From the NCBI RefSeq assembly GCF_001641085.1, contig NZ_LXIE01000001.1:186001-250000 (forward strand): a DNA stretch of 64,000 nt, written 5' to 3'. Shown here piece by piece: positions 1-64,000 of this stretch. Made by a program: the position numbers and the translations under genes. Each line of letters opens with the position of its first letter. Within the stretch, counting starts at the first letter, position 1. This DNA comes from Aequorivita soesokkakensis. GTDB taxonomy: Bacteria > Bacteroidota > Bacteroidia > Flavobacteriales > Flavobacteriaceae. Below the pieces are notes generated by a model. That model worked only from the letters and a program-made list of their open reading frames with translations. It ran no database searches and was not told where the DNA came from.

Positions 1-209
1 AAGCCTATTTCAATAATATCGCCCTTTTTCGCGGAGCTTCTGAAATTTATTTCACTCATAAATTTCGTGACCGTGCGCGGGTTTTCAAGCTGGATTATTG
101 CATAAAGTGCCGCTTCCTCATCAATCCATTCCAAAAGTCTTCCGCCGAAAAGCGTTCCGTTGGGGTTTAAATCTTCTGGTTTAATCCATTTTCTTGTATG
201 AAAGTTCAT
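1..209 (-). CDS. Acyl-CoA thioesterase, hotdog fold (partial, cut by window start)
   Basis: Reading from an ATG at 209 towards position 1 gives 69 codons of an open frame that runs off the window. The N-terminus contains NPNGTLFGGRLLEWIDEEA, the signature of YciA/BFIT-type acyl-CoA thioesterases, in which the Asp acts in hydrolysis of acyl-CoA to free acid and CoA; the following segment (TVTKFMSEINFRSSAKKGD) also fits the second hotdog strand-helix unit. The start codon directly abuts the stop of the DUF72 gene (TAA ends at 210), so the two are probably co-transcribed on the minus strand. Substrate chain length cannot be judged. The family call is firm; the C-terminal part is not visible. Confidence 0.85.
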   Translation of the reverse strand, partial: MNFHTRKWIKPEDLNPNGTLFGGRLLEWIDEEAALYAIIQLENPRTVTKFMSEINFRSSAKKGDIIEIG

Positions 210-1097
210 TTAAAATAAAGTATCTGGGTTATCCATTTGGGGTATGTGAAGATCCGTTCCAAAACGTTCATTCGCTTTTTTAATAAAATGTGCCGAAAGC
301 AATGGCGAAGCTTTTTCAAGATTTTGGTGAACAAAGAAATAAATATTCTGCAAACCTTGATCAATCCAAGTTTCCAAACGGTCTATCCAATCATCGAGAC
401 GCGTATAATCGCTTTTGTGGTTTGCGCCGTTATAACGAATGAAAGCAGTGGGCGTCGTTAGCCGCATATGAAGCAAATCGCGCCTTCCGGCGGAATCTAC
501 AATGGCGTTTGTAATGTTGTAATTCTCAAGAATTTTATACAATTCATTAGCAACTTCTTCATTGTTGAACCAATCGGTATGCCGAAATTCAATAGCTGGT
601 TTTATATCCTTCGGAAGCATTTTAAAGAATGGCTCCAATCTGTCTATATTTTTAGGACCGAAATTATCTGGCAGTTGCACAAAGGGCATTTCCAGTTTTT
701 CCTTCAAATTTGAGGAATTCAGAATATATTCGTTGAGGTTATCTTCACAATTTTGAAGTCTTCCCCAATGTGATATTCCTTGAAAAAACTTCGGAAAAAA
801 CCTGAAATCGGGCGGCGTCTTTTCATACCATCCCGCAAATGTATCTGCCGGAAAAATTCTGTAAAAAGTCGCGTTCAGTTCAATGCTATTAAACTGGGTT
901 GAATAATAAGCAAGTTCGTCTTTTGTGCCTCGTGGATAAAACCCTTTTAAATCGGCTTTGTTCCATTTTGCACAGCCCACGTACAGATTAGGTTTTTTGG
1001 CTTTCTTCTGTTTTGAAAGAATTTCCTGCGTTCCTGGATGATCTGGAGGAAGCGTAAAATCTATATTGCCGGGATCTTCAACTTTTCCGAATTTCAT
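210..1097 (-). CDS. DUF72 (YecE-like) family protein
   Basis: A 295-residue protein with the hallmarks of the DUF72 family: LYVGCAKWNKADLKGFYP near residues 38-55, NSIELNATFYRIF near 70-82, FRFFPKFFQGISH near 98-110 and a C-terminal YFFVHQNLEKASPLLS. The family adopts a TIM-barrel-like fold and its biochemical role is unknown; phosphodiesterase or nuclease-like activity has only been suggested from the fold. Length is typical. There is no signal peptide, so it should be cytoplasmic. It lies head-to-tail with the thioesterase gene with no spacer, suggesting one transcript from the 1098-1200 region. No paralogue is seen in the window. Confidence 0.9.
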   Translation of the reverse strand: MKFGKVEDPGNIDFTLPPDHPGTQEILSKQKKAKKPNLYVGCAKWNKADLKGFYPRGTKDELAYYSTQFNSIELNATFYRIFPADTFAGWYEKTPPDFRFFPKFFQGISHWGRLQNCEDNLNEYILNSSNLKEKLEMPFVQLPDNFGPKNIDRLEPFFKMLPKDIKPAIEFRHTDWFNNEEVANELYKILENYNITNAIVDSAGRRDLLHMRLTTPTAFIRYNGANHKSDYTRLDDWIDRLETWIDQGLQNIYFFVHQNLEKASPLLSAHFIKKANERFGTDLHIPQMDNPDTLF

Positions 1098-1184
1098 GTT
1101 TTATGATCTTTTTAAGTAAAGATACTTTTAAAAAATTCACCTTCAAAAAATAATCCTTTGTAACTTTTAATTATGCTGTTAGTC

Positions 1185-1195
1185 TTATATTTACT
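1185..1195 (+). promoter_or_regulatory. Weak -7-like box upstream of the 1303 gene
   Basis: TATATTTA lies about 20 bases upstream of the structured leader of the 1303 gene and resembles the Bacteroidota -7 element TAnnTTTG except for the last base. A TTTG occurs about 25 bases further upstream, slightly beyond the usual 17-23 spacing. It is the best promoter candidate in this gap but is not strong. Confidence 0.35.
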
Positions 1196-1213
1196 AAAAT
1201 TTAAAAAATGTTT

Positions 1214-1302
1214 TATGAAATGCCCAAATATAAAATTTCAAACAAAATGAAGAAGGAAACGGGGCATTCCAACTTCCATTAAAAAACAAATATTCTATAC
1301 AG
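1214..1302 (+). promoter_or_regulatory. Leader element A, shared with the 57670 receptor gene
   Basis: The leader carries AATGCCC (1219-1225) and GGGCATT (1262-1268), a perfect 7-base inverted pair enclosing 36 bases, followed by the box CCAACTTCC, a short spacer, CAAATATTCTATACAG and the ATG at 1303. The same pieces in the same order (ATGAAATGCCC, GGGCATTCCA, CTTCC, CAAATATT, TATACAGATGAAAA) precede the TonB-dependent receptor gene at 57670. The spacing of the last blocks differs by only two bases. The match continues through the start codon, so this is likely a transcribed 5' UTR element acting on mRNA structure or translation. Its ligand or partner is unknown. See also the second copy at 57583-57669. 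Confidence 0.6.
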
Positions 1303-2061
1303 ATGAAAATTTTAAAAACACTTACCATCGCTTTTTTATTGACTGCAATTGTGCCCGTATCTGCACAAACGGCAGATGAAATTATTAACAATTACCTAGA
1401 AAACACGGGCGGTAAAGCTGCTTGGGAAAAACTGCAAAGTGTAAAAATGACCGCCACAGCAAACGCTCAAGGAATGGAAATTCCCGTGGAAGTATATCAA
1501 ACCAAAGATGGTAAACAACTAATAAAAATTAATTTCCAAGGACAAGATATTACTCAACTTGCTTTTGATGGAGAAACTATGTGGAGCACGAATTTTATGA
1601 CGATGGCTCCTGAAAAGAGCGATGCCGAGGCTACTGAAAATATGAAGAAACAAATGAAGGATTTCCCTACTCCTTTTATGAATTACAAAGAAAAAGGGTT
1701 TACTGTTGAAATGATGGGTAAAGAAACTAAAGAAGGGACTGAAACCTATAAAATAAAACTAACCCAAGAGCCTATTATGGTTGATGGTGTGGAAGAACCC
1801 AACGTTTCCTATTATTATTTTGACACTGAAAACTATGTGCCAATTGTTACTGAAAGTGAAATAAAAAGTGGGCCAATGAAAGGACAGATGAACGTTAGCA
1901 CGATGAGTGACTATCAAGAAGTTAATGGTCTTTATTTTCCTTTTGCCCTTTCAATGGGAGGTCAGGGAATTCAACTAAAGGAAGTGATTCTAAATCCTGA
2001 AATGGATGAGGCAATGTTTGCTTTTCCTGCTGTAGCAAGTGATACAGAAAAGAAAGAATAA
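1303..2061 (+). CDS. Exported LolA-like outer membrane lipoprotein-sorting family protein
   Basis: A 252-residue protein with a clear signal peptide (basic MKILK, hydrophobic core, VSA before Gln22). The mature part starts with ADEIINNYLENTGG and has alternating beta-strand segments of the kind seen in the LolA/LolB superfamily (KLQSVKMTATANAQGMEIP, then QLIKINFQGQDITQLAFDGE), which bind lipid in a half-barrel in the periplasm. Flavobacteria encode several such divergent members besides true LolA; the role here is not established. It is monocistronic: an intrinsic terminator follows the stop at once. The unusual part is its leader, shared with an outer membrane receptor gene. Confidence 0.7.
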   Translation: MKILKTLTIAFLLTAIVPVSAQTADEIINNYLENTGGKAAWEKLQSVKMTATANAQGMEIPVEVYQTKDGKQLIKINFQGQDITQLAFDGETMWSTNFMTMAPEKSDAEATENMKKQMKDFPTPFMNYKEKGFTVEMMGKETKEGTETYKIKLTQEPIMVDGVEEPNVSYYYFDTENYVPIVTESEIKSGPMKGQMNVSTMSDYQEVNGLYFPFALSMGGQGIQLKEVILNPEMDEAMFAFPAVASDTEKKE

Positions 2062-2077
2062 CAATATTAATTTTGAA

Positions 2078-2109
2078 AAAATCCCTGCTCGGTCGGGGAT
2101 TTTTTTTTC
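2078..2109 (+). terminator. Intrinsic terminator after the 1303 gene
   Basis: An 8-pair hairpin (AATCCCTG against CGGGGATT, one G-U pair, loop of about 6) is followed by a run of eight T. It lies 18 bases after the stop codon and separates this gene from the next plus-strand gene. Confidence 0.85.
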
Positions 2110-2156
2110 AATAAAATTTCTTACCGTTCAAACAGAATAACCAAAAACCAACTAAA

Positions 2157-5100
2157 ATGAAAACGTCCATTTTTACATTTTTCGCAATCATTTTATCATT
2201 AAACTTTGTTCAAGCCCAGGAAACTTCTTTAAAAGGAAAAGAACTTTTCGGCAACATGAAAGCCCGCCACATAGGGCCAGCCCTTATGAGTGGGCGTGTA
2301 AATGATATTGAAAACCATCCCACAAATGCACGCATAATTTATATGGGCGCTGCAGGCGGTGGTGTATGGAAATCTGGAGATGGCGGCGCAACCTTCGCCC
2401 CTATTTTTGATGAGCACGCGCAATCTATTGGTGTTGTAAAACTGGATCCAAAAAATCCAGATGAAGTTATTTGGGTTGGAACGGGCGAAACTTGGACGCG
2501 GAATTCGGTTTCCGTTGGAAATGGTTTATATAAAAGTACAGACGGAGGAAACAACTGGAAGGAAATTCCAGGTTTTGAAAACTCAGAACGCATTTCTTCC
2601 ATCGTTATTAATCCAAACAATTCAGACGAAGTTTATGTAGGTGTTTTGGGCGCTCTTTGGAGCGATAGTGAAGATCGGGGTATTTATAAAACTACCGATG
2701 GTGGAAAAACTTGGAATAAAGTTCTTTATACAGGTCCATCGACTGGTGTTTCTGATATTTTGATAGACCCAAAAAACCCAAATATATTACTGGCTTCAAT
2801 GTGGGAATTTAGAAGAACTGCTTGGGGCTTTAATTCCGGAGGAGAAAATAGCGCAATCTATAAATCAATAGATGGCGGGAAAACTTGGAACAAATTAACA
2901 AAAGATCTTCCCACGGGAAAGTTGGGAAGAATCGGGATTGCAATGGCGCCAAGCGATAGCAAAATAATTTACGCAGTAATTGAAACTGGGCAGAAAGAAA
3001 CAAATGGCCTTTGGAAATCAAGCGATGGAGGAGATTCTTGGGAACATTTAAACAGTGATTTCGGTTTAACTGTCCGCCCATTTTACTTTTCAAGAATAAC
3101 CGTAGATCCAAAAAACCCAGACATTATTGCCAAAGGCGGACTTAGTGGTTCAATAAGCCGAGATGGTGGAAAAACCTTTAAAAATCTTGGGAATATGCAT
3201 AGCGATATTCACGACATTGTTTTCGACATAAATAATAGCGACATTATATATTCAGGAACAGATGGAGGCGTTTACCGTTCATGGAATGGAGGCTCCACTT
3301 TTGAAATTGTGGAAAACCTTCCGCTTTCACAATTCTATCAAATAAGTACCGATGACGCTGAACCATATAATGTTTACGGCGGGTTGCAAGACAATGGATG
3401 CTGGTACGGCCCATCCTCAGCTCCGGGCGGCGTTACTGCCCGTGAATGGAACAGCATTGGCGGTGGAGATGGTTTTCGAGTTTTAAAACATCCCACAAAA
3501 AATATTATCTATTCTGAAATGCAAGGCGCCGCAAATGTTTGGCGTTATGATGTTGACAGAAACAGAACGACTACCGTACAACCACAACCTAAAAAAGGCG
3601 ACCCAGAATTACGATTCAACTGGAATGCGCCAATGGCAGTGAGCAATTTTGTTCCTGATAGATTTTATATGGGAAGTCAATTTGTGCACCGCTCGGATGA
3701 CATGGGTGATAGTTGGACAATCATTTCACCAGATTTAACCACAAATGATAAAGCGAAACAAGACCAAGCCAACTCCGGCGGGCTTTCAGTTGACAATAGT
3801 GGCGCGGAAAAATACACTACAATTTTCACTATTGCCGAATCGCCTTTGGATGAAAATATCATTTGGGTCGGTACGGATGACGGAAACGTGCAACTTACAA
3901 CCGACGGCGGAAAAACTTGGACCAACCTTACCCAAAATCTTGTTGGCATTCCAAAAAATACTTGGGTTTATCACATTGAAGCAAGTGTTCACGGAAAAGG
4001 CACAGCCTATGCGGTTTTTGAAGGCCACAGTTCGGGTGATATGAAACCATACGCTTTAAAAACGACAGATTACGGAAAAACTTGGAAGTCAATTATTTCA
4101 GATGATATTGATTCAAAGGCTTTCGTCAGAAATATTCAGGAAGATTATGTGAATGAAGATTTGCTTTTCCTTGGCACGGAATTCGGGCTTTACATCACTA
4201 TTGACGGCGGAAAAAACTGGTCGCAATTCACCAACAATATGCCTCCCGTTGCAGTTCATTTTATTGATCTTCAAAAACGCACGAACGACTTAGTAATGGG
4301 AACTCACGGACGTGGTGTTATTATTATTGATGATATAAGCCCTTTGCGGGAACTTACACCGGAAGTAATGAATAAAGAAGTTCACTTCTTCGAAACAAAA
4401 CCTTTCACTATGACCGAAGCGAGTGATTTCAGTGGAAGTTTTGGAGCCGAAACGCAATTTGTTGGAGAAAATAAAAACACCGATGCCCGAATTGTTTATT
4501 ATTTAAAAAAGCGGCATACCTTCGGAAAAATGGAAATGGAAATCCAAGATATGAACGGAAACAGAATAACAACAATCGCTCCCGGAAAATCTAAGGGAAT
4601 TAATATAGTTTCTTGGAATTTTACTGGAACAAATCCAAAAGTAGCACAAGCCAAAACCCTTGCCTACGGTGGTTTTGCATCGCCCAGAGTTCCTGCAGGA
4701 AAGTATAAGATTTTGATGACAAAAGGGAACGAAACCTACACGCACGAGATTGAAGTGAAGTATGATGACAAATCCGTAACAACACTGGAACAGCGAAAAG
4801 AGCAAGAAGCCCTCACCAAAAAACTCTACAATATGGTTGAGGATTTGGCATATATGGTTTACGAAATAACCGAAACCCAAGTAAAAGCTTCAGAAGTAAT
4901 CGCCAACAATCCAAAAGGAAAAAAAGATGCGCAGAAATTATTTGACGCTTTGGAAAATCTTCTCAAAGATTTGGTAATCACAACGGGTGATAATTACGTA
5001 GCATCCGCAGATCCAGAATTGCGTGAGAAAATGGCAGATCTTTATAGCAATGTTGCAACAAATTTCAACAAGGTTTCTGGCGCTTCACAAGCAAATTATG

Positions 5101-5249
5101 AATTGATCGCAGATGATTTTTCAAAGGAAAAGAAACGCTATGAAGAAATAATGGCGAAAGAAGGGGTGAAATTCAATTCATTTTTGGAAAAGAACAATAT
5201 TCAAAAGCCTGAAATTCAAAGCAAAGAAGAATTTTTGAAGAAAGGATAA
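2157..5249 (+). CDS. Secreted VPS10/sortilin-like BNR-repeat protein (WD40/YVTN/BNR-like propeller)
   Basis: This is a 1030-residue exported protein (signal peptide 1-20 ending VQAQ). About eleven Asp-box (S/T-x-D-G-G-x-T/S-W/F) motifs, such as KSTDGGNNW, KTTDGGKTW, KSIDGGKTW and TIDGGKNW, are spread over residues ~65-690 and imply one large or two joined seven-to-ten bladed beta-propellers of the sortilin/VPS10 type. Residues ~800-870 look like a FlgD/Ig-type strand domain and the tail is helical. The family is often labelled glycosyl hydrolase in Bacteroidota, but no catalytic residues can be assigned here, so binding of protein or glycan ligands is equally possible. There is no T9SS C-terminal domain. 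It sits alone, bounded by terminators on both sides. Confidence 0.85.
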   Translation: MKTSIFTFFAIILSLNFVQAQETSLKGKELFGNMKARHIGPALMSGRVNDIENHPTNARIIYMGAAGGGVWKSGDGGATFAPIFDEHAQSIGVVKLDPKNPDEVIWVGTGETWTRNSVSVGNGLYKSTDGGNNWKEIPGFENSERISSIVINPNNSDEVYVGVLGALWSDSEDRGIYKTTDGGKTWNKVLYTGPSTGVSDILIDPKNPNILLASMWEFRRTAWGFNSGGENSAIYKSIDGGKTWNKLTKDLPTGKLGRIGIAMAPSDSKIIYAVIETGQKETNGLWKSSDGGDSWEHLNSDFGLTVRPFYFSRITVDPKNPDIIAKGGLSGSISRDGGKTFKNLGNMHSDIHDIVFDINNSDIIYSGTDGGVYRSWNGGSTFEIVENLPLSQFYQISTDDAEPYNVYGGLQDNGCWYGPSSAPGGVTAREWNSIGGGDGFRVLKHPTKNIIYSEMQGAANVWRYDVDRNRTTTVQPQPKKGDPELRFNWNAPMAVSNFVPDRFYMGSQFVHRSDDMGDSWTIISPDLTTNDKAKQDQANSGGLSVDNSGAEKYTTIFTIAESPLDENIIWVGTDDGNVQLTTDGGKTWTNLTQNLVGIPKNTWVYHIEASVHGKGTAYAVFEGHSSGDMKPYALKTTDYGKTWKSIISDDIDSKAFVRNIQEDYVNEDLLFLGTEFGLYITIDGGKNWSQFTNNMPPVAVHFIDLQKRTNDLVMGTHGRGVIIIDDISPLRELTPEVMNKEVHFFETKPFTMTEASDFSGSFGAETQFVGENKNTDARIVYYLKKRHTFGKMEMEIQDMNGNRITTIAPGKSKGINIVSWNFTGTNPKVAQAKTLAYGGFASPRVPAGKYKILMTKGNETYTHEIEVKYDDKSVTTLEQRKEQEALTKKLYNMVEDLAYMVYEITETQVKASEVIANNPKGKKDAQKLFDALENLLKDLVITTGDNYVASADPELREKMADLYSNVATNFNKVSGASQANYELIADDFSKEKKRYEEIMAKEGVKFNSFLEKNNIQKPEIQSKEEFLKKG

Positions 5250-5263
5250 TCTATTGTTCTGCC

Positions 5264-5315
5264 ACGAATACCCGAATGTTTTGATAAAACTTTGTGTATT
5301 CGTAGTTTTTCTTTT
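5264..5315 (+). terminator. Hairpin terminator after the BNR-repeat gene
   Basis: A perfect 8-base inverted repeat, ACGAATAC (5264-5271) and GTATTCGT (5296-5303), with a 24-base loop, is followed by AG and T-rich sequence. It lies 14 bases past the stop codon of the BNR gene. The loop is long, so efficiency is uncertain. Confidence 0.6.
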
Positions 5316-5368
5316 CTATTCATTCAAAAATAAACTCTTTAAACACTCGTTCACTTTTTCTATTATAA

Positions 5369-5376
5369 TACTTTTG
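5369..5376 (+). promoter_or_regulatory. -7 element of the gcvT-glsA operon
   Basis: TACTTTTG matches the Bacteroidota -7 consensus TAnnTTTG exactly and lies 16 bases before the gcvT ATG. No clear TTG is seen at the -33 distance, so the upstream half is weak. Transcription would begin near 5381-5384, giving a leader of about 10 bases. Confidence 0.6.
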
Positions 5377-5392
5377 TAAAAAATTTTATTAG

Positions 5393-6475
5393 ATGAAAAA
5401 CACAGCACTTTCACACATACACGAACAATTGGGCGCTAAAATGGTGCCGTTTGCAGGATACAATATGCCAGTTTCATACGAAGGCGTAAATGCTGAACAC
5501 GAAACCGTTCGCAAAGCAGTTGGCGTTTTTGATGTTTCCCATATGGGCGAATTCTTGATTACAGGTCCAAAAGCATTGGATTTGATTCAAAAAGTATGTA
5601 GTAACGACGTTTCAAAACTTGTGGATGGGCAAGCGCAGTACAATTGCTTACCAAACGAAACAGGCGGAATTGTGGACGATTTGATAGTTTACAAACTAAA
5701 AGATGAAGAATACTTATTGGTTGTAAATGCTTCAAACATTGATAAAGATTGGGATTGGATTTCAAAAAATAATTCCGCTGGCGCGACTATGCGCAATCTT
5801 TCCGAAGATTATTCACTATTGGCTATTCAAGGGCCAAAAGCGATTGAAGCTATGCAATCATTGACTTCGGAAGATTTGAGTGCTATAAAATTCTATCATT
5901 TTAAAATAGCCGATTTTGCCGGAATTGAACACGTAATTATCAGCGCGACTGGTTACACAGGTAGCGGTGGTTTTGAGATTTATTGTAAAAACTCTGAAGT
6001 TGAGCAAGTTTGGAATAAAGTTTTTGAAGCTGGAAAAAATTTCGGCATTAAACCAATTGGATTAGCTGCACGCGATACACTTCGCCTTGAAATGGGCTTC
6101 TGTCTTTACGGAAACGATATAAACGACAATACTTCGCCTTTGGAAGCTGGATTGGGTTGGATTACCAAATTCACAAAGGATTTTACAAATTCAGAGAGTT
6201 TGAAAAAACAAAAAGAAGAAGGTGTAAAAAGAAAATTGATCGGTTTTGAATTGACCGAACGGGGCATTCCACGCCACGACTACGAAATTGTTGATAAAGA
6301 CGGAAAAAACATCGGAATTGTTACCAGCGGAACAATGGCGCCATCTTTAAACAAAGGCATCGGCATGGGTTATGTAACCGTTGAAAATAGCGCTCCGGAC
6401 ACTGAAATTTTTATTCAAATTAGAAACAAACCCGTTGCAGCAACAGTGGTGAAAACTCCATTTTATAAAGGTTAA
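5393..6475 (+). CDS. gcvT: Aminomethyltransferase, glycine cleavage system T protein
   Basis: GcvT takes the aminomethyl group from the lipoyl arm of GcvH and, with tetrahydrofolate, releases ammonia and makes 5,10-methylene-THF. The 360-residue length is standard. Visible family features are the N-terminal [34 protein letters not shown] near 48-62, QGPKAIEAM near 144, and [18 protein letters not shown] near 222-239, which carries the catalytic Asp (in AARD) and the folate-binding acidic residue. The stop and the next ATG overlap in TAATG, coupling it to glsA. gcvH and gcvP are not in the window, so the cleavage system genes are scattered, as is common in Flavobacteria. Confidence 0.96.
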
Positions 6476-7389
6476 TGCAGGATTACCAAGCAATTTTAGA
6501 AGAAATTCACGAGTCGCTCAGAAAATTTGAAAACACTGGGGAAGTTGCAAGTTATATCCCAGAATTAGCAGATATTCCAAAAGATAAATTTGGAATCCAT
6601 TTGCAACTGATTACTGGTGAAAATTACTCGGTTGGGGATGCTGCCGAAAAATTTTCAATCCAAAGTATTTCAAAAGTACTTTCACTTGCCAAAGCTTTTC
6701 AATTGGTTGGAAACGACCTCTTGGAGCGAGTTGACGTGGAACCTTCTGGAAACCCTTTTAACCATCTTTCGCTTTTGGAACTTGAAAATGGCATTCCGAG
6801 AAATCCGTTGATTAATTCGGGAGCAATTGTTGTTGCGGATGTTTTGCTTTCACATTTAAAAAATCCGAAAGAAGATTTTTTAAATTTCGTTCGGGAATTG
6901 GCGCACGATAAAACCATTTCGTATAACGCTAAAATAGCCGAATCTGAGAGGATTACGGGTTTTAATAATTACGCTGCCGCCAATCTATTAAAGGCTTACG
7001 GCAATCTTCACAATAAAGTTGAAGACGTTTTGGATTTTTACTTCCACCAATGTTCAATAATGATGGATTGCAGACAACTTACCAATGCTTTTTTCGTTTT
7101 CGCTAACAAAGGTAAGTGTTTGAAAAATATTCAACATTTAACTTCCAGCCAAGTAAAGCGAATTAACGCAATAATGCTCACTTGCGGCTTTTATGACGAA
7201 GCCGGTGAGTTTGCTTTTGAAGTAGGTTTACCCGGAAAGAGCGGCGTTGGCGGTGGAATTGTAGCGTTATTGCCACATTGCTTCACCATTGCAACTTGGG
7301 CGCCTGCGCTGAATCCGAAAGGAAATTCCTATTTGGGAATGCAGGCTTTGGAGCAATTCACAACTAAAACGAAATTGTCGATTTTTTAA
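6475..7389 (+). CDS. glsA: Glutaminase (GlsA/YbaS type)
   Basis: Glutaminase hydrolyses glutamine to glutamate and ammonia in the cytoplasm. The 304-residue protein has the beta-lactamase-like fold signature with the catalytic Ser64-x-x-Lys67 (QSISKVLSLAKAF), NPFNHLSLLE, the NPLINSGAI motif, the conserved Tyr-Asn region (SYNAKI) and GLPGKSGVGGGI near the C-terminus. The start codon overlaps the gcvT stop by one base, so translation is probably coupled. Both gene products release ammonia from amino acids, which may be the reason for the pairing, but this is inference. An alternative later start is unlikely because residues 1-30 align with the normal N-terminal helix. Confidence 0.95.
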   Translation: MQDYQAILEEIHESLRKFENTGEVASYIPELADIPKDKFGIHLQLITGENYSVGDAAEKFSIQSISKVLSLAKAFQLVGNDLLERVDVEPSGNPFNHLSLLELENGIPRNPLINSGAIVVADVLLSHLKNPKEDFLNFVRELAHDKTISYNAKIAESERITGFNNYAAANLLKAYGNLHNKVEDVLDFYFHQCSIMMDCRQLTNAFFVFANKGKCLKNIQHLTSSQVKRINAIMLTCGFYDEAGEFAFEVGLPGKSGVGGGIVALLPHCFTIATWAPALNPKGNSYLGMQALEQFTTKTKLSIF

Positions 7390-7409
7390 AAAGTTTGAAG
7401 AGGATTTTA

Positions 7410-8267
7410 ATGCGAAAGAAATTAGAAAAGCAACGAATTTTGATTTTGGGCGGCAGTGGCTTCGTTGGCAATGCGCTCTATAAAGAGCTTCTCTCCTACT
7501 TTGAGGTTCATTGCACCTATTGTCAACAACACGGCGCATTTTCTGAAAACCAGATTTTCAATAAATTCTGTGTTGAAGAGGATTCAATGTTTTTATTGCT
7601 AAATGAAATACAGCCGACGATTATAATTTCGGCTATAAGCGGAGATTTTAAATGTCAGCTTGAAGCACATCAACAAATTGTAAATTACGCGTTGATTAAT
7701 GACTATTGCATGGTTTTGTATCTTTCTTCTTCAGAAGTTTTTGATGGAAAATTTAGGCATCCGTCCTATGAAAATGATTTAACACTTTCGGAAACTGCGT
7801 TGGGGAAATTCAAGATTTCAGTTGAAAAATTATTATTGGAAACAATTCCGCAACAAGCCACGATCTTAAGGTTGCCAATGGTTTTGGGAATAAATTCCCC
7901 AGAAATTATACATTTACGACAATGCATTCGCCACAATGCGAATTTTGAGGTTTTTCCAAATATGATAATTACCGCAACCACAATTAACAAAGTCTGCCAA
8001 CAAATTCATTATATAATTAACCAATCGCTTCGTGGAATTTTTCATTTGGCGAGTAACGATATGGTGCATCACGAAGACCTTTTTCGGGAAATCACTTCAA
8101 AAATGGGGGATAAAATGCCTATCTTTAAAAGTGTTTTTAGCAGTAATGAGGAAAAATACAATGCAATTCTTCCGAAGGAAAATAAACTTCCCAATTCACA
8201 GCAAATTACTGTTTCACAGGTTATTGAAGAATGTAGCCTAAACGAAGAAATTATGTCAATTAAATAA
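7410..8267 (+). CDS. RmlD-like NAD(P)-binding sugar epimerase/reductase family protein
   Basis: This is an extended short-chain dehydrogenase of the RmlD-substrate-binding type, 285 residues from the ATG at 7410 (an upstream in-frame TTG at 7395 would add five residues). The Rossmann glycine motif GGSGFVG is near the N-terminus, and YLSSSEVFDGK in the middle matches the S-x-x-x-VFDG segment of dTDP-4-dehydrorhamnose reductase. Where family members carry the catalytic Tyr-x-x-x-Lys (usually YGxxK), this protein has LGKFK, so the Tyr is replaced. It may therefore be a binding or regulatory relative rather than an active reductase. It follows glsA after 20 bases and precedes phhB by 11 bases, so it is probably in the same operon. 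Confidence 0.75.
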   Translation: MRKKLEKQRILILGGSGFVGNALYKELLSYFEVHCTYCQQHGAFSENQIFNKFCVEEDSMFLLLNEIQPTIIISAISGDFKCQLEAHQQIVNYALINDYCMVLYLSSSEVFDGKFRHPSYENDLTLSETALGKFKISVEKLLLETIPQQATILRLPMVLGINSPEIIHLRQCIRHNANFEVFPNMIITATTINKVCQQIHYIINQSLRGIFHLASNDMVHHEDLFREITSKMGDKMPIFKSVFSSNEEKYNAILPKENKLPNSQQITVSQVIEECSLNEEIMSIK

Positions 8268-8278
8268 AAAAAGATACT

Positions 8279-8560
8279 ATGAAAGCTTTATCAGAAAAAC
8301 AGATTAATGAAAAATTAAAGGAATTTGAAGGTTGGGATTATCACGAAGGCGCCCTGCATACCATTTTTGAATTTGAGGATTTTAAGGAAGCATTTTCAGC
8401 AATGACAAGAATTGCTTTTGAAGCCGAAAAAATGCAGCACCACCCTGAATGGAGCAACGTTTATAATTCTTTGGAAATATATTTATCAACTCACGATGCA
8501 GACGGTGTTACGGAAAAGGATTTTGAGTTGGCAAAGATTATTGATGATCTTATTGGTTAG
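8279..8560 (+). CDS. phhB: 4a-hydroxytetrahydrobiopterin dehydratase (PCD/DCoH)
   Basis: A 93-residue protein of exactly the family size. The dehydratase signature is intact: MQHHPEWSNVYNSLEIYL followed by STHD and D-G-V-T-x-x-D, giving the His-His-Pro, Tyr, His and Asp residues of the active site. The enzyme dehydrates 4a-hydroxytetrahydropterin, normally to recycle the cofactor of phenylalanine hydroxylase; no such hydroxylase is in the window. In several bacteria lone PCD proteins also serve in molybdopterin or folate-related pterin repair. It is the last gene of the gcvT operon; the stop is followed by a long heptad-repeat hairpin region that may end the transcript. Confidence 0.93.
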   Translation: MKALSEKQINEKLKEFEGWDYHEGALHTIFEFEDFKEAFSAMTRIAFEAEKMQHHPEWSNVYNSLEIYLSTHDADGVTEKDFELAKIIDDLIG

Positions 8561-8694
8561 AAATTCCAAAACACAAACACTAAATAACAAATAAATTCCA
8601 AAAATCAATTGCCAAGCGCCAAAACGTTTGAATTTTGTGGTTTGATATTTATTTGGAATTTGGTTTTTTGTTATTTGGAATTTGTCTCAGAGAT
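8561..8694. repeat. Heptad-word intergenic repeat with inverted halves
   Basis: The spacer between phhB and yebC is built of 7-base words. The first half is rich in CCAAA words (TTCCAAA, TGCCAAG, CGCCAAA) and the second half in TTTGG words, with the TTTG cores spaced 7 bases apart (G at 8640, 8647, 8654, then 8665, 8672, then 8680, 8687, 8694). The halves are roughly complementary, so the region can fold into a long imperfect hairpin, possibly acting as a terminator for the gcvT operon. Similar spacers with other words occur at 19955-19990, 28782-28863, 30505-30587, 31853-31922 and 38131-38260. Confidence 0.6.
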
Positions 8695-8761
8695 ATGGTT
8701 TTTTTTATATTTGAGCCATTCTTTAAAGAATAAATAATAACAATAGAAATAGATAATATTT

Positions 8762-9484
8762 ATGGGAAGAGCTTTTGAATTTAGAAAAGCAAGAAAAATG
8801 AAGCGTTGGTCTGCAATGTCCAAAGCTTTTACGCGTATTGGGAAAGACATCGTTATGGCAGTGAAAGAAGGCGGCCCAGATCCGGATGCCAATTCTAGAC
8901 TGCGTGCGGTAATTCAAAACGCAAAGGCGGTGAATATGCCCAAAGAAAACGTAGAACGCGCCATAAAACGTGCAAGCGACAAAAGTTTGGGCGATTTCAA
9001 GGAAGTTCTTTTTGAAGGCTATGCGCCACACGGAATTGCTATTTTGATTGAAACTGCTACCGACAACAATACCAGAACAGTTGCAAATATTCGCAGTTAT
9101 TTTAACAAATGTGATGGAAGTATGGGTACTTCAGGCTCTGTTTCTTTCATGTTTGACCATACTTGTAATTTCAGGATAAACCCAGAAGGTTTGGATATTG
9201 AAGAACTGGAATTGGAATTGATAGATCACGGCGTTGACGAGATTTTTGAGGATGAGGATGGAATAATGATCTACGCCCCTTTTGAAAGCTTCGGCTCCAT
9301 CCAATCTTATTTGGAAGAAAACAAAATTGAAATACTTTCATCCGGTTTTGAGCGTATTCCCCAGGTAACAAAAAAACTTTCTGAAGAGCAAGCTGCAGAT
9401 GTAGAAAAACTTTTGGAAAAAATTGAAGAGGATGATGACGTTCAGAACGTATATCATACTATGGAGGAGTCTTCGGAAGAATAA
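8762..9484 (+). CDS. yebC: YebC/PmpR family DNA-binding or translation-related regulator
   Basis: A 240-residue protein with all parts of the YebC family: N-terminal MGRAFEFRKARKMKRWSAMSK, the basic helix with KDIVMAVKEGG, the PKENVERAIKRA helix and the conserved YAPHGIAILIETATDNNTRT block near residues 90-110. Members bind DNA and, in some species, aid translation of difficult peptide motifs; the type cannot be told from the sequence. The acidic tail (EEDDDVQNVYHTMEES) is typical. The N-terminal MGRAFEFRKARK replaces the more usual MAGHSKWANIKHRK and is the form seen in Bacteroidota. Bounded by the heptad spacer upstream and a strong two-way terminator downstream. Confidence 0.94.
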   Translation: MGRAFEFRKARKMKRWSAMSKAFTRIGKDIVMAVKEGGPDPDANSRLRAVIQNAKAVNMPKENVERAIKRASDKSLGDFKEVLFEGYAPHGIAILIETATDNNTRTVANIRSYFNKCDGSMGTSGSVSFMFDHTCNFRINPEGLDIEELELELIDHGVDEIFEDEDGIMIYAPFESFGSIQSYLEENKIEILSSGFERIPQVTKKLSEEQAADVEKLLEKIEEDDDVQNVYHTMEESSEE

Positions 9485-9497
9485 AAAAATACAAAAT

Positions 9498-9525
9498 AAA
9501 AAGCCACCCAAAAGGTGGCTTTTTA
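9498..9525. terminator. Two-way intrinsic terminator between yebC and the 9545 lipoprotein gene
   Basis: A perfect stem AAAAGCCACC / GGTGGCTTTT with a 5-base loop has A- and T-runs on both sides, so it can stop transcription from either convergent gene. Confidence 0.9.
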
Positions 9526-9544
9526 ATTATAGCTTCATTGTTTT

Positions 9545-10576
9545 TTATCGGTCAATAAAATATAAAGACGACGCGCCCGCAAACGGGGAGCTTAATGTTG
9601 GTGTTAAATTACCCCCAGCACCAATTTCACTGAAGAATAAAATTTTACCTCCATCATTAGCCCGTTCAGCAATAAATACTGTTTGGCTTGTACTTTCATA
9701 CTCTACTGAAACTGGATTTCCAAGTTGTGTGAATGATCCTGAAACCCTTATTTGGTTTCCGGCGAAAGTTAAGGTTCCTCCATCGGGAGTTGCATCAAAT
9801 TTTGTTACAAAACCATTAATGAAGTTAAACCCTCCATCGCTTTCATTTGCAGCATCGCCGATGTCAGTAAGAATTACAAATCCACCATCTTCGGCAATTC
9901 CATGGGTGCGTGTAATTCCTTCAATAGTAATTCGTTTATCTGGTGTTGCTGTAACATCAGTGGTATAAGTTGAAATGAAATTTTTCAATACGGCAACATC
10001 CGCAGTCTTATCAACTACTGTGTAAAGGTCGTTTCCAATTAATTGGATTCCCCAAACGGCATAATTAACAGTTACAATATTACGAAGGGTGTATCCACTT
10101 GCATCGCGTACAAAAACAAAAAACCTACCATCATCTGTATTTGGATCACCATCCGCATCTGCATTGTCAGAAACTATATAAACATTATCCTTAACAGCAA
10201 TATCTCTAGGGCTTTCCAAAACACCATTGCTTGATAGAAATAAGTTTAGCGTTCCTCCATTTGCAATATTTTCTACATTTGAATAAGTATTGATAACAGA
10301 TTGTGCTCTTGAGTTCACTACAAGTTCATCTGCATCTTCATCATAATAAATCCCTTCATTATCATTAGATCCCGATGAAACTGAATTTAGCAGAACACCA
10401 TCCGGAGTGAAATTGTAAATACCAATATTATTGCTTGTATTGCTTGTAGCATAAACAGTTGCTAGAATTGTTGGTGGCAAATTTCCGCCACCTCCACCTG
10501 GGTCATCATCATTGCTGCAAGAGAAAAAAGTAAGGGTTAAAGCAAAGAGTGGAAGTAAAAATTTTATTTTTTTCAT
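9545..10576 (-). CDS. Surface lipoprotein with beta-propeller-like repeats
   Basis: A 343-residue protein with a lipoprotein signal: MKKIKFLLPLFALTLTFFSC, then SNDDDPGGGGG. The Asp-rich stretch just after the lipid-bearing Cys fits the lipoprotein export signal of Bacteroidota, so it is predicted to be displayed on the cell surface. The mature part has repeated 40-50 residue units of the form NNIGIYNFTPDGVLLNSV, EGIYYDEDADELVVNSR, NVYIVSDNADADGD, which suggests an NHL/SMP-30-like beta-propeller; some Asp-rich loops could bind calcium. No enzyme motif is visible. It is a single-gene unit, with an A+T-rich promoter region upstream at 10577-10721. Confidence 0.75.
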   Translation of the reverse strand: MKKIKFLLPLFALTLTFFSCSNDDDPGGGGGNLPPTILATVYATSNTSNNIGIYNFTPDGVLLNSVSSGSNDNEGIYYDEDADELVVNSRAQSVINTYSNVENIANGGTLNLFLSSNGVLESPRDIAVKDNVYIVSDNADADGDPNTDDGRFFVFVRDASGYTLRNIVTVNYAVWGIQLIGNDLYTVVDKTADVAVLKNFISTYTTDVTATPDKRITIEGITRTHGIAEDGGFVILTDIGDAANESDGGFNFINGFVTKFDATPDGGTLTFAGNQIRVSGSFTQLGNPVSVEYESTSQTVFIAERANDGGKILFFSEIGAGGNLTPTLSSPFAGASSLYFIDR

Positions 10577-10721
10577 ATCATTTTAAATTTTTATACATAG
10601 TTAATAATAAGATTTTGAATTTATAAAAATATGCTAAATGCTTAACTAACTTTTAACAAGACACTATTGATTATCAATAACTTAGTTAATTTTTACTGAC
10701 TCTGTTATAACATTTTTTTAA

Positions 10722-11258
10722 TTAGGAATATTCCTTTTTCTTCCCAATAATACCTTTGTAAAATGAGCGCAGTTTAATAGTATCTGCATCAATATTTCCC
10801 GTTGGATAAAAAGGTTTATTTATTATCACCTTTTTTGTTAGATAATCAAAAGCCACACAAATAATAGGGACATTTGCAGCTAAAGCCATATAATAATATC
10901 CGGTTTTCCAGATTGTTACTTTTTTTCGAGTACCCTCAGGAGCCATTGCGAGGCGAAATTCATCTTTTTCCTTAAAAATTTGAGCGATAGCTTCTACCTT
11001 ATTTTGTCCAGAAGTCCTGTCTAATGGCGCTCCCCCCATCCATCTAAAATACCAACCAAACGGCCATTGAAACAATTCCTTTTTAGCTATATAATTAATT
11101 TCGACGCCAGATAATTTTCTTGTAAATGCTCCAATATAGAAATCATGCCAACTGGTATGCGGAACAACAATAACCACAGCCTTTTTTATTGCCGGATCAA
11201 ATGAGCCTTCCAGTTTCCAGCCCATCAACTTTTCAAATACAAATTTTGTGATTCCCAT
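10722..11258 (-). CDS. Lysophospholipid acyltransferase family protein (PlsC-like)
   Basis: A small 178-residue acyltransferase with the two catalytic blocks of the PlsC superfamily: H34-TSWH-D39 (HxxxxD), and APEGTR near 106-111 (EGTR). Between them lies FRWMGGAPLDR, the block III acceptor site form found in bacterial acyltransferases that act on glycerolipid or lipid A-like acceptors. There is no N-terminal transmembrane helix. The gene starts 18 bases after the stop of the KdsB-KdnB fusion on the same strand, so the two are co-transcribed; a role in lipid A or another envelope lipid is therefore attractive, but the acceptor is not known. Confidence 0.85.
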   Translation of the reverse strand: MGITKFVFEKLMGWKLEGSFDPAIKKAVVIVVPHTSWHDFYIGAFTRKLSGVEINYIAKKELFQWPFGWYFRWMGGAPLDRTSGQNKVEAIAQIFKEKDEFRLAMAPEGTRKKVTIWKTGYYYMALAANVPIICVAFDYLTKKVIINKPFYPTGNIDADTIKLRSFYKGIIGKKKEYS

Positions 11259-11276
11259 AAAAGGCAGCTCTCGAAC

Positions 11277-13106
11277 TTACATTTTAAGGTAAAGTTCTTT
11301 CAATTTTGTAGGTGTAATAATAGTTTCCCAATTACTGCCCAAAGCGTTTTCCCAAAGCGGAACCATACCCATTGCAACGGTAATCATAGTATCCATCTGT
11401 GCTTCTGAAAGGTTTTTACAAATTCCCTGTGGAATTTCCACATTGTGTTTTTCAACCATTTCTTTGAAAAGCGCCACATCTTTTGGATAAAATTCTCCCA
11501 AATGTTGAAAAACAATGCAATTACCTACCCCGTGTTTTGTTCCTAGCACGTAGCCCAGTCCATAGCTCATTGCATGTGCAACACCCACTTGTGAATAGGC
11601 AATACTCATACCACCATGCCAGGAAGCCATCATTAATTTGGCTCGCGATTCTTCTTCTGAAAGAGTGTCGCCCAAGAATATTTCCATACAAAGATCATAG
11701 GCTTTTTCGCCATAACTTTGGCTAAATGCATTCAAAAATGTGCCATTTAGCGATTCAACACAATGAATAAAACAATCCATTCCTGTATAAAACCATTGGT
11801 TTTTTGGAACACCCTTAGTCAGCGCTGGGTCAAGAATTACTTGATCAAAAGGCGTGAAATCACTATTGATCCCCAATTTACGCACAGGCCCTGTTAAAAC
11901 AGTTGTTCGGGAAACTTCAGCGCCAGTTCCAGAAATTGTTGGCACGCCCACATGATAAACGGCTTTTTGTTTCACCAAATCCCAGCCTTGATAATCGGCT
12001 GCACTTCCTTTGTTTATAAGCATAATTGAAACTGCCTTTGCCAAATCCATCACTGTACCGCCGCCAATGCCTATAATTCCGGATGGCGTGTGAATGAATT
12101 CTGCTTTAATATCATTGACCAAATTATCTACTTGTGAGGTTTTCGGTTCTTCTTCTGCAGAAACAAAAATTAATTTATCATTGAAGCGAAGTTGTATGCG
12201 GTCCAAAAACTCTTTATTCTCTTTAAAAACGTCATCCACTAAAAATATAAACGGTGCTTTTTCCTGTTTTTGTGAAGAGAGAATAGACGAAAGTTGGTCA
12301 AAACAGCCTTCCCCAAAAACCACTTTGGGCACCATTGGGAAATTCCTGAATTTATTATTGACGGTATCTGGCTTACTATCTTTTAAAATTTTATTCGCTT
12401 TTACAAGGTCTTCCGGCGTGTCAATTTCAACCCCTGTAGTATTTGAAACGGCCATTTTTATATTTTTCCCGTATTCCAAATAGCGGATGCATTCTATTTT
12501 TTCCACAGCCTCCAAAGATCGCATCGGCAAACGGTAAAAATCCATAATTGCTTGCTTTCTGAAGGCGTAGATACCTTTATGCTTGTAATATTGAATATCC
12601 ACATTTTTATCACGTGGATATGGAATGGGCGAACGTGAAAAATAAAGTGCAAAATTATTTTTGTCAACAATTACTTTCACGCAATTTGGGTCGCTAATCT
12701 CCTTCCAATCGTGGATTTCAGTCATTAAAGATGCCAGATCTATTTTATCGGCATCCGGCTCGTTGAATACTGCAAGCACTTTTTCCAGCCCTTCCCTACT
12801 TGTAAAAGGTTCGTCTCCCTGCACATTTACCACTATATCCACGTCCATGTTTTCAACGGCCTCAGCTATACGATCACTGCCGCAGTCGTGTTCTTTTTGG
12901 CTCATAATGGCTTTTCCTCCGTTAGTTTCAATTTCATTAAAAATTACATCACTATCAGTCACCACATAAACTTCATCAAAAAGATTTGTTGCTTTTGCGG
13001 CTTCGTAAGTTCTTACTATCACGGGTTTTCCGCCCAAATCCTGCATTAATTTTCCTGGAAATCTAGAGGCGCCGTATCGCGCGGGAATCATTGCTATTAT
13101 TTTCAA
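11277..13106 (-). CDS. kdsB: Fused 3-deoxy-manno-octulosonate cytidylyltransferase (KdsB) and KdnB-like Kdo 8-oxidase
   Basis: The 609-residue protein joins two enzymes. Residues 1-242 are a full-length Kds[26 protein letters not shown] near 94-101, and [10 protein letters not shown] at the end; it makes the CMP-activated Kdo-type sugar. Residues ~252-609 are an iron-containing alcohol dehydrogenase with [12 protein letters not shown] near 348-359 and metal ligands Asp444, His448, His511, His525. Its length and sequence ([36 protein letters not shown]) closely resemble KdnB of Shewanella, which oxidises C8 of Kdo on the way to 8-amino-Kdo. The start is TTG at 13106, giving the standard KdsB N-terminus. 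The transaminase KdnA is not in the window. A promoter lies at 13129-13157. Confidence 0.9.
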
Positions 13107-13128
13107 GACTGAGTTTTTAAAATGATTT

Positions 13129-13157
13129 CAAAAATAAGAAGATTAAGTTCTTGGCAA
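13129..13157 (-). promoter_or_regulatory. Promoter of the kdsB-kdnB / acyltransferase operon
   Basis: On the minus strand TATTTTTG (13129-13136) matches TAnnTTTG and a TTG (13155-13157) lies 18 bases upstream, the spacing of Bacteroidota housekeeping promoters. The expected start near 13122-13125 leaves a leader of about 17 bases before the TTG start codon. Confidence 0.75.
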
Positions 13158-13721
13158 TCGTTTTTTTCGAAGCTTTTTATAAAACCTAAAAATTACAAAA
13201 AACAAAAATATAACTAAGATGAATGCTATAATGGGAATAAAAATAGAGGCGATTGCCATAACGATGGAAGTACCAGTTTCCACAGTACTTAATACAGGAT
13301 TTGCAACGCCGCCCGTGGTTGTACTAGAAGTAAGCCTAGCTGCGGCTGCATTTCCTTTTATTGCAGCTGCGGTACCTCCACCAGCGATTATGGCTAAGGC
13401 CCAAGTAACTGTGGGATTTAAATCCGTAACTGTTGCTACCATAACGGCCGTTCCTGCAAGGGTAGCTAAGGGCAAAGCTATTGTATCCAGCAAATTATCC
13501 AACCAAGGAATATAATACCCAAAAATTTCTATCAAAGTAGCAACTCCCATTGTGATTACCGCAGTAAGGCTTCCCACCCAATGCCAGCTTTCATTTAGAG
13601 GAATAATATCATAATATCCCGCCAAGCTTAAAACTAACAAAGGCAAAAAAACACGGAAACCAACAGCAGCCGCTAAACCGATGCCCAAAAAGATACTGAT
13701 TGTTATTTCAAAAGTTTCCAT
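13143..13721 (-). CDS. DUF4126 family integral membrane protein
   Basis: A 192-residue membrane protein with about five hydrophobic helices and the DUF4126 hallmarks: an early GLAAAVGFRVFLPLLVLSLAG, a WLDNLLDTIALPLATLAGT segment and the glycine/alanine-rich AGGGTAAAIKGNAAAARL loop. The C-terminus is strongly basic (FRFYKKLRKKRLPRT), which predicts a cytoplasmic tail. No function is known for the family. It stands 6 bases after the helicase stop on the same strand, so it is probably read from the helicase promoter, while kdsB-kdnB downstream has its own promoter that overlaps the end of this gene. Confidence 0.85.
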   Translation of the reverse strand: METFEITISIFLGIGLAAAVGFRVFLPLLVLSLAGYYDIIPLNESWHWVGSLTAVITMGVATLIEIFGYYIPWLDNLLDTIALPLATLAGTAVMVATVTDLNPTVTWALAIIAGGGTAAAIKGNAAAARLTSSTTTGGVANPVLSTVETGTSIVMAIASIFIPIIAFILVIFLFFVIFRFYKKLRKKRLPRT

Positions 13722-13727
13722 TAACTA

Positions 13728-15155
13728 CTAAGCTACAAAAAAATCATCCTTAAACCCTATTAAATACAATTTTTCACGGGCGCGCGTAACGGCGGTATAA
13801 AGCCAGCGAAGATATTCTCTGTCTATTCCATTTGGAAGATAGGGTTGTTCAACAAACACAGTGTTCCACTGCCCTCCCTGTGATTTATGGCAGGTAATGG
13901 CATAGCTGAACTTAACTTGAAGCGCGTTGAAATATTTATTGTTTTTAACAGCCAGAAATTTCTTGTATTTTGATTTTTCATTGGCGTAATCCTTCATCAC
14001 TTCTTGATACAGTTTGTTTGATTCATCATAAGTGAGCGATGGGCTTTCAGAAGTAAGTGTATCTAAAAGAAGTACTGTCTCCAAAGGTTTCATATTAGGA
14101 TAATCCACCATCCTTATTTTCACTTCAGCAAAACGAAAACCGTACAATTCCTTAAAAGCGAAAATTTCCAAAACCTCTACAATATCACCATTGGCTATAA
14201 ACCCAGCTTCACTGGCATTGTCCACCCAAAAATAATTGTTCTTCACCACCATTAAATAATCGCCCGCAGAAAGTTCCGATTCCTGGAAAAGAATACGTTC
14301 ACGGATGCTTTGATTATAAAGGTTTGCGCGTTTATTGGAGCGAACAATTATAACAGTGTCCTCATTTCCCAAAGTTGAATAGCTATCATTAATGGCATCC
14401 ATGATTTCCTGTCCGTCAGTTGGACGAATGATGTCTGGAAAATCAATTCCTGAAAATTTAAACGCTTCATAAAGTTCATCATCCAAACGCTCACGGATTT
14501 TTGTTGCGTTCTCTAAAATACCGCTGTCTTTTTGCTGCCGTACTACTTCATCCAATTCAAGAAGAATTACTTCACGGTTGTATTGGTTTTCCAAAACCCT
14601 GGCGTCCAATGCTGGGCTTATGGAAAGATGCACAGGTGGTAATTGCGCAGAATCGCCAATCAACAAAAGTTTACAATTGTTTCCGCTGTAAACATATTGC
14701 ATCAAATCATCAAGCAATGAACCGTTTTCAAAAAGTTTTGAATCTTGATTTATATCTGGAATCATGGAAGCTTCATCCACAATAAAAATAGTATCACGGT
14801 GTTTATTTTCCTGTAAAGTGAAGGAAATGGAACCTCCCTTTCCACTTTTTGGAAAATATATTTTTTTATGAATTGTAAAAGCTTGCTTGTTTGAATAATT
14901 ACTGATAACCTTCGCAGCCCTTCCCGTTGGGGCAAGTAGCACAGATTTCTTTTTTGCTTTCGCTAAATTTTTCACTAAAGAACCTACAATAGTTGTTTTC
15001 CCGGTTCCAGCATATCCTTTCAATAAAAAGGTTTCATTTTTGTTCGTGCCCAGCACAAATTTCGCTAATAATTGAAGTGCAATATCCTGCTTGGTAGTTG
15101 TGTTATGTGGAAAATCATTTTTTAAAAAACTGTAAAATTCTGATACATTCATCAT
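13728..15155 (-). CDS. RecD/Dda-like superfamily 1B DNA helicase
   Basis: A 475-residue ATPase with the order of SF1 helicase motifs: Walker A GYAGTGKTT (47-55), LAPTGRAAK (Ia), IFIVDEASM (II, near 127), LLIGDSAQLPPVH (III), and near the C-terminus YAITCHKSQGGQWNTV (V) and LYTAVTRAREKLYLIG (VI, UvrD_C_2 type). This is the short RecD-like helicase common in Flavobacteria, acting 5' to 3' by analogy with RecD2 and phage Dda; it lacks the long N-terminal helical region of RecD2. No RecB or RecC partner is next to it. The start may be either of two adjacent Met codons. Confidence 0.88.
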   Translation of the reverse strand: MMNVSEFYSFLKNDFPHNTTTKQDIALQLLAKFVLGTNKNETFLLKGYAGTGKTTIVGSLVKNLAKAKKKSVLLAPTGRAAKVISNYSNKQAFTIHKKIYFPKSGKGGSISFTLQENKHRDTIFIVDEASMIPDINQDSKLFENGSLLDDLMQYVYSGNNCKLLLIGDSAQLPPVHLSISPALDARVLENQYNREVILLELDEVVRQQKDSGILENATKIRERLDDELYEAFKFSGIDFPDIIRPTDGQEIMDAINDSYSTLGNEDTVIIVRSNKRANLYNQSIRERILFQESELSAGDYLMVVKNNYFWVDNASEAGFIANGDIVEVLEIFAFKELYGFRFAEVKIRMVDYPNMKPLETVLLLDTLTSESPSLTYDESNKLYQEVMKDYANEKSKYKKFLAVKNNKYFNALQVKFSYAITCHKSQGGQWNTVFVEQPYLPNGIDREYLRWLYTAVTRAREKLYLIGFKDDFFVA

Positions 15156-15208
15156 TTGCTGCTGTCAATGAGGGTTTAAAGATAGGTATGATTTTTTCGC
15201 AATATACT

Positions 15209-15237
15209 TTTGTGAACAAAAAAAAATTGTAGATTTG
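15209..15237 (+). promoter_or_regulatory. Promoter upstream of the 15280 gene
   Basis: TTTG (15209-15212) is followed after 17 bases by TAGATTTG (15230-15237), a perfect TAnnTTTG. The start would lie near 15242-15245, giving a leader of about 35 bases. A second candidate, TACTTTTG at 15205-15212, overlaps the -33 element. Confidence 0.7.
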
Positions 15238-15279
15238 CGATAGACCTTTTAGTAAATCAACACTTAAATAATATCAATA

Positions 15280-15942
15280 ATGAAATTAGTAATTCAGATT
15301 GTTCTTTGGATTGTCATCATCTTTTTGGGCTGGAAACTATATAACTCCGTAATGGGCCCCGTAGAATTCAATAAAGTTAAAGAAGCGCGATATGCCAAAG
15401 TAATTGCGAATTTAAAAGATATTCAGGCGGCAGAATTGGCGCATAAAGAAATTACAGGAAGCTTTACTGGCGATTGGGACAGTTTGGTTCGTTTCATTGA
15501 TACCGCAAAGTTTGCTATCACACAAAGACGCGATACCAGTTATGCCGATGTTGCAAAAAACAAAGCCTTCGGTATCAATGAAGGTTACTTTATAGAAGAA
15601 TCACTTATAGATACTTTGAGCTTTACAGCTGTAAAAGATTCACTTTATGGAAATTCAGACAGGTACAAAACTATGATGAACATTCCCGTGGAAGGTGTAA
15701 ATGCTAAGTTTGATCTTAAAGCTGGTAAAATTGTGAAGAACGATGCTACCTACTCTGTTTTTGAAGTGAAAGTTGCAAAAGATGTAATTTTAAGTGATCT
15801 TAACAAAGATCTTTTAGCTCAGGAAAAACAGGTTCAATCTGTTGCTGGTGTTAATGGTCCTTATATTAGTGTAGGTTCTTTGGAAGATATAAACACTACT
15901 GGAAACTGGCCAAAAATTTACGATTCTGCAAAAGACAAATAA
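15280..15942 (+). CDS. Membrane-anchored protein with pseudopilin-like N-terminal layout, function unknown
   Basis: A 220-residue protein with one N-terminal membrane helix (LVIQIVLWIVIIFLGWKLY) and a soluble C-terminal part. The next segment, YAKVIANLKDIQAAELAHKE, then ITGSFTGDWDSLVRFI, resembles the helix and loop after the hydrophobic stem of type IV pseudopilins (the L-x-x-I-x-x-A-x-x-A pattern and a G-S-F/Y-T turn). The prepilin peptidase site (Gly before Phe-x-x-x-Glu) is missing, so it is not a processed pilin. Secreted-face or periplasmic location is expected. It is directly followed by, and may overlap, the DUF3822 gene, then rsmD, suggesting one transcript. Confidence 0.7.
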   Translation: MKLVIQIVLWIVIIFLGWKLYNSVMGPVEFNKVKEARYAKVIANLKDIQAAELAHKEITGSFTGDWDSLVRFIDTAKFAITQRRDTSYADVAKNKAFGINEGYFIEESLIDTLSFTAVKDSLYGNSDRYKTMMNIPVEGVNAKFDLKAGKIVKNDATYSVFEVKVAKDVILSDLNKDLLAQEKQVQSVAGVNGPYISVGSLEDINTTGNWPKIYDSAKDK

Positions 15943-16741
15943 CATAGAAAATATTTTACAAAACAGACTGTCCGTTCAAGTTTCTTTGAACGGGCTTTCT
16001 TTTTTGGTGACAAACCCTGAAGAAAAAGAAGTTGTTTTTTTTATTGAAAAAACCCTCGACCATAGCACTACGCCAGAGGAATTGTTGATGGATATAGAAT
16101 CCATTATGTTCAAAAACGACATTCTTAACACAAACTTTTCTGAAGTATCCGTCATTTATTCAACGCCCGTTTACAGCCTTGTTCCTGCCCAGCTCTTTGA
16201 TGAGGCAAAAGCCAGTGAATATTTAAAATTCAATTCTAAAATTCTGGCAAATGATTATATGGCGCATGATGTTTTGGAAGATATAAACATCGTGGTGGTG
16301 TACGTTCCTTTTATGAACATAAACAATTTCTTCTTTGAAAAATATGGATCGTTCAATTATTACCATTCCACAACGGTACTTCTGAAAACCATTCTCGAAA
16401 AGGAAAAATATTCGCTGCCAAAAATGTATTTGCACTTTCAGAAAAACACTTTTGATTGTGTGGTTTTGAAGAATGGTGAATTGCAGCTTTGCAATACATA
16501 CACTTACAAAACCCCGGAAGATTTCATCTACTATACCCTTTTCTGCATGGAACAATTAAATTTGAATCCTGAAAACCTTCCCGTAATACTTTGCGGTGAT
16601 ATTGAAAAAGAAGATGAAAATTATAAAATTGCATACACCTATATTCGAAATATTGAGTTTGCAGACACAAAGCATTTCCAAATAAATATTGATGCCGAAG
16701 ATAAAGCACACAAGCATTTTATTCTCCAAAACACTATCTAA
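15923..16741 (+). CDS. DUF3822 family protein with a non-standard start
   Basis: The open frame encodes a protein with the DUF3822 pattern (QVSLNGLSFLVTN at the start, then alternating strands and helices, and ILCGDIEKEDENY near the end), a family with an actin-like ATPase-type fold and unknown role. The first usable codon of the standard set is TTG at 15986, but the conserved RLSVQVS strand lies upstream of it in the same frame. The frame is open from 15893 (after a TAA at 15890-15892) and has no ATG, GTG or TTG before 15986. An ATT at 15923 or ATA at 15944 would give a normal N-terminus; the coordinate chosen here is the ATT. The stop abuts the rsmD ATG. Confidence 0.6.
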   Translation: MLQKTNNIENILQNRLSVQVSLNGLSFLVTNPEEKEVVFFIEKTLDHSTTPEELLMDIESIMFKNDILNTNFSEVSVIYSTPVYSLVPAQLFDEAKASEYLKFNSKILANDYMAHDVLEDINIVVVYVPFMNINNFFFEKYGSFNYYHSTTVLLKTILEKEKYSLPKMYLHFQKNTFDCVVLKNGELQLCNTYTYKTPEDFIYYTLFCMEQLNLNPENLPVILCGDIEKEDENYKIAYTYIRNIEFADTKHFQINIDAEDKAHKHFILQNTI

Positions 16742-17275
16742 ATGCGTATAATTTCTGGCATATACAAAGGAAGAAGGCTTACCGCTCCTAAAAACCTACC
16801 CGTGCGGCCAACGACCGATTTTGCGAAAGAAGCTCTTTTCAACATTCTGCGCGTTCGGTATTATTTTGAGGAAATTGTGGTTTTAGATCTTTTCAGTGGC
16901 ACCGGAAACATCAGTTTTGAATTTGCTTCGCGCGGAGTTCCAAATATAACCTCAGTAGATGCCCATCACGGTTGTGTTCAGTATATCAATAAAATTTCTG
17001 AAGAATTTGAATTCCCAATCACAACGATAAAATCTGATGTAAAAAAGTATTTGGAAAACACTTCAGCAAAATTCGATGTTATTTTTGCAGACCCACCGTA
17101 TGACTTTACTTCTGAAGTTCTAAAAGGTTTGACAGAAGAAATTTTCAACAATTCTTTGTTGAATCCCGAGGGATTGCTTATTATTGAGCACGCAAAGCAA
17201 AATGATCTTTCCTCACTTCCACATTTTGTAGAAGCTCGCAGATACGGAAGTTCCGTATTTAGTTTTTTTAATTAA
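16742..17275 (+). CDS. rsmD: 16S rRNA (guanine966-N2)-methyltransferase
   Basis: RsmD methylates N2 of G966 in the small-subunit rRNA with SAM. The 177-residue protein has the family start MRIISGIYKGRRLTAPK, VRPTTDFAKEALFNIL (21-36), the SAM motif VLDLFSGTGNISFE (47-60) and the catalytic DPPYDF near 116-121. The ATG follows the DUF3822 stop with no gap, so translation is likely coupled. The downstream gene starts 12 bases after the stop. Length and motifs are complete. Confidence 0.95.
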   Translation: MRIISGIYKGRRLTAPKNLPVRPTTDFAKEALFNILRVRYYFEEIVVLDLFSGTGNISFEFASRGVPNITSVDAHHGCVQYINKISEEFEFPITTIKSDVKKYLENTSAKFDVIFADPPYDFTSEVLKGLTEEIFNNSLLNPEGLLIIEHAKQNDLSSLPHFVEARRYGSSVFSFFN

Positions 17276-17287
17276 ACAAAATAAACC

Positions 17288-17686
17288 TTGTCGTTTACTA
17301 ACAAAACTATTGATTTAGGTTTCGTTCGCATGGAACTTTCCGAGCATTGTGTTATTGCCACTGTGAAAGAAGGCGTTTTGATTGAATTGGACCATATTGC
17401 GGCACTTCACGAGGTTTTTGCAAAATATTATTCCGCTAGAAATTTTGGATATATAGACAACAGAGCGCATCAGTACGCCATAAACCTAAGCCCCGAACTC
17501 TACAATTCGCGCTACCCTAAAATGGTTGGTCTTGCCATTGTTTGCTATACAGAAAGTGCAATCAAAAATGCTAATTTTGAAAAATCGTTTTACAATTGGC
17601 CGTTTGAAGTTTTCAAAAATCTGGAAGAAGCCCAACAATGGATTGCGGACTTAGTTGCTGAAGAAGAAAAAAAAGCAGGCCTATAA
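17288..17686 (+). CDS. STAS/SpoIIAA-like small protein (TTG start)
   Basis: A 132-residue protein beginning with a TTG codon 12 bases after rsmD. It has the strand-helix alternation of SpoIIAA/STAS-like domains: VRMELSEHCVIATVKEGV, a helix HIAALHEVFAKYY, FGYIDNRAHQYAINLS, and GLAIVCYTES before a helix with WPFEVFKNLEEAQQWI. This kind of protein is widespread in Flavobacteria and has no assigned function; no phosphorylatable Ser in a clear D-S-S-G context is visible. The final codons (encoding AGL and stop) overlap the 3' end of rnpB, which is transcribed from the other strand. Confidence 0.7.
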   Translation: MSFTNKTIDLGFVRMELSEHCVIATVKEGVLIELDHIAALHEVFAKYYSARNFGYIDNRAHQYAINLSPELYNSRYPKMVGLAIVCYTESAIKNANFEKSFYNWPFEVFKNLEEAQQWIADLVAEEEKKAGL

Positions 17687-17996
17687 GCCGGGTTCTGTAT
17701 CCATCAAAAAAGACGAATCCTTATCATTTATCTAGGCGTTAAGTTACCAAAACGCTCAATCTGCCTACCCTCCTGCATCGGGCGGGAACCCTCAAGCACA
17801 GGTTTACGTGGCATTTCACCGCATAGAGTTTACCTGGTTTCACTACAGCATTACCTGTACATACTTTCTGCTGCACTTGTCCTATCCTCCTAAGCTTAAG
17901 CGAAGGAGGACGACGGCCGTTAGCCGCTATGCTTCCCTATGGTGTCCGGACTTTCCTCTCCCGAATTTAAATTCGGCAGCGATAAGGCGGCCTGCT
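17674..17996 (-). ncRNA. rnpB: RNase P RNA
   Basis: The minus strand carries the universally conserved RNase P RNA blocks: GAGGAAAGTCCGGACACC near the 5' end (rc of 17940-17957) and ACAGAACCCGGCTTATAGG at the 3' end (rc of 17680-17698). The P1 helix is formed by AGCAGGCC (17989-17996 read on the minus strand) with GGCCTGCT (17674-17681), followed by a run of U that can end transcription. The size of about 323 bases fits type A RNAs of Bacteroidota. A perfect -7 box (18000-18007) sits just upstream. Its 3' end overlaps the last 13 bases of the convergent 17288 gene. Confidence 0.95.
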
Positions 17997-17999
17997 GTG

Positions 18000-18007
18000 C
18001 AAAAGTA
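18000..18007 (-). promoter_or_regulatory. -7 element of rnpB
   Basis: On the minus strand TACTTTTG matches TAnnTTTG and ends 3 bases before the inferred first base of the P1 helix (17996), which fits the usual -7 to +1 distance. The -33 region is only T-rich. Confidence 0.7.
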
Positions 18008-18071
18008 CTCCAATGTTAATAAATATGGGAAAATACGAACAGCTATTTTTTTAAAACCCGTTGTACATCTT

Positions 18072-18079
18072 TATATTTG
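18072..18079 (+). promoter_or_regulatory. -7 element of dnaX
   Basis: TATATTTG is a perfect TAnnTTTG ending 10 bases before the dnaX ATG. Transcription would then start only 2-5 bases before, or at, the start codon, implying a leaderless or nearly leaderless mRNA. It is divergent from the rnpB promoter, 65 bases away. Confidence 0.65.
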
Positions 18080-18089
18080 TTTCCGCACT

Positions 18090-19907
18090 ATGGAACACTT
18101 CATTGTATCAGCCCGAAAGTACCGCCCCGCCGTTTTTAAAGACGTTGTTGGGCAACAGGCAATTACCAATACTTTGGAAAACGCCATAGAAAACAACCAT
18201 CTTGCCCAAGCTTTGCTTTTCACGGGTCCACGTGGCGTTGGAAAAACAACCTGTGCAAGAATTCTTGCCAAAAAAATAAATTCAGACGGGAATGAAAAGG
18301 AAGGCGAAGATTTCGCTTTCAACATTTTCGAATTGGATGCCGCATCCAACAATTCCGTTGACGATATTCGCAATTTGATTGATCAGGTTCGAATCCCGCC
18401 ACAAGTTGGAAAATACAAGGTTTATATTATTGATGAGGTGCATATGCTTTCCTCAGCAGCTTTCAACGCTTTTTTGAAAACATTGGAAGAACCACCAAAA
18501 CATGCCATTTTTATTTTGGCAACTACCGAAAAGCACAAAATAATTCCAACCATACTTTCGCGTTGTCAAATTTTCGATTTTAGGAGAATTGGCGTTCGCG
18601 ATATAAAGGAACATTTAGCCGAGGTAGCAAAGGCAGAAAACATTGAAGCCGAAGACGACGCTCTTCACATAATCGCCCAAAAAGCGGACGGCGCTTTACG
18701 TGACGCACTTTCTATTTTTGACAGAGTAGTTAGTTTCGCCGGAAAAAACCTTACCCGCGAAGCAGTTACCGAAAACCTGAACGTACTTGATTACACTTGG
18801 TATTTCCAGATTTCAGATTTGCTTTTGGAAAACAACATCCCGCAGGTTTTGGTTACTTATAACGATATTCTTTCAAAAGGTTTTGACGGCCATCATTTCA
18901 TTATGGGTCTTGCCTCCCACTTCCGCGATTTGTTGGTTTGTAAAAACCAAGAAACTATAAATCTTTTGGAAGTTGGCGAACAAGTGAAAACAATGTATTT
19001 TGAGCAATCGCAAAAAACAAGCACACAATTTTTGATTGATGGAATTGACATTGCAAACACCTGCGACCTAAAATATAAAAACAGCCAAAACCAACGACTT
19101 TTGGTCGAACTTTGCTTAATGCAACTTGCTTCCCTAACTTTTCAGGGCGAAAAAAAAAACTCCAATAACGATGGGCGTTTCGTAATACCTCCCTCCTATT
19201 TTAAGAGCGAAAAATTTACTTCGGAGAAGATAACTTCTGCTGGAAGCATTGTCCCTAAATCTATAGAAAAGGGTGAAAAGGCTAAGGAACTTTCCGAAGA
19301 AATAGAAATTACCAATGTCAGCGAACCTTCGGAAGAACTTTCCAAAGAAAGTATTCCTTCTGAAAATAATAATTCCGAAGAAAATCCAGATGGCAGCGAG
19401 CCACAAAAAGTAATTGAACGCCCGCAGATTCTCGCTGAAAGAAACGCCAAAAAAGTTTCCGCACTATCCCTGAAAAGCATTCAAAAAAAGCAGGAAATAA
19501 AGCAGGAAATGGTTGCAAACCAACCTGATGCTGAAAATCTTCCTTCAAATGAATTTTCAGAAGAAGAAATGCAGGCAGCTTGGACGGAATACACCACAAG
19601 CGTTGAAAGCGACGGAAAATACAATCTGCTTTCACATTTAACAATGGGCGTTCCAAAATTGGATGGCTCCATCATTCATCTTGAATTTCCAAACCAAACC
19701 ATTAAAACTGAAGTAGAACGTGCCAAGTATGAATTGCTTGGGTTTTTACGTGAAAAGCTTCAGAATTACGATATAGATTTAGACATCACCGTAAACGAGA
19801 CCGTCGAAAAGCGCTACGCTTACACTACGCGTGAAAAGTTTGAAAAAATGAAGGAAATGAATCCGATGATTGAAAAATTGCGGAAGGAATTTGATTTGGA
19901 TATTTAA
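18090..19907 (+). CDS. dnaX: DNA polymerase III subunit gamma/tau
   Basis: DnaX is the clamp-loader ATPase of the replicase. From the ATG at 18090 the protein is 605 residues: SARKYRPAVFKDVVGQ, Walker A GPRGVGKTT (46-54), Walker B VYIIDEVHML (111-120), EEPPKHAIFILATTE and sensor region PTILSRCQIFDF. The zinc module (four Cys between Walker A and B in most bacteria) is missing; the segment is only a short NSDGNEKEGED loop. Residues ~370-490 are a charged, low-complexity linker, and the C-terminal ~120 residues form a tau-like domain. An open frame extends upstream to 17808 but runs through rnpB and is not coding. No frameshift slip site was identified with certainty. Confidence 0.95.
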   Translation: MEHFIVSARKYRPAVFKDVVGQQAITNTLENAIENNHLAQALLFTGPRGVGKTTCARILAKKINSDGNEKEGEDFAFNIFELDAASNNSVDDIRNLIDQVRIPPQVGKYKVYIIDEVHMLSSAAFNAFLKTLEEPPKHAIFILATTEKHKIIPTILSRCQIFDFRRIGVRDIKEHLAEVAKAENIEAEDDALHIIAQKADGALRDALSIFDRVVSFAGKNLTREAVTENLNVLDYTWYFQISDLLLENNIPQVLVTYNDILSKGFDGHHFIMGLASHFRDLLVCKNQETINLLEVGEQVKTMYFEQSQKTSTQFLIDGIDIANTCDLKYKNSQNQRLLVELCLMQLASLTFQGEKKNSNNDGRFVIPPSYFKSEKFTSEKITSAGSIVPKSIEKGEKAKELSEEIEITNVSEPSEELSKESIPSENNNSEENPDGSEPQKVIERPQILAERNAKKVSALSLKSIQKKQEIKQEMVANQPDAENLPSNEFSEEEMQAAWTEYTTSVESDGKYNLLSHLTMGVPKLDGSIIHLEFPNQTIKTEVERAKYELLGFLREKLQNYDIDLDITVNETVEKRYAYTTREKFEKMKEMNPMIEKLRKEFDLDI

Positions 19908-19954
19908 TTACATAATCGTTTCGGGCTTGCGCAACGACCGAATTCTTTTAAAGA

Positions 19955-19990
19955 AAAACTTGAAACCTGAAACCTTGAACTTGAAACAAT
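19955..19990. repeat. Heptad-word spacer between dnaX and miaE
   Basis: Four consecutive 7-base words, CTTGAAA, CCTGAAA, CCTTGAA and CTTGAAA, fill the end of the spacer, ending just before the miaE start. It is one member of the spacer family described at 8561-8694. Confidence 0.6.
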
Positions 19991-19994
19991 TTTT

Positions 19995-20576
19995 ATGCTT
20001 GGTTTAAAACTTCCCACAGACCCGCGCTGGGTAAACATAGTTGAAAAAAACATAGAAGACATTCTTACCGATCACGCTTGGTGTGAGCAAAAAGCAGCTT
20101 CCACTGCAGTCTCTTTGATTGTAAGCTTCCCTGAATATACAGATTTGATACAGGAAATGATTGCTTTGGTAAAGGAAGAAATAAGCCATTTTAAAATGGT
20201 GCACGACAAAATTCTTGAAAACGGTTGGGTTTTGGGTCGCGACCGAAAAGATGAATATGTAATGCAGATTATTCAATTTTTTCCAAAAGGTGGAAGCCGA
20301 ACCACGCAATTAGTTCACAGATTACTTTATGCAGCTCTGATTGAAGCACGAAGCTGCGAGCGATTCAGACTTTTAAGCGAAGAACTTGAAGACAAAGAAT
20401 TGGCAGAATTCTACCGAAAACTGATGGTTAGCGAAGCAAACCATTACACAATGTTTCTCGGTTTTGCGCGACAATATGGCGATAGAAAAGAAGTTGACCA
20501 AAAATGGAACGACTTACTTGTTTTTGAAGCTGAAGTAATGAAAGATCTCAGTAAACACCAATCTATTCACGGATAA
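19995..20576 (+). CDS. miaE: tRNA-(ms2io6A)-hydroxylase
   Basis: MiaE is a diiron monooxygenase that hydroxylates the isopentenyl chain of ms2i6A37 in tRNA. The 193-residue protein shows the ferritin-like four-helix pattern with iron ligands in DHAWCEQKAAS, VKEEISHFKMVHD (the E-x-x-H pair), ALIEARSCERF and VSEANHYTMFL (second E-x-x-H). Length matches the bacterial enzyme. It starts after the heptad spacer and is 17 bases upstream of the ClC gene, so the two are probably co-transcribed. The substrate-forming enzymes MiaA and MiaB are not in the window. Confidence 0.92.
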   Translation: MLGLKLPTDPRWVNIVEKNIEDILTDHAWCEQKAASTAVSLIVSFPEYTDLIQEMIALVKEEISHFKMVHDKILENGWVLGRDRKDEYVMQIIQFFPKGGSRTTQLVHRLLYAALIEARSCERFRLLSEELEDKELAEFYRKLMVSEANHYTMFLGFARQYGDRKEVDQKWNDLLVFEAEVMKDLSKHQSIHG

Positions 20577-20593
20577 CATTTAAATTCTTCGAG

Positions 20594-21904
20594 ATGAAAC
20601 TTAAAAGAAGAAGAAAACTGGTTAAATATGCTGACATATTGGATAAACCCATTCGGTTCAATCCTTTTGTATTCAGCAGAATGTTTATTCTTTGGGCCGT
20701 TCTCGGGCTGATTGGTGGAATAATTTCAGGCGCTTATTGGGTTGTGTTGATGTTTCTTACCGATTTTTTAGCCGTTTATCAAGGTTGGCTCGTTATTCCC
20801 GTAATGGCCGTCTGTGGACTTTTAGCGGGTTTAATAATCTATTTTATAGGCGATCCGGGAGAAATGCAACTTATTGTAAACAACATCCGTTTTAACAAAG
20901 GAAAGCTGGATCCAAAAAATAATCCTTCCATGATTTTGTCTTCTTTGCTCTGCGTTGCTTCAGGCGGAAGTTTAGGTCCGGAAGCACCCTTAGTTCAAGT
21001 TACTGGTTCTACAGGTTCTTGGATGGGCAAGGTTTTCAGGTTAAAGGGCGAAGAATTACGCTCACTAAGCATTGCTGGGATGGCTTCAGGGTTTACGGCA
21101 TTGTTTGGCGCACCTTTGGGCGGAAGTCTTTTCGCTTTGGAAATTTTGCACCACAAACACGCTGTGGAATATTACCAAGCCATCATTCCAGCCCTTGTCG
21201 CAAGTGGTTTCAGTTATATTGTTTTTGCCCTTATTGTACATTTGGGACTTGGCCCCGCTTGGGATTTGCCAGCCTATGAAATGGCAACTGTTTTCGACTT
21301 TGCTTGGGCATTCTTTTTCGCCGTTATAGCTACCATCGTGGGCTGGGGTTTTATCTTCTGCACCAAATTCTTTAAAAATCTCTTCGGAAAACTGAAAACG
21401 CCAATTTATGTGAAAACATTAATCGGTGGTCTTTTGTTGGGAACCATCGCTTTTTACATTCCATTAACCAGATATTTTAGCCATTTTGAAATTGAAGAAC
21501 TGCTTAAGGGCGATCTTACCATGGAATTCTTGGCAGCTGTCTTGATTTTTAAAATCATAGCTATCGCCATAACCGTAACCTCTGGTTGGCGCGGAGGATT
21601 TATAATTCCATTGTTTTTCTGTGGCACTGCGCTCGGGCTTTTAATCCATAGTGTTTTTCCATCCATCAGCCTTTCGTTGACCATAGTTAGCTGTATGGCG
21701 GCGATAAACGCTTGTGTAACGCGCACACCGATGAGCACGACCATTCTTTTGGCAACACTCACTGGGTTTACGTATTTTATTCCCATACTTTTTGCTAGTT
21801 TAACGGGTTATTTTCTTGCACCACGAATTCCATTTATTGGCGCACAGATGGAGGAAAAAGAACGAAAAAGCACACAGAAAAAATTTCAAAAAACCAAAGA
21901 ATAA
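20594..21904 (+). CDS. ClC-family chloride channel or H+/Cl- antiporter
   Basis: A 436-residue polytopic membrane protein with the ClC signature GSLGPEAP (126-133), in which Glu130 of the G-x-E-x-P motif is the gating glutamate. Further hallmarks are GFTALFGAPLGGSLFALE near 165-180 and TSGWRGGFIIPLFFCGTALG in the second half, which form the anion-binding helix ends. No CBS domains are attached, as is usual for the short bacterial form. Whether it is a channel or a proton-coupled exchanger cannot be decided; the intracellular proton glutamate was not identified with confidence. It follows miaE closely. Confidence 0.9.
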   Translation: MKLKRRRKLVKYADILDKPIRFNPFVFSRMFILWAVLGLIGGIISGAYWVVLMFLTDFLAVYQGWLVIPVMAVCGLLAGLIIYFIGDPGEMQLIVNNIRFNKGKLDPKNNPSMILSSLLCVASGGSLGPEAPLVQVTGSTGSWMGKVFRLKGEELRSLSIAGMASGFTALFGAPLGGSLFALEILHHKHAVEYYQAIIPALVASGFSYIVFALIVHLGLGPAWDLPAYEMATVFDFAWAFFFAVIATIVGWGFIFCTKFFKNLFGKLKTPIYVKTLIGGLLLGTIAFYIPLTRYFSHFEIEELLKGDLTMEFLAAVLIFKIIAIAITVTSGWRGGFIIPLFFCGTALGLLIHSVFPSISLSLTIVSCMAAINACVTRTPMSTTILLATLTGFTYFIPILFASLTGYFLAPRIPFIGAQMEEKERKSTQKKFQKTKE

Positions 21905-21944
21905 AAGTCAGCTATTATTCATTTGTCATTAATAATTATACATT

Positions 21945-22313
21945 ATGAAAGCAATTCTCACCATCTGCCTTCTCGTACTTTCCAATTCCTTTATGACTCT
22001 TGCCTGGTATGGCCACCTAAAATTTGCTGAATGGAAATGGTTTAGCAAGCTCGGGTTAATAGCCATAATCCTCATAAGTTGGGGGATCGCCCTTTTTGAA
22101 TATTTATTCCAGGTACCCGCAAACCGAATGGGCTACAGTGGCAATGGTGGTCCGTTTTCATTGTTGCAATTAAAAGTGATACAGGAAGTAATTACACTCG
22201 TGGTTTTTGTAGGTTTTACACTCTTGGTTTTTAAGACGGAAACATTTCGGGTTAATCACGTTATAGCCTTCGTATTGCTTATACTTTCTGTATATTTTAT
22301 GTTTAAGAAATAA
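21945..22313 (+). CDS. DUF486/DMT-family small membrane protein
   Basis: A 122-residue protein with four membrane helices: ILTICLLVLSNSFMTLAWYGHLK, LGLIAIILISWGIALFEYL, a central VIQEVITLVVFVGFTLLVF and a final IAFVLLILSVYFMF. The sequence FEYLFQVPANRMGY with the QLKVIQEVITL stretch is diagnostic of the DUF486 group of drug/metabolite-like four-helix proteins, which are thought to work as dimers; no substrate is known. It lies 40 bases after the ClC gene on the same strand. Confidence 0.88.
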   Translation: MKAILTICLLVLSNSFMTLAWYGHLKFAEWKWFSKLGLIAIILISWGIALFEYLFQVPANRMGYSGNGGPFSLLQLKVIQEVITLVVFVGFTLLVFKTETFRVNHVIAFVLLILSVYFMFKK

Positions 22314-22341
22314 AGTATCTTCATATTTAAATAAAATTGTT

Positions 22342-22860
22342 TTGAATAAAATACTTCTAATACTATTATTGTCAGTATTATTTTCAAATTGCGGCGAATC
22401 TTACAAATATAAAACGGAGCCAACTTCTGCATTTAAAAAAATAATTTTTCATACATCAGAATGTTTCGGAACTTGTCCCACATATCATTTAGAAATTGAC
22501 TCAGATAAAAGAGTCAAACTTTATGCAGAAAAAGTTTACAAAGATAAAATTGGACGATCCTATGAGATAGATTCTACAAAAGTCGGCTATTTTACAGGAT
22601 TTGCTAAAGACAGTATTTTTCTAGCATTAAACAAAGAAACTAAATCTATTGGTTTAGAAAATATTGAGTTTGATGGAGTCAGCTGTTGCGACGGCTCCTT
22701 AAAAACAATAATCGTTTATTATGATGGTAAAAAGAAAATTCTTCAATCCATGTTTCCACCAGAAGAAGCAAATAATCTTATCAAAATTCTTTATGAAATT
22801 TGTGATAAAAGTGAACTAGAAAGAACAACAAAATTTACTATTGAAAATTATAAAAAATAA
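22342..22860 (+). CDS. DUF6438 lipoprotein (TTG start)
   Basis: A 172-residue lipoprotein starting with TTG (no ATG gives a signal peptide): MNKILLILLLSVLFSNC, then GESYK. The mature part opens with FHTSECFGTCPTYHLEI, the C-x-x-x-C containing block that marks DUF6438, and has a second Cys pair, VSCCDGSLK, near residue 110. The family is of unknown function and found mainly in Bacteroidota and Proteobacteria as exported proteins. The residues after the lipid-bearing Cys are not strongly acidic, so periplasm-facing anchoring is as likely as surface display. Base composition is more A+T-rich than the flanking housekeeping genes. Confidence 0.75.
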   Translation: MNKILLILLLSVLFSNCGESYKYKTEPTSAFKKIIFHTSECFGTCPTYHLEIDSDKRVKLYAEKVYKDKIGRSYEIDSTKVGYFTGFAKDSIFLALNKETKSIGLENIEFDGVSCCDGSLKTIIVYYDGKKKILQSMFPPEEANNLIKILYEICDKSELERTTKFTIENYKK

Positions 22861-22937
22861 TTGACAACCGAATTATTTAGTAGAAAAAGCACATTAAGTG
22901 TTTATCTACACTTGAGCAAACATTTAGAACCAAATCA

Positions 22938-23378
22938 ATGAAAAAAATATTACTGATTTTAATCCTTCCAATTTTAGTTACTAGTTGCCATTTTAGTAAC
23001 AAATATCAAAATCGAGAATCTGACCGACAAAATGCTGAAAAAGTTACGGCTGAACTTTTTGATTATATAAAAAACTCTGAATTTGAAAAAGCGACTGAAC
23101 TTTTTGGCGATGAATTTTATAAAGTAACTTCAAAAGGAGATTTAATGGAAATTTTTGAATCGACTCAAAAAAAGCTTGGTAGATTGAAAAGTACAGAGCT
23201 GGCTGATTGGAATACAGTGGTTTCAGAAGGGGCGATTGAGCAAGGTGTTTATAATTTATCCTATAATGGGGAATTTGAAAATGACAATGCAATCCTTAAA
23301 ATCACCCTAATTAAAAATGAAAACGGAGAAATAAAAGTAGCCGGATATAATATTCAATCAAAAGCATTTCTGAATTAA
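22938..23378 (+). CDS. Small lipoprotein with DUF3887/DUF4019-like domain
   Basis: A 146-residue lipoprotein (MKKILLILILPILVTSC). The mature domain begins with a helix (DRQNAEKVTAELFDYIKN) and EKATELFGDEFYK, then a helix and a set of strands (VYNLSYNGEFENDNAILKITLIK, GEIKVAGYNIQSK), the layout of NTF2-like exported proteins of the DUF3887/DUF4019 type. No catalytic residues can be named. A short inverted repeat (AAGTGT, ACACTT) lies in the 77-base gap upstream and could be part of its control region. Confidence 0.6.
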   Translation: MKKILLILILPILVTSCHFSNKYQNRESDRQNAEKVTAELFDYIKNSEFEKATELFGDEFYKVTSKGDLMEIFESTQKKLGRLKSTELADWNTVVSEGAIEQGVYNLSYNGEFENDNAILKITLIKNENGEIKVAGYNIQSKAFLN

Positions 23379-23440
23379 AAAAGTTTTTTACAAACGAAAT
23401 CCATAGCCACGATCCCACCCCAACGTTAAAAAAATAAAAT

Positions 23441-24052
23441 ATGAAAATCTTCTCGCTAACAATCGTAATTTCATTGACTTGTATGTTTCAGTCAATTGGG
23501 CAAATTAACCCAATTACTAATCTCTTTTGGGACCATCATTACATTTACCCAAATAACTTCTTTGAATTGACTTGGGAAGAACCAGCAATTCCCCATGACG
23601 AATTAATAGGTTATAACGTTTATAGGGAAAATGAGCTTTACAGATTCCAAACCGAAAATTCGTTGTATAATTTAGAACAAGGATCAAATTGTGGAGAAGA
23701 TTTTCTACTCTATAATAACGGCCAGGGGTTTTTTGCACACGTAACAGCCGTTTATAATCCAGGCGAAGTTGAATCTGAATATATTGAAACAGTATTTGTT
23801 GAAGGACCATTGTTGGAAATTAAAGATTTTAATAATCAAAAAGTGATAATATATCCTAATCCTTCAAATGGCATTATTAATATTGGAAATAAAAATTTGA
23901 AGAAAATTGTGGTTTACGACATTACAGGAAAAAAAATTAAAGAATTGAAAGCTAGTTCTCAAATAGATCTATCAGATGTTACCAAAGGTATTTACTTGAT
24001 AAATTTGATTTCTGATGATGGTGTAACAGTAAACAAAATAGTACTCCAATAA
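23441..24052 (+). CDS. Secreted protein with FN3-like module and T9SS type A sorting domain
   Basis: A 203-residue exported protein: signal peptide 1-20 (ending SIGQ), a fibronectin-III-like stretch (FELTWEEPAIPHDELIGYNVY, then YRFQTENSLYN and AVYNPGEVESE), and a C-terminal Por-type sorting domain of about 75 residues: VIIYPNPSNGIINI, KKIVVYDITGKKIKEL, then LSDVTKGIYLINLIS and a final VNKIVLQ. The tail directs export by the type IX system and then attachment to or release from the surface. The effector part is very small, so it is more likely an adhesin-like or structural protein than an enzyme. No neighbour explains it. Confidence 0.85.
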   Translation: MKIFSLTIVISLTCMFQSIGQINPITNLFWDHHYIYPNNFFELTWEEPAIPHDELIGYNVYRENELYRFQTENSLYNLEQGSNCGEDFLLYNNGQGFFAHVTAVYNPGEVESEYIETVFVEGPLLEIKDFNNQKVIIYPNPSNGIINIGNKNLKKIVVYDITGKKIKELKASSQIDLSDVTKGIYLINLISDDGVTVNKIVLQ

Positions 24053-24139
24053 ATATTTTGGTCAAAAACGCTTACTTTTCATTCAATAAAACAAAACTCA
24101 ACATATAAATCCATAAACATCTGATATTGTGTATCTTTA

Positions 24140-24165
24140 ATGGTAACTAATCAAAATGTTACCAT
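24140..24165 (+). promoter_or_regulatory. Inverted repeat enclosing the start codon of the LysM gene
   Basis: ATGGTAAC (24140-24147) and GTTACCAT (24158-24165) form a perfect 8-base inverted repeat with a 10-base spacer. The right arm contains the first two bases of the ATG at 24164. In RNA this would hide the start codon; in DNA it could bind a dimeric regulator. TATCTTTA at 24132-24139 resembles a -7 box, which would put the transcript start near the left arm. Confidence 0.5.
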
Positions 24166-25264
24166 GAAAACATACACAGTAAAAAGCGGCGATTCTTTGG
24201 GGCTAATAGCTTTCAAACAATTAGGGGCAACCGCCAAGTGGCGCGAAATTGCAGAACTGAACAATATTGTAAACCCAAGCAAAATTGAAGTGGGCCAAAT
24301 ATTGCAATTGCCAATAGAAAGTGAACCCACGCCCAGCACCGAACGTGCGGATGTTGTTATTATTGAGGAAGACCCACGAATATATTATCAATATCAAACC
24401 GATACAACCCGAAAATATTTAGGCAAAAAGTTCCGAAAAGGAATTTTTAGACCGGGTAGTCAAATTACCGAAACATTTATTCAGCAAAATCCAAATCTAT
24501 TAGCAGATTTAAAAATCAGTAAATCTGAAGTGAATGCTTTATTGGCCACTTCAGAAAACGAAGGAAATCTGGATGCTGTAAATACTTGGGACAATTCCTT
24601 TATGAGTTTTGGAATGTTTCAGTGGACGCTGGGCGCAGGAACTGGCGAAGGAGAATTACCAGCTCTTATTAAATTAGTAAAGGAAAAATATCCAGATGCT
24701 TTTCAGCAGTTCTGCGGACAATTTGGTGTCGATGTTTCTGCAGATACGAATGCCACCTATGGGTATTTAATTCATAATAATAACAAAGTAGATACTGCAG
24801 CAGAAAAGCAATTCTTCCGAAGTAACATTGTGGCTTATCGCTTTGTAGCGGCTGGAATGGATCAACGGGTTTGCGCCGTACAAATTTTGCACGCCATCAA
24901 TCGCTTCAATCTTTTCTATTTCAACAAAACAGAAAAACTGGGCGGTAATTCATTGTTTGATCTGCTCTCTTCAGAATATGCGGCAGCGCTGTTTTTAGAC
25001 AACCACGTGAACAGGCCGGGTTATCTTTGGCCCTGTGTGGCGAAAGCAATAAGCAATTCCGGTCTTTCCTACGAACAACTAAAAAATGGTGGAGACAAAG
25101 AAGAAATGAAGGTAATCAATCAGTACCTCAATGTTCGCGAAACCTACGGCAATTCGCCAATGACTGATGCAAAAAACAGAGCCGCCGTAACAAAACGATA
25201 TCTTGATTCAGGAAAAATTTCTGCTTCAAAAGGGAGCTTTAAGTCTAACCGAGCGTTAAGGTAA
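24164..25264 (+). CDS. LysM protein with lysozyme-like domain
   Basis: From the ATG at 24164 the protein has 366 residues; an upstream ATG at 24140 would add eight. A single LysM module (TYTVKSGDSLGLIAFKQLG through KIEVGQILQLP) occupies residues 3-50. After a linker, residues ~120-320 contain SENEGNLDAVNTWDNSFMSF, then GMFQWTLG, resembling the E-x-G and G-x-x-Q elements of lysozyme-like transglycosylases; Glu in SENEG is a possible catalytic acid. There is no signal peptide, so release may depend on another route, or it acts in the cytoplasm. It is convergent with ppx. Peptidoglycan or chitin-type cleavage is inferred. Confidence 0.7.
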   Translation: MKTYTVKSGDSLGLIAFKQLGATAKWREIAELNNIVNPSKIEVGQILQLPIESEPTPSTERADVVIIEEDPRIYYQYQTDTTRKYLGKKFRKGIFRPGSQITETFIQQNPNLLADLKISKSEVNALLATSENEGNLDAVNTWDNSFMSFGMFQWTLGAGTGEGELPALIKLVKEKYPDAFQQFCGQFGVDVSADTNATYGYLIHNNNKVDTAAEKQFFRSNIVAYRFVAAGMDQRVCAVQILHAINRFNLFYFNKTEKLGGNSLFDLLSSEYAAALFLDNHVNRPGYLWPCVAKAISNSGLSYEQLKNGGDKEEMKVINQYLNVRETYGNSPMTDAKNRAAVTKRYLDSGKISASKGSFKSNRALR

Positions 25265-25280
25265 TTTTAGAAATAACTCG

Positions 25281-26192
25281 TTATTGGACTTCAATTTCAG
25301 CAGCAATCTTTTCATTGTAGAGACTGCGAACAATACCATCACTAAGTCCAATTTTTGGAACAAAAACATTTTTCGCCTTGCTCCATTTCATTGCAGAAAG
25401 ATAGATGCGCGTGGCGGGAACCACAACGTCGGCACGGTCTGGGTTCATATCCAGTTCGGTAATGCGTTCTTCGTAGGTGAAGGATTTTATGTATTCGTAA
25501 TAAGATGAAAGGTAGAAAAAGCTTAACGGCTTGCCAATCTTCTTTCCACTGCTTTTATAGATGCTGTTAATGTTTCCGCCGCTACCAATCAAAGAAACCT
25601 TGTGAAAATTTTTAGTTACATTCTTGATCCATTCTTCCACATCGTTCCACATACTTTCATCCACCCGATCATTTATAAGGCGCACTGTACCTAATTTAAA
25701 GCTTCGCGAAGCCACAATATGTCCATTGGCAAAAACGGTAAACTCTGTGCTACCGCCACCCACGTCTACATACAGAAAAACCTTATCATCCTGAATTAAA
25801 TTCTTCAAATCTGTGGAAGCAATAATGGCAGCTTCGTCGTTACCGTCTATAATATTTATGGTTAGGCCGCTACGTTTTTCGATTATTTCTGCAATTTCAC
25901 GCCCGTTGGAAGCTTCCCGCATCGCTGAAGTGGCACACGCACGAAAACGGTTGATGTTATGGGTTTTCATTAAAAGCCGAAAAGCCGTCATCGCGTCAAC
26001 CATTCTGTTTGCACTATTATCAGAAATTTTTCCTTCAAGAAAAACTTCAGCCCCCAAACGTATGGGTACGCGCACCAAAGATGTTTTTTTAAAAAGAGTA
26101 TCCTTTCCTTCCTGCTCTATCACGGAAACCACGAGTAACCGGATGGCATTACTACCAATATCTACCGCGCCATATTTTTCAATGTTCAACAA
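25281..26192 (-). CDS. ppx: Ppx/GppA-family exopolyphosphatase (short form)
   Basis: The protein (303 residues) carries the two ASKHA phosphate-binding motifs of the Ppx/GppA family: DIGSNAIRLLV near the N-terminus and LYVDVGGGSTEFTVF near residue 140, plus GSGGNINSI near 200. It ends after the two actin-like domains and lacks the C-terminal HD-like extension of E. coli Ppx, as other short bacterial forms do. It cleaves terminal phosphate from polyphosphate or hydrolyses pppGpp; which one cannot be told. Its ATG is one base from the ppk1 stop, so synthesis and breakdown of polyphosphate are encoded by one transcript. Confidence 0.92.
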   Translation of the reverse strand: MLNIEKYGAVDIGSNAIRLLVVSVIEQEGKDTLFKKTSLVRVPIRLGAEVFLEGKISDNSANRMVDAMTAFRLLMKTHNINRFRACATSAMREASNGREIAEIIEKRSGLTINIIDGNDEAAIIASTDLKNLIQDDKVFLYVDVGGGSTEFTVFANGHIVASRSFKLGTVRLINDRVDESMWNDVEEWIKNVTKNFHKVSLIGSGGNINSIYKSSGKKIGKPLSFFYLSSYYEYIKSFTYEERITELDMNPDRADVVVPATRIYLSAMKWSKAKNVFVPKIGLSDGIVRSLYNEKIAAEIEVQ

Positions 26193-26193
26193 A

Positions 26194-28290
26194 TTAGTTT
26201 ACTTCAAGTTTGTTTAAATAATAATCATACATCATAAATTGGGAACGAACCGGCGGCTTGTTATTTTTAAGATACGCATTGTCGTTCTTAATGCTTATAA
26301 CCCGCGCTTTCACATTATCGCTCCATCCAATTTCAAAGTTTTCAAGGATTTCCTTTTTAATATCCCCATCATAAATTGGGCAGGTTATTTCTACCCTGTT
26401 ATCAAGGTTTCTTCCCATAAAATCTGCCGAAGAAATATAAACCTTTGTATCGCCTGCATTCTCAAAGATAAATAAACGCGGATGCTCTAAATATTTCCCC
26501 ACGATACTTATAGCCTCAATATTTTCGCTCATTCCCTTCACTCCGGGAATTAAGCAGCAAATACCGCGGACTATCATTTTTATCTTTACCCCTGCCCGAC
26601 TTGCTTCATATAATTTATCAATCATTTTGAAATCTGAAAGACTATTCAGTTTCAATTTGATGCCACTGGGCAAGCCTGCTTTTTTGTTTTTTATTTCGGT
26701 CTCGATCAAATGATAAAGTGCGTTTCGGGTGTAATGTGGTGAAACTATTAGATGGCGGTATTTCTTCACTTGATAATTCACTTCAAAAAACTCAAACACT
26801 TTGTTTATCTCTTTGCATATTTTTTGATTTGCCGTAAAAAGTGTGTAATCCGTATAAAGTTTTGCAGTGGATTCATTAAAGTTTCCAGTACTTATAACCC
26901 CATAACGAACCAACTTGTCATTTTCAAGTCTTTCAATTACGCAAACCTTGCAGTGCACTTTTAAACCTTTCACACCAAAAATGAGGCGCACGTCCTCGCT
27001 TTGGAGCAACTCCGCATATTCAATATTTGCTTCTTCATCAAATCGGGCCTGTAATTCAATCTGTACGGTAACGTCCTTTCCGTTCTTCTTCGCATTAATA
27101 AGTGAACTGGCAATGTGTGATACTTCAGCCAAACGATAAATGGTTATTTTGATGGATTTTACTTTCGGATCAAGTGCCGCTTCCCTTAAAAATTTTACCA
27201 CATACATAAATGTTTGGTAGGGCGCATGCAGTAAATAATCCTTATCTAAAATTTTATCAAACAAACTTCCCTGTAAGCTTAATCCCGGTATTGGCAATGG
27301 CTCCTTGGGCTCATACTGAAGATCGGGTCTTCCCAAACGTGGAAAATCCATATAATCGCGACGGTTGTGATAACGCCCACCGGGGATAATACTATCCGTT
27401 TTATCGATGCCCATTTTGTTGAGCAGAAACTGAAGCGTTTTTTTGTCGATACTTTTGTCATAAACAAAACGCACCGGGTCGCCCGTGCTCCTGTTTTTTA
27501 CGCTTTTAGAAATTTTATCGATAAAACTTCGGCTTAGATCACTGTCTATATCCAACTCGGCATCCCGTGTAATTTTAATCATATGTGCTGAAATACTTTC
27601 ATATTTAAATATGCTGAAAATATTGTGCAGACAATGACGAATAAGATCATCGAGAATAATGACATATTGTTTTTCGCCTTGTTGGGGCAAAACCACAAAA
27701 CGATCTATAGTTCTTGGTATTTCTATCAGTGCATAATTATGTTTTGTTTCAAAAGTATTATCCTCCTTGCTCATCACCATTGTTACGGCAAGATAGGCGG
27801 CACTGTCGCGAAGGCTTGGGAACTCTTCCAGTTCGCCAATCATTATCGTCATCATGGCAGGGCTTACGTGCCTCACAAAATATTCTGAAATGAATTTGCT
27901 CTGCTGTGGTGAAACCTCCGTTTCGTTTATTATAAAAATATTTTCCTTTCGAAGTTCTTTTTGAATATCACTCAGTATCTTTAAACTATGCGCCTGCTGA
28001 TCTATAACTGTTTGGGTAATTTCTTCCAAAAGGTCCTTTGCGGAAATACCGCCCAAAAAGTTACGCCCCATTTTTCCAGCTTCCACAATTCTTTTAATGG
28101 TAGCATAGCGAACTTTGAAAAATTCATCAAGATTGTTTGAAAAAATTCCTAAAAACCGAAGCCGTTCAATCAATGGAATTTTTTTATCATTCGCTTCCTG
28201 CAAAACACGGGCGTTAAACTGTAACCAGCTTAGTTCCCTATTGTTATAATGATTGCGAACATGTGGATGGGTTGCTACTTTTTCAGTCAT
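26194..28290 (-). CDS. ppk1: Polyphosphate kinase 1
   Basis: PPK1 makes polyphosphate from ATP through a phospho-histidine intermediate. The 698-residue protein has all domains: N-terminal helical NNRELSWLQFNARVLQEA, middle region, and two phospholipase D-like halves with GLKVHCKVCVIERL (the catalytic His in VHCK) and YISSADFMGRNLDNRVE near the end. The start codon overlaps the sixA stop by one base (TAATG on the minus strand) and the stop is one base before ppx, so sixA-ppk1-ppx form a tightly coupled operon. Confidence 0.96.
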   Translation of the reverse strand: MTEKVATHPHVRNHYNNRELSWLQFNARVLQEANDKKIPLIERLRFLGIFSNNLDEFFKVRYATIKRIVEAGKMGRNFLGGISAKDLLEEITQTVIDQQAHSLKILSDIQKELRKENIFIINETEVSPQQSKFISEYFVRHVSPAMMTIMIGELEEFPSLRDSAAYLAVTMVMSKEDNTFETKHNYALIEIPRTIDRFVVLPQQGEKQYVIILDDLIRHCLHNIFSIFKYESISAHMIKITRDAELDIDSDLSRSFIDKISKSVKNRSTGDPVRFVYDKSIDKKTLQFLLNKMGIDKTDSIIPGGRYHNRRDYMDFPRLGRPDLQYEPKEPLPIPGLSLQGSLFDKILDKDYLLHAPYQTFMYVVKFLREAALDPKVKSIKITIYRLAEVSHIASSLINAKKNGKDVTVQIELQARFDEEANIEYAELLQSEDVRLIFGVKGLKVHCKVCVIERLENDKLVRYGVISTGNFNESTAKLYTDYTLFTANQKICKEINKVFEFFEVNYQVKKYRHLIVSPHYTRNALYHLIETEIKNKKAGLPSGIKLKLNSLSDFKMIDKLYEASRAGVKIKMIVRGICCLIPGVKGMSENIEAISIVGKYLEHPRLFIFENAGDTKVYISSADFMGRNLDNRVEITCPIYDGDIKKEILENFEIGWSDNVKARVISIKNDNAYLKNNKPPVRSQFMMYDYYLNKLEVN

Positions 28291-28775
28291 TATTTTAGAT
28301 CCCTTGGGAATATTGTTTTTACGGTTTTACCCGTTGTTATTTCGCTCCATTCTTTCTCGTCAAACTGCAACATTACAAAGCCACAAGTTGGAACGTTTTC
28401 AATATAGCGGTTTCCGAGCATATTTGCAATGGAAGTAAAGGCGTGGTTGTGGCCAACAATCATTACGGAATCTAAATTGTTGTTTAGTGCTTTTATAATT
28501 CGCATAACGTTTTGACCACTAAAATCATAAAGGCCGTGGTCTGTTTCAAAATTTGCATCCGAAATATTTAACGCCTTTTTAAAAAACTGTGCAGTTGAAA
28601 AAGCACGTGTAGCATCGCTACTGATCATTTTTTGCGGTGGATCAATTTCTGTCTTTACTTTTTCAGAAACCAATTTTCCGTCCCGTTCCCCTCTTTTTTT
28701 TAATGGTCGTTTATGGTCGTCAACATCGTGTTTCCAAGATGATTTTGCATGTCTTACCAAATAAAGTGTTTTCAT
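28290..28775 (-). CDS. sixA: SixA-type histidine phosphatase
   Basis: A 161-residue phosphoglycerate mutase-fold phosphatase with the catalytic LYLVRHAKSSW (RHG-type motif, His8) at the start, a second Arg in DATRAFSTAQFF and the conserved MIVGHNHAF near residue 105. SixA in enteric bacteria removes phosphate from His-phosphotransfer domains; other members act on small molecules. Here it is the first gene of the sixA-ppk1-ppx operon, which suggests a link with the phospho-histidine of PPK1 or with polyphosphate metabolism; that link is inference. Confidence 0.85.
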   Translation of the reverse strand: MKTLYLVRHAKSSWKHDVDDHKRPLKKRGERDGKLVSEKVKTEIDPPQKMISSDATRAFSTAQFFKKALNISDANFETDHGLYDFSGQNVMRIIKALNNNLDSVMIVGHNHAFTSIANMLGNRYIENVPTCGFVMLQFDEKEWSEITTGKTVKTIFPRDLK

Positions 28776-28781
28776 AAAAAG

Positions 28782-28863
28782 GTTTCTTTTTTCTTATTTC
28801 TCGTTTCTTGTTTCAGGTTATAACATTTGGGATTTGGGATTTGGGATTTGGGATTTGGGATTT
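28782..28863. repeat. Heptad-word spacer with five GGGATTT units
   Basis: The pdxH-sixA spacer consists of 7-base words in one register: GTTTCTT, TTTTCTT, ATTTCTC, GTTTCTT, GTTTCAG (28782-28816), then, after a 12-base break, five exact GGGATTT units (GGG at 28829, 28836, 28843, 28850, 28857). Five GGG runs with 4-base loops on the plus strand satisfy the usual rule for a G-quadruplex. Because both neighbouring genes are on the minus strand, the G-rich strand is the template strand. Confidence 0.8.
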
Positions 28864-28868
28864 AAAAA

Positions 28869-29513
28869 CTATGGTGCCAAACGCTCAACAACCCAATCAT
28901 CGTCCTTCAAAGTATAACGAATCCTGTCGTGTAGTCTATTGGGTCTGCCCTGCCAAAATTCAATGGAAACCGGTTTTACCACAAAACCACCCCAATTTGT
29001 GGGTTTTGGCACTTCTTTATTTTCGTATTTTTTTTCAAGCTCAGCCAGGTTTTTTTCCAAAACTTCACGCGAGGCTACAACTTCACTTTGATGTGAAACC
29101 GCAGCGCCCAACTGGCTTCCTTTGGGGCGGGAATGAAAATAATTGGTTGAATCTGCTTCCGAAGTTTTTTCAACGGTTCCTTTTATAATAATCTGACGCT
29201 CCATATTTGGCCAAAAAAAGGAAAGCGAGACCCTGTTGTTATTGGCTATGGATTTGCCTTTTTCGCTGTTGTAATTAGTATAAAAATAGAATCCGTTTTC
29301 GTCATATTTTTTAAGAAGAACAACTCTCCCTTTCGGGAAACCATCTGTGCCGATTGTGGTCAATGTCATTGCATTCACTTCATCTACACCGCCATTATCC
29401 TTCACCTCAAAAAACCAGGTGCGGAATTGCTGCATCGGGTTTTCATCTACAGATGTTTCAGAAAGTTCTCCCTTTTCGTAAGATTTTCGGTAATGGTGAA
29501 GCTTTTCAGCCAT
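28869..29513 (-). CDS. pdxH: Pyridoxamine/pyridoxine 5'-phosphate oxidase
   Basis: PdxH oxidises PNP or PMP to pyridoxal 5'-phosphate with FMN and oxygen. The 214-residue protein has the normal layout: N-terminal LHHYRKSYEKGELSE, NAMTLTTIGTDGFPKGRVVLLK with FMN-contacting residues, FYTNYNSEKGKSI, VEFWQGRPNRLHDRI-type substrate loop (here IEFWQGRPNRLHDRIRY) and a final WVVERLAP. A 15-base palindrome at 29566-29580 lies about 53 bases upstream of the start. It is separated from rnz by 75 bases on the same strand. Confidence 0.96.
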   Translation of the reverse strand: MAEKLHHYRKSYEKGELSETSVDENPMQQFRTWFFEVKDNGGVDEVNAMTLTTIGTDGFPKGRVVLLKKYDENGFYFYTNYNSEKGKSIANNNRVSLSFFWPNMERQIIIKGTVEKTSEADSTNYFHSRPKGSQLGAAVSHQSEVVASREVLEKNLAELEKKYENKEVPKPTNWGGFVVKPVSIEFWQGRPNRLHDRIRYTLKDDDWVVERLAP

Positions 29514-29536
29514 AGTTCAAGTTTTAATGCAAGTTA

Positions 29537-29564
29537 AGTGTTTTAAATTTTTTTTTGAAACACT
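29537..29564. terminator. Possible weak hairpin downstream of rnz
   Basis: AGTGTTT (29537-29543) and AAACACT (29558-29564) form a perfect 7-base inverted repeat with a T-rich loop between rnz and pdxH. On the minus strand it is not followed by a clear T-run, so it may be a weak terminator or a leader structure of pdxH. Confidence 0.35.
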
Positions 29565-29565
29565 G

Positions 29566-29580
29566 ACATATTAAATATGT
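29566..29580. promoter_or_regulatory. 15-base palindrome upstream of pdxH
   Basis: ACATATT and AATATGT flank a single central base, giving a near-perfect palindrome of operator size just upstream of the pdxH leader and 9 bases past the rnz stop. A regulator is not known. Confidence 0.4.
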
Positions 29581-29588
29581 ATTAAACT

Positions 29589-30494
29589 TTAAAAAGAAAA
29601 ATGCTTGCCGTCTTCCGCCAATTCAACGTTTTCAAAAACCTCTTGTGCTTCTTTTCTGAAAAGTTCCAAATTGCCGTAACGGCCAGAATAATGGCCAAGA
29701 ATTAAGGTTTCTACTTTTGCTTTTTTAGCTATGACCGCCGCCTCTTTAGCAGTACTGTGCTTGGTTTTATCACAAAGATGGTGGTGTTCTTCCAAAAAGG
29801 TTGATTCGTGATATAAAACTGTAGTATTTTCAATCTGCGGAACCATCTGTGGATTATAGGCCGTATCACTGCAATATGCGTAGGATTTTGTTGGTGGCGG
29901 ATCAAAAGTAATGTCTTTGTTTGCAATCAGCTTTCCATCTTTGTTTTCAACATCAAACCCTTGCTTTATTTTGTTGTAATAGCTTAAATCGATATTGAGT
30001 TTTCTGGCTTCTTCCACATTTAGCTTGCGATCATCTGGTTTTTCTTTGAAAAGAAATCCGTTGGTGTAAATTCTGTGGTCCAAAGGAATGGTCTCCACAG
30101 AAACCTTTTCATCCTCAAAAATCATTTGAGACGAAGTGTCTTCCAATTCGTGAAAATATAACGGATAATTCGTGTATGTTTTTCCAAGTTTTAGAAGAAG
30201 CAAAATAGCTTCTTTAATACCTTTTGGCCCATAAATGTGAAGCTCAGCCTCTCTTCCCAAAAGAAGAAATGTAGAAATAAGTCCTGGCAATCCAAAAAAG
30301 TGATCCCCGTGCAAATGTGAAATAAAAATGTGCTTAATCCGCGAAAATTTAATCCTGTATTTCCGTAATTGGGTTTGGGTTCCCTCTCCACAATCAATCA
30401 AAAAAAGATGGCCCTTCATTTCCAAAACCTGCGCCGTTGGGTGCTGTGAGACTGTTGGTGTTGCGGAATGGCATCCTAGGATTGTTATTTTCAT
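29589..30494 (-). CDS. rnz: Ribonuclease Z
   Basis: RNase Z is the metallo-beta-lactamase-fold endonuclease that trims the 3' side of pre-tRNAs. The 301-residue protein has the full motif set: LIDCGEGTQTQLRKY (32-46), the zinc-binding SHLHGDHFFGLPGL (59-72, His60, His62, Asp64, His65), YCSDTAYN, LYHESTF near 225, HSTAKEAA and GHYSGRY near 268. The substrate arm segment is present, so this is the tRNA-processing long-lobe form. Its start is preceded by a repeat-rich spacer and the small STAS-like gene. Confidence 0.96.
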   Translation of the reverse strand: MKITILGCHSATPTVSQHPTAQVLEMKGHLFLIDCGEGTQTQLRKYRIKFSRIKHIFISHLHGDHFFGLPGLISTFLLLGREAELHIYGPKGIKEAILLLLKLGKTYTNYPLYFHELEDTSSQMIFEDEKVSVETIPLDHRIYTNGFLFKEKPDDRKLNVEEARKLNIDLSYYNKIKQGFDVENKDGKLIANKDITFDPPPTKSYAYCSDTAYNPQMVPQIENTTVLYHESTFLEEHHHLCDKTKHSTAKEAAVIAKKAKVETLILGHYSGRYGNLELFRKEAQEVFENVELAEDGKHFSF

Positions 30495-30504
30495 TTTAAA
30501 TTGT

Positions 30505-30587
30505 AAGTTTTCAGTCGCAGTCGCAGTTTACAGTAGTGTTCAATTTTAAAATATAAACTGTGACTGTTTACTGCGACCGCAAACTTT
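30505..30587. repeat. Six/seven-base word spacer with inverted halves
   Basis: The rnz upstream spacer reads as words TTTTCAG, TCGCAG, TCGCAG, TTTACAG, and, after an A+T-rich centre, AAACTGT, GACTGT, TTACTGC, GACCGC. The two halves are approximate reverse complements, so it can fold into a long hairpin. It belongs to the spacer family seen elsewhere in the window. Confidence 0.6.
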
Positions 30588-30588
30588 T

Positions 30589-30924
30589 TTAAAATCCCAA
30601 GTCTCTTTCTATTTCCTCCATTTCAACAATGTCACCCGCTTCTTGCAGGGTTGGAACAACGATCATCTCAAAAGGAACATCGTCAATATCTATAGCGTCA
30701 TTTACTATAACGAAAGATTGCTTTGTTTTTCGGTGAAGATTAGACGTTTTAAGGAACTGCAATAGTTGCGGAAGATCTAATGAATCGTATTTCAAAAGAT
30801 TTAAAATTACATTTTGTCCTTTGTATTTTGAAGGAACCTGACTTTCTATAAACGATGCAAAGTCAATGATATCGTCCTTTTCATCTTCAAGGACAACGTA
30901 ATTTGGATGATTATCAATCTTCAT
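30589..30924 (-). CDS. Small conserved protein, STAS-like, upstream of rnz
   Basis: A 111-residue acidic protein with alternating strands and helices (YVVLEDEKDDIIDFASFIES, NVILNLLKYDSLDLPQLLQF, SFVIVNDAIDIDDVPFEMIV, LQEAGDIVEMEEIERDLGF), an arrangement like STAS domains. The neighbourhood with rnz and pyrB is seen in Flavobacteria, where such proteins are sometimes labelled ribonuclease Z only because of this position; no nuclease residue is present. Its start overlaps the end of pyrB by 11 bases, so it is translated from the pyr transcript. Function unknown. Confidence 0.7.
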   Translation of the reverse strand: MKIDNHPNYVVLEDEKDDIIDFASFIESQVPSKYKGQNVILNLLKYDSLDLPQLLQFLKTSNLHRKTKQSFVIVNDAIDIDDVPFEMIVVPTLQEAGDIVEMEEIERDLGF

Positions 30925-31852
30925 GATGTTTTATTTTTGAAGCCAATAAATAGATAACTGCCATACGTATGGCAACACCGTTTTGTACTTGTTCCAAAAT
31001 GATGGATTGTTTGCTGTCTGCCACGTCACTTGTAATTTCTACCCCGCGATTTATTGGCCCTGGGTGCATTACTACAATTTCTTTATTTAGGGAATCAAGC
31101 AGCTTTTTGTTTAAGCCAAACTGTTGTGTGTATTCCCTAGTTGTAGGGAAATAACTAATGTCCATCCGTTCGTTCTGCACGCGAAGCATATTTGCTACAT
31201 CGCACCATTCCAAGGCTTTGCGAAGGTTGGTTTCAACTTCAACATTAATTTTTTCTATGTATTTCGGAATAAGGGTTTTAGGACCACATACCTTAACTTT
31301 AGCTCCAAGTTTTTGAAGTGCGAAAATGTTTGATAAAGCAACTCTTGAGTGAAGAATATCCCCTACAATCACAATCTTTTTTCCGGCAACATCACCCAAC
31401 TTTTCACGAATGGAATAAGCATCTAACAATGCTTGTGTTGGATGTTCGTGCGCACCATCTCCAGCATTAATTATACTTGCATCAACGTGTTTTGAAAGAA
31501 ATACGCCTGCGCCAGGATTTGGGTGGCGCATCACCACCATATCTACTTTCATTGAAAGAATGTTGTTTACGGTATCAATAAGCGTTTCGCCTTTGGTTAC
31601 CGAAGAACTTGATGACGCGAAATTTATAACATCTGCCGAAAGCCTTTTTTCAGCTAATTCGAAGGATAGTTTGGTTCGAGTGCTATTTTCAAAAAAGAGA
31701 TTGGCAATGGTAATATCACGAAGCGATGGGACTTTTTTGATTGGCCGATTGATTACTTCTTTAAAATGATCTGCCGTTTCGAAGATGAGTTGGATATCGG
31801 CTTCGGTGATGTATTTTATTCCCAGTAAGTGGTTTACACTTAGTTCGCTCAT
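30914..31852 (-). CDS. pyrB: Aspartate carbamoyltransferase catalytic subunit
   Basis: PyrB joins carbamoyl phosphate and aspartate in pyrimidine synthesis. The 312-residue protein shows the carbamoyl-phosphate loop FFENSTRTKLSFELAEKRL near 53-71 (STRTK in place of the common STRTR), the HPTQALLD motif near 137-144, and VMHPGPINRGVEI near 265-277 that contacts aspartate. No regulatory subunit PyrI is encoded nearby. It lies between pyrR upstream and the small STAS-like gene, which it overlaps by 11 bases. The pyrR-pyrB spacer is entirely made of heptad words. Confidence 0.96.
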   Translation of the reverse strand: MSELSVNHLLGIKYITEADIQLIFETADHFKEVINRPIKKVPSLRDITIANLFFENSTRTKLSFELAEKRLSADVINFASSSSSVTKGETLIDTVNNILSMKVDMVVMRHPNPGAGVFLSKHVDASIINAGDGAHEHPTQALLDAYSIREKLGDVAGKKIVIVGDILHSRVALSNIFALQKLGAKVKVCGPKTLIPKYIEKINVEVETNLRKALEWCDVANMLRVQNERMDISYFPTTREYTQQFGLNKKLLDSLNKEIVVMHPGPINRGVEITSDVADSKQSIILEQVQNGVAIRMAVIYLLASKIKHHED

Positions 31853-31922
31853 TTTTCGGTTTTCTGTTATCGGTTATCGGTTATCGGTTTTCAGTTGTCG
31901 GTCTTTCGATTTCAGTTTCGGT
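31853..31922. repeat. Heptad tandem repeat filling the pyrR-pyrB spacer
   Basis: From the base next to the pyrB start codon the plus strand reads in exact 7-base register: TTTTCGG, TTTTCTG, TTATCGG, TTATCGG, TTATCGG, TTTTCAG, TTGTCGG, then degenerate words (TCTTTCG, ATTTCAG, TTTCGG). The repeat occupies the whole space to the pyrR stop at 31924 and will be part of the pyrR-pyrB mRNA, directly before the pyrB start codon. Confidence 0.85.
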
Positions 31923-31923
31923 T

Positions 31924-32463
31924 TCAATTTTTAACGAGATAAACTGCATCTTCTCCATCATTTTCCTTCCAATATACTTTTACTTTTTCACCGTTGATAG
32001 CATCTACCTGCCTTCCGCGATAATCGGGCTGTATGGGTAAATGACGGCTAAAACGGCGATCTATCAACGTCAGCAATTCTATTTCCAAAGGTCTTCCGAA
32101 AGATTGCATCGCTGTTAATGCTGAGCGGATGCTTCTTCCTGTGAAAAGCACATCGTCTATAAAAACAACATTTTTATCTTCTACAATAAAATCAATTCGG
32201 GTTTTGTTGGCTTCCAGCGGTTTTTCACTTCTTCGGAAATCGTCACGGTAAAATGTGATGTCCAAATAGCCAAGCTTTATATTTTTGATTTTGTATTCGT
32301 TTTCCAACAGCGTTTTCAACCTTTCTGCTAAAAAAACGCCACGAGGCTGGATTCCGATAAGTACTGTTTTTGAAAAGTCGTCGTGTTTTTCGATCAATTG
32401 GCAAGCCAAACGGTTAAGCGCAATGTTTATCTCGGTTGCGTTCAATAACACTTTTTGGCTCAT
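31924..32463 (-). CDS. pyrR: Bifunctional pyr operon regulator / uracil phosphoribosyltransferase
   Basis: PyrR binds pyr mRNA in response to UMP in Firmicutes and has uracil phosphoribosyltransferase activity. The 179-residue protein starts MSQKVLLNATEINIALNRL and has the PRPP loop VVFIDDVLFTGRSIRSAL (near 95-112) and IGIQPRGVFLAERL near 45. A TTG at 32493 in the same frame is excluded because it lies inside the -7 box TATTTTTG (32491-32498). It is the first gene of pyrR-pyrB. Whether it attenuates pyr transcription in this phylum is not known; no classical anti-antiterminator hairpin was seen. Confidence 0.94.
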   Translation of the reverse strand: MSQKVLLNATEINIALNRLACQLIEKHDDFSKTVLIGIQPRGVFLAERLKTLLENEYKIKNIKLGYLDITFYRDDFRRSEKPLEANKTRIDFIVEDKNVVFIDDVLFTGRSIRSALTAMQSFGRPLEIELLTLIDRRFSRHLPIQPDYRGRQVDAINGEKVKVYWKENDGEDAVYLVKN

Positions 32464-32490
32464 AGGAAGTTCTGAATTGTATTCAGAAAG

Positions 32491-32498
32491 CAAAAATA
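32491..32498 (-). promoter_or_regulatory. -7 element of pyrR-pyrB
   Basis: TATTTTTG on the minus strand matches TAnnTTTG exactly, 27 bases before the pyrR ATG. It fixes the start codon choice because the upstream TTG start lies within it. Confidence 0.65.
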
Positions 32499-32552
32499 CA
32501 TTTTTTTTGGCTTTTTAAAGTGATGTATTTGAAATTGATTAAATCTAAGGCA

Positions 32553-32585
32553 TAAAAAAAGCCTTTCGTTTCCGAAAGGCTTTTA
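32553..32585 (-). terminator. Intrinsic terminator of rpsA
   Basis: A perfect 10-base stem (AAGCCTTTCG / CGAAAGGCTT) with a short loop is followed on the minus strand by a run of seven T. It separates rpsA from the pyrR promoter. Confidence 0.92.
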
Positions 32586-32605
32586 ATTATTTATAAATGC
32601 AACGA

Positions 32606-34456
32606 TTATTTTTTACCGTCCATTTTGTCTTTAAGCTCTTGTAATTTAGCGTTAGCATCACCAAGGGTTGGTTTTGCCTCATCTGCAGAAGCAGCTTGTT
32701 TTTTAACAGCTTCTTTTACAATTTTTGCTTCTTCTTCTTTGTGAATGCTCATGTGTGAAGCAACCACTTTCTTGAATTCTTTGTTGAACTCAATAATTTG
32801 GAATTCTGCTTCATCACCTTTCTTCAACATAGAACCATCTTCTTTTTCAAGGTGACGGCCTGGTACGAAAGCTACGATATCATCGTTGAATTTTACAGTT
32901 GCTCCTTTGTCAACTACCTCGTCAATCTTGGCAGTGTGCTTAGTTCCAACAGCAAATTCGTCTTCGTATTTATCCCAAGGATTTTCTTCAGTTTGTTTGT
33001 GACCTAAACTAAGTTTACGGCCTTCAACGTCCAATTCCAAAACAACCACTTCAAGTTCATCACCAATGTTAGTGAATTCACTTGGGTGCTTGATTTTCTT
33101 GGTCCAAGAAAGATCACTTATGTAGATAAGACCATCGATACCTTCTTCCAATTCAACAAAAACACCAAAATTGGTGAAGTTGCGAACAATACCTTTATGG
33201 CGTGAGCCAACTGGGTATTTTTTAGTGATATCAGTCCATGGATCTGGAGTCATTTGCTTAATACCAAGGCTCATTTTGCGCTCTTCCTTATCCATTGTAA
33301 GAATTACCGCTTCAACCTCGTCACCAACATTTACGAAATCCTGTGCGCTGCGCAAGTGCGTGCTCCAAGACATTTCGCTAACGTGGATAAGACCTTCAAC
33401 ACCTTCAGCAACCTCGATAAACGCACCGTAGTCTGCAATAACAACTACTTTACCTTTCACTTTGTCACCAACTTTCAACTCTTCTCCAAGAGCTTCCCAT
33501 GGGTGAGCGTTCAATTGCTTAAGACCTAATTGAATACGTGTTTTATCTTCATCGAAATCAAGAATTACAACGTTCAATTTCTGATCAAGTTCAACGATTT
33601 CATTCGGGTGATTGATACGTGACCAAGAAAGGTCAGTAATATGAACAAGTCCATCAACACCACCAAGATCAACGAATACACCGTATGAAGTAATGTTTTT
33701 AACAACACCTTCAAGTACCTGTCCTTTTTCAAGTTGGCCGATGATTTCTTTTTTCTGCTCTTCAATATCCGCTTCAATAAGCGCTTTGTGAGAAACAACA
33801 ACGTTTTTGAATTCGTGGTTTATTTTAACCACTTTGAACTCCATTGTTTTACCAACGTAAACGTCGTAATCACGGATTGGTTTAACATCAATTTGCGAAC
33901 CTGGCAAGAAAGCTTCGATACCGAAAACATCCACGATCATACCACCTTTTGTGCGGCATTTTACGTAACCGTTTACGATTGTAGCTTCGTCGTGGGCAGC
34001 GTTTACGCGATCCCAAGCCTTAATGGTTCTAGCTTTACGGTGGCTAAGAATAAGCTGACCAGTGCTGTCCTCACGAACATCGATCAATACTTCTACTTTG
34101 TCACCAACTTTTAAATCTGGATTGTAACGGAATTCGTTTAATGAAACAACACCTTCACTTTTTGCGTTGATGTCGATAATTGCGTCACGGTCAGTGATGT
34201 AAACCACTTTTCCTTCAACAACCTCGTCATCAAGAGTGTCAACGAAATTCTCTGCTACCAATTTTTCAAATTCCTCAAGCTTACCATCGTCGATAGGATC
34301 AATTCCTTCTTCGTAGTTGTGCCAGTTGAAATCTGCAAGAAATTTTTCTGGATTGCTCTCCTTTAGGGAAACTTCCTTTTGAGGCTTTGTAGTTGCCTCG
34401 TTTTGAGTTGCAGTATCTTCTACCTGCACTTCTTCTTTGTTTGCTTTATCAGCCAT
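32606..34456 (-). CDS. rpsA: 30S ribosomal protein S1
   Basis: S1 brings mRNA to the 30S subunit. The 616-residue protein has six S1 OB-fold repeats: two divergent N-terminal ones (around 65-135 and 150-220), three strong ones with the G-x-V-x-x-I/F-x-x-Y/F-G-x-F/A-V/I pattern (LEGVVKNITSYGVFVDLGG, VKGKVVVIADYGAFIEVAE, HKGIVRNFTNFGVFVELEE), and a final divergent one (VVDKGATVKFNDDIVAFVPG). The acidic N-terminal extension of about 50 residues and the Lys/Glu-rich tail are typical of Bacteroidota. In this phylum, where Shine-Dalgarno use is low, S1 is expected to be important for start selection. The gene has a strong promoter and a 150-base leader. Confidence 0.97.
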   Translation of the reverse strand: MADKANKEEVQVEDTATQNEATTKPQKEVSLKESNPEKFLADFNWHNYEEGIDPIDDGKLEEFEKLVAENFVDTLDDEVVEGKVVYITDRDAIIDINAKSEGVVSLNEFRYNPDLKVGDKVEVLIDVREDSTGQLILSHRKARTIKAWDRVNAAHDEATIVNGYVKCRTKGGMIVDVFGIEAFLPGSQIDVKPIRDYDVYVGKTMEFKVVKINHEFKNVVVSHKALIEADIEEQKKEIIGQLEKGQVLEGVVKNITSYGVFVDLGGVDGLVHITDLSWSRINHPNEIVELDQKLNVVILDFDEDKTRIQLGLKQLNAHPWEALGEELKVGDKVKGKVVVIADYGAFIEVAEGVEGLIHVSEMSWSTHLRSAQDFVNVGDEVEAVILTMDKEERKMSLGIKQMTPDPWTDITKKYPVGSRHKGIVRNFTNFGVFVELEEGIDGLIYISDLSWTKKIKHPSEFTNIGDELEVVVLELDVEGRKLSLGHKQTEENPWDKYEDEFAVGTKHTAKIDEVVDKGATVKFNDDIVAFVPGRHLEKEDGSMLKKGDEAEFQIIEFNKEFKKVVASHMSIHKEEEAKIVKEAVKKQAASADEAKPTLGDANAKLQELKDKMDGKK

Positions 34457-34612
34457 TTGCTTGTAAAATTGATTTTTTCAGAAATACAATTCCTAAAAAA
34501 ACCAATGCTTTGTATTCTGTGCTGTTACAAGATTTTACTGCGACTATCCCACAGAAGGGTTTGTTTTTGTTTTGTTTTAATTCCTCTTATTCTTGACTCG
34601 TCGCTAAGAGGG
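34457..34612 (-). promoter_or_regulatory. Long structured leader of rpsA
   Basis: Between the predicted start (about 34610) and the ATG lie roughly 150 bases. Near the 5' end CCTCTTA and TAAGAGG (34582-34610 on the minus strand) form a perfect 7-base stem with a 15-base loop. A+T-rich single-stranded sequence follows. Such a leader suits autogenous control by S1, known for rpsA in other bacteria, but this is inferred. Confidence 0.5.
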
Positions 34613-34615
34613 GTG

Positions 34616-34646
34616 CAAAAATACTATTTCTCTTTTGATTTTCAAA
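34616..34646 (-). promoter_or_regulatory. Consensus promoter of rpsA
   Basis: On the minus strand TTTG (34643-34646) and TATTTTTG (34616-34623) are separated by exactly 19 bases, the ideal Bacteroidota housekeeping promoter. Confidence 0.85.
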
Positions 34647-34707
34647 ACTTTAAATAAATTGTTCTTTAAAGTTTTCACAAAATTATTTTAGCTGATAATC
34701 ATCTATT

Positions 34708-34715
34708 TAACTTTG
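34708..34715 (+). promoter_or_regulatory. -7 element of the META-domain lipoprotein gene
   Basis: TAACTTTG matches TAnnTTTG, 27 bases before the ATG at 34743. An in-frame TTG (34713-34715) is part of this box, which rules it out as the start. Confidence 0.65.
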
Positions 34716-34742
34716 TTCTTTCAATTCGAAAAAAGATATTTT

Positions 34743-35429
34743 ATGAAATTCCTATTAGCCTTCTTCATTTCTGCCATTGCATTAAACACTTGCGGGGATA
34801 ATTCCTCAGAAAAAAATGCAGAAACAATCCTTTTTGTGAACAGTTCAAAAGTAGAATGCACTGGTGTTAGCAAAATGCAATGTTTACAAATACAAGAATC
34901 CGAAACATTCAAGCCAAACGGTTGGAAAAATTTCTACGGAAACATTGAAGGTTTTGAATATGAGCCAGGATATATCTATAAACTTTCCGTGAAAAAAGAA
35001 AAATTGGATCCCGCAACCGTTCCTGCCGATGCTTCAACTTTAAAGTATTCTTTGGTAAAAGTGATTGAAAAAAACAGAGATGAAAAAATGCGACTCAACG
35101 ATATTTGGGCAGTAAAAGCAATTGACGGCGAAATGATTGATAGTGAAAAGCTGCAAAAGCAACCCGTTCTAGAAATTCATTTAAATGAAATGAAAATCTT
35201 CGGAAATGACGGCTGCAACAATATGTTTGGTAGCATTGAAACTTTGGATGAAAAAAATATAGCATTTGGAGCCATTGGCGGAACCAAAATGGCCTGTCCA
35301 AATATGGAGCTTTCCTCAAAATACACTTCAGCACTTGGGAAAACGAAAACCTATAAACTTGATGGTTTACAGCTTTATTTTTATGACGCTGACGGGAATG
35401 AAGTTTTGAAATATCAAAAGGTAGATTAA
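34743..35429 (+). CDS. Lipoprotein with DUF4377 and META (HslJ-like) domains
   Basis: The protein has 228 residues from the ATG at 34743. Signal and lipobox are MKFLLAFFISAIALNTC, then GDNSS. Residues ~28-110 are a DUF4377 domain (VNSSKVECTGVSKMQCLQIQ, then WKNFYGNIEGFEYEPGYIYKL). Residues ~120-228 are a META/HslJ domain with LNDIWAVKAIDGE, IFGNDGCNNMFGSI (the GxxGCNxxxG block) and GGTKMACPN (second Cys). HslJ-type proteins are linked to envelope stress and drug resistance. The DUF4377-META pair is a common fusion. It is convergent with parC. Confidence 0.88.
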   Translation: MKFLLAFFISAIALNTCGDNSSEKNAETILFVNSSKVECTGVSKMQCLQIQESETFKPNGWKNFYGNIEGFEYEPGYIYKLSVKKEKLDPATVPADASTLKYSLVKVIEKNRDEKMRLNDIWAVKAIDGEMIDSEKLQKQPVLEIHLNEMKIFGNDGCNNMFGSIETLDEKNIAFGAIGGTKMACPNMELSSKYTSALGKTKTYKLDGLQLYFYDADGNEVLKYQKVD

Positions 35430-35436
35430 CGGGAAT

Positions 35437-38130
35437 TTAAAACAACAACCCTTGCCCGCCTTCATCTATTTTTGAGTCGTTTTCATCATTTGAGTCATTT
35501 TCGCCAGAGTCGTTTGTGTCTTCGGAATCTTCATCATTTGAAGCCATGTCCTCCTCATCAATAACATCAATTTCCTCAGGTTCTATTGGGGTTGGTGGCT
35601 CATAAGGAAGCGACTCCAAAGTATTTATTTCCAAAACTTTATCTTTGGTAAGCTGGTTGCCCATTGCGGTAATTCCTTTTACGGCGATGAATTCCTCTAA
35701 ATTGAGCTCCATATTTTCTTCGCGCTCCTGTCCTCTTTTTTTGGCAAAAACTATTTCGGCCATTGGACGGTAATCCGTGAATATTTTTTCCAAATAGGAA
35801 TTTGGATGCTCAGTAATAATTATTTCCTCGCGGTCGGGATGTTCAATAAAAAAGCGTTTCACATAAAACAATTCCTTTTCGCCTTCCCAATAAATGGCGC
35901 TCAAGGGTTTTTTTGGATCCCATTTCTCTAAAATAATCATATCGTCATCAAAGCGAAGTTGAATGTCCGGAACTACGGTTTTTACAATCCCGCTTTGCTT
36001 TACAATCAGCAATCTATCTTCCTTTCGAAATTCACCCAACAGTTCTCCCCGCTCGTCCACATTCAATCGTTGCACGGAATCATCAAACCATATTTTTCTT
36101 GGTTTTAATGTTGAAAGACCTTTCTCTTTCAGTTCAATTTTTTTGATGGAATACTTTGTAACAATATTTCCTTTTGAATTTCTTCCTTTTACTAATTGAT
36201 CGGCAAAATCGAGATCAAATTTTAATTTTTTTATACTTCCGGTTTGGCGAAGAAAAACACTTACAACCTCAGCTTCACCATTGGGGTTAGCCGTAAAATA
36301 AAGCACCTTGGAGCCTTTCGTTTCATTTGTCATGTCATACTCCTTATCCCTCGTTGTGCCAGTAACCGCAAAACGTTTCACGTAATTTGCACCACGCGCC
36401 CCGTCACGATAAACCATATTATAAATGGTGCGCTTGTCCTTTTTCTTGAAAACCGCGACATGGATAATTCCTTTGCCTACAAATGTTTTTTGATCCACCT
36501 TAGTGACCATCATTTTTCCGTCTTCAGTGAAAACGATAATATCGTCAATATCACTGCAATCTGCCACGTATTCATCACGCTTCAGACTTGTACCCACAAA
36601 TCCTTCTTCACGGTTTACATATAGTTTTGTATTTCGAATTACAACCTTGGTCGCTTCAATATCATCAAAAGTTCTGATTTCGGTTTTACGTTCCTTTCCG
36701 GTACCGTAATCCTTTTTTAGTCTTTTAAAATAGTCAATCGCATATTCAATTAAATTTGCTAAGTGATGCTTTATTTGAGCAATGCTATCTTCCAGTGCAT
36801 CGATCTTTTGCTGCGCTTTATCTATATCAAATTTTGAAATACGTTTGATTCGAATTTCTGTTAAACGCACAATATCTTCTTCGGTAACGGCACGCTTCAA
36901 ATGCTGAATATGCGGCTGCAAACCTTTGTCGATTGCAGCAATAACTCCTTCCCACGTTTCCTCTTCTTCAATGTCACGATAAATTCTGTTTTCTATGAAA
37001 ATGCGTTCCAAAGAAGCAAAATGCCATTGTTCTTCCAATTCATCTAGTTGAATCTGCAATTCACTTTTAAGCAATTCAACTGTTCGATCCGTACTTACGC
37101 GGAGCATTTCAGAAACGCCCACAAACAAAGGTCTGTTATCCTCAATCACACAGCCCAATGGCGAAATTGAAGTTTCGCAAGCCGTGAAAGCGTAAAGTGC
37201 ATCAATGGTTTTATCGGGTGAAATTCCGCTGGGCAAATGAATTTGGATTTCTACCTCAGCAGCGGTATTATCCTCAATTTTCTTAATTTTTATTTTTCCT
37301 TTGTCATTCGCTTTCAGAATGGTATCAATCAGCGAAGAAGTATTTGTTCCAAAGGGAATTTCGGTAATTATAAGCGTGGTTTTATCGAGCTGGTTGATTC
37401 GTGCACGGCTTCTTATTTTTCCTCCTCGCAAACCATCGTTATAGTTGGCAACATCCATAATTCCACCCGTTGGGAAATCTGGATAAATTGTGAACTTCTT
37501 GCCTTGCAAATGCTTGATGGAAGCATCAATCAATTCAATAAAATTATGTGGAAGTATTTTAGTTGAAAGTCCAACCGCAATTCCTTCCCCACCTTGATTT
37601 AAAAGTAACGGAAACTTAACTGGAAGATTTATAGGTTCTTTTCTACGTCCATCATAGGAAGCTTGCCACTTGGTTATTTTTGGGTTGTAAACTACATCCA
37701 ACGCAAATTTTGAAAGTCGTGCCTCAATATATCGTGAAGCCGCAGCGCCATCGCCGGTTAAAATATTTCCCCAGTTTCCTTGGGTGTCTATGAGTAAATC
37801 CTTTTGGCCTATTTGCACCATTGCATCTGCAATACTTGCATCTCCGTGTGGGTGATATTGCATGGTATGCCCAACGATGTTCGCAACTTTGTTATAACGC
37901 CCATCGTCCAAATCTTTCATGGATTGCATAATGCGGCGCTGCACAGGCTTGAAACCGTCCTCAATAGCGGGAACGGCGCGTTCCAGAATTACGTAGCTGG
38001 CGTAATCCAAAAACCAGTCGCGGTACATTCCGGTTACCTTTTTTATGGATTCGCCGGAGGTATCGTCGTTTACGCCCAAATAGTCTGGGCCTGTTTGTTC
38101 TTCTTCGTTATTGTTGAGTTCGTCACTCAT
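35437..38130 (-). CDS. parC: DNA topoisomerase IV subunit A (GyrA/ParC family)
   Basis: An 897-residue type IIA topoisomerase A subunit. MYRDWFLDYASYVILERAVP, DGFKPVQRRIM near 60, HTMQYHPHGDASIADAMVQ near 88-106 (quinolone-site region) and the catalytic Tyr in GAAASRYIEARLS near 128-140 are present. The coiled-coil and a full C-terminal pinwheel follow, with no GyrA-box (QRRGGKG) seen, which favours ParC over GyrA. The last 50 residues are a very acidic tail rich in Asp, Glu, Ser and Asn. Together with parE upstream it forms topo IV, which separates daughter chromosomes. Confidence 0.92.
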   Translation of the reverse strand: MSDELNNNEEEQTGPDYLGVNDDTSGESIKKVTGMYRDWFLDYASYVILERAVPAIEDGFKPVQRRIMQSMKDLDDGRYNKVANIVGHTMQYHPHGDASIADAMVQIGQKDLLIDTQGNWGNILTGDGAAASRYIEARLSKFALDVVYNPKITKWQASYDGRRKEPINLPVKFPLLLNQGGEGIAVGLSTKILPHNFIELIDASIKHLQGKKFTIYPDFPTGGIMDVANYNDGLRGGKIRSRARINQLDKTTLIITEIPFGTNTSSLIDTILKANDKGKIKIKKIEDNTAAEVEIQIHLPSGISPDKTIDALYAFTACETSISPLGCVIEDNRPLFVGVSEMLRVSTDRTVELLKSELQIQLDELEEQWHFASLERIFIENRIYRDIEEEETWEGVIAAIDKGLQPHIQHLKRAVTEEDIVRLTEIRIKRISKFDIDKAQQKIDALEDSIAQIKHHLANLIEYAIDYFKRLKKDYGTGKERKTEIRTFDDIEATKVVIRNTKLYVNREEGFVGTSLKRDEYVADCSDIDDIIVFTEDGKMMVTKVDQKTFVGKGIIHVAVFKKKDKRTIYNMVYRDGARGANYVKRFAVTGTTRDKEYDMTNETKGSKVLYFTANPNGEAEVVSVFLRQTGSIKKLKFDLDFADQLVKGRNSKGNIVTKYSIKKIELKEKGLSTLKPRKIWFDDSVQRLNVDERGELLGEFRKEDRLLIVKQSGIVKTVVPDIQLRFDDDMIILEKWDPKKPLSAIYWEGEKELFYVKRFFIEHPDREEIIITEHPNSYLEKIFTDYRPMAEIVFAKKRGQEREENMELNLEEFIAVKGITAMGNQLTKDKVLEINTLESLPYEPPTPIEPEEIDVIDEEDMASNDEDSEDTNDSGENDSNDENDSKIDEGGQGLLF

Positions 38131-38260
38131 TCTATTATTCTCTATTCTCTATTTTTATTTATTTCTCCGTGCAACTCTGTGATTCTTTGTGCGCCTCTGC
38201 GTTATAGTTGTTACACAGAGTTGCTCAGAGGTTTTGCTGAGTTTCACAGAGGTGAAAAGT
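38131..38260. repeat. Repeat-rich parE-parC spacer with hairpin
   Basis: The part next to parC contains 7-base words (ATTCTCT, ATTCTCT, ATTTTTA, TTTATTT). The rest is a set of CTCTG/CAGAG words, including a perfect 10-base inverted pair CAACTCTGTG (38172-38181) and CACAGAGTTG (38214-38223) with a 32-base loop. It will lie in the parE-parC transcript. Sequences of this CTCTG style recur as dispersed intergenic repeats in Flavobacteria. Confidence 0.65.
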
Positions 38261-40111
38261 TTACTCCTCCACTCTGTCCAACTCAACCTTCAAATTATCA
38301 ATAATAAATTCCTGCCTATCAGGGGTGTTTTTCCCCATATAAAACGAAAGCAATTCCTCAATACTCATCGATTTATCAAGCATTACAGGGTCTAAACGAA
38401 TGTCGTTCCCTATAAAATGCACAAACTCATCTGGTGATATTTCCCCCAAACCTTTAAAGCGGGTGATTTCTGGCTTTGGTTTTAGTTTTTCTATGGCGTT
38501 TACTCTTTCTTCTTCGGAATAGCAATAAATGGTCTCCTTTTTATTACGAACACGAAATAGCGGCGTTTGCAAAATATACAAATGGCCTTCCTTTATCAAT
38601 TCAGGAAAAAACTGAAGGAAAAACGTAATTAACAACAAACGAATGTGCATTCCATCCACATCAGCATCCGTAGCAATTACAATGTTATTGTACCGCAAAT
38701 CTTCCATCGAATCCTCAATATTCAACGCAGCTTGCAAAAGATTGAATTCCTCGTTTTCGTAAACTATTTTTTTGGTCATTCCGTAGGTGTTCAAAGGCTT
38801 CCCACGAAGTGAAAAAACGGCTTGTGTATTAACATCACGGCTTTTGGTTATACTTCCACTCGCAGAATCTCCCTCGGTAATAAAAAGGGTCGATTCCAAA
38901 TTTCTTTCGTTTTTAATATCGGCCAAATGCACACGGCAATCGCGTAATTTTTTATTGTGAAGATTTGCTTTTTTAGCACGGTCTTTTGCAAGTTTTCGAA
39001 TACCGCTTAATTCTTTACGCTCACGCTCTGCTTGAACAATTTTACGCTGTATAGCATCCGCAGCCTCTGGATTTTTATGTAGATAATTATCCAACTGCGT
39101 TTTTAAGAAATCATTTATAAACGTTCGCACTGTTGGCAAATCGCCGCCCATATCTGTAGAACCGAGTTTTGTTTTCGTTTGGCTTTCAAAAACGGGTTCC
39201 ATCACTTTTATACTGATTGCAGAAACGATTGACTTTCGCACATCGCTTGCATCGTAATTTTTATTGTAAAATTCTCTAACAGTTTTCACTAATGCTTCGC
39301 GAAAAGCGGCTAAATGCGTTCCACCCTGCGTGGTGTTTTGACCGTTTACAAAACTGTGATATTCTTCGCTATATTGGGTTTTACTGTGTGTTATGGCAAC
39401 TTCAATATCTTCGCCGCGAAGATGAATTATCGGGTATGCCATATCTTCATCACTGATGGTTTCCATCAAAAGATCTTTCAGACCATTTTCTGAATAAAAC
39501 TTTTCGCCGTTGAAGTCTATCGTCAATCCCGGATTGAGATAGACGTAGTTTTTCAGCATTTTTTGCACATATTCCGTGCGATACTTGAAGTTTTTGAAAA
39601 TACTATCATCTGGAACAAAAACTACCTTGGTTCCTTTTCGCTTAGTGCTTTCTTCTATTGCGGAATCATTTGTGAGTTCGCCTTGCGAAAATTCGGCAAC
39701 TTTCAATTGGTTTTCGCGAATGGATTCCACTTTAAAAAATGAGGAAAGCGCATTCACGGCTTTGGTACCAACGCCATTCAAACCCACAGATTTTTTGAAG
39801 GCGCGGCTGTCGTACTTTCCGCCCGTGTTCATTTTTGAAACTACGTCTATCACTTTTCCCAGCGGAATTCCGCGACCGTAATCGCGTACTTTTACTTCTT
39901 TATCCTTTATGCGGACTTCGATGGTCTTTCCGGCGCCCATTACAAATTCGTCAATACAGTTGTCAATAACCTCTTTTAGAAGGATATAGATGCCATCGTC
40001 GGGCGAAGAACCGTCACCAAGTTTCCCAATATACATGCCCGGACGCATACGGATGTGTTCTTTCCAGTCGAGCGAGCGTATATTGTCTTCGGTGTATTGT
40101 GTTTCGGCCAT
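38261..40111 (-). CDS. parE: DNA topoisomerase IV subunit B (GyrB/ParE family)
   Basis: A 616-residue ATPase subunit with the GHKL motifs [15 protein letters not shown] (Asn/Glu for ATP), [11 protein letters not shown], and [16 protein letters not shown], the transducer Lys in the [13 protein letters not shown] region, and the TOPRIM motifs [11 protein letters not shown] near 418 and [13 protein letters not shown] near 490, followed by [13 protein letters not shown]. It lacks the long insert of Gram-negative GyrB, which supports the ParE assignment. It precedes parC on the same strand. A 61-base segment containing its likely promoter is duplicated upstream of the next gene. Confidence 0.93.
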
Positions 40112-40129
40112 GATAATTTATGTAGGGTT

Positions 40130-40190
40130 GCTAATATAAATATACGCTAGCACTTGTGAAACCGATACTTTGGAAAGTAATTAACAATAA
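40130..40190. repeat. 61-base direct repeat, copy A (upstream of parE)
   Basis: This segment matches 41751-41811 at 54 of 61 positions, same orientation. It includes TATATTTA on the minus strand (40137-40144), a -7-like box, about 19 bases before the parE start. The two copies flank the glycosyltransferase gene. Confidence 0.8.
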
Positions 40191-40260
40191 ATTATATCAA
40201 ATTGTTAACTTTTAATTTTACAGCCAATAACGTAAAAGCCAATGTTTGATATAAATGCTT

Positions 40261-41700
40261 TCAATAATTGGTATTTTCATACAAGGAAATAAAAACCCCC
40301 AATTGAGAGAACTTTTGTTTTAATGTCCATGAATCCATTATGATATCCAAGGTTTTTTCCTCCATAAAATTTTCTACATTACTAACAATTATGTATTTGT
40401 TTTTACTCAAATCTTTATTTGGTAAAGCGAACTTTTCACTGTTATTGCTAGGGTTGAAAAAATCTTCTGAATTCCAGCTTAAATAGGTTGCAACTTCATT
40501 TTTCGGGATGTTATTTGCGTCTATATAATTTCGCATCTTTTTTTCCATTGGAAAATAATTAAGATACGCATAGGAGCTATCCCAAGCCTGGGCAATCTTT
40601 GGGGGATAAATCCAAAAATGTCCGGTGATCAAAGCAATGCAGGCCAAAGGGATAAGCCATTTTTTAATTTTGGTCTGCATATTTTTATCATATAAAAGAT
40701 TGACAAATAAAATCATTACAAAAATATAGGCAACCATCATATAACGAGGGCCCGAAGGATTACTGAATGGAGCGATTCCAAAGAAAAGCACAATCATAAA
40801 AATCAGTAACATCAAAAAAGTTTTATGGGTTGCCGTATTAAATTTTACGGTGGGTTTTCGATATTTCCAAAGTAGAAAAAGTAAGGGAACAACAATAAAA
40901 ATCCTCCCAAAATCCAAATAGAATTTTATATGTGCAAACACATTTCTAATTATGTGCTGGCCTGTTGCCACTTCTCTATGTGGTGCGTAATTAGTTTGCT
41001 TCGTAATAATGGCCCAGCCAATTTCGCTATACTGATAAAGGGCAAAAAGGGAAAATAATACTCCGCCAATCAAATATGCAGAAAGTAATTTTTTACTGTT
41101 TTTTATATAATTGTTTTTATTTAATATGAAATGACAAAGGGCTATTGCAATAAATATATACACGCCGCGCAAATTTGTCAATAGCACCCCTGCTAACGCC
41201 AAGGTCAGTAAAAGAGCTTTATTTCTCAACAAAGCGTTGCAGGCCATTAATGTGAAAAACATCAGCAACATGTCATTATTCAAATTGGTGGTCTGTGCCA
41301 GCAAGGTGGGTTCCAAACAGATAAAAAAGAAAAGAAAAAGCGGAACATTTTCCGCAAATAGTGATTTTACCAATCTAAATAGCTGGTAAAAAACGCCAAT
41401 ATTCACAAGCAGCAGCAGCAATCTTGATGCCCACAACGTTTTTCCCAAAACCTTCCAAGTTAGCGCCAAGCTTGTGATCCATAGTGGCGGATGGCCAGAA
41501 TTCATATACCCCGGAACAATAAGGCTGCTAAAGTTATTTTCGTAAATCCAACTTGCGCGCCATCCCTTGGTTAATGCATCCCAAAAAAAAGGGGTGTTTA
41601 TGGTTAGAAAAAATTCTATTATTAAAAATAAAATTACGGGTATAAGATACTTTGCGTCCGCTGAGGAAAATTTATTCTTTATAGTTCTTAAACCACTCAT
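40261..41700 (-). CDS. GT-C family membrane glycosyltransferase (GT39/GT83-like)
   Basis: A 479-residue protein with about ten membrane helices and a short soluble C-terminal part. The first periplasmic loop has FFWDALTKGWRASWIYENNF, with an early Asp of the kind that is catalytic in GT-C enzymes, and NSGHPPLWITSLALTWKVLG, the H-P-P-L/G motif typical of PMT/ArnT-like enzymes. LNNDMLLMFFTLMA near 140-155 is the second conserved loop. Such enzymes transfer a sugar from a polyprenyl-phosphate donor to lipid A, protein or polysaccharide; the acceptor here is not known. The gene stands alone between two copies of a 61-base direct repeat, which suggests insertion or local duplication. Confidence 0.8.
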   Translation of the reverse strand: MSGLRTIKNKFSSADAKYLIPVILFLIIEFFLTINTPFFWDALTKGWRASWIYENNFSSLIVPGYMNSGHPPLWITSLALTWKVLGKTLWASRLLLLLVNIGVFYQLFRLVKSLFAENVPLFLFFFICLEPTLLAQTTNLNNDMLLMFFTLMACNALLRNKALLLTLALAGVLLTNLRGVYIFIAIALCHFILNKNNYIKNSKKLLSAYLIGGVLFSLFALYQYSEIGWAIITKQTNYAPHREVATGQHIIRNVFAHIKFYLDFGRIFIVVPLLFLLWKYRKPTVKFNTATHKTFLMLLIFMIVLFFGIAPFSNPSGPRYMMVAYIFVMILFVNLLYDKNMQTKIKKWLIPLACIALITGHFWIYPPKIAQAWDSSYAYLNYFPMEKKMRNYIDANNIPKNEVATYLSWNSEDFFNPSNNSEKFALPNKDLSKNKYIIVSNVENFMEEKTLDIIMDSWTLKQKFSQLGVFISLYENTNY

Positions 41701-41750
41701 CCAAAGGGTATCAGTATTGTGTGTCAGTCATAAAAATTTACTGTACTTTG

Positions 41751-41811
41751 GCTAATATAAATATAGGGGAGCACTTGCGAAACCAATACTTCTGAAAGTA
41801 ATTAACAATAA
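41751..41811. repeat. 61-base direct repeat, copy B (upstream of the glycosyltransferase gene)
   Basis: It is the partner of 40130-40190 with seven mismatches. It lies 50 bases before the glycosyltransferase start and carries the same minus-strand TATATTTA box. The identity stops abruptly beyond ATTAACAATAA at one end and GCTAATATAA at the other. Confidence 0.8.
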
Positions 41812-41904
41812 TTCTTCAAGTTTTGTTAAGAACAATTAGTCAGTGTTAATTTCGATTTGCCTGTATTCAATATATTGAAAAACAAAATCAATTCAATTTT
41901 TAAA

Positions 41905-42492
41905 ATGAAACGAATCCATCAAATTTCCGGTCTGCTACTTGTTTTCATATTATTTACATCGTGTAACTATTTACAACCCAATAAAGAGGAAAATCTTTCT
42001 TTGGAAAAGGATTTTAAAACCGTTAAAATAAAGGGGAAATACCAGATGTCCATTCCTAATTATATGAAGCAGACAAACCAGTTAAATGACGAAGCTTCGC
42101 TGCAATACAACAATCTTTTTAAGGAAACTTATGTAATTGTAATTGACGAAAGCAAGGAACAGTTTGTTTCAGCAATAAATGAAGCAGGAATTAATGAATT
42201 TTCCCAATCTACTATAGAAAGCTACCGAGACATACAAATGCAACTTTTAAGAGAGAACATTAATATCAGTAACGAAAAAATTTCTGAAAAAAAGACCTTT
42301 AACGGGATGAACAGTGAACAGGTTGCATTTGTCGGGAAGATTTCAGGCGTAGATGATGAAATATCCTATATTTTGACATTTATTGAAGGCGAAAATGATC
42401 TTTATATGATTATGGGCTGGACCTTAAATAAATATTCAAAAAAATATACAAACACTTTCCTGCAAATCGCAGACTCCTTTAAAGAACTATAA
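41905..42492 (+). CDS. Lipoprotein of unknown function
   Basis: The ATG at 41905 gives a 195-residue lipoprotein: MKRIHQISGLLLVFILFTSC, then NYLQPNKEE. An upstream in-frame TTG at 41857 would put 16 polar residues before the signal and is rejected. The mature part has a strand-rich start (KTVKIKGKYQMSIPNYMK), a helical middle (FSQSTIESYRDIQMQLL) and a closing pair of strands (SYILTFIEGENDLYMIMGWT). This layout, with a conserved EQVAFVGK-like strand, recalls PsbP/DcrB-like exported proteins, but the similarity is only of pattern. It has no operon partner. Confidence 0.7.
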   Translation: MKRIHQISGLLLVFILFTSCNYLQPNKEENLSLEKDFKTVKIKGKYQMSIPNYMKQTNQLNDEASLQYNNLFKETYVIVIDESKEQFVSAINEAGINEFSQSTIESYRDIQMQLLRENINISNEKISEKKTFNGMNSEQVAFVGKISGVDDEISYILTFIEGENDLYMIMGWTLNKYSKKYTNTFLQIADSFKEL

Positions 42493-42631
42493 AATGCGCT
42501 ATCTAATTGAAAAGCCAAGGAATTTATTAACCAAAAATAAAGGCAACTACTAAACTTTTCCCAAGAATGAGCTTTGTCATTGACTTGTTGAATTTCTTTT
42601 TATAATTTCATAGCACAAACAAAAAGCTTAA

Positions 42632-43552
42632 ATGGAATTTATAGATTACTACAAGGTACTTGGGCTGAACAAAAACGCAACGGCGGCTGAAATAAAGAAA
42701 GCATACCGAAAGCTGGCGCGAAAACTACATCCAGATTTAAACCCGAACGATAAAACGGCACAACAGAAATTCCAACAACTCAATGAAGCCAACGAAGTAT
42801 TGAGCGATCCCGAAAAGCGCAAAAAATATGACGAATACGGAAAGGATTGGCAACATGCTGATGCTTTTGAAAAAGCCAAACAACAACAAGGCTCCCAAGG
42901 TTTTGGCGGTGGTTTTGGAGGACAAAGAACATATTCCGGCGGTGGTGAGGGTTTTGATGAAAGTCAATTTTCAGACTTTTTTGAATCCATGTTTGGCGGG
43001 GGCGGCTTTAGTCGCGGCAGTGGACGTAGGCAGACCGCACAGTTCAAAGGACAGGATGTGAACGCAACGCTACGGTTGAATTTGACTGATGTGCTTACTA
43101 GCCAAAAACAAACCATCAGTATTGGCGAGAAAAAAATCAGGCTTAGCATTCCAGCTGGAGTTGAAGACGGACAGACAATAAAAATAAAGGGCTACGGTGG
43201 CGAAGGAATGAACGGCGGGCCGAAAGGTGATCTCTTTATCACTTTCGAAATATTCAACAATACTCAATTTAAAAGGCTGGAAAGTGATATTTATTCCACC
43301 GAGGAAATTTCGCTTTATACCGCACTATTGGGAGGCGAAATAACTGTTGAAACGCTTACGGGAAAGGTGAAACTAAACGTAAAACCAGAAACCCAAAACG
43401 ACACGAAAGTAAAACTGAAAGGCAAAGGTTTGCCAAAATACAAAAAGGAAGACCAGCACGGCGATCTCTATATTACCTATAAAATTGTGCTTCCAAAAAA
43501 CCTTTCAGAAAAAGAAAAGGAACTATTTACGCAACTCTCAAAACTTAGATAA
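42632..43552 (+). CDS. cbpA: CbpA-like J-domain co-chaperone (type B DnaJ)
   Basis: A 306-residue Hsp40 with J-domain residues 5-70 ([28 protein letters not shown] with the HPD triad), a Gly/Phe-rich linker ~75-125 ([22 protein letters not shown]) and two beta-sandwich substrate domains ending in [17 protein letters not shown]. The Cys-rich zinc-finger of DnaJ is absent, which identifies the CbpA type. It would stimulate DnaK. The stop overlaps the start of cbpM, its known modulator in E. coli, by one base, which confirms the assignment. Confidence 0.94.
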
Positions 43553-43848
43553 TGGCACGGGAAAAATATATATTGGTAAGTCACTACTGCAAACACGCGC
43601 AAATTGAGGATTCATTTTTGAAAAACCTTCACGAATATGGTTTAGTGACTTTTGAGAAAAAGGAAAATGATGTTTTTATTGATGAAAAGGATATTTCGGA
43701 AATAGAAAAAATGTTTCGCCTCCACACCGACTTAGGAATTAATTTTGAAGGCCTTGACGCAATAAAACAGATGCTTAAACGAATGAAAAAAATGGAGAAA
43801 CAATTGGATTTATTACAAAAGAAGTTAGGATTTTACCAAACAAATTGA
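43552..43848 (+). CDS. cbpM: Chaperone modulator CbpM (MerR-like)
   Basis: A 98-residue protein with the CbpM/MerR-like N-terminal part (LVSHYCKHAQIEDSFLKNLH, EYGLVTFEKKEND, DISEIEKMFRLHTDLGIN) and a C-terminal coiled coil (KQMLKRMKKMEKQLDLLQKKL). CbpM binds the J-domain of CbpA and blocks its action. The ATG overlaps the cbpA stop (TAATG), so amounts of the two are coupled. Its short length and context make an independent DNA-binding role less likely. Confidence 0.92.
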   Translation: MAREKYILVSHYCKHAQIEDSFLKNLHEYGLVTFEKKENDVFIDEKDISEIEKMFRLHTDLGINFEGLDAIKQMLKRMKKMEKQLDLLQKKLGFYQTN

Positions 43849-43929
43849 GTCCAAAATCACTTTATTTTTTATTTTAAATAAAAGTTAAAGCACATTTCCT
43901 GTAAAGCTTAACTATATATCTTAGCATTT

Positions 43930-44946
43930 ATGAAAAAAACCATCTCCCTTTTAGCGATACTATTCGCAATACATACATACGCACAAGACAGTTTAAATGT
44001 CACAAAAATAAATTATAATTTCAATACCGGTTTAACGGCTTCGCAGGATACAATCCCTCAGGATAATAATTATTCGTCACTTTCCAATCAATCTAAAAAT
44101 ACATCAACAAATTCCCCAAGCACCTCTTTTTCAGGAAATATTCAAAATAAATCTGTTGACAAAAGTACCTCTCCCTATGAATGGAAGTGGGTACGCGACG
44201 GAATTTGGACTGGTGTAGGGATAGGTGCCAGTGCTTATGGCTTGATTTTGATAAAAAACAAGGATGATTTACCCTTAGCGGAAAGAGATAAATTTTTGGA
44301 TCCTGTAAAACTACAGGAAGAAATAGACAACCTTCCGTTTTTAGATAAATGGGTTGCTGGAAATCATTCGGAAAACGCAAATAGCATAAGCGACATCCCT
44401 TTTGCTCTTTCATTTGCCGCACCTTTTGCGTTTCTTTTTGACGCTGAAATTAATGATCACACAGGGCAGTATATTGGCCTTTATATTGAAAGCTTAGCCA
44501 CGACCGCAGCTATTTATACCATTACCGCTGGTTTGGTGGACAGAAGCCGCCCCTATGTTTATGACAACAGTGGGGATACTACTGACGATAGGCGTTTCAA
44601 AAATAATGGTCAACGCTCGTTTTATTCAGGTCATGTTGCGGCAACGGCAACCGCTACTTTTTTTGCAGCAAAGGCGTATAGCGATTTTAACCCCGATGCA
44701 AACGGAAAAGTTTTCATTTGGGGCGGGGCAGCCGTTCTACCGGCAGCCGTTGGCGTATTCAGAATGGAAGCTGGCCAGCACTTTTTAACTGACGTACTCT
44801 TGGGATATGTACTGGGTGCGGGAACGGGAATTTTAGTGCCCGAACTGCATAAAAGAAAAAACGAAAATATAGATATTTACCCCAGTTCTGGAACAAGTTT
44901 TAACGGAGACAGTTATAACGGAATGGCGTTTAGATATACATTTTAA
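43930..44946 (+). CDS. Exported PAP2-family phosphatase
   Basis: A 338-residue protein with a signal peptide (MKKTISLLAILFAIHTYAQ), a Ser/Asn/Thr-rich linker (35-80), and a PAP2 domain in the second half. The three catalytic motifs are GLVDRSRPYVYD (C1 variant, Arg-Pro), FYSGHVAAT (C2, Ser-Gly-His) and RMEAGQHFLTDVLLG (C3, Arg and His-x-x-x-Asp). It would remove phosphate from a lipid such as undecaprenyl diphosphate or phosphatidylglycerol phosphate at the periplasmic face. Unlike BacA-type enzymes it has few membrane helices, with AAPFAFLFDAE and neighbouring segments only weakly hydrophobic. It is monocistronic. Confidence 0.88.
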   Translation: MKKTISLLAILFAIHTYAQDSLNVTKINYNFNTGLTASQDTIPQDNNYSSLSNQSKNTSTNSPSTSFSGNIQNKSVDKSTSPYEWKWVRDGIWTGVGIGASAYGLILIKNKDDLPLAERDKFLDPVKLQEEIDNLPFLDKWVAGNHSENANSISDIPFALSFAAPFAFLFDAEINDHTGQYIGLYIESLATTAAIYTITAGLVDRSRPYVYDNSGDTTDDRRFKNNGQRSFYSGHVAATATATFFAAKAYSDFNPDANGKVFIWGGAAVLPAAVGVFRMEAGQHFLTDVLLGYVLGAGTGILVPELHKRKNENIDIYPSSGTSFNGDSYNGMAFRYTF

Positions 44947-44973
44947 GTTTATACCTTCAAGGAAAGAATGCAG

Positions 44974-45005
44974 AAAAAATCCCGCTTATAGCGGGATTTT
45001 TTTTA
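44974..45005. terminator. Two-way terminator between the PAP2 gene and ychF
   Basis: AAAATCCCGC and GCGGGATTTT form a perfect stem around TTATA, with T-runs on both strands. It overlaps the ychF stop codon region and can serve both convergent genes. Confidence 0.92.
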
Positions 45006-46097
45006 AACATTAAAACGGAAGTGCATCACATCACCATCCTTAACAATGTATTCCTTCCCTTCTACCCCCATCTTTCCGGCTTCCTTTACTTTTGCTTCGC
45101 TTCCGTAGGTTACGTAGTCGTCATATTTTATTACTTCGGCGCGAATAAAACCTTTTTCAAAATCTGTATGGATTACTCCCGCAGCCTGTGGCGCAGTAGC
45201 CCCAACTGGAATAGTCCAAGCGCGAACTTCTTTCACGCCAGCGGTAAAGTAAGTTTGTAGTTTCAAAAGCTTATAGGCACTGCGAATCAATTTTGCTGAA
45301 CCAGCTTCATCAAGACCTAAATCTTCCAAAAACATTTGGCGTTCTTCAAAAGTTTCCAGTTCCGTAATATCTGCTTCCGTTCCCACGGCAAGCACCAAAA
45401 CTTCTGCATTTTCACCCGCAACGGCTTGCTTCACTTTTTCAACATAGGCATTCCCAGTTGCAGCAGCTCCTTCATCAACATTGCAAACGTACATTACAGG
45501 TTTGTCAGTAATGAATTGTGCATTTACAATGAATTCTTCCCGTTCACTTTCGGATAAATCTATTGCGCGAACGGAAATTCCAGCCTCCAAACCTGATTTC
45601 ACTTTCAACAAAGCAGCTTCTTCTTTTTGGGCGTCTTTATTTCCGGTGCGGGCGGCTCGCTTTACTTTTTCAAGTTTTTTGTCAACCGTTTCCAAATCTT
45701 TTAATTGAAGTTCAATATCAATCGTTTCCTTATCTCGAATTGGGTTTACGCTGCCGTCAACATGCACAATATTGTCATTGTCAAAACAACGCAAAACGTG
45801 AAGAATCGCATCGGTTTCACGAATATTGCTCAAAAACTGGTTACCCAAGCCTTCTCCTTTACTTGCGCCTTTTACCAATCCTGCTATATCAACTATTTCA
45901 ACAGTTGCAGGAAGCACACGTTCTGGTTTTACCAATTCTTCCAATTTTAACAAACGTTTGTCCGGAACATTCACTACCCCAACGTTGGGCTCAATCGTAC
46001 AAAAAGGGAAATTGGCACTCTGCGCCTTTGCGTTGCTCAAACAATTGAAAAGTGTGGATTTTCCCACGTTTGGCAATCCTACAATACCTGCTTTCAT
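45003..46097 (-). CDS. ychF: Redox-regulated ATPase YchF (Obg-like)
   Basis: YchF is a universally conserved ribosome-associated ATPase of the Obg group. From the ATG at 46097 it has 364 residues: [18 protein letters not shown] (P-loop), [20 protein letters not shown] (G3 with the hydrophobic in place of Gln), an N-V-D-x G4-like stretch (YVCNVDE) in place of NKxD, and the C-terminal TGS domain ending in VMHFRFNV. A frame extends to 46154, but the -7 box (46152-46159) lies there and the additional residues do not match the family. It lies alone, convergent with the PAP2 gene. Confidence 0.96.
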
Positions 46098-46151
46098 TAA
46101 ATATATTTTTAGTGTAAACCTTTTAACAATTGGTTTTGGTTTACGAGGGTG

Positions 46152-46159
46152 CAAATATA
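46152..46159 (-). promoter_or_regulatory. -7 element of ychF
   Basis: TATATTTG on the minus strand is a perfect TAnnTTTG, 54 bases before the ychF ATG. The leader of about 45 bases and the position of the box decide against the longer reading frame start. Confidence 0.65.
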
Positions 46160-46297
46160 CATCTTCAAAGCAAATTTTTCATAATTGATTTAAAATGCTT
46201 TTTAGAAAAAATTTGGGTTTTATTTCACTAAAAATTCACAGGAATTTAACGACAATAGCCCTAAGTTTACAATTGAAACAATAAATAACCAATAATT

Positions 46298-46771
46298 ATG
46301 AAACGTATTTTAATGAGTATTGCAATTGTTGCCTTTACAATAACGGCAACCCAAGCACAGGTAAATAAAACTGTAAAAGAAGAATCTACAGTAAAACGTG
46401 TTGTTACAAAAGAAGGTAGCGATGTAAAAATAAAAGAAATTAAAAACACCGATACCGAAAGTGGAGCTGTAATTGTTGAAGGCAATGACAAAACAAATCA
46501 AGAATTTAGCGAAGCAACACGAAAAGATTCAGACAATAAAGTGATTGTTGACGATGTGGTTGTTGACAAACAAAACGAAGCAATGATTGCTGAAAAGAAA
46601 GCGCAACAAGAGGCACAGCTTGAAGCTTCCAAAAGAGAACAAGAAGCACTGGCCGCAAAAAAGAAAATGGAATATGAGGCAAAACAAGCACAGATGCAAA
46701 AAGAGCTTGCCGAAAGAAGAGCGCAACTAGAGTCAAGACCAAAAGGAATGGCAAAATTGAAAAAGGATTAA
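46298..46771 (+). CDS. Exported Lys/Gln/Glu-rich protein, related at its N-terminal half to the 51526 product
   Basis: A 157-residue protein with a signal peptide (MKRILMSIAIVAFTITATQAQ). Residues 22-75 contain VVTKEGSDVKIKEIKNTDTE and KTNQEF, which parallel the TSVKDSKGTDVATKEVT and QTNQE of the 51526 gene product. The C-terminal half is a single long charged helix, rich in Lys, Gln, Glu and Ala (AEKKAQQEAQLEASKREQEA and on), likely a coiled coil, ending RPKGMAKLKKD. Location is periplasmic or outer-surface. No known domain was recognised; a structural or scaffold role is only a guess. Confidence 0.7.
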   Translation: MKRILMSIAIVAFTITATQAQVNKTVKEESTVKRVVTKEGSDVKIKEIKNTDTESGAVIVEGNDKTNQEFSEATRKDSDNKVIVDDVVVDKQNEAMIAEKKAQQEAQLEASKREQEALAAKKKMEYEAKQAQMQKELAERRAQLESRPKGMAKLKKD

Positions 46772-46790
46772 ATCTCTTTTAATTTTTAAA

Positions 46791-46823
46791 AAAACGCTCC
46801 AATTTTATTGGGGCGTTTTTTTT
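46791..46823. terminator. Two-way terminator between the 46298 gene and the alpha/beta hydrolase gene
   Basis: AAAACGCTCC and GGGGCGTTTT form a 10-pair stem (one G-U) with a 9-base loop; T-runs on both strands serve the convergent genes. Confidence 0.9.
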
Positions 46824-47619
46824 ATAATAGTGTATCCAACGCTTTTTTGTAAACACTGTAACTATCTAAATTGTGGTGGGTTCCTCCGGAAATTGTTATA
46901 AAATTGAGTTTTTCCTTGGTTTGGATTTTTGAGAGTTTTTCACTGTTTTTATAGTTTACTACAGAATCATCGGTACCGTGAAAAATTGTAATTGGGCAGG
47001 AAACATCTTTTAAATACTGATACGTTGGAAAGTGAAATTTTAAAAACCAACTAACAGGGTAGATTGGAAAACGGTCCGCGGCCACTTTGTCCAAACTATA
47101 AAAAGGGGCTTCGAGAATAAGTTGTTTTGGATGGTTTTTTGCAGCAACAAAAGTAGCAAAAGTAGTCCCCAGAGATCTTCCATAAATAGATATTTCATCT
47201 TCTGAATAACTTTTCAGCAGATAATCATAAAACAATTGGGCGTCGCTATACAACACATCTTGGCTTAGTTTCCCCGTACTTTTTCCGTAGGTTCTATAAT
47301 CCATTACCAAAACATCGTAATCCAATTCCACAAATTTTTGGACCACAATCCCCCAACGGGAAAGCTCGCCAGCGTTTCCGTGGAAATAGAGCACTACGCC
47401 TTTTGGATTTTCAACTTTAAAATGAAGCGCATTCAGTTTTGCGCCATCTTCAGTTTCTAAATTGATTTCTTGAAAATTTTCTGAAAACGAATACAAATAA
47501 TCCTGCGGAAGCGAATCTGGCATAAAAATCATTTTTTCCTGTAGAAAATAAAGGCCGATGAAAATGATAACATACAACGAAGCGAGAACAATTAAGAATT
47601 TTTTGAGTCTTCGTTTCAT
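46822..47619 (-). CDS. Membrane-anchored alpha/beta hydrolase (second of a tandem pair)
   Basis: A 265-residue protein with one N-terminal membrane helix (KKFLIVLASLYVIIFIGLYFL) and an alpha/beta hydrolase domain. The oxyanion strand VVLYFHGNAGELSRWG is near 75-90, the nucleophile elbow YGRSLGTTFA near 150, the Asp in HGTDDSVVNY near 215 and the His in GGTHHNLDSY near 247, so the triad is intact. It resembles the BEM46/ABHD13 group. It overlaps the next gene by 4 bases; the two proteins are clearly paralogous. Substrate unknown. Confidence 0.85.
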   Translation of the reverse strand: MKRRLKKFLIVLASLYVIIFIGLYFLQEKMIFMPDSLPQDYLYSFSENFQEINLETEDGAKLNALHFKVENPKGVVLYFHGNAGELSRWGIVVQKFVELDYDVLVMDYRTYGKSTGKLSQDVLYSDAQLFYDYLLKSYSEDEISIYGRSLGTTFATFVAAKNHPKQLILEAPFYSLDKVAADRFPIYPVSWFLKFHFPTYQYLKDVSCPITIFHGTDDSVVNYKNSEKLSKIQTKEKLNFITISGGTHHNLDSYSVYKKALDTLL

Positions 47620-48476
47620 TTCTTAGCAGTATGTTTTACGCCAATGCTGGTGGTGGAAAAATCTATTTTCTCTGCTTTTGATTTAATGATTTCCGTCAAA
47701 ATTTTGTGATAGGATTCAAAGTTATTCAAATTTTTATGGCCACCACCAATAATGGGGTGAAGACGCGTAAGTTTTTGGTTTACCTGCGAAAGTTTCACGC
47801 TGCTGCCAAAAGGTATTAGCTTGTCCTTTGTTCCATGAATGATGTGGATTGGGCATTTCACATATTTCAACCATTTATAGGTCGGCATTGGGTATTTCAA
47901 AATAATGGAAAGCGGCATAAACGGCATATAACGTCCGGTTACTTTCGTCAAACTATAATATGGTGCGTCCAAAATAAGCATTTTTGGGTTGTTCATTGAA
48001 GCCAGTTTTGTGGCAAAACCCGAACCTAGGGAACGTCCGTAAATAATAATATATTTTTCACTTACCTTTTCCCGAATTTCATTATAGATAAATTGCAAAT
48101 CATGTTTTATGGCTTTTTGTGAGCGTTTGCCCGTACTTTTTCCAAAACCTCGGTAATCTACCATTATTACATCGTAATTGTTCCGCGTGAAATCTACCGC
48201 AAACTTGCCCCAACCCTTTATACTTTTCGAATTCCCCTTTAAATAAAGCACAACGCCCAATGGTTTTTCAACGCTGAAATGCAATCCATTAATTATCGCG
48301 CCATCGCGGGTTTCCAGATTGTATTCTGAAACGGATTGGTTTTCGTAATAAAAGTTGAAGTCCTTCGGAAGTTTTTCAGGCTTGAACAAAAAGTAATCTT
48401 GTAAATAATAGAGCAAGACGCTCACTATTATATAAGCGCCAATTATTAGAATTAAAACATGCAGCCACAGTGGCAT
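47616..48476 (-). CDS. Membrane-anchored alpha/beta hydrolase (first of a tandem pair)
   Basis: A 286-residue paralogue of the neighbouring hydrolase: N-terminal helix (VLILIIGAYIIVSVLLYYL), LGVVLYLKGNSKSIKGWGKF where HG is replaced by KG at the oxyanion strand, VDYRGFGKSTGKRSQKA, nucleophile YGRSLGSGFATKLAS near 146, HGTKDKLIPF near 212 and GGGHKNLNNF near 240. The change of the usual His-Gly to Lys-Gly may alter the oxyanion hole. It is transcribed first, and its stop overlaps the start of its partner by 4 bases. The pair probably arose by tandem duplication. Confidence 0.85.
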   Translation of the reverse strand: MPLWLHVLILIIGAYIIVSVLLYYLQDYFLFKPEKLPKDFNFYYENQSVSEYNLETRDGAIINGLHFSVEKPLGVVLYLKGNSKSIKGWGKFAVDFTRNNYDVIMVDYRGFGKSTGKRSQKAIKHDLQFIYNEIREKVSEKYIIIYGRSLGSGFATKLASMNNPKMLILDAPYYSLTKVTGRYMPFMPLSIILKYPMPTYKWLKYVKCPIHIIHGTKDKLIPFGSSVKLSQVNQKLTRLHPIIGGGHKNLNNFESYHKILTEIIKSKAEKIDFSTTSIGVKHTAKK

Positions 48477-48635
48477 AAGTTCCGTTTCCTATAAATGTAC
48501 AAAATTAAGGCCTTGCTATTTTTACTTTTTAAAAGTTATGTACAAAGCCTTGTTTATAAATTGCAAATAAATTCGATTAAAGGATGAATTAAAAACTTAA
48601 CTTTAACAAATAACTAACATAAAAAACAACAACCA

Positions 48636-51356
48636 ATGAAGAAAATTACACTTTTATTATTTTTTGTTTGCGGAATTGCTTTTTCGCAAACCACGGTTAC
48701 TGGAACGGTAACGGATGCCTCAGGAATACCGCTTTCCTTCGTGAATGTGCTGGAAAAAGGTACAACAAACGGAACCACAACCTCGATAGATGGAACTTTT
48801 TCGCTTCAGGTAAATGATAATGCAACCCTAAGCATTAGTTATGTGGGCTTCAACACCCAAGAAGTCGAAGTGAATGGACAAACAAATATTCAAGTAACAC
48901 TTGCAGAAGGTGAATCTCTGGAAGATGTTATGCTTGTAGGTTCCCGTAGCCCAAAAAGAACTGCAGTAAACACTGCGGTGCCTATTGATGTGATTGATGT
49001 TGAAACCACAACCTTACAGGTTGGAAAAGTTGAAATAAACGAACTTTTGCAGTATGCAGCTCCTTCTTTCAACGCCAGCAAACAATCAGGCTCAGATGGT
49101 GCAGACCATATTGATCCTGCTTCGCTCCGCGGTTTGGGGCCCGACCAAACTTTGGTCTTGATAAATGGCAAAAGAAGGCACCAATCGTCATTGATAAACG
49201 TTTTTGGAACTCGCGGCCGTGGAAATACGGGTACTGATTTGAACGCGATACCAGCAACTTCCATCAAACGCATTGAGGTTTTACGTGACGGTGCTTCAGC
49301 GCAATACGGAAGTGATGCAATTGCAGGGGTTATCAACATTGTACTTAAGGATAATGTTGATGAATTATCGGGAAGCGTTTCCTATGGCGCCTATAGCACC
49401 AATGCAGATGTTGATACTAGCGCATTTACAGAAGATGCTTACGGTCTTTGGAATACTGATGGTTATAGACTTGATACCGAAAAAGATGGAAATGCAATAG
49501 GAAAGGATCAGAATTTTGATGGCGGCTCTTTAAAATTTGGTGCTAACTACGGATTTGCTATTGGAAAGAAAGGCGGTTTCGCAAATTTCACAACGGAATA
49601 TATCAACAAAAACAAGACCTTACGCCCTACTTTCGATTTCAGAAAAGGATTTGGCGAGGCTGCCATTGAAGGTTTCAATTTAATGGGAAATGTTGGAATT
49701 CCAGTTGGTGAAAAAACCGAAGTTTATGCCTTCGGAGGAAGAAACTATAGAGATACCGATGCGTATGCTTTCACCAGAAATGGCGGAAATCGTGTTGTAG
49801 AGTCAATTTTTCCCAACGGTTATACGCCACGCATTACTTCAATAATTACGGATAATTCTGTAGTTGCAGGTGTTAAAACCGAAACAGATTCTGGCTGGAA
49901 AGTGGATATTAGTAATGCCTATGGAATTAACAATTTTCATTATTACATTAAAGGAACTTTAAATGCTTCCTTGGTAGATCTTTCACCAACAGAGTTTGAC
50001 GCAGGTGGCCATTCATTATCACAAAACACAGTAAATTTGGATTTTTCAAAATATTATGACGACGTTTTAAGTGGAATGAACATCGCCTTCGGTGCAGAAT
50101 ACAGAACGGAAAATTTTATAATTTTCGCAGGGGAAGAAGGTTCCTACGCAACTTATGACGTGAACGGCGTTCCCGTAAATGCAAATACTCCAGAAGAAGA
50201 TATCGTTATTTACCGCGATGGCGACGGAAACCCAATTTTGGACGGTGATGGAAACCAAATTTTAAGACCGGGTGGCTCGCAGGGGTTCCCAGGTTATGGA
50301 CCATCAAATGAGGTGGACAGAAGCAGATCAAACGTTTCAGTATATGCTGATGGGGAATTTGATTTAAGCGAGGCCTTTTTAATAAGTGCTGCTGGACGTT
50401 TTGAAAATTACAGCGATTTTGGAAGTACTATCAACGGAAAACTTGCAATGCGATTTAAGGCTACAGAAAACATAAATGTTCGAGGTTCCGTAAGTACTGG
50501 TTTTAGAGCTCCATCTTTGGCTCAGCTTTATTACAACCTACGTTTCACCAACTTTATTGGCGGTGTGGCAAGCGATCAATTGTTATCCCCAAACAACAGC
50601 CCCGTTACGGCTTCTTTTGGAATTGGCCCTTTAAAGGAAGAAAAATCCACTAATGCCGGTTTGGGTTTCACTGCAAACTTTTCAAAATTCACGGCAACTG
50701 CAGATCTTTATTACATAGACGTTCGCGATAGAATTGTTTTAACTGGAAATTTTCCTGCGCCGCAAATTGAAAATGTGGATTCCGCACAATTCTTTGCAAA
50801 CGGTGTGGATACAGAAACTACAGGTCTTGATGTGGTTTTGACCTATAAAGACAACTTTAATGACAATATTATTGGTGTGTCGCTTTTGGCGAATTTCAAT
50901 AATATGGTAATCAAAGATGTGAAAAATGGAAATCTGGATGAGCAAACATTTTTTGGGGAACGCGACAAGGCATTTTTATTGGCTTCCGCGCCCGAAAGTA
51001 AATTGGTTGGAAACCTTACCTATGAAAGAAATTGGTTAAGCGCCGGTGTAACCGTAACACGTTTCAGCGAAGTTGAGCTTTTGGATTTTCAAATGTTCGA
51101 AGATCCTGCGGATTATGGTGGGTTCGAAAGTCAAATTGTTGCGGCAACCGATACCTATACCGCAAAATTTGTAACCGATTTAAATCTTGGTTTTAAAGTT
51201 TCTGAAAATATAAAACTCAATGTGGGCTCCAATAACCTTTTTAATATTTATCCAGATCAGCAGGACGATTGGACTGAAGGCGGCGGATATTGGGATTCAG
51301 TACAAATGGGCTTTGGTGGGGCATTCTATTATGCTAGGATAAACTACAATTTCTAA
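48636..51356 (+). CDS. TonB-dependent outer membrane receptor (with CarboxypepD_reg-like domain)
   Basis: A 906-residue receptor. After the signal peptide (MKKITLLLFFVCGIAFSQ) comes a carboxypeptidase-regulatory-like domain (~20-100: TVTGTVTDASGIPLSFVNV, ISYVGFNTQEVEV), then the plug (LRGLGPDQTLVLINGKRRHQ, IKRIEVLRDGASAQYGSDAI, AGVINIVLKD) and a 22-strand-type barrel ending LNVGSNNLFNIYPDQQDDW and a C-terminal aromatic YARINYNF. The plug resembles those of receptors for iron complexes or small organic solutes; the substrate is not clear. No SusD partner follows, so it is not a polysaccharide-uptake pair. Bounded by a strong terminator. Confidence 0.93.
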   Translation: MKKITLLLFFVCGIAFSQTTVTGTVTDASGIPLSFVNVLEKGTTNGTTTSIDGTFSLQVNDNATLSISYVGFNTQEVEVNGQTNIQVTLAEGESLEDVMLVGSRSPKRTAVNTAVPIDVIDVETTTLQVGKVEINELLQYAAPSFNASKQSGSDGADHIDPASLRGLGPDQTLVLINGKRRHQSSLINVFGTRGRGNTGTDLNAIPATSIKRIEVLRDGASAQYGSDAIAGVINIVLKDNVDELSGSVSYGAYSTNADVDTSAFTEDAYGLWNTDGYRLDTEKDGNAIGKDQNFDGGSLKFGANYGFAIGKKGGFANFTTEYINKNKTLRPTFDFRKGFGEAAIEGFNLMGNVGIPVGEKTEVYAFGGRNYRDTDAYAFTRNGGNRVVESIFPNGYTPRITSIITDNSVVAGVKTETDSGWKVDISNAYGINNFHYYIKGTLNASLVDLSPTEFDAGGHSLSQNTVNLDFSKYYDDVLSGMNIAFGAEYRTENFIIFAGEEGSYATYDVNGVPVNANTPEEDIVIYRDGDGNPILDGDGNQILRPGGSQGFPGYGPSNEVDRSRSNVSVYADGEFDLSEAFLISAAGRFENYSDFGSTINGKLAMRFKATENINVRGSVSTGFRAPSLAQLYYNLRFTNFIGGVASDQLLSPNNSPVTASFGIGPLKEEKSTNAGLGFTANFSKFTATADLYYIDVRDRIVLTGNFPAPQIENVDSAQFFANGVDTETTGLDVVLTYKDNFNDNIIGVSLLANFNNMVIKDVKNGNLDEQTFFGERDKAFLLASAPESKLVGNLTYERNWLSAGVTVTRFSEVELLDFQMFEDPADYGGFESQIVAATDTYTAKFVTDLNLGFKVSENIKLNVGSNNLFNIYPDQQDDWTEGGGYWDSVQMGFGGAFYYARINYNF

Positions 51357-51381
51357 GAATAACTTTTTTATTAAGAATTAA

Positions 51382-51414
51382 AAAACCTCATCATAGATTG
51401 ATGGGGTTTTTAAT
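51382..51414 (+). terminator. Intrinsic terminator of the 48636 receptor gene
   Basis: A 12-pair stem (AAAACCTCATCA / TGATGGGGTTTT, one G-U pair) with a 5-base loop and a following T-run lies 26 bases after the stop. Confidence 0.9.
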
Positions 51415-51463
51415 TTAAAATTGAATATCACATTCTTTTTTATGAATTTCTTATAATTATATA

Positions 51464-51496
51464 TTGATACTTTAACATATTCAATGGTTATCTTTG
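51464..51496 (+). promoter_or_regulatory. Promoter of the 51526 gene
   Basis: TTG (51464-51466) and TATCTTTG (51489-51496), spaced by 22 bases, match the Bacteroidota promoter; the start would be near 51502 with a leader of about 25 bases. Confidence 0.75.
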
Positions 51497-51525
51497 AATC
51501 ATATTAAACTAATAAACAAACCATT

Positions 51526-52053
51526 ATGAAAAAAGTATTGATGATTTTTGCTTTGGCAGCTTTTACAACTGCCTTTGCACAGGAAAATAAAAATGAAAAA
51601 ACAGAAACCGTGGTTACAAAAACTTCCGTTAAGGACAGTAAAGGAACAGATGTTGCCACCAAGGAAGTAACCAAATCTGAAAAGCAAGTTGTTGCTCTTA
51701 ACAGTAACGATGCTAATCAAACAAATCAAGAAGTGGTTCCTACTCCCGTTCAGGTAAATACTGATGTGAATTACAGTAATGATGGTAGAAATTATACATT
51801 TCAAACTGCGCCAGTAGGTTACAAAATGATGACTTCAGATGCTGGAGCTGTAAAGGATTATGCAATTGTTCGTCCATCCTCACAGAAAGGATATTATATT
51901 ATGTCGCAGGATGGAAATAGCTCTTTTGGATATTTTAACCAAAATGGAGATTTTGTTGTAGAACGTTATGATGCAGCCTCAGACGCAATTATTTCTACAG
52001 TATATCAATTACAGGTAAAAGAAACCAAAATGATGAAAAAGGATAAAATGTAA
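51526..52053 (+). CDS. Exported protein of unknown function, N-terminal half related to the 46298 product
   Basis: A 175-residue protein with a signal peptide (MKKVLMIFALAAFTTAFAQ). Residues 20-70 are Lys/Thr/Glu/Val-rich (TSVKDSKGTDVATKEVTKSE) and related in pattern to the 46298 protein. The C-terminal 100 residues form a small strand-rich domain (RNYTFQTAPVGYKMMTSD, GYYIMSQDGNSSFGYFNQNG, DFVVERYD), and it ends in the basic KMMKKDKM. No known domain was recognised. The two proteins seem to share an N-terminal module joined to different C-terminal parts. Its own promoter and a two-way terminator make it a single-gene unit. Confidence 0.7.
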   Translation: MKKVLMIFALAAFTTAFAQENKNEKTETVVTKTSVKDSKGTDVATKEVTKSEKQVVALNSNDANQTNQEVVPTPVQVNTDVNYSNDGRNYTFQTAPVGYKMMTSDAGAVKDYAIVRPSSQKGYYIMSQDGNSSFGYFNQNGDFVVERYDAASDAIISTVYQLQVKETKMMKKDKM

Positions 52054-52079
52054 TTTTTCAAATTAACTATCCCCGCAAA

Positions 52080-52121
52080 AAAAATCGCCCTTCAGATTCC
52101 ACTAATCTGAAGGGCGATTTG
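52080..52121. terminator. Strong two-way terminator between the 51526 gene and ferredoxin
   Basis: AAATCGCCCTTCAGATT and its perfect complement flank a 5-base loop (CCACT). The minus-strand side has a run of T right after the stem and the plus side has T-rich sequence. Confidence 0.93.
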
Positions 52122-52137
52122 ATTTATTTGATATTAG

Positions 52138-52488
52138 TTATTCCTTGTGCATAAATGCCTGTTTGGCCAAAAGTGTTTCTTCACTTTCCACGTTATCTTC
52201 ATCAGGAACACAGCAATCAACGGGGCAAACCGCTGCACATTGGGGCTCATCGTGAAACCCTTTGCATTCTGTACATTTATCAGCTACAATGAAATAAATT
52301 TCATCACTAACCGGTTCCTGCGCTTCGTTTGCATCTACCTCTTTTCCATTTGGCAATACAACTTTACCATCAAGATCGGTTCCATCAGCATAGCGCCAAT
52401 CATCAGCACCTTCATAAATTGCGGTATTTGGACATTCCGGCTCACAGGCGCCACAGTTTATACATTCGTCCGTTATAATAATTGCCAT
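52138..52488 (-). CDS. fdx: 4Fe-4S dicluster ferredoxin
   Basis: A 116-residue ferredoxin with two cluster motifs: [20 protein letters not shown] (residues 11-30) and, near 72-92, [20 protein letters not shown], a Cys-x2-Cys-x8-Cys-x3-Cys pattern typical of the YfhL/Alvin type found in many bacteria. The insert between the motifs has an acidic loop. It passes electrons to enzymes not encoded nearby. The divergent promoter region with the acyl-CoA reductase gene suggests that the two might be related in use, but there is no direct evidence. Confidence 0.94.
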
Positions 52489-52503
52489 GGGGTTTAGTTT
52501 TTC

Positions 52504-52511
52504 TAACTTTG
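52504..52511 (+). promoter_or_regulatory. -7 element of the acyl-CoA reductase gene
   Basis: TAACTTTG matches TAnnTTTG. Transcription from it would begin near 52516-52519, only 3 bases from the ATG at 52522 but about 33 bases from the ATG at 52552, which favours the latter start. Confidence 0.6.
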
Positions 52512-52551
52512 CGCAAATTTAATGCCTATCAATCGCAACTCCAAAATAAGT

Positions 52552-53568
52552 ATGCAATTAAATCAAAGAATTAACGCTTTTGTAGAATTGGGTAAGTTTC
52601 TCGGGAAAATTGAGTTCGAAAACGAATTTGAATCTATTTTAAGAAAAGCTGAAGCTGAGAACGGATGGTTCACGCAGGAAAACATAAAATTTGCTTTAAA
52701 AAATTGGGGAGATGCACTTTCCAAAGAAAATCTCCAACGATGGATTTCAAAATATAAAATTGAGGATATTGAGCCTAAAACAGTTGCAATTATAATGGCT
52801 GGCAATATCCCATTGGTAGGTTTTCACGATTTTCTTTCTGTTTTGATTAGTGGAAACAAAGTATTGGCAAAACTTTCCTCGAATGATAAAACACTACTTC
52901 CTTTTCTGTCGGAATATTTAATTTCAGTGGAACCGGAATTCAAAAATTATATTGAATTTACCGATGGAAAATTAGAAAACTTTGATGCTATAATCGCTAC
53001 TGGCAGCAATAACACTGCACGTTATTTTGAATATTACTTTGGAAAATACCCAAACATAATCCGTAAAAACAGAAATTCCGCAGCGATTTTAACAGGAAAT
53101 GAAACCGAAGAAGAATTGAAAAATCTTGCCGATGATATTTTTACATACTTCGGTCTTGGCTGTCGCAATGTTTCAAAGTTGTACATTCCTGAAAATTACG
53201 ATTTCGAAGCTTTTTTCAAAGGAATGTTTTCTTGGAAAGAAATAATCCACAACCATAAGTACATCAACAATTATGATTATAACAAAGCGGTATATTTAAT
53301 GGACAGCTTTCCGTTATTGGACAATGAATTTATGTTGCTGAAAGAAGACACAGCTTTCTCCTCTCCTATCTCTGTGGTTTTTTATGAAAAATATAATTCT
53401 TTTGAAGACCTTTCAAAAGAATTGGAAGAACAATCCGAGAACATTCAATGTGTTGTTTCAAAAGCTGGAATCAATAATGAAATTCCGTTCGGAAAAGCCC
53501 AAAACCCAGAATTATGGGATTATGCCGATGGGATAGACACGGTTGAATTTTTGTTGAAACTTCCTTGA
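52552..53568 (+). CDS. Acyl-CoA reductase (LuxC-like family)
   Basis: From the ATG at 52552 the protein has 338 residues. It shows the LuxC-family pattern: VAIIMAGNIPLVGFHDFLSV near 82-101, IIATGSNNTARYFEYYFGK near 148-166, IIRKNRNSAAILTGNETEEE, and the catalytic Cys in YFGLGCRNVSKLYIP near 202-216. Such enzymes reduce acyl-CoA or acyl groups to aldehydes with NADPH. No lux, wax or alkane genes are next to it, so the physiological substrate in Flavobacteria remains open. An upstream ATG (52522) would add 10 residues. It is followed by serC in the same direction. Confidence 0.87.
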   Translation: MQLNQRINAFVELGKFLGKIEFENEFESILRKAEAENGWFTQENIKFALKNWGDALSKENLQRWISKYKIEDIEPKTVAIIMAGNIPLVGFHDFLSVLISGNKVLAKLSSNDKTLLPFLSEYLISVEPEFKNYIEFTDGKLENFDAIIATGSNNTARYFEYYFGKYPNIIRKNRNSAAILTGNETEEELKNLADDIFTYFGLGCRNVSKLYIPENYDFEAFFKGMFSWKEIIHNHKYINNYDYNKAVYLMDSFPLLDNEFMLLKEDTAFSSPISVVFYEKYNSFEDLSKELEEQSENIQCVVSKAGINNEIPFGKAQNPELWDYADGIDTVEFLLKLP

Positions 53569-53637
53569 TAAAATATTCATAATTCCCATATATTTCGTAG
53601 CATAATTCACATCTTTGCACTATAAATTTTCATCAAA

Positions 53638-54705
53638 ATGAAAAAACATAATTTTAGTGCAGGACCCTGCATTCTTCCACAATCCGTATTGCAAAAATCT
53701 GCAGATGCGGTTTTAAATTTCAACAATTCAAATCTTTCACTGATAGAGATCTCCCACCGCAGCAAGGATTTTGTAGCGGTTATGGACAATGCCCGGGACC
53801 TTGCTTTGGAGCATCTTGGACTTCAAAACAAAGGCTACCAAGCATTGTTTCTTCAAGGTGGAGCAAGTCTTCAATTTTTGATGGCGGCATTTAATCTTTT
53901 AGAAAAAAAAGCTGCCTATCTCAACACAGGAACTTGGTCCAACAACGCAATAAAAGAAGCCAAACTTTTGGGCGAAGTTGTGGAAGTTGCCACTTCAAAA
54001 AGTGATAATTTTAACTTTATTCCCAAAAATTACAATATCCCAGCTGATGCAGATTATTTCCACTGCACAAGCAACAACACCATTTTTGGAACACAGATGC
54101 AAAGTTTTCCGGAAACGCAAATTCCGATGGTGTGTGATATGAGTAGCGATATTTTTTCAAGACAGCTGGATTTTTCAAAATTCAGTTTGATTTATGCCGG
54201 GGCACAAAAAAATATGGGGCCTGCGGGAACCACACTTGTTGTAATTAAAGAGGATATTTTGGGCAAAGTTTCTCGCGCAATTCCTTCTATGCTTAATTAC
54301 AAAGTGCATATTGAAAAAGAGAGCATGTTCAATACGCCAGCAGTTTTCCCTGTATATGTTTCCATGTTGACACTAGAATGGTTAAAGGATTTGGGCGGAA
54401 TTTCAGCAATTGAAAAAGTGAACAACCAAAAAGCAGAGCTTCTTTATAACGAAATAGATAGAAATCCTTTGTTTGAAGGCTTTGTTCCTAAAAAAGAAGA
54501 TCGCTCCAAAATGAACGCCACTTTCAATTTAAAGAATGATGAATTGAAAGCAACTTTTGAAGACCATATAAAACAAGCGGGCATCAACGGCTTGAATGGC
54601 CACCGAAGCGTTGGCGGATATCGAGCCTCTATGTACAATGCATTACCGCTAGAAAGCGTGCAGGTTTTGGTAGATGTGATGCAGGCATTGGAAAAAGGCG
54701 CCTAA
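53638..54705 (+). CDS. serC: Phosphoserine aminotransferase
   Basis: SerC converts 3-phosphohydroxypyruvate and glutamate to phosphoserine, and acts in PLP synthesis in some species. The 355-residue protein starts KKHNFSAGPCILPQSVL, has LFLQGGASLQFLM near 75-87, CDMSSDIFSR near 165, the PLP lysine in YAGAQKNMGPAGTTLV near 183-198 and GHRSVGGYRASMYNALPL at the end. The next gene, serA, starts 31 bases later, so the two form the first half of the serine pathway. Confidence 0.97.
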   Translation: MKKHNFSAGPCILPQSVLQKSADAVLNFNNSNLSLIEISHRSKDFVAVMDNARDLALEHLGLQNKGYQALFLQGGASLQFLMAAFNLLEKKAAYLNTGTWSNNAIKEAKLLGEVVEVATSKSDNFNFIPKNYNIPADADYFHCTSNNTIFGTQMQSFPETQIPMVCDMSSDIFSRQLDFSKFSLIYAGAQKNMGPAGTTLVVIKEDILGKVSRAIPSMLNYKVHIEKESMFNTPAVFPVYVSMLTLEWLKDLGGISAIEKVNNQKAELLYNEIDRNPLFEGFVPKKEDRSKMNATFNLKNDELKATFEDHIKQAGINGLNGHRSVGGYRASMYNALPLESVQVLVDVMQALEKGA

Positions 54706-54736
54706 AAATAATTTATTAACACAGTAATCCTTATAA

Positions 54737-55693
54737 ATGAAAGTATTAGCAAACGACGGAATTTCAAAAAGTGGAATCACAGCTTTGGAGAAAGCAGGTT
54801 TTGAAGTATTAACAGTACAAGTGGCCCAAGAACAGCTTCAAAATTATATAAACGAACATAAGATTGAAGTGCTACTGGTTCGCAGTGCCACTAAAGTTCG
54901 AAAAGATATAATTGATAACTGCCCTACTCTAAAAATTATAGGCCGTGGTGGAGTTGGAATGGACAATATTGATGTTGATTACGCTCGCGAAAACGGGATT
55001 GAGGTCATTAATACGCCCGCAGCTTCGTCTGCTTCTGTTGCAGAATTAGTATTTGCACATTTATTTGGTGGAGTTCGTTTTCTTCACGATTCAAACAGAA
55101 ATATGCCGTTGGACGGAGATACAAAATTTAATGGATTAAAGAAAAGTTACGGCGCGGGTCGTGAACTTCGCGGAAAGACTTTAGGTATCGTTGGATTTGG
55201 TAGAATTGGTCGTGAAGTTGCAAAAATAGCTTTGGGTTGCGGAATGAAAGTTATTGCCAGCGACCATAGCATAGGGGAAGCCGATATTACCCTTGAATTT
55301 TATGACGGTCAAAAAATCACTTTAAAAATAAAGACAGAGCCTGTTGAAGAATTGATAAAACACAGCGATTTTATTTCCCTCCACGTACCGGCCCAAAATG
55401 GGTACCTAATTGGAAAAGAAGAAATCTCGAAAATGAAGAATGGCGTTGGTCTTGTGAATGCTGCCCGAGGTGGTGTTCTTGATGAAAACGCGCTGTTGGA
55501 AGGTCTTGAAAGCGGAAAAATTTCTTTTGCTGGTTTAGATGTTTTTGAAGAAGAGCCCACTCCTTCCATTAAAGTATTGATGAACGATAAAATTTCATTA
55601 ACTCCTCATATTGGGGCTGCTACAGATGAAGCACAAGACAGAATTGGCACCGAGTTGGCTGAACAAATTATAAATATAATGGCTAATGCTTAG
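54737..55693 (+). CDS. serA: D-2-hydroxyacid dehydrogenase, likely 3-phosphoglycerate dehydrogenase
   Basis: A 318-residue NAD-dependent dehydrogenase: N-terminal catalytic half with LLVRSATKVRKDIID and IIGRGGVGMDNIDVDYA, Rossmann motif LGIVGFGRIGREVAKIA near 149-166, the Arg of LVNAARGGVLDENAL near 237-251, and the Glu and His (DVFEEEPTP, LTPHIGAATDEA) near 270 and 285. There is no ACT domain, so allosteric serine control of the E. coli type is not expected. Position directly after serC supports SerA. Known variants of the family act on other 2-keto acids; context makes that unlikely. Confidence 0.93.
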   Translation: MKVLANDGISKSGITALEKAGFEVLTVQVAQEQLQNYINEHKIEVLLVRSATKVRKDIIDNCPTLKIIGRGGVGMDNIDVDYARENGIEVINTPAASSASVAELVFAHLFGGVRFLHDSNRNMPLDGDTKFNGLKKSYGAGRELRGKTLGIVGFGRIGREVAKIALGCGMKVIASDHSIGEADITLEFYDGQKITLKIKTEPVEELIKHSDFISLHVPAQNGYLIGKEEISKMKNGVGLVNAARGGVLDENALLEGLESGKISFAGLDVFEEEPTPSIKVLMNDKISLTPHIGAATDEAQDRIGTELAEQIINIMANA

Positions 55694-55735
55694 CATTTTT
55701 AACTAACTTAGTTGATTAACCAATACTTTTAAAAA

Positions 55736-56371
55736 ATGGCTTCAATATTAGATTTACTTAGTAGTGATTTGGGCAAGCAGCTCATCAGTGGTGCAAGTGC
55801 ACAAACTGGTCAATCAGAAGATAAAACAGCAAATGTTTTGAGCATGGCGCTACCTGTTATTTTGGGAGCAATGCAGCGCAATGCCGCAACTCCTCAAGGA
55901 GCAGAAAGCTTGAATAATGCTTTAAATGACAACCGTCACGATGGTTCTATTTTAGACCAATTAGGCGGGCTTTTAGGAGGCGGAAGTACAGATTCCAATT
56001 TATTGAACGATGGAGCTGGAATATTAAAACACGTTCTTGGCGGAAATCAGCAAAAAGTGGAACAAAACATAAGCAAAACAAGCGGTGTTGATGCTGGTTC
56101 CGTTGCACAAATAATCAAAATGGCCGCACCAATTTTAATGGGAGTTTTAGGAAGCCAAAAAAGAAAGGATAATGTTGGTCAAGGCGGAATTGGAGATTTG
56201 TTAGGTTCAGTTTTAGGAAAAAATACAAATCACGATCAATCGTTTCTTGAAAGTCTACTTGATGCTGATGGCGATGGTAGTGTAATTGACGATGTTGCCG
56301 GTATGGTTATGGGCGGAAATAAGAAAAAAGGCGGCCTTGGCGGTCTTTTGGGTGGTTTATTCGGAAGATAA
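55736..56371 (+). CDS. DUF937 domain protein
   Basis: A 211-residue protein in the DUF937 family: MASILDLLSSDLGKQLISG, LSMALPVILGAMQRNAA near 38-54, two copies of a helical repeat with GGLLGGGS- and DLLGSVLG-type glycine-rich turns, and DADGDGSVIDDVAGMVMGG, which resembles a dockerin/EF-like Ca loop near 178-196. The C-terminus is Gly/Leu-rich (GGLGGLLGGLFGR). The function is unknown. There is no signal peptide. It lies 42 bases after serA and is closed by a terminator, so it may belong to the serC-serA transcript. Confidence 0.88.
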   Translation: MASILDLLSSDLGKQLISGASAQTGQSEDKTANVLSMALPVILGAMQRNAATPQGAESLNNALNDNRHDGSILDQLGGLLGGGSTDSNLLNDGAGILKHVLGGNQQKVEQNISKTSGVDAGSVAQIIKMAAPILMGVLGSQKRKDNVGQGGIGDLLGSVLGKNTNHDQSFLESLLDADGDGSVIDDVAGMVMGGNKKKGGLGGLLGGLFGR

Positions 56372-56393
56372 AATTTTTAAAATTTTTTTTGAA

Positions 56394-56430
56394 GCACCGT
56401 TCCTTTTTTAAAATGAACGGTGTTTTTTTT
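56394..56430 (+). terminator. Intrinsic terminator after the DUF937 gene
   Basis: CACCGTTC and GAACGGTG form a perfect 8-pair stem around an A/T-rich loop of 12 bases and are followed by eight T. Confidence 0.92.
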
Positions 56431-56449
56431 AAATGAACGTTAAACATAG

Positions 56450-56478
56450 TTTGCTTCATTTTACATTTCTTAACTTTG
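56450..56478 (+). promoter_or_regulatory. Promoter of the 56493 operon
   Basis: TTTG (56450-56453) and TAACTTTG (56471-56478) are 17 bases apart, a good Bacteroidota promoter. It lies 14 bases before the ATG at 56493 and excludes the in-frame upstream start at 56433. Confidence 0.8.
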
Positions 56479-56492
56479 ACAAAATCATTATT

Positions 56493-56909
56493 ATGAAAAA
56501 CTTTCTAATCATAATCGCTTTTTCAATAGCACTTTATAGCTGTGGAAGCGGCAATATAAATAACAATTCCAACACAGGAGTTTCTTCAAATGATACAATT
56601 CGTATTGCAAATGACAGTCTTGAATACGAAATTATAATTATTGAACCTGGATTTGATTCTTGGCTTATAACGCAACCAAAACGTGGATTTTACGGCCAAT
56701 CTCTTTTGGAGTCTAAAAACCGTTCTTTTGTTTCCGAATATAACAGCCGCGTGCTTCAGCCCAACCAATATTCGCCAAACTTATACACTGAGCAAATAAA
56801 CTATGATCCTGCAGTGGACTATGGCTACGAAGTAAATTACCTGCTTTATAATTACTTTGTCTATTTTCAAGATAAATACAATCAAAAATTTATAGGCGGT
56901 AGAAATTGA
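56493..56909 (+). CDS. DUF6146 lipoprotein
   Basis: A 138-residue lipoprotein from the ATG at 56493 (MKNFLIIIAFSIALYSC, then GSGNI). The mature domain includes NDSLEYEIIIIEPGFDSWLI, then RGFYGQSLLESKNRSFVSEYN and DYGYEVNYLLYNYFVYFQDK, the pattern of DUF6146, an exported family restricted mainly to Bacteroidota. Its role is unknown. It is the first gene of a run of three overlapping genes and shares 4 bases with the next. The possible start at 56433 lies upstream of the promoter. Confidence 0.85.
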   Translation: MKNFLIIIAFSIALYSCGSGNINNNSNTGVSSNDTIRIANDSLEYEIIIIEPGFDSWLITQPKRGFYGQSLLESKNRSFVSEYNSRVLQPNQYSPNLYTEQINYDPAVDYGYEVNYLLYNYFVYFQDKYNQKFIGGRN

Positions 56910-57208
56910 AAAAACTTAAAGAACGTTGGAAAATCAAAACCAACGGACAACTTTTTATAATCTTTCTCGTCTTTGCCATAACGGGAAGTTCAGCCGCAAA
57001 ACTTGCTGTACCACTAACTGAGTTTTTCGAAATAAAAAAGGAAATGGGATGGTACATATATTGGCCTTTCCGAATTTTAATAATTCTTCCAATTTATCAG
57101 CTACTTTTGGTTTTTTATGGTTGGGTGTTTGGTGAGTTTGATTTTTTTTGGAACTTTGAAAAAAAAATGCTCCGCGGAATGGGTTTGGGGTTTTTATTTA
57201 ATAAATGA
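56906..57208 (+). CDS. DUF6787 family small membrane protein (TTG start)
   Basis: A 100-residue protein with two membrane helices (LFIIFLVFAITGSSAAKLAV and FRILIILPIYQLLLVFYGWVF) and conserved WYIYWPFRIL and FWNFEKKMLRGMG segments, typical of the DUF6787 family. The only credible start is a TTG that overlaps the preceding stop (TTGA), which implies translational coupling. The next gene again overlaps by four bases (ATGA). Function unknown. Confidence 0.82.
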   Translation: MKKLKERWKIKTNGQLFIIFLVFAITGSSAAKLAVPLTEFFEIKKEMGWYIYWPFRILIILPIYQLLLVFYGWVFGEFDFFWNFEKKMLRGMGLGFLFNK

Positions 57209-57546
57209 AGATTTTTAAAAGGGAAATAATACGGATTTTTGCAGCTACGGTCTTTTCGTTTGCACTGCTGCTTCCATCTGCTATACAATTTGCCCATACT
57301 TTTGAAGGTCACGAGCACAAAGCCTGTACAGAGTTTTCCACGCACATTCACAAAAAACAACTGGATTGTTCCATTTGTGATTTTCATTTTTCAATTTTTA
57401 ATTACACTCCCCAGGAACTTCCTAAGTTTGCGGTATTAGACGGTTTTCAAAAAAATGAAACTGTTTATTTTTTACCCGAATTCAAATTACATTCCACACA
57501 TTATTTTCTTCGTGGGCCTCCACAATTTCTTGACTTTTTAGCATAA
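57205..57546 (+). CDS. Small His/Cys-rich exported protein
   Basis: A 113-residue protein with an N-terminal hydrophobic segment (IRIFAATVFSFALLLPSAI) that may be a signal peptide or anchor. The mature start is rich in potential metal ligands: six His and three Cys between residues ~31 and 64 (FAHTFEGHEHKACTE, STHIHKKQLDCSIC, DFHFS). A C-terminal hydrophobic part (YFLRGPPQFLDFLA) ends the protein. It is followed 123 bases later by a TonB-dependent receptor gene with a structured leader. Binding of zinc, copper or another metal is inferred from composition. No family was recognised. Confidence 0.65.
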   Translation: MKIFKREIIRIFAATVFSFALLLPSAIQFAHTFEGHEHKACTEFSTHIHKKQLDCSICDFHFSIFNYTPQELPKFAVLDGFQKNETVYFLPEFKLHSTHYFLRGPPQFLDFLA

Positions 57547-57582
57547 ATTTTTAAAAAAAACAATTCTTAAAATCAAGAAAGC

Positions 57583-57669
57583 ATGAAATGCCCCTTGACA
57601 ATTATTTATGCCAATCGGTATAGATAATTAGGGCATTCCATCTTCCTACTTATCAAATATTTTATACAG
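57583..57669 (+). promoter_or_regulatory. Leader element B, shared with the 1303 gene
   Basis: AATGCCC (57587-57593) pairs with GGGCATT (57631-57637). Inside, ATTATTTATGCC and GGTATAGATAAT form a 12-pair hairpin (two G-U pairs) with loop AATC. Downstream come CCATCTTCC, a 7-base spacer, CAAATATTTTATACAG and the ATG at 57670. The outer stem and downstream boxes match the leader at 1214-1302 almost base for base, while the inner part does not. Confidence 0.6.
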
Positions 57670-59883
57670 ATGAAAAATATTCTATGCTTGCTTGCAGTAT
57701 TTTTGTTATATACTGCGGCGAGCGCACAAAATTCCTTAATAGGAAAAATAGCTTCGAAAGAAAAAAATCAACCCATCCCCGCAACTGTTTACATTCCGCA
57801 ATTGGAAAAAGGAACAGCCGCGGATTTTGATGGAAACTATAAATTGAACAACATTCCCGATGGAAATTACAACGTAGTTTTTTCGTCTTTGGGATATGCC
57901 ACAATTTCGAAAAAAATAAGTTTTTCGAACAATCAAGAAATTACTGAGAACCTACAGTTGGAAGAAAGCGCCGTGGAAATGGAAGAAGTCATTGTTTCCA
58001 CGCCATTCCATAAATTGCAAAGTGATAACGTGATGAAAGTGGAACGTGTTTCCACGGAAGATTTGAATTCTTCCGGTGCAGTCACACTTGCTGACGGAAT
58101 TAAAAACATTGCGGGTGTTGACCTTATTACGACAGGAACAGGAATCGGTAAACCAGTTATCCGCGGCTTGAGTTCAAATCGTGTTTTGACCTATACCCAA
58201 GGCGTTCGGCTTGAAAACCAACAGTTTGGTGACGAACATGGTTTAGGCGTAAACGAAGCAGGCGTTGAAAGTGTGGAAGTGATAAAAGGTCCCGCTTCCC
58301 TACTCTACGGAAGTGATGCTTTGGGTGGGGTTCTTTATTTGAATCCAGAAAAATTTGCAATTGGTGGTGAAACACACGCCGATTTAAGTAGCACCTATTT
58401 TTCAAACACACGAGGAACATCAACCAATTTGGGAGTAAAAACCTCCGGTGAAAAGTTGAAGTTTTTGGCGCGTGGATCGTATTCAGAGTTTAGTGATTAT
58501 AAATCTGGTGCAGATTATCGTTTGACCAATTCCCGTTTCAATGAAAAGGATTTGAAAACGGGCGTGCAATATTTAGGTACGAAATTTAAGTCAACGCTAC
58601 GTTATAATTATAACCGTTCAAATATTGGCATTGCTGAAGAAGTTGGCCAACAAACGCGATCAAAAAGTTTAGAATTGCCGTTTCAAGAAATTGATAACCA
58701 TATTTTAAGTTTTGATAATACTGTTTTTTTCAATAATTCAAGTTTGGATATAAAAGCTGGTTATTTGTTCAATGACCGCCGCGAATTTGATGATGATCCA
58801 GCTACAGCGGCACTTCGAATGAAATTGAACACCATTAATTACGATATAAAATACAATCTGCCAGAATTGGGAAAATTTGAAACAATAATAGGCTTGCAGG
58901 GAATGTTCCAAAACAATAAAAACGAAGGCGAGGAAATCTTGATTCCCGATGCAAATACTACTGATGTCGGGGTTTTGGGAACTTCCCATTATCATTTGGA
59001 AAAATTGGATTTGCAGGCAGGAATCCGTTTCGACTCCCGAAAGATTGAAAGTGAAGCCGCGAGAAATCCTTTGGAAGATGATTTTATTCCTGCGTTGGAC
59101 AAAACTTTTACGAGTTTCACGGCAGCTTTGGGCGCAAAATTGGGTTTGTTCGAAAACTTTTCCACACGAATAAATTTTGCAAGCGGTTTTAGAGCACCCA
59201 ATTTGGCAGAACTTACTTCAAACGGCGTCCATGAGGGCACCAATAGATATGAAAAAGGAAATGAGAATTTGACGAACGAGCAAAATTTTCAAGCGGATCT
59301 TTCTTTGGAATATAGAAATGAACACATTGAACTTTTCGCCAACGGATTTTATAATGCAGTGAACAATTACATTTTCATTTCCCCAACTGACGAAACTATT
59401 GATGACACCCAAGTTTTTGATTATCTTCAAAATGATGCTATGCTTTATGGTGGTGAATTCGGTTTTCACCTACACCCACATCCGTTGGATTGGCTGCATT
59501 TGGAAAGCAGTTTTGAAACCGTTACCGGTAAATTGAGCAATGATGATTATTTGCCTTTGATTCCCGCAAATTCGCTTCGGAATACGTTTCGCGTAGAATT
59601 AAATGATGGAAAATTAAGAAAAAACAGTTTTGCTTTTATCACACTCGAAAATACTTTCGATCAAAAAAATGTAAGTAATTTCGAAACGAGAACTGGCGGT
59701 TATTCGCTATTAAGTGCAGGAATTGAAAGCAGCTTTCAAATTCAAAAAGTTTTATTGAAAGTTGGTTTGAACGGAACAAATCTTACCGATAAGGAATATG
59801 TTTCGCACCTATCACGATTTAAACCCGATGGAATTTTTAACATCGGTCGAAGTATTAATGTGAACCTGAAAATAGAAATCTAA
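57670..59883 (+). CDS. TonB-dependent receptor, possibly for a metal (ZnuD-like plug)
   Basis: A 737-residue outer membrane receptor: signal peptide to ~20 (TAASAQ), CarboxypepD_reg-like domain (~21-100), plug with KLQSDNVMKVERVSTEDL, GTGIGKPVIRGLSSNRVLTY, ENQQFGDEHGLGVNEAGVES and VEVIKGPASLLYGSDALGGV, then the barrel, ending NLKIEI. The QQFGDEHG and GKPVIRGL blocks are of the kind found in ZnuD-type zinc or related metal receptors. The upstream neighbour is His/Cys-rich, which fits a metal role. The shared leader points to common control with the 1303 gene. A two-way terminator follows. Confidence 0.9.
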   Translation: MKNILCLLAVFLLYTAASAQNSLIGKIASKEKNQPIPATVYIPQLEKGTAADFDGNYKLNNIPDGNYNVVFSSLGYATISKKISFSNNQEITENLQLEESAVEMEEVIVSTPFHKLQSDNVMKVERVSTEDLNSSGAVTLADGIKNIAGVDLITTGTGIGKPVIRGLSSNRVLTYTQGVRLENQQFGDEHGLGVNEAGVESVEVIKGPASLLYGSDALGGVLYLNPEKFAIGGETHADLSSTYFSNTRGTSTNLGVKTSGEKLKFLARGSYSEFSDYKSGADYRLTNSRFNEKDLKTGVQYLGTKFKSTLRYNYNRSNIGIAEEVGQQTRSKSLELPFQEIDNHILSFDNTVFFNNSSLDIKAGYLFNDRREFDDDPATAALRMKLNTINYDIKYNLPELGKFETIIGLQGMFQNNKNEGEEILIPDANTTDVGVLGTSHYHLEKLDLQAGIRFDSRKIESEAARNPLEDDFIPALDKTFTSFTAALGAKLGLFENFSTRINFASGFRAPNLAELTSNGVHEGTNRYEKGNENLTNEQNFQADLSLEYRNEHIELFANGFYNAVNNYIFISPTDETIDDTQVFDYLQNDAMLYGGEFGFHLHPHPLDWLHLESSFETVTGKLSNDDYLPLIPANSLRNTFRVELNDGKLRKNSFAFITLENTFDQKNVSNFETRTGGYSLLSAGIESSFQIQKVLLKVGLNGTNLTDKEYVSHLSRFKPDGIFNIGRSINVNLKIEI

Positions 59884-59912
59884 AAAAAAGCCCCAAATCG
59901 GGGCTTTTTTTA
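59883..59912. terminator. Two-way terminator between the 57670 receptor and the 59910 gene
   Basis: AAAAGCCCC and GGGGCTTTT flank a short loop and have A/T runs on both sides; it serves both convergent genes. Confidence 0.92.
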
Positions 59913-60212
59913 TTCATCTATGCGAATTTCAATAGTTTGTGGCGCTGGCTGTTTTTTCCAGACAAATGTGTAAAGCCACATAAGCGTGAACGTTGGAACA
60001 ACATCTGTGAAAGGCAATATTTCTTCAAGAAAAACAAAAACGGAAGCTATTTTTCCTTCGGTACCTTTATACATATCGTTCATTTTTTTTGCGGCAAATG
60101 GTGCCCAAAGTATATCCAAAAAAGGACCTATAACCGGTATTGCCATTGTGGCCATACCAACCAAATCATAAATGATTCCTTGGCGGAGTAGTTTATATTT
60201 TTCGTTTTTCAT
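59910..60212 (-). CDS. Small membrane protein of unknown function
   Basis: From the ATG at 60212 the protein has 100 residues; the frame extends to 60233 with seven more residues that start less plausibly. It has two membrane segments (LVGMATMAIPVIGPFLDILWAPF and DVVPTFTLMWLYTFVW) separated by FLEEILPFTD. The segment IPVIGPFLDILWAPFAAKKM with MYKGTEGKI resembles small membrane proteins common in Flavobacteria. It is co-directional with folE, which is 51 bases upstream. Confidence 0.65.
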   Translation of the reverse strand: MKNEKYKLLRQGIIYDLVGMATMAIPVIGPFLDILWAPFAAKKMNDMYKGTEGKIASVFVFLEEILPFTDVVPTFTLMWLYTFVWKKQPAPQTIEIRIDE

Positions 60213-60262
60213 TTTTGTTGTATTTAATTTCAATTAAAAGAATCAAAAAACATTCCAAAAAA

Positions 60263-60862
60263 TTACGAAAGATCGCTACTAATCAATTTCAAAAATTCAT
60301 TTCGCGTTTCAATTGCCTCAAACTGACCGCGGAAACCCGAAGTTGTGGTAACACTGTTCTGTTTCTGCACGCCACGCATCATCATGCACATATGCGAGGC
60401 TTCAATAACAACGGCAACACCTTTCGGTTTCAACGTATTGTTTATACACTCCAAAATATCGTGGGTAAGCCTTTCCTGCACTTGCAATCTTCTTGCAAAA
60501 ACATCAACAATGCGCGGAATTTTACTCAACCCCACAATATAACCGTCCGGAATATAAGCAACATGGGCTTTTCCAAAAAAAGGCAAAATATGATGTTCAC
60601 ACAAAGAATAAAGTTCAATATCCTTTATAATTACCATATCGTGATAGGCTTCCGCGAACATCGCACTTTTCAAAATTTCAGCGGGATCCTGGCAATTACC
60701 AGAAGTTAAAAACTGCATTGCCTTTGCAGCTCTTTCGGGAGTTTTAAGTAATCCTTCACGGGAAACTTCCTCGCCTATTCCACTTAAAATTTTGCTGTAG
60801 TTTTCAATTAAATTGTCAGTTACAGGCTGGTCGTATTCTTCAAAATATCTATATGACGACAT
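60263..60862 (-). CDS. folE: GTP cyclohydrolase I
   Basis: FolE converts GTP to dihydroneopterin triphosphate, the first step to folate and tetrahydropterins. From the ATG at 60862 it has 199 residues. Zinc and substrate residues are visible: [23 protein letters not shown] near 98-120 (Cys and His ligands), [20 protein letters not shown] near 125-144, and the second Cys in [16 protein letters not shown] near 164-179. A frame upstream to 60901 includes the -7 box, so the longer start is rejected. It relates functionally to phhB earlier in the window through pterin metabolism. Confidence 0.96.
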
Positions 60863-60888
60863 CTTTTTTCTGTTTAAGAATTGGATTT

Positions 60889-60896
60889 CAAAAATA
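60889..60896 (-). promoter_or_regulatory. -7 element of folE
   Basis: TATTTTTG on the minus strand matches TAnnTTTG, 26 bases before the folE ATG at 60862. Confidence 0.65.
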
Positions 60897-60935
60897 AACA
60901 CATAATTCCGAATAAGAACAATATAACCAATTGGA

Positions 60936-60966
60936 TTGCATTATAGCGCTATAAATAGTACTTTCA
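60936..60966 (+). promoter_or_regulatory. Promoter of lolD with embedded 14-base palindrome
   Basis: TTG (60936-60938) and TACTTTCA (60959-60966, a near match to TAnnTTTG) are 20 bases apart. Between them TTATAGCGCTATAA (60941-60954) is a perfect palindrome, exactly where a repressor would block RNA polymerase. The divergent folE promoter lies 45 bases away. Confidence 0.55.
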
Positions 60967-60983
60967 CGCTTTAAAATTTCGCT

Positions 60984-61643
60984 ATGATCGAGGCCCAAAA
61001 TATCCACAAATATTACGACAATCTCCACGTTTTGAAAGGAGTTGACCTTCATATTAAAAAAAGTGAAATTGTCTCTATTGTTGGGGCTTCGGGCGCGGGT
61101 AAAACTACGCTACTCCAAATATTGGGCACATTGGATTCGCTTCACGACAGCAAAAGCAAACTGGAAATAAACGGAGTAAATATTGGTTCCCTTTCGGGTA
61201 AAAAGTTGGCGCAATTCAGAAATGAAAATTTGGGGTTTATTTTTCAGTTCCATCAATTATTACCTGAATTTACTGCGCTTGAAAATGTTTGTATTCCAGC
61301 CTTTATAAAAAATACACCCAAAAACGAGGCTGTTAAAAAAGCGAAAGAATTACTTTCCTTTTTAGGCCTTTCACACCGTGAGGACCACAAACCCAATGAA
61401 CTTTCCGGAGGGGAACAGCAACGTGTGGCTGTGGCTCGGGCTTTAATAAACAATCCCGCAATCATTCTCGCGGACGAGCCAAGCGGAAATTTAGATACCG
61501 AAAGCGCCGAAAACCTGCACAATTTGTTTTTTAAACTTCGGGATGAATTTGGACAAACCTTTGTAATTGTTACGCATAACGAAGAGCTTGCAAATATGGC
61601 TGACCGAAAGTTGGTGATGCAGGATGGTGTTATTATCAATTAA
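60984..61643 (+). CDS. lolD: ABC transporter ATP-binding protein, LolD/MacB-like
   Basis: A 219-residue ATPase with Walker [16 protein letters not shown] near 35-49, Q-loop [18 protein letters not shown], signature [16 protein letters not shown] near 137-152, Walker [12 protein letters not shown] and the switch His in [11 protein letters not shown]. The [11 protein letters not shown] segment is the hallmark of the LolD/FtsE/MacB group; LolD powers lipoprotein release from the inner membrane. The partner permease LolC/E is not in the window, so the assignment to lipoprotein sorting is by family only. A palindrome sits within its promoter. Confidence 0.88.
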
Positions 61644-61687
61644 ATTTTAATTAAATCTCAAATACCGAATTTCAAAAATTCACTCTT

Positions 61688-62452
61688 ATGAAGAAAAGTG
61701 AATTAAAATCATTTCTCGACGAAAAGGTAAATATTTACAACCACCCCAATTTTATTGAAAGCGATCCCATTCAAATTCCACATCTTTTCACATTAAAGGA
61801 AGATATAGAAATTGCTGGGTTCCTCGTAGCAACCATTGCTTGGGGAAACCGAAAAAGCATCATAAACAACGGGCATCGCTTGATGGAAATGATGGGCAAT
61901 TCGCCTTATGATTTTGTTATGAATTTTTCAGAAAAGAATTCTGGGTCGCTTTCACCCTTTGTACATAGAACTTTTAATAATGAAGATCTTTTTTATTTTT
62001 TCAAAGCACTTCAAAACATCTATAAAAATCACGGGGGTTTGGAAGCTGTTTTTTCCAAATATGCTGAAAAGACCACATTGCAACCTGCAATCCATCATTT
62101 CAAAAAAAGTTTTTTTGAACTGCCGCATCTTCCAAGGACCCAAAAACATATAAGCGATCCACTTAAAAATTCCGCAGCAAAAAGAATAAATATGTTTCTC
62201 CGCTGGATGGTCCGCAATGATAAAGCGGGCGTTGATTTCGGGATTTGGAAAACCATTTCCCCTGCCCAACTTTCGTGTCCGTTGGATGTGCACAGCGGTA
62301 ATGTAGCGAGAAAATTAAACCTTTTAAATCGCAAACAAAATGATGGAAAAGCATTGGCAGAGTTGGATTTTTCCCTTAGAAAACTTGATAGTGCTGACCC
62401 TGTTAAATATGATTTTGCACTTTTCGGCTTAGGGGTATTTGAAAAATTTTAA
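61688..62452 (+). CDS. TIGR02757 family protein
   Basis: A 254-residue protein that matches the TIGR02757 pattern: EIAGFLVATIAWGNRKSIINNGHRLMEMMG near 38-67, VHRTFNNEDLFYFFKAL, KRINMFLRWMVRNDKAGVDFG near 165-185, LDVHSGNVARKLNLL, and a C-terminal PVKYDFALFGLGVFEKF. Parts of it resemble helix-hairpin-helix DNA glycosylases of the endonuclease III type, mainly in the C-terminal LSCPLDVHSGNVARK region, but no catalytic Lys is evident and the function is unknown. It follows lolD after 44 bases. Confidence 0.9.
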   Translation: MKKSELKSFLDEKVNIYNHPNFIESDPIQIPHLFTLKEDIEIAGFLVATIAWGNRKSIINNGHRLMEMMGNSPYDFVMNFSEKNSGSLSPFVHRTFNNEDLFYFFKALQNIYKNHGGLEAVFSKYAEKTTLQPAIHHFKKSFFELPHLPRTQKHISDPLKNSAAKRINMFLRWMVRNDKAGVDFGIWKTISPAQLSCPLDVHSGNVARKLNLLNRKQNDGKALAELDFSLRKLDSADPVKYDFALFGLGVFEKF

Positions 62453-62568
62453 ATTTATTTTTTTAATTTTTTATAATATTTTTTAAGATGAAACAAGTTT
62501 TTATAAAATGTTGTACATTTACTTTCAATCCTTAAACAATTATGTTTTATAAAGGATTAAAAAAAATT

Positions 62569-62573
62569 AGGAG
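62569..62573 (+). promoter_or_regulatory. Shine-Dalgarno-like AGGAG before the GAF kinase
   Basis: AGGAG lies 8 bases before the TTG start codon at 62582. Classical ribosome binding sites are rare in this window, and here one accompanies a weak start codon, supporting the TTG. Confidence 0.5.
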
Positions 62574-62581
62574 ATTTTACA

Positions 62582-63790
62582 TTGAAAATACCACAAATTC
62601 CTGCCTATGAACTGGAACGTCTCGCTGCAGTTCGGTCTTACAATTTGTTGGACACCTTGCCTGAAAAGGATTTTGACAACATAACTGCCCTCACGGCAAG
62701 CATTTGTGATGTTCCTATTGCCTTGGTAACATTGCTTGACGCTGACAGAAATTTTTTAAAATCACACTACGGAATTAATTTCAGTGAATCCCCACGAAAC
62801 ATTTCTTTCTGTGGGCATGCTATTTTGGATGAATCAAACATATTTATTGTTGAAGATGCCAGAAACGATCCACGTTTTCATGACAATCCGTTGGTAACCG
62901 AAATGCACGCTATATTTTATGCCGGCGTAAGGCTTGTAAATAGCGATGGTTACCCACTGGGCACTCTTTGTGTTTTTGACAAAAAGCCCCGAACCCTATC
63001 AAAACAACAAAAAACAGCGCTAACTGCATTGGCATATCAAGTTGTAAATCTTTTTGAGGCCCGAAAGCGAAATAGAACATTAATGTCCGTACAACAAGAA
63101 TTGAAGGAAAAAAACGAAGAGCTCAAAAATTTTGCGGGAATTGTGTCTCACGATATGAAAATGCCGCTTGCCAATATGATTATCACCTCAGATATGCTCC
63201 GAAGTAAATACGGCTCATTGTTGGATGTTCAGGGCAAGCAATATTTAGATTATATAAAACAATCCTCCTTTACGTTAAGCGAATACATTACAGGCCTGTT
63301 GGAACATTATGAAAGCGATAAAACTGCTTCTTTAAATGGGGAGTCTTTTGACAGCCATGACCTGCTTGAAGATATAATTGAATTGTTAAACATCAATATT
63401 GATTGTGAAATAAACCTTCCGGAGGAAAATATAGAAATGCACGCAAACAAAGTAGCATTGGAGCAAATATTGCTCAATCTCATTGCAAATAGCTTAAAAT
63501 ATAACGATAAGAAAAAAATAAAAATTGATATTGCCTGTACTGAAGAAAATGGCTTTTATTATTTCAAAATTTCAGACAACGGAATTGGTATCCCAAAAGA
63601 TAAAATGGATCATATTTTTGACCTTTTTGCAACTACCGGAAAATTGGACAGAAACGGAAAAAAAGGAAATGGTATTGGTTTATCTACAGTAAAAAAACTT
63701 GTCAAAAAACTAAATGGCGAAATTACCGTTTCTTCTACTGTAGGGAAAGGCACCTCGTTTCAGTTTAATATTGAAAAGCTTAAGTGTTAA
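62582..63790 (+). CDS. GAF-domain sensor histidine kinase
   Basis: A 402-residue kinase beginning at TTG with an AGGAG upstream; a stop codon precedes in frame and no ATG is available. Residues 3-30 (YELERLAAVRSYNLLDTLPE, then KDFDNITALT) and 30-160 form a GAF domain with ISFCGHAIL and GYPLGTLCVFD motifs. A coiled linker leads to HisKA (FAGIVSHDMKMPLANMIIT, catalytic His near 195) and HATPase_c (LLNLIANSLKYNDKKKI, ISDNGIGIP, GNGIGLSTVKKLV near 365). There is no receiver or transmembrane segment, so it is cytoplasmic. A near-identical start of a second gene follows at 63879. Confidence 0.9.
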   Translation: MKIPQIPAYELERLAAVRSYNLLDTLPEKDFDNITALTASICDVPIALVTLLDADRNFLKSHYGINFSESPRNISFCGHAILDESNIFIVEDARNDPRFHDNPLVTEMHAIFYAGVRLVNSDGYPLGTLCVFDKKPRTLSKQQKTALTALAYQVVNLFEARKRNRTLMSVQQELKEKNEELKNFAGIVSHDMKMPLANMIITSDMLRSKYGSLLDVQGKQYLDYIKQSSFTLSEYITGLLEHYESDKTASLNGESFDSHDLLEDIIELLNINIDCEINLPEENIEMHANKVALEQILLNLIANSLKYNDKKKIKIDIACTEENGFYYFKISDNGIGIPKDKMDHIFDLFATTGKLDRNGKKGNGIGLSTVKKLVKKLNGEITVSSTVGKGTSFQFNIEKLKC

Positions 63791-63878
63791 TTTTCTTTAT
63801 TTCAATATTCCAAAAATAATTTCAATCCCCGCCCCTTTTCTATATGCACCTACGGTAAAAAATATTTGTACCCCTTTT

Positions 63879-64000
63879 ATGATTCCTCCAAAATTCCCTG
63901 ATAATGAAAAAGAAAGAATTGCTGAATTAAAAAAATATAATTTACTCGACACTCTTTCTGAAAATGATTTTGACAATATTACATCCCTAATAGCAGTAAT
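63879..64000 (+). CDS. Second GAF-domain protein, partial (cut by window end)
   Basis: An ATG at 63879 opens a frame that runs off the window. Its 40 residues include FPDNEKERIAELKKYNLLDT and LSENDFDNITSLIAV, matching the ELERLAAVRSYNLLDTLPEK and DFDNITALTAS of the upstream kinase, so it is a tandem paralogue, probably also a GAF sensor kinase. The A+T-rich gap of 88 bases between them contains AATATTTG, close to a -7 box, so it may have its own promoter. Confidence 0.8.
   Translation, partial: MIPPKFPDNEKERIAELKKYNLLDTLSENDFDNITSLIAV

Follow-up and report, generated by a model that had tools for sequence, protein, structure and literature searches.

The window analyzed here, a stretch of 64,000 nucleotides from Aequorivita soesokkakensis, holds on its minus strand a gene in which a KdsB-type CMP-Kdo synthetase runs on into an iron-type alcohol dehydrogenase (Fe-ADH) of the KdnB type (Table 1). 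In the fusion protein, Pfam finds CTP_transf_3 at residues 4-216 (6e-50) and Fe-ADH at 261-427 (2e-27), together with ADH_Fe_C. The KdsB half scores above the NCBIfam cut-offs of TIGR00466 kdsB (193.3 bits vs. 155.2) and NF003952 (265.8 vs. 193); three further KdsB models of NCBIfam match, each under its own cut-off. The solved structures closest to the Fe-ADH half are 3rf7 (4e-131) and Shewanella KdnB 5k8c (1e-127, 429 bits), and the next solved family is far weaker (90 bits, 1e-24). The initial annotation had read the gene as KdsB and a KdnB-like iron-ADH in one polypeptide, with which the Pfam, NCBIfam and 5k8c matches agree. It had also pointed out D444, H448, H511 and H525 in the iron-ADH half; they are found as it stated, are invariant among 42 aligned fusion proteins, and align with those of KdnB 5k8c. 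From what is generally known of the Fe-ADH family, we take this set of one Asp and three His to be the metal ligands.

The catalytic Asp pair of the KdsB half is Asp98 (motif QGDEP) and Asp229 (motif IDTPED), likewise invariant in 42 fusions. The catalytic metal-binding pair is described as Asp100/Asp235 for E. coli L-CKS (PMC2901514; PMC3149649), Asp235 binding the catalytic magnesium (PMC2901514), and the Aquifex KdsB equivalents are given as D95 and D219 (PMC3149649). The half thus shares its family and its metal-binding Asp with the CMP-Kdo synthetases KdsB and KpsU (E. coli 3k8d/1vh1, KpsU 1gq9, A. aeolicus 2y6p), but differs from them in being fused to an oxidase and in having Glu at position 227, where the five solved KdsB/KpsU enzymes aligned have Gly. 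The C-terminal half belongs to the same sequence family as Shewanella oneidensis KdnB (5k8c) and has the same predicted metal ligands; in contrast to Shewanella, KdnB is here fused to KdsB, KdnA is encoded elsewhere in the genome, and the phylum is a different one.

Table 1. Features of the KdsB-KdnB fusion gene and its neighbors, with positions in the window.
Feature	Position	Strand	Remarks
PlsC-like acyltransferase gene, 178 aa	10722..11258	minus	next gene downstream, 18 bases from fusion
KdsB-KdnB fusion gene	11277..13106	minus	TTG start, 609 aa, single uninterrupted frame 13106->11277
KdnB-type Kdo 8-oxidase domain (predicted), residues 252-609 and stop codon	11277..12353	minus	solved-structure match
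His525 codon, predicted metal ligand	11532..11534	minus	invariant in 42 fusions; aligned to 5k8c
His511 codon, predicted metal ligand	11574..11576	minus	invariant in 42 fusions; aligned to 5k8c
His448 codon, predicted metal ligand	11763..11765	minus	invariant in 42 fusions; aligned to 5k8c
Asp444 codon, predicted metal ligand	11775..11777	minus	invariant in 42 fusions; aligned to 5k8c
Linker, residues 244-251 (8 residues)	12354..12377	minus	
KdsB (CMP-Kdo/Kdo8N synthetase) domain, residues 1-243	12378..13106	minus	Pfam, NCBIfam
Asp229 codon	12420..12422	minus	aligned to metal ligand Asp235 of E. coli KdsB
Glu227 codon, proposed Kdo8N-specificity residue of KdsB	12426..12428	minus	aligns to Gly233 of E. 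coli KdsB
DUF4126 protein gene	13143..13721	minus	next gene upstream
SF1 helicase gene	13728..15155	minus	conserved upstream neighbor; best NCBIfam match RecD2, under cut-off

Gene neighborhood and host genome

The acyltransferase gene that the initial annotation had noted after the fusion lies there; among the best 80 of 515 loci, 55 fused ones have full flanks, and 53 of these include a homolog. A homolog is also present at 9 of 37 KdnB-less loci, so the acyltransferase is not tied to 8-amino-Kdo (Kdo8N). In many relatives, fused or not, the DUF4126 and helicase genes are likewise found upstream of kdsB.

We read 16 unfused loci that have both genes. In ten of them (L155-L158, L164-L169), from other Flavobacteriaceae, the order is helicase, kdsB, HAD hydrolase and kdnB; DUF4126 follows the helicase in six, and the acyltransferase follows kdnB in nine. 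These operons have the same genes in the same order as around the fusion, except for the HAD gene between kdsB and kdnB. No such HAD gene was found at any of the 78 fused loci (from the best 80 of 515), whose flanks reached at most 6 kb and were sometimes short. At L160 (genome G029) kdnA, kdsB, HAD and kdnB stand in one row; kdnA-kdsB-kdnB are contiguous at L159 (G313) and L170 (G196), and at L154, L161 and L172 kdsB adjoins kdnB with no HAD gene between. Sixty further separate kdnB loci, each read for 3 kb upstream, all showed kdsB and the HAD gene (60/60) and none KdnA (0/60).

Twelve of the 23 fused genomes described below have an HAD homolog (~50% identity) elsewhere, and in the remaining 11 none was found at 1e-10. 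KdsC was considered as the identity of the HAD gene and set aside: several HAD families matched, and the general HAD-IA model alone was over its cut-off. Since 11 of the 23 fused genomes have no homolog and only HAD-IA scores over its cut-off, the HAD gene is placed outside our core explanation. Frames of 850-945 aa covering kdsB and kdnB (e.g., in G182 and G130) suggested a three-domain fusion; the DNA shows separate kdsB, HAD and kdnB genes that overlap or abut.

The A. soesokkakensis genome comprises 3.19 Mb in 51 contigs and is 99.77% complete. CTP_transf_3 and Fe-ADH each match it once, within the fusion; these profiles found no second KdsB and no other Fe-ADH in it. A KdnA gene (L006, C1:372664-373854) lies in the same genome, 174 kb from the fusion. 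Its product matches Shewanella KdnA 5k8b, whose molecule name is Kdo8N transaminase, at 1e-151 over 395 residues, and the next solved family at only 5e-52. It was picked among 11 DegT-family matches in the genome, of which the five strongest were read and this one compared with solved structures. A WaaA-like Kdo transferase (L002) is also present, over the cut-off of Pfam PF04413 and under those of the NCBIfam models. The initial annotation had proposed a count of KdsB genes and a search for KdnA, and would have seen a stand-alone second KdsB or a missing KdnA as evidence against its reading; because the sole KdsB found is that of the fusion and a clear KdnA is present, neither objection arises from the genome.

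Spread and history of the fusion

Genome contigs were scanned for the fusion, and the best 80 of 515 relatives were retained. Both halves lie in one open frame at 78 of these 80 loci; at the other two, L088 and L089, stop codons in frame separate them. The codon at the start of the match is TTG in 61 of the 80, ATG in 12 and GTG in two, with no start codon in five; the linker has eight residues in 70 of the 78 fused loci and 7-17 in the others. The nearest named relatives are Aequorivita species, with protein identities reaching 93%. Species with the fusion are also found in Salegentibacter and Ulvibacter. The fusion is real and not an accident of assembly, because it forms one open frame at 78 of 80 related loci and is present in 23 of 199 genomes sampled from the family.

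KdnB is found in 149 of these 199 Flavobacteriaceae genomes: fused in 23 and as a separate gene in 126, every one of the latter scoring at least 499 bits. The remaining 50 are without it. A search for the fusion across Bacteroidota had been suggested by the initial annotation; the fusion does recur, in the 23 family genomes, but 126 of the 149 KdnB-bearing ones are unfused. KdnA was found in 148 of the 149 KdnB-bearing genomes and in none of the other 50 (E up to 1e-60). The 2x2 table of KdnA and KdnB gives p ~1e-46, the relatives counted in it not being independent. At most nine KdnA candidates were scored per genome, except that for eight of the 50 genomes lacking KdnB every candidate was scored in a second round. 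The pathway genes are not special to the fused lineage, occurring in 148 of the 199 sampled genomes. As in Shewanella, KdnA and KdnB occur together, and in several Bacteroidota they are further associated with kdsB.

A few genomes depart from this pattern. G477 has KdnB (71%), and no KdnA was found in it even with all candidates scored; in G436 the KdnA gene is cut by the end of a contig. Searched at 1e-10, the 50 KdnB-less genomes gave two KdnB-like cases, G118 and G369, along with weak Fe-ADHs of 26-28% identity, and nothing else. G118 has the usual operon (L164) with a diverged KdnB (44%) and a KdsB with Gly227; no KdnA was found in this genome, and its KdnB may have another job. G369, a 2.2 Mb genome, has a broken kdnA in two pieces and a truncated kdnB (L261:1504-3176), again with Gly227 in KdsB, and looks like a case of pathway loss.

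In a set of 296 Bacteroidota genomes, 83 have a KdnA match at 1e-60. Nineteen of these matches are full-length (at least 43% identity), all but one of them in the same class. A further 64, of which 63 are in one family (f17), are partial, at 39-49%, and were not counted as KdnA. Two f17 genomes have a KdnB-like protein of 44% (G145, C52:80567-81661; G169, C1:267734-268843). In G249 a single row (L209:647-5615) contains kdnA, kdnB, a KdsA-like gene, an HAD-like gene and kdsB, the KdsA and HAD genes being named by eye; this row supports a link of KdnAB to Kdo synthesis. Its KdnA and KdnB are 44-48% identical to the type in the window, making it a second, distant Kdo8N-like lineage. KdnB had no match to plasmids at 1e-40. 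A 98 kb viral contig (IMG/VR IMGVR_UViG_3300017971_000228; L323:3986-8712) encodes a KdnB-like protein, 39% identical to the query, followed by a DegT-type aminotransferase-like ORF and then a PseG-like ORF (both named by eye), possibly from a virus able to synthesize an amino sugar itself.

A KdnB tree of 58 rows needs two changes between fused and separate. Its 28 fused rows and the separate L154, L088 and L089 form one group (98/96), and these three separate rows are nested inside it (96/86), their fork shared with 21 fused rows. The tree is fitted best by one fusion and one later split. In the quick KdsB tree, the unfused L159 and L160 fall inside the fused group with support of 86-87, below the level that earns a star in that tree; given this placement, two fusions or gene exchange might be considered, which makes the history less clear. 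The abutting unfused genes of G431, L088 and L089, with no HAD gene, had been candidates for pre-fusion ancestors. Because the KdnB tree nests them in the fused group, a later split is the better explanation; in G431 kdsB and kdnB are in different frames. In G115, from another family, kdsB and kdnB share one frame with a stop between them, which shows how easily such a fusion could form.

Residue 227 of KdsB

The KdsB alignment covered 168 loci with KdnB (81 fused, 81 separate, and 6 from other families) and 78 without, three odd cases being kept apart. For 88 of the 168, KdnA is confirmed in the genome concerned; the label of the remaining 80 (78 fused contigs, L088 and L089) comes from KdnB only. 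All 168 KdsBs from KdnB-bearing genomes or contigs have Glu at residue 227, and the 78 without KdnB have Gly (65), Ala (6), Glu (5), Ser (1) or Pro (1) there. This is the best-separating of the 243 KdsB columns, with 6% overlap compared with 15 and 18% for the columns at 142 and 177. The odd cases have Gly (G118, G369) and Glu (G477). Lys177 gives a partial separation (160 of the 168 have K, 58 of the 78 have I); it was set aside as a pathway marker and treated as lineage-specific, Ile being present in all 6 KdnB-bearing rows from other families.

Glu227 without KdnB occurs in a related group (L216, L218, L220 and L222; 96 in the KdsB tree) and in G160. In the group it reflects either a recent loss of KdnA and KdnB or another use of the residue. 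As five KdnB-less genomes keep Glu, its presence is no proof of Kdo8N use, and neither is Glu the sole form at this position, since the KdsB of the KdnA-KdnB lineage in G249 (L209, motif PSVDSPGD) has Ser there, by eye. Asp229, two residues on, aligns with the Mg-binding Asp235, which places residue 227, by prediction, in the active site. From there it may reach C8 of the sugar, and Glu227 is a candidate for the switch that sets the specificity of KdsB for Kdo8N.

The distribution of both traits was followed on a KdsB tree of 186 of 249 rows (18 of the 81 fused and all others), quickly built with residue 227 blanked and rooted at the midpoint. The sample was that chosen by the preceding searches, with G118 counted as KdnB-less and G477 as KdnB-bearing. 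Each label (KdnB, Glu227) needs 11 changes. In one reconstruction 13 branches bear changes: four gain both traits, five lose both, and four change one only. A model of dependent traits beats independence on this one tree (LR 56.7, 4 degrees of freedom, p 1.4e-11).

It could be that Glu227 and KdnAB are merely inherited together and that the residue has no role in the choice of sugar, a reading we regard as quite unlikely. It would account for the clustering of both traits on the KdsB tree, and is favored as well by the five KdnB-less genomes that retain Glu and by the Ser of G249. It is opposed by the joint losses of Glu and KdnB at L224 (G338), L164 (G118), L227 (G372), L226/L251/L253 and L204 (G017), by the joint gains on four further branches of the one reconstruction, and by the rank of residue 227 among the 243 columns.

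A predicted Kdo8N pathway

KdnB is described as the catalyst of the first step to Kdo8N (PMC5125639). We are highly confident in a reading of the fusion as a bifunctional enzyme of this pathway, working with a separate KdnA and supplying CMP-Kdo8N to the core, with Glu227 favoring Kdo8N and with the fusion itself of secondary importance. For the activities of the two halves, the role of Glu227 and the structure of the LPS, we infer the following. The C-terminal half would oxidize Kdo at C8, like Shewanella KdnB, and KdnA would aminate C8 of the oxidized Kdo. The N-terminal half, the sole KdsB found in the genome, would then activate Kdo8N to CMP-Kdo8N for WaaA, and the inner core would carry Kdo8N in place, or mostly in place, of Kdo. 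Glu227, which is Gly in Kdo-type enzymes, probably binds the C8 ammonium and makes KdsB prefer Kdo8N. The fusion would be a refinement, fixing the two activities at 1:1 amounts and keeping them close, rather than what makes the pathway work. In Shewanella, KdnB reportedly uses oxygen, KdsB is said to prefer Kdo8N, and a deletion strain is said to be more sensitive to polymyxin.

The initial annotation had taken the fusion to suggest channeling. In such a scheme the fusion would hold steps 1 and 3, KdnA would dock between them, and the reactive 8-oxo-Kdo would be passed along unreleased. The conservation of the fusion in many genera, with a short linker (mostly eight residues among the best 80 of 515), speaks for this; however, the claim found no support, because KdnA, the middle enzyme, is itself unfused and encoded 174 kb away and because most KdnB-bearing relatives (126 of 149) manage without the fusion. 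The lineage of G431, L088 and L089 also seems to have split the fusion again, and we consider channeling unlikely. We think it very improbable that Kdo8N is made for another surface glycan, such as a capsule or O-chain, while the inner core of the LPS keeps normal Kdo: the literature offered no LPS structure of this organism to set against it, but with no KdsB besides the fused one found in the genome, core Kdo must pass through it. Still another reading, to which we give hardly any credence, has the KdnB half making oxidized Kdo for a different partner, with an amino sugar not the end product. It would fit G477, where KdnB but no KdnA was found, and G118, which has a diverged KdnB in the usual operon, again with no KdnA; against it, KdnA accompanies KdnB in 148 of 149 cases, and the exceptional G118, with Gly227, is without the Glu residue too. 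The pathway genes most likely make CMP-8-amino-Kdo for LPS in most of the Flavobacteriaceae.

Kdo8N has been called a hallmark of the genus Shewanella (PMC6357163) and a novel linking unit of Shewanella LPS (PMC3210612). For the Kdo8N of Shewanella HM13, the C8 signal is given as 44.8 ppm. For a member of the Flavobacteriaceae, Bizionia argentinensis, the available portion of a report on its LPS speaks of Kdo only (PMC9478572). Among the titles of open-access journal papers listed, none dealt with Kdo8N in Bacteroidota or with the fusion of KdsB to KdnB, and none reported an LPS structure with Kdo8N from Flavobacteriaceae. We rate the enzymes and the chemistry as known; new are the domain fusion, a specificity residue that can be tested, and the much wider range predicted.

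On balance we lean toward a picture in which Kdo8N is normal in the inner core of most Flavobacteriaceae, a Gly to Glu227 switch has flipped repeatedly along with KdnAB, and one clade has fused the oxidase to the gatekeeper. Kdo is nearly universal at the junction of lipid A and core, and KdsB is a usually essential enzyme. If the picture is true, then in the fused clade the core sugar cannot be activated without the oxidase also being made. With the Glu227 rule, the sugar used could be predicted from a genome's sequence, and substrate choice by KdsB could be probed by changing one residue. Should most Flavobacteriaceae use the amino form, they might differ in surface charge, in phage receptors and in how they respond to cationic peptides, and Kdo-counting LPS assays might give misleading values for them. 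Kdo8N may be much commoner than has been thought, as the related genomes suggest.
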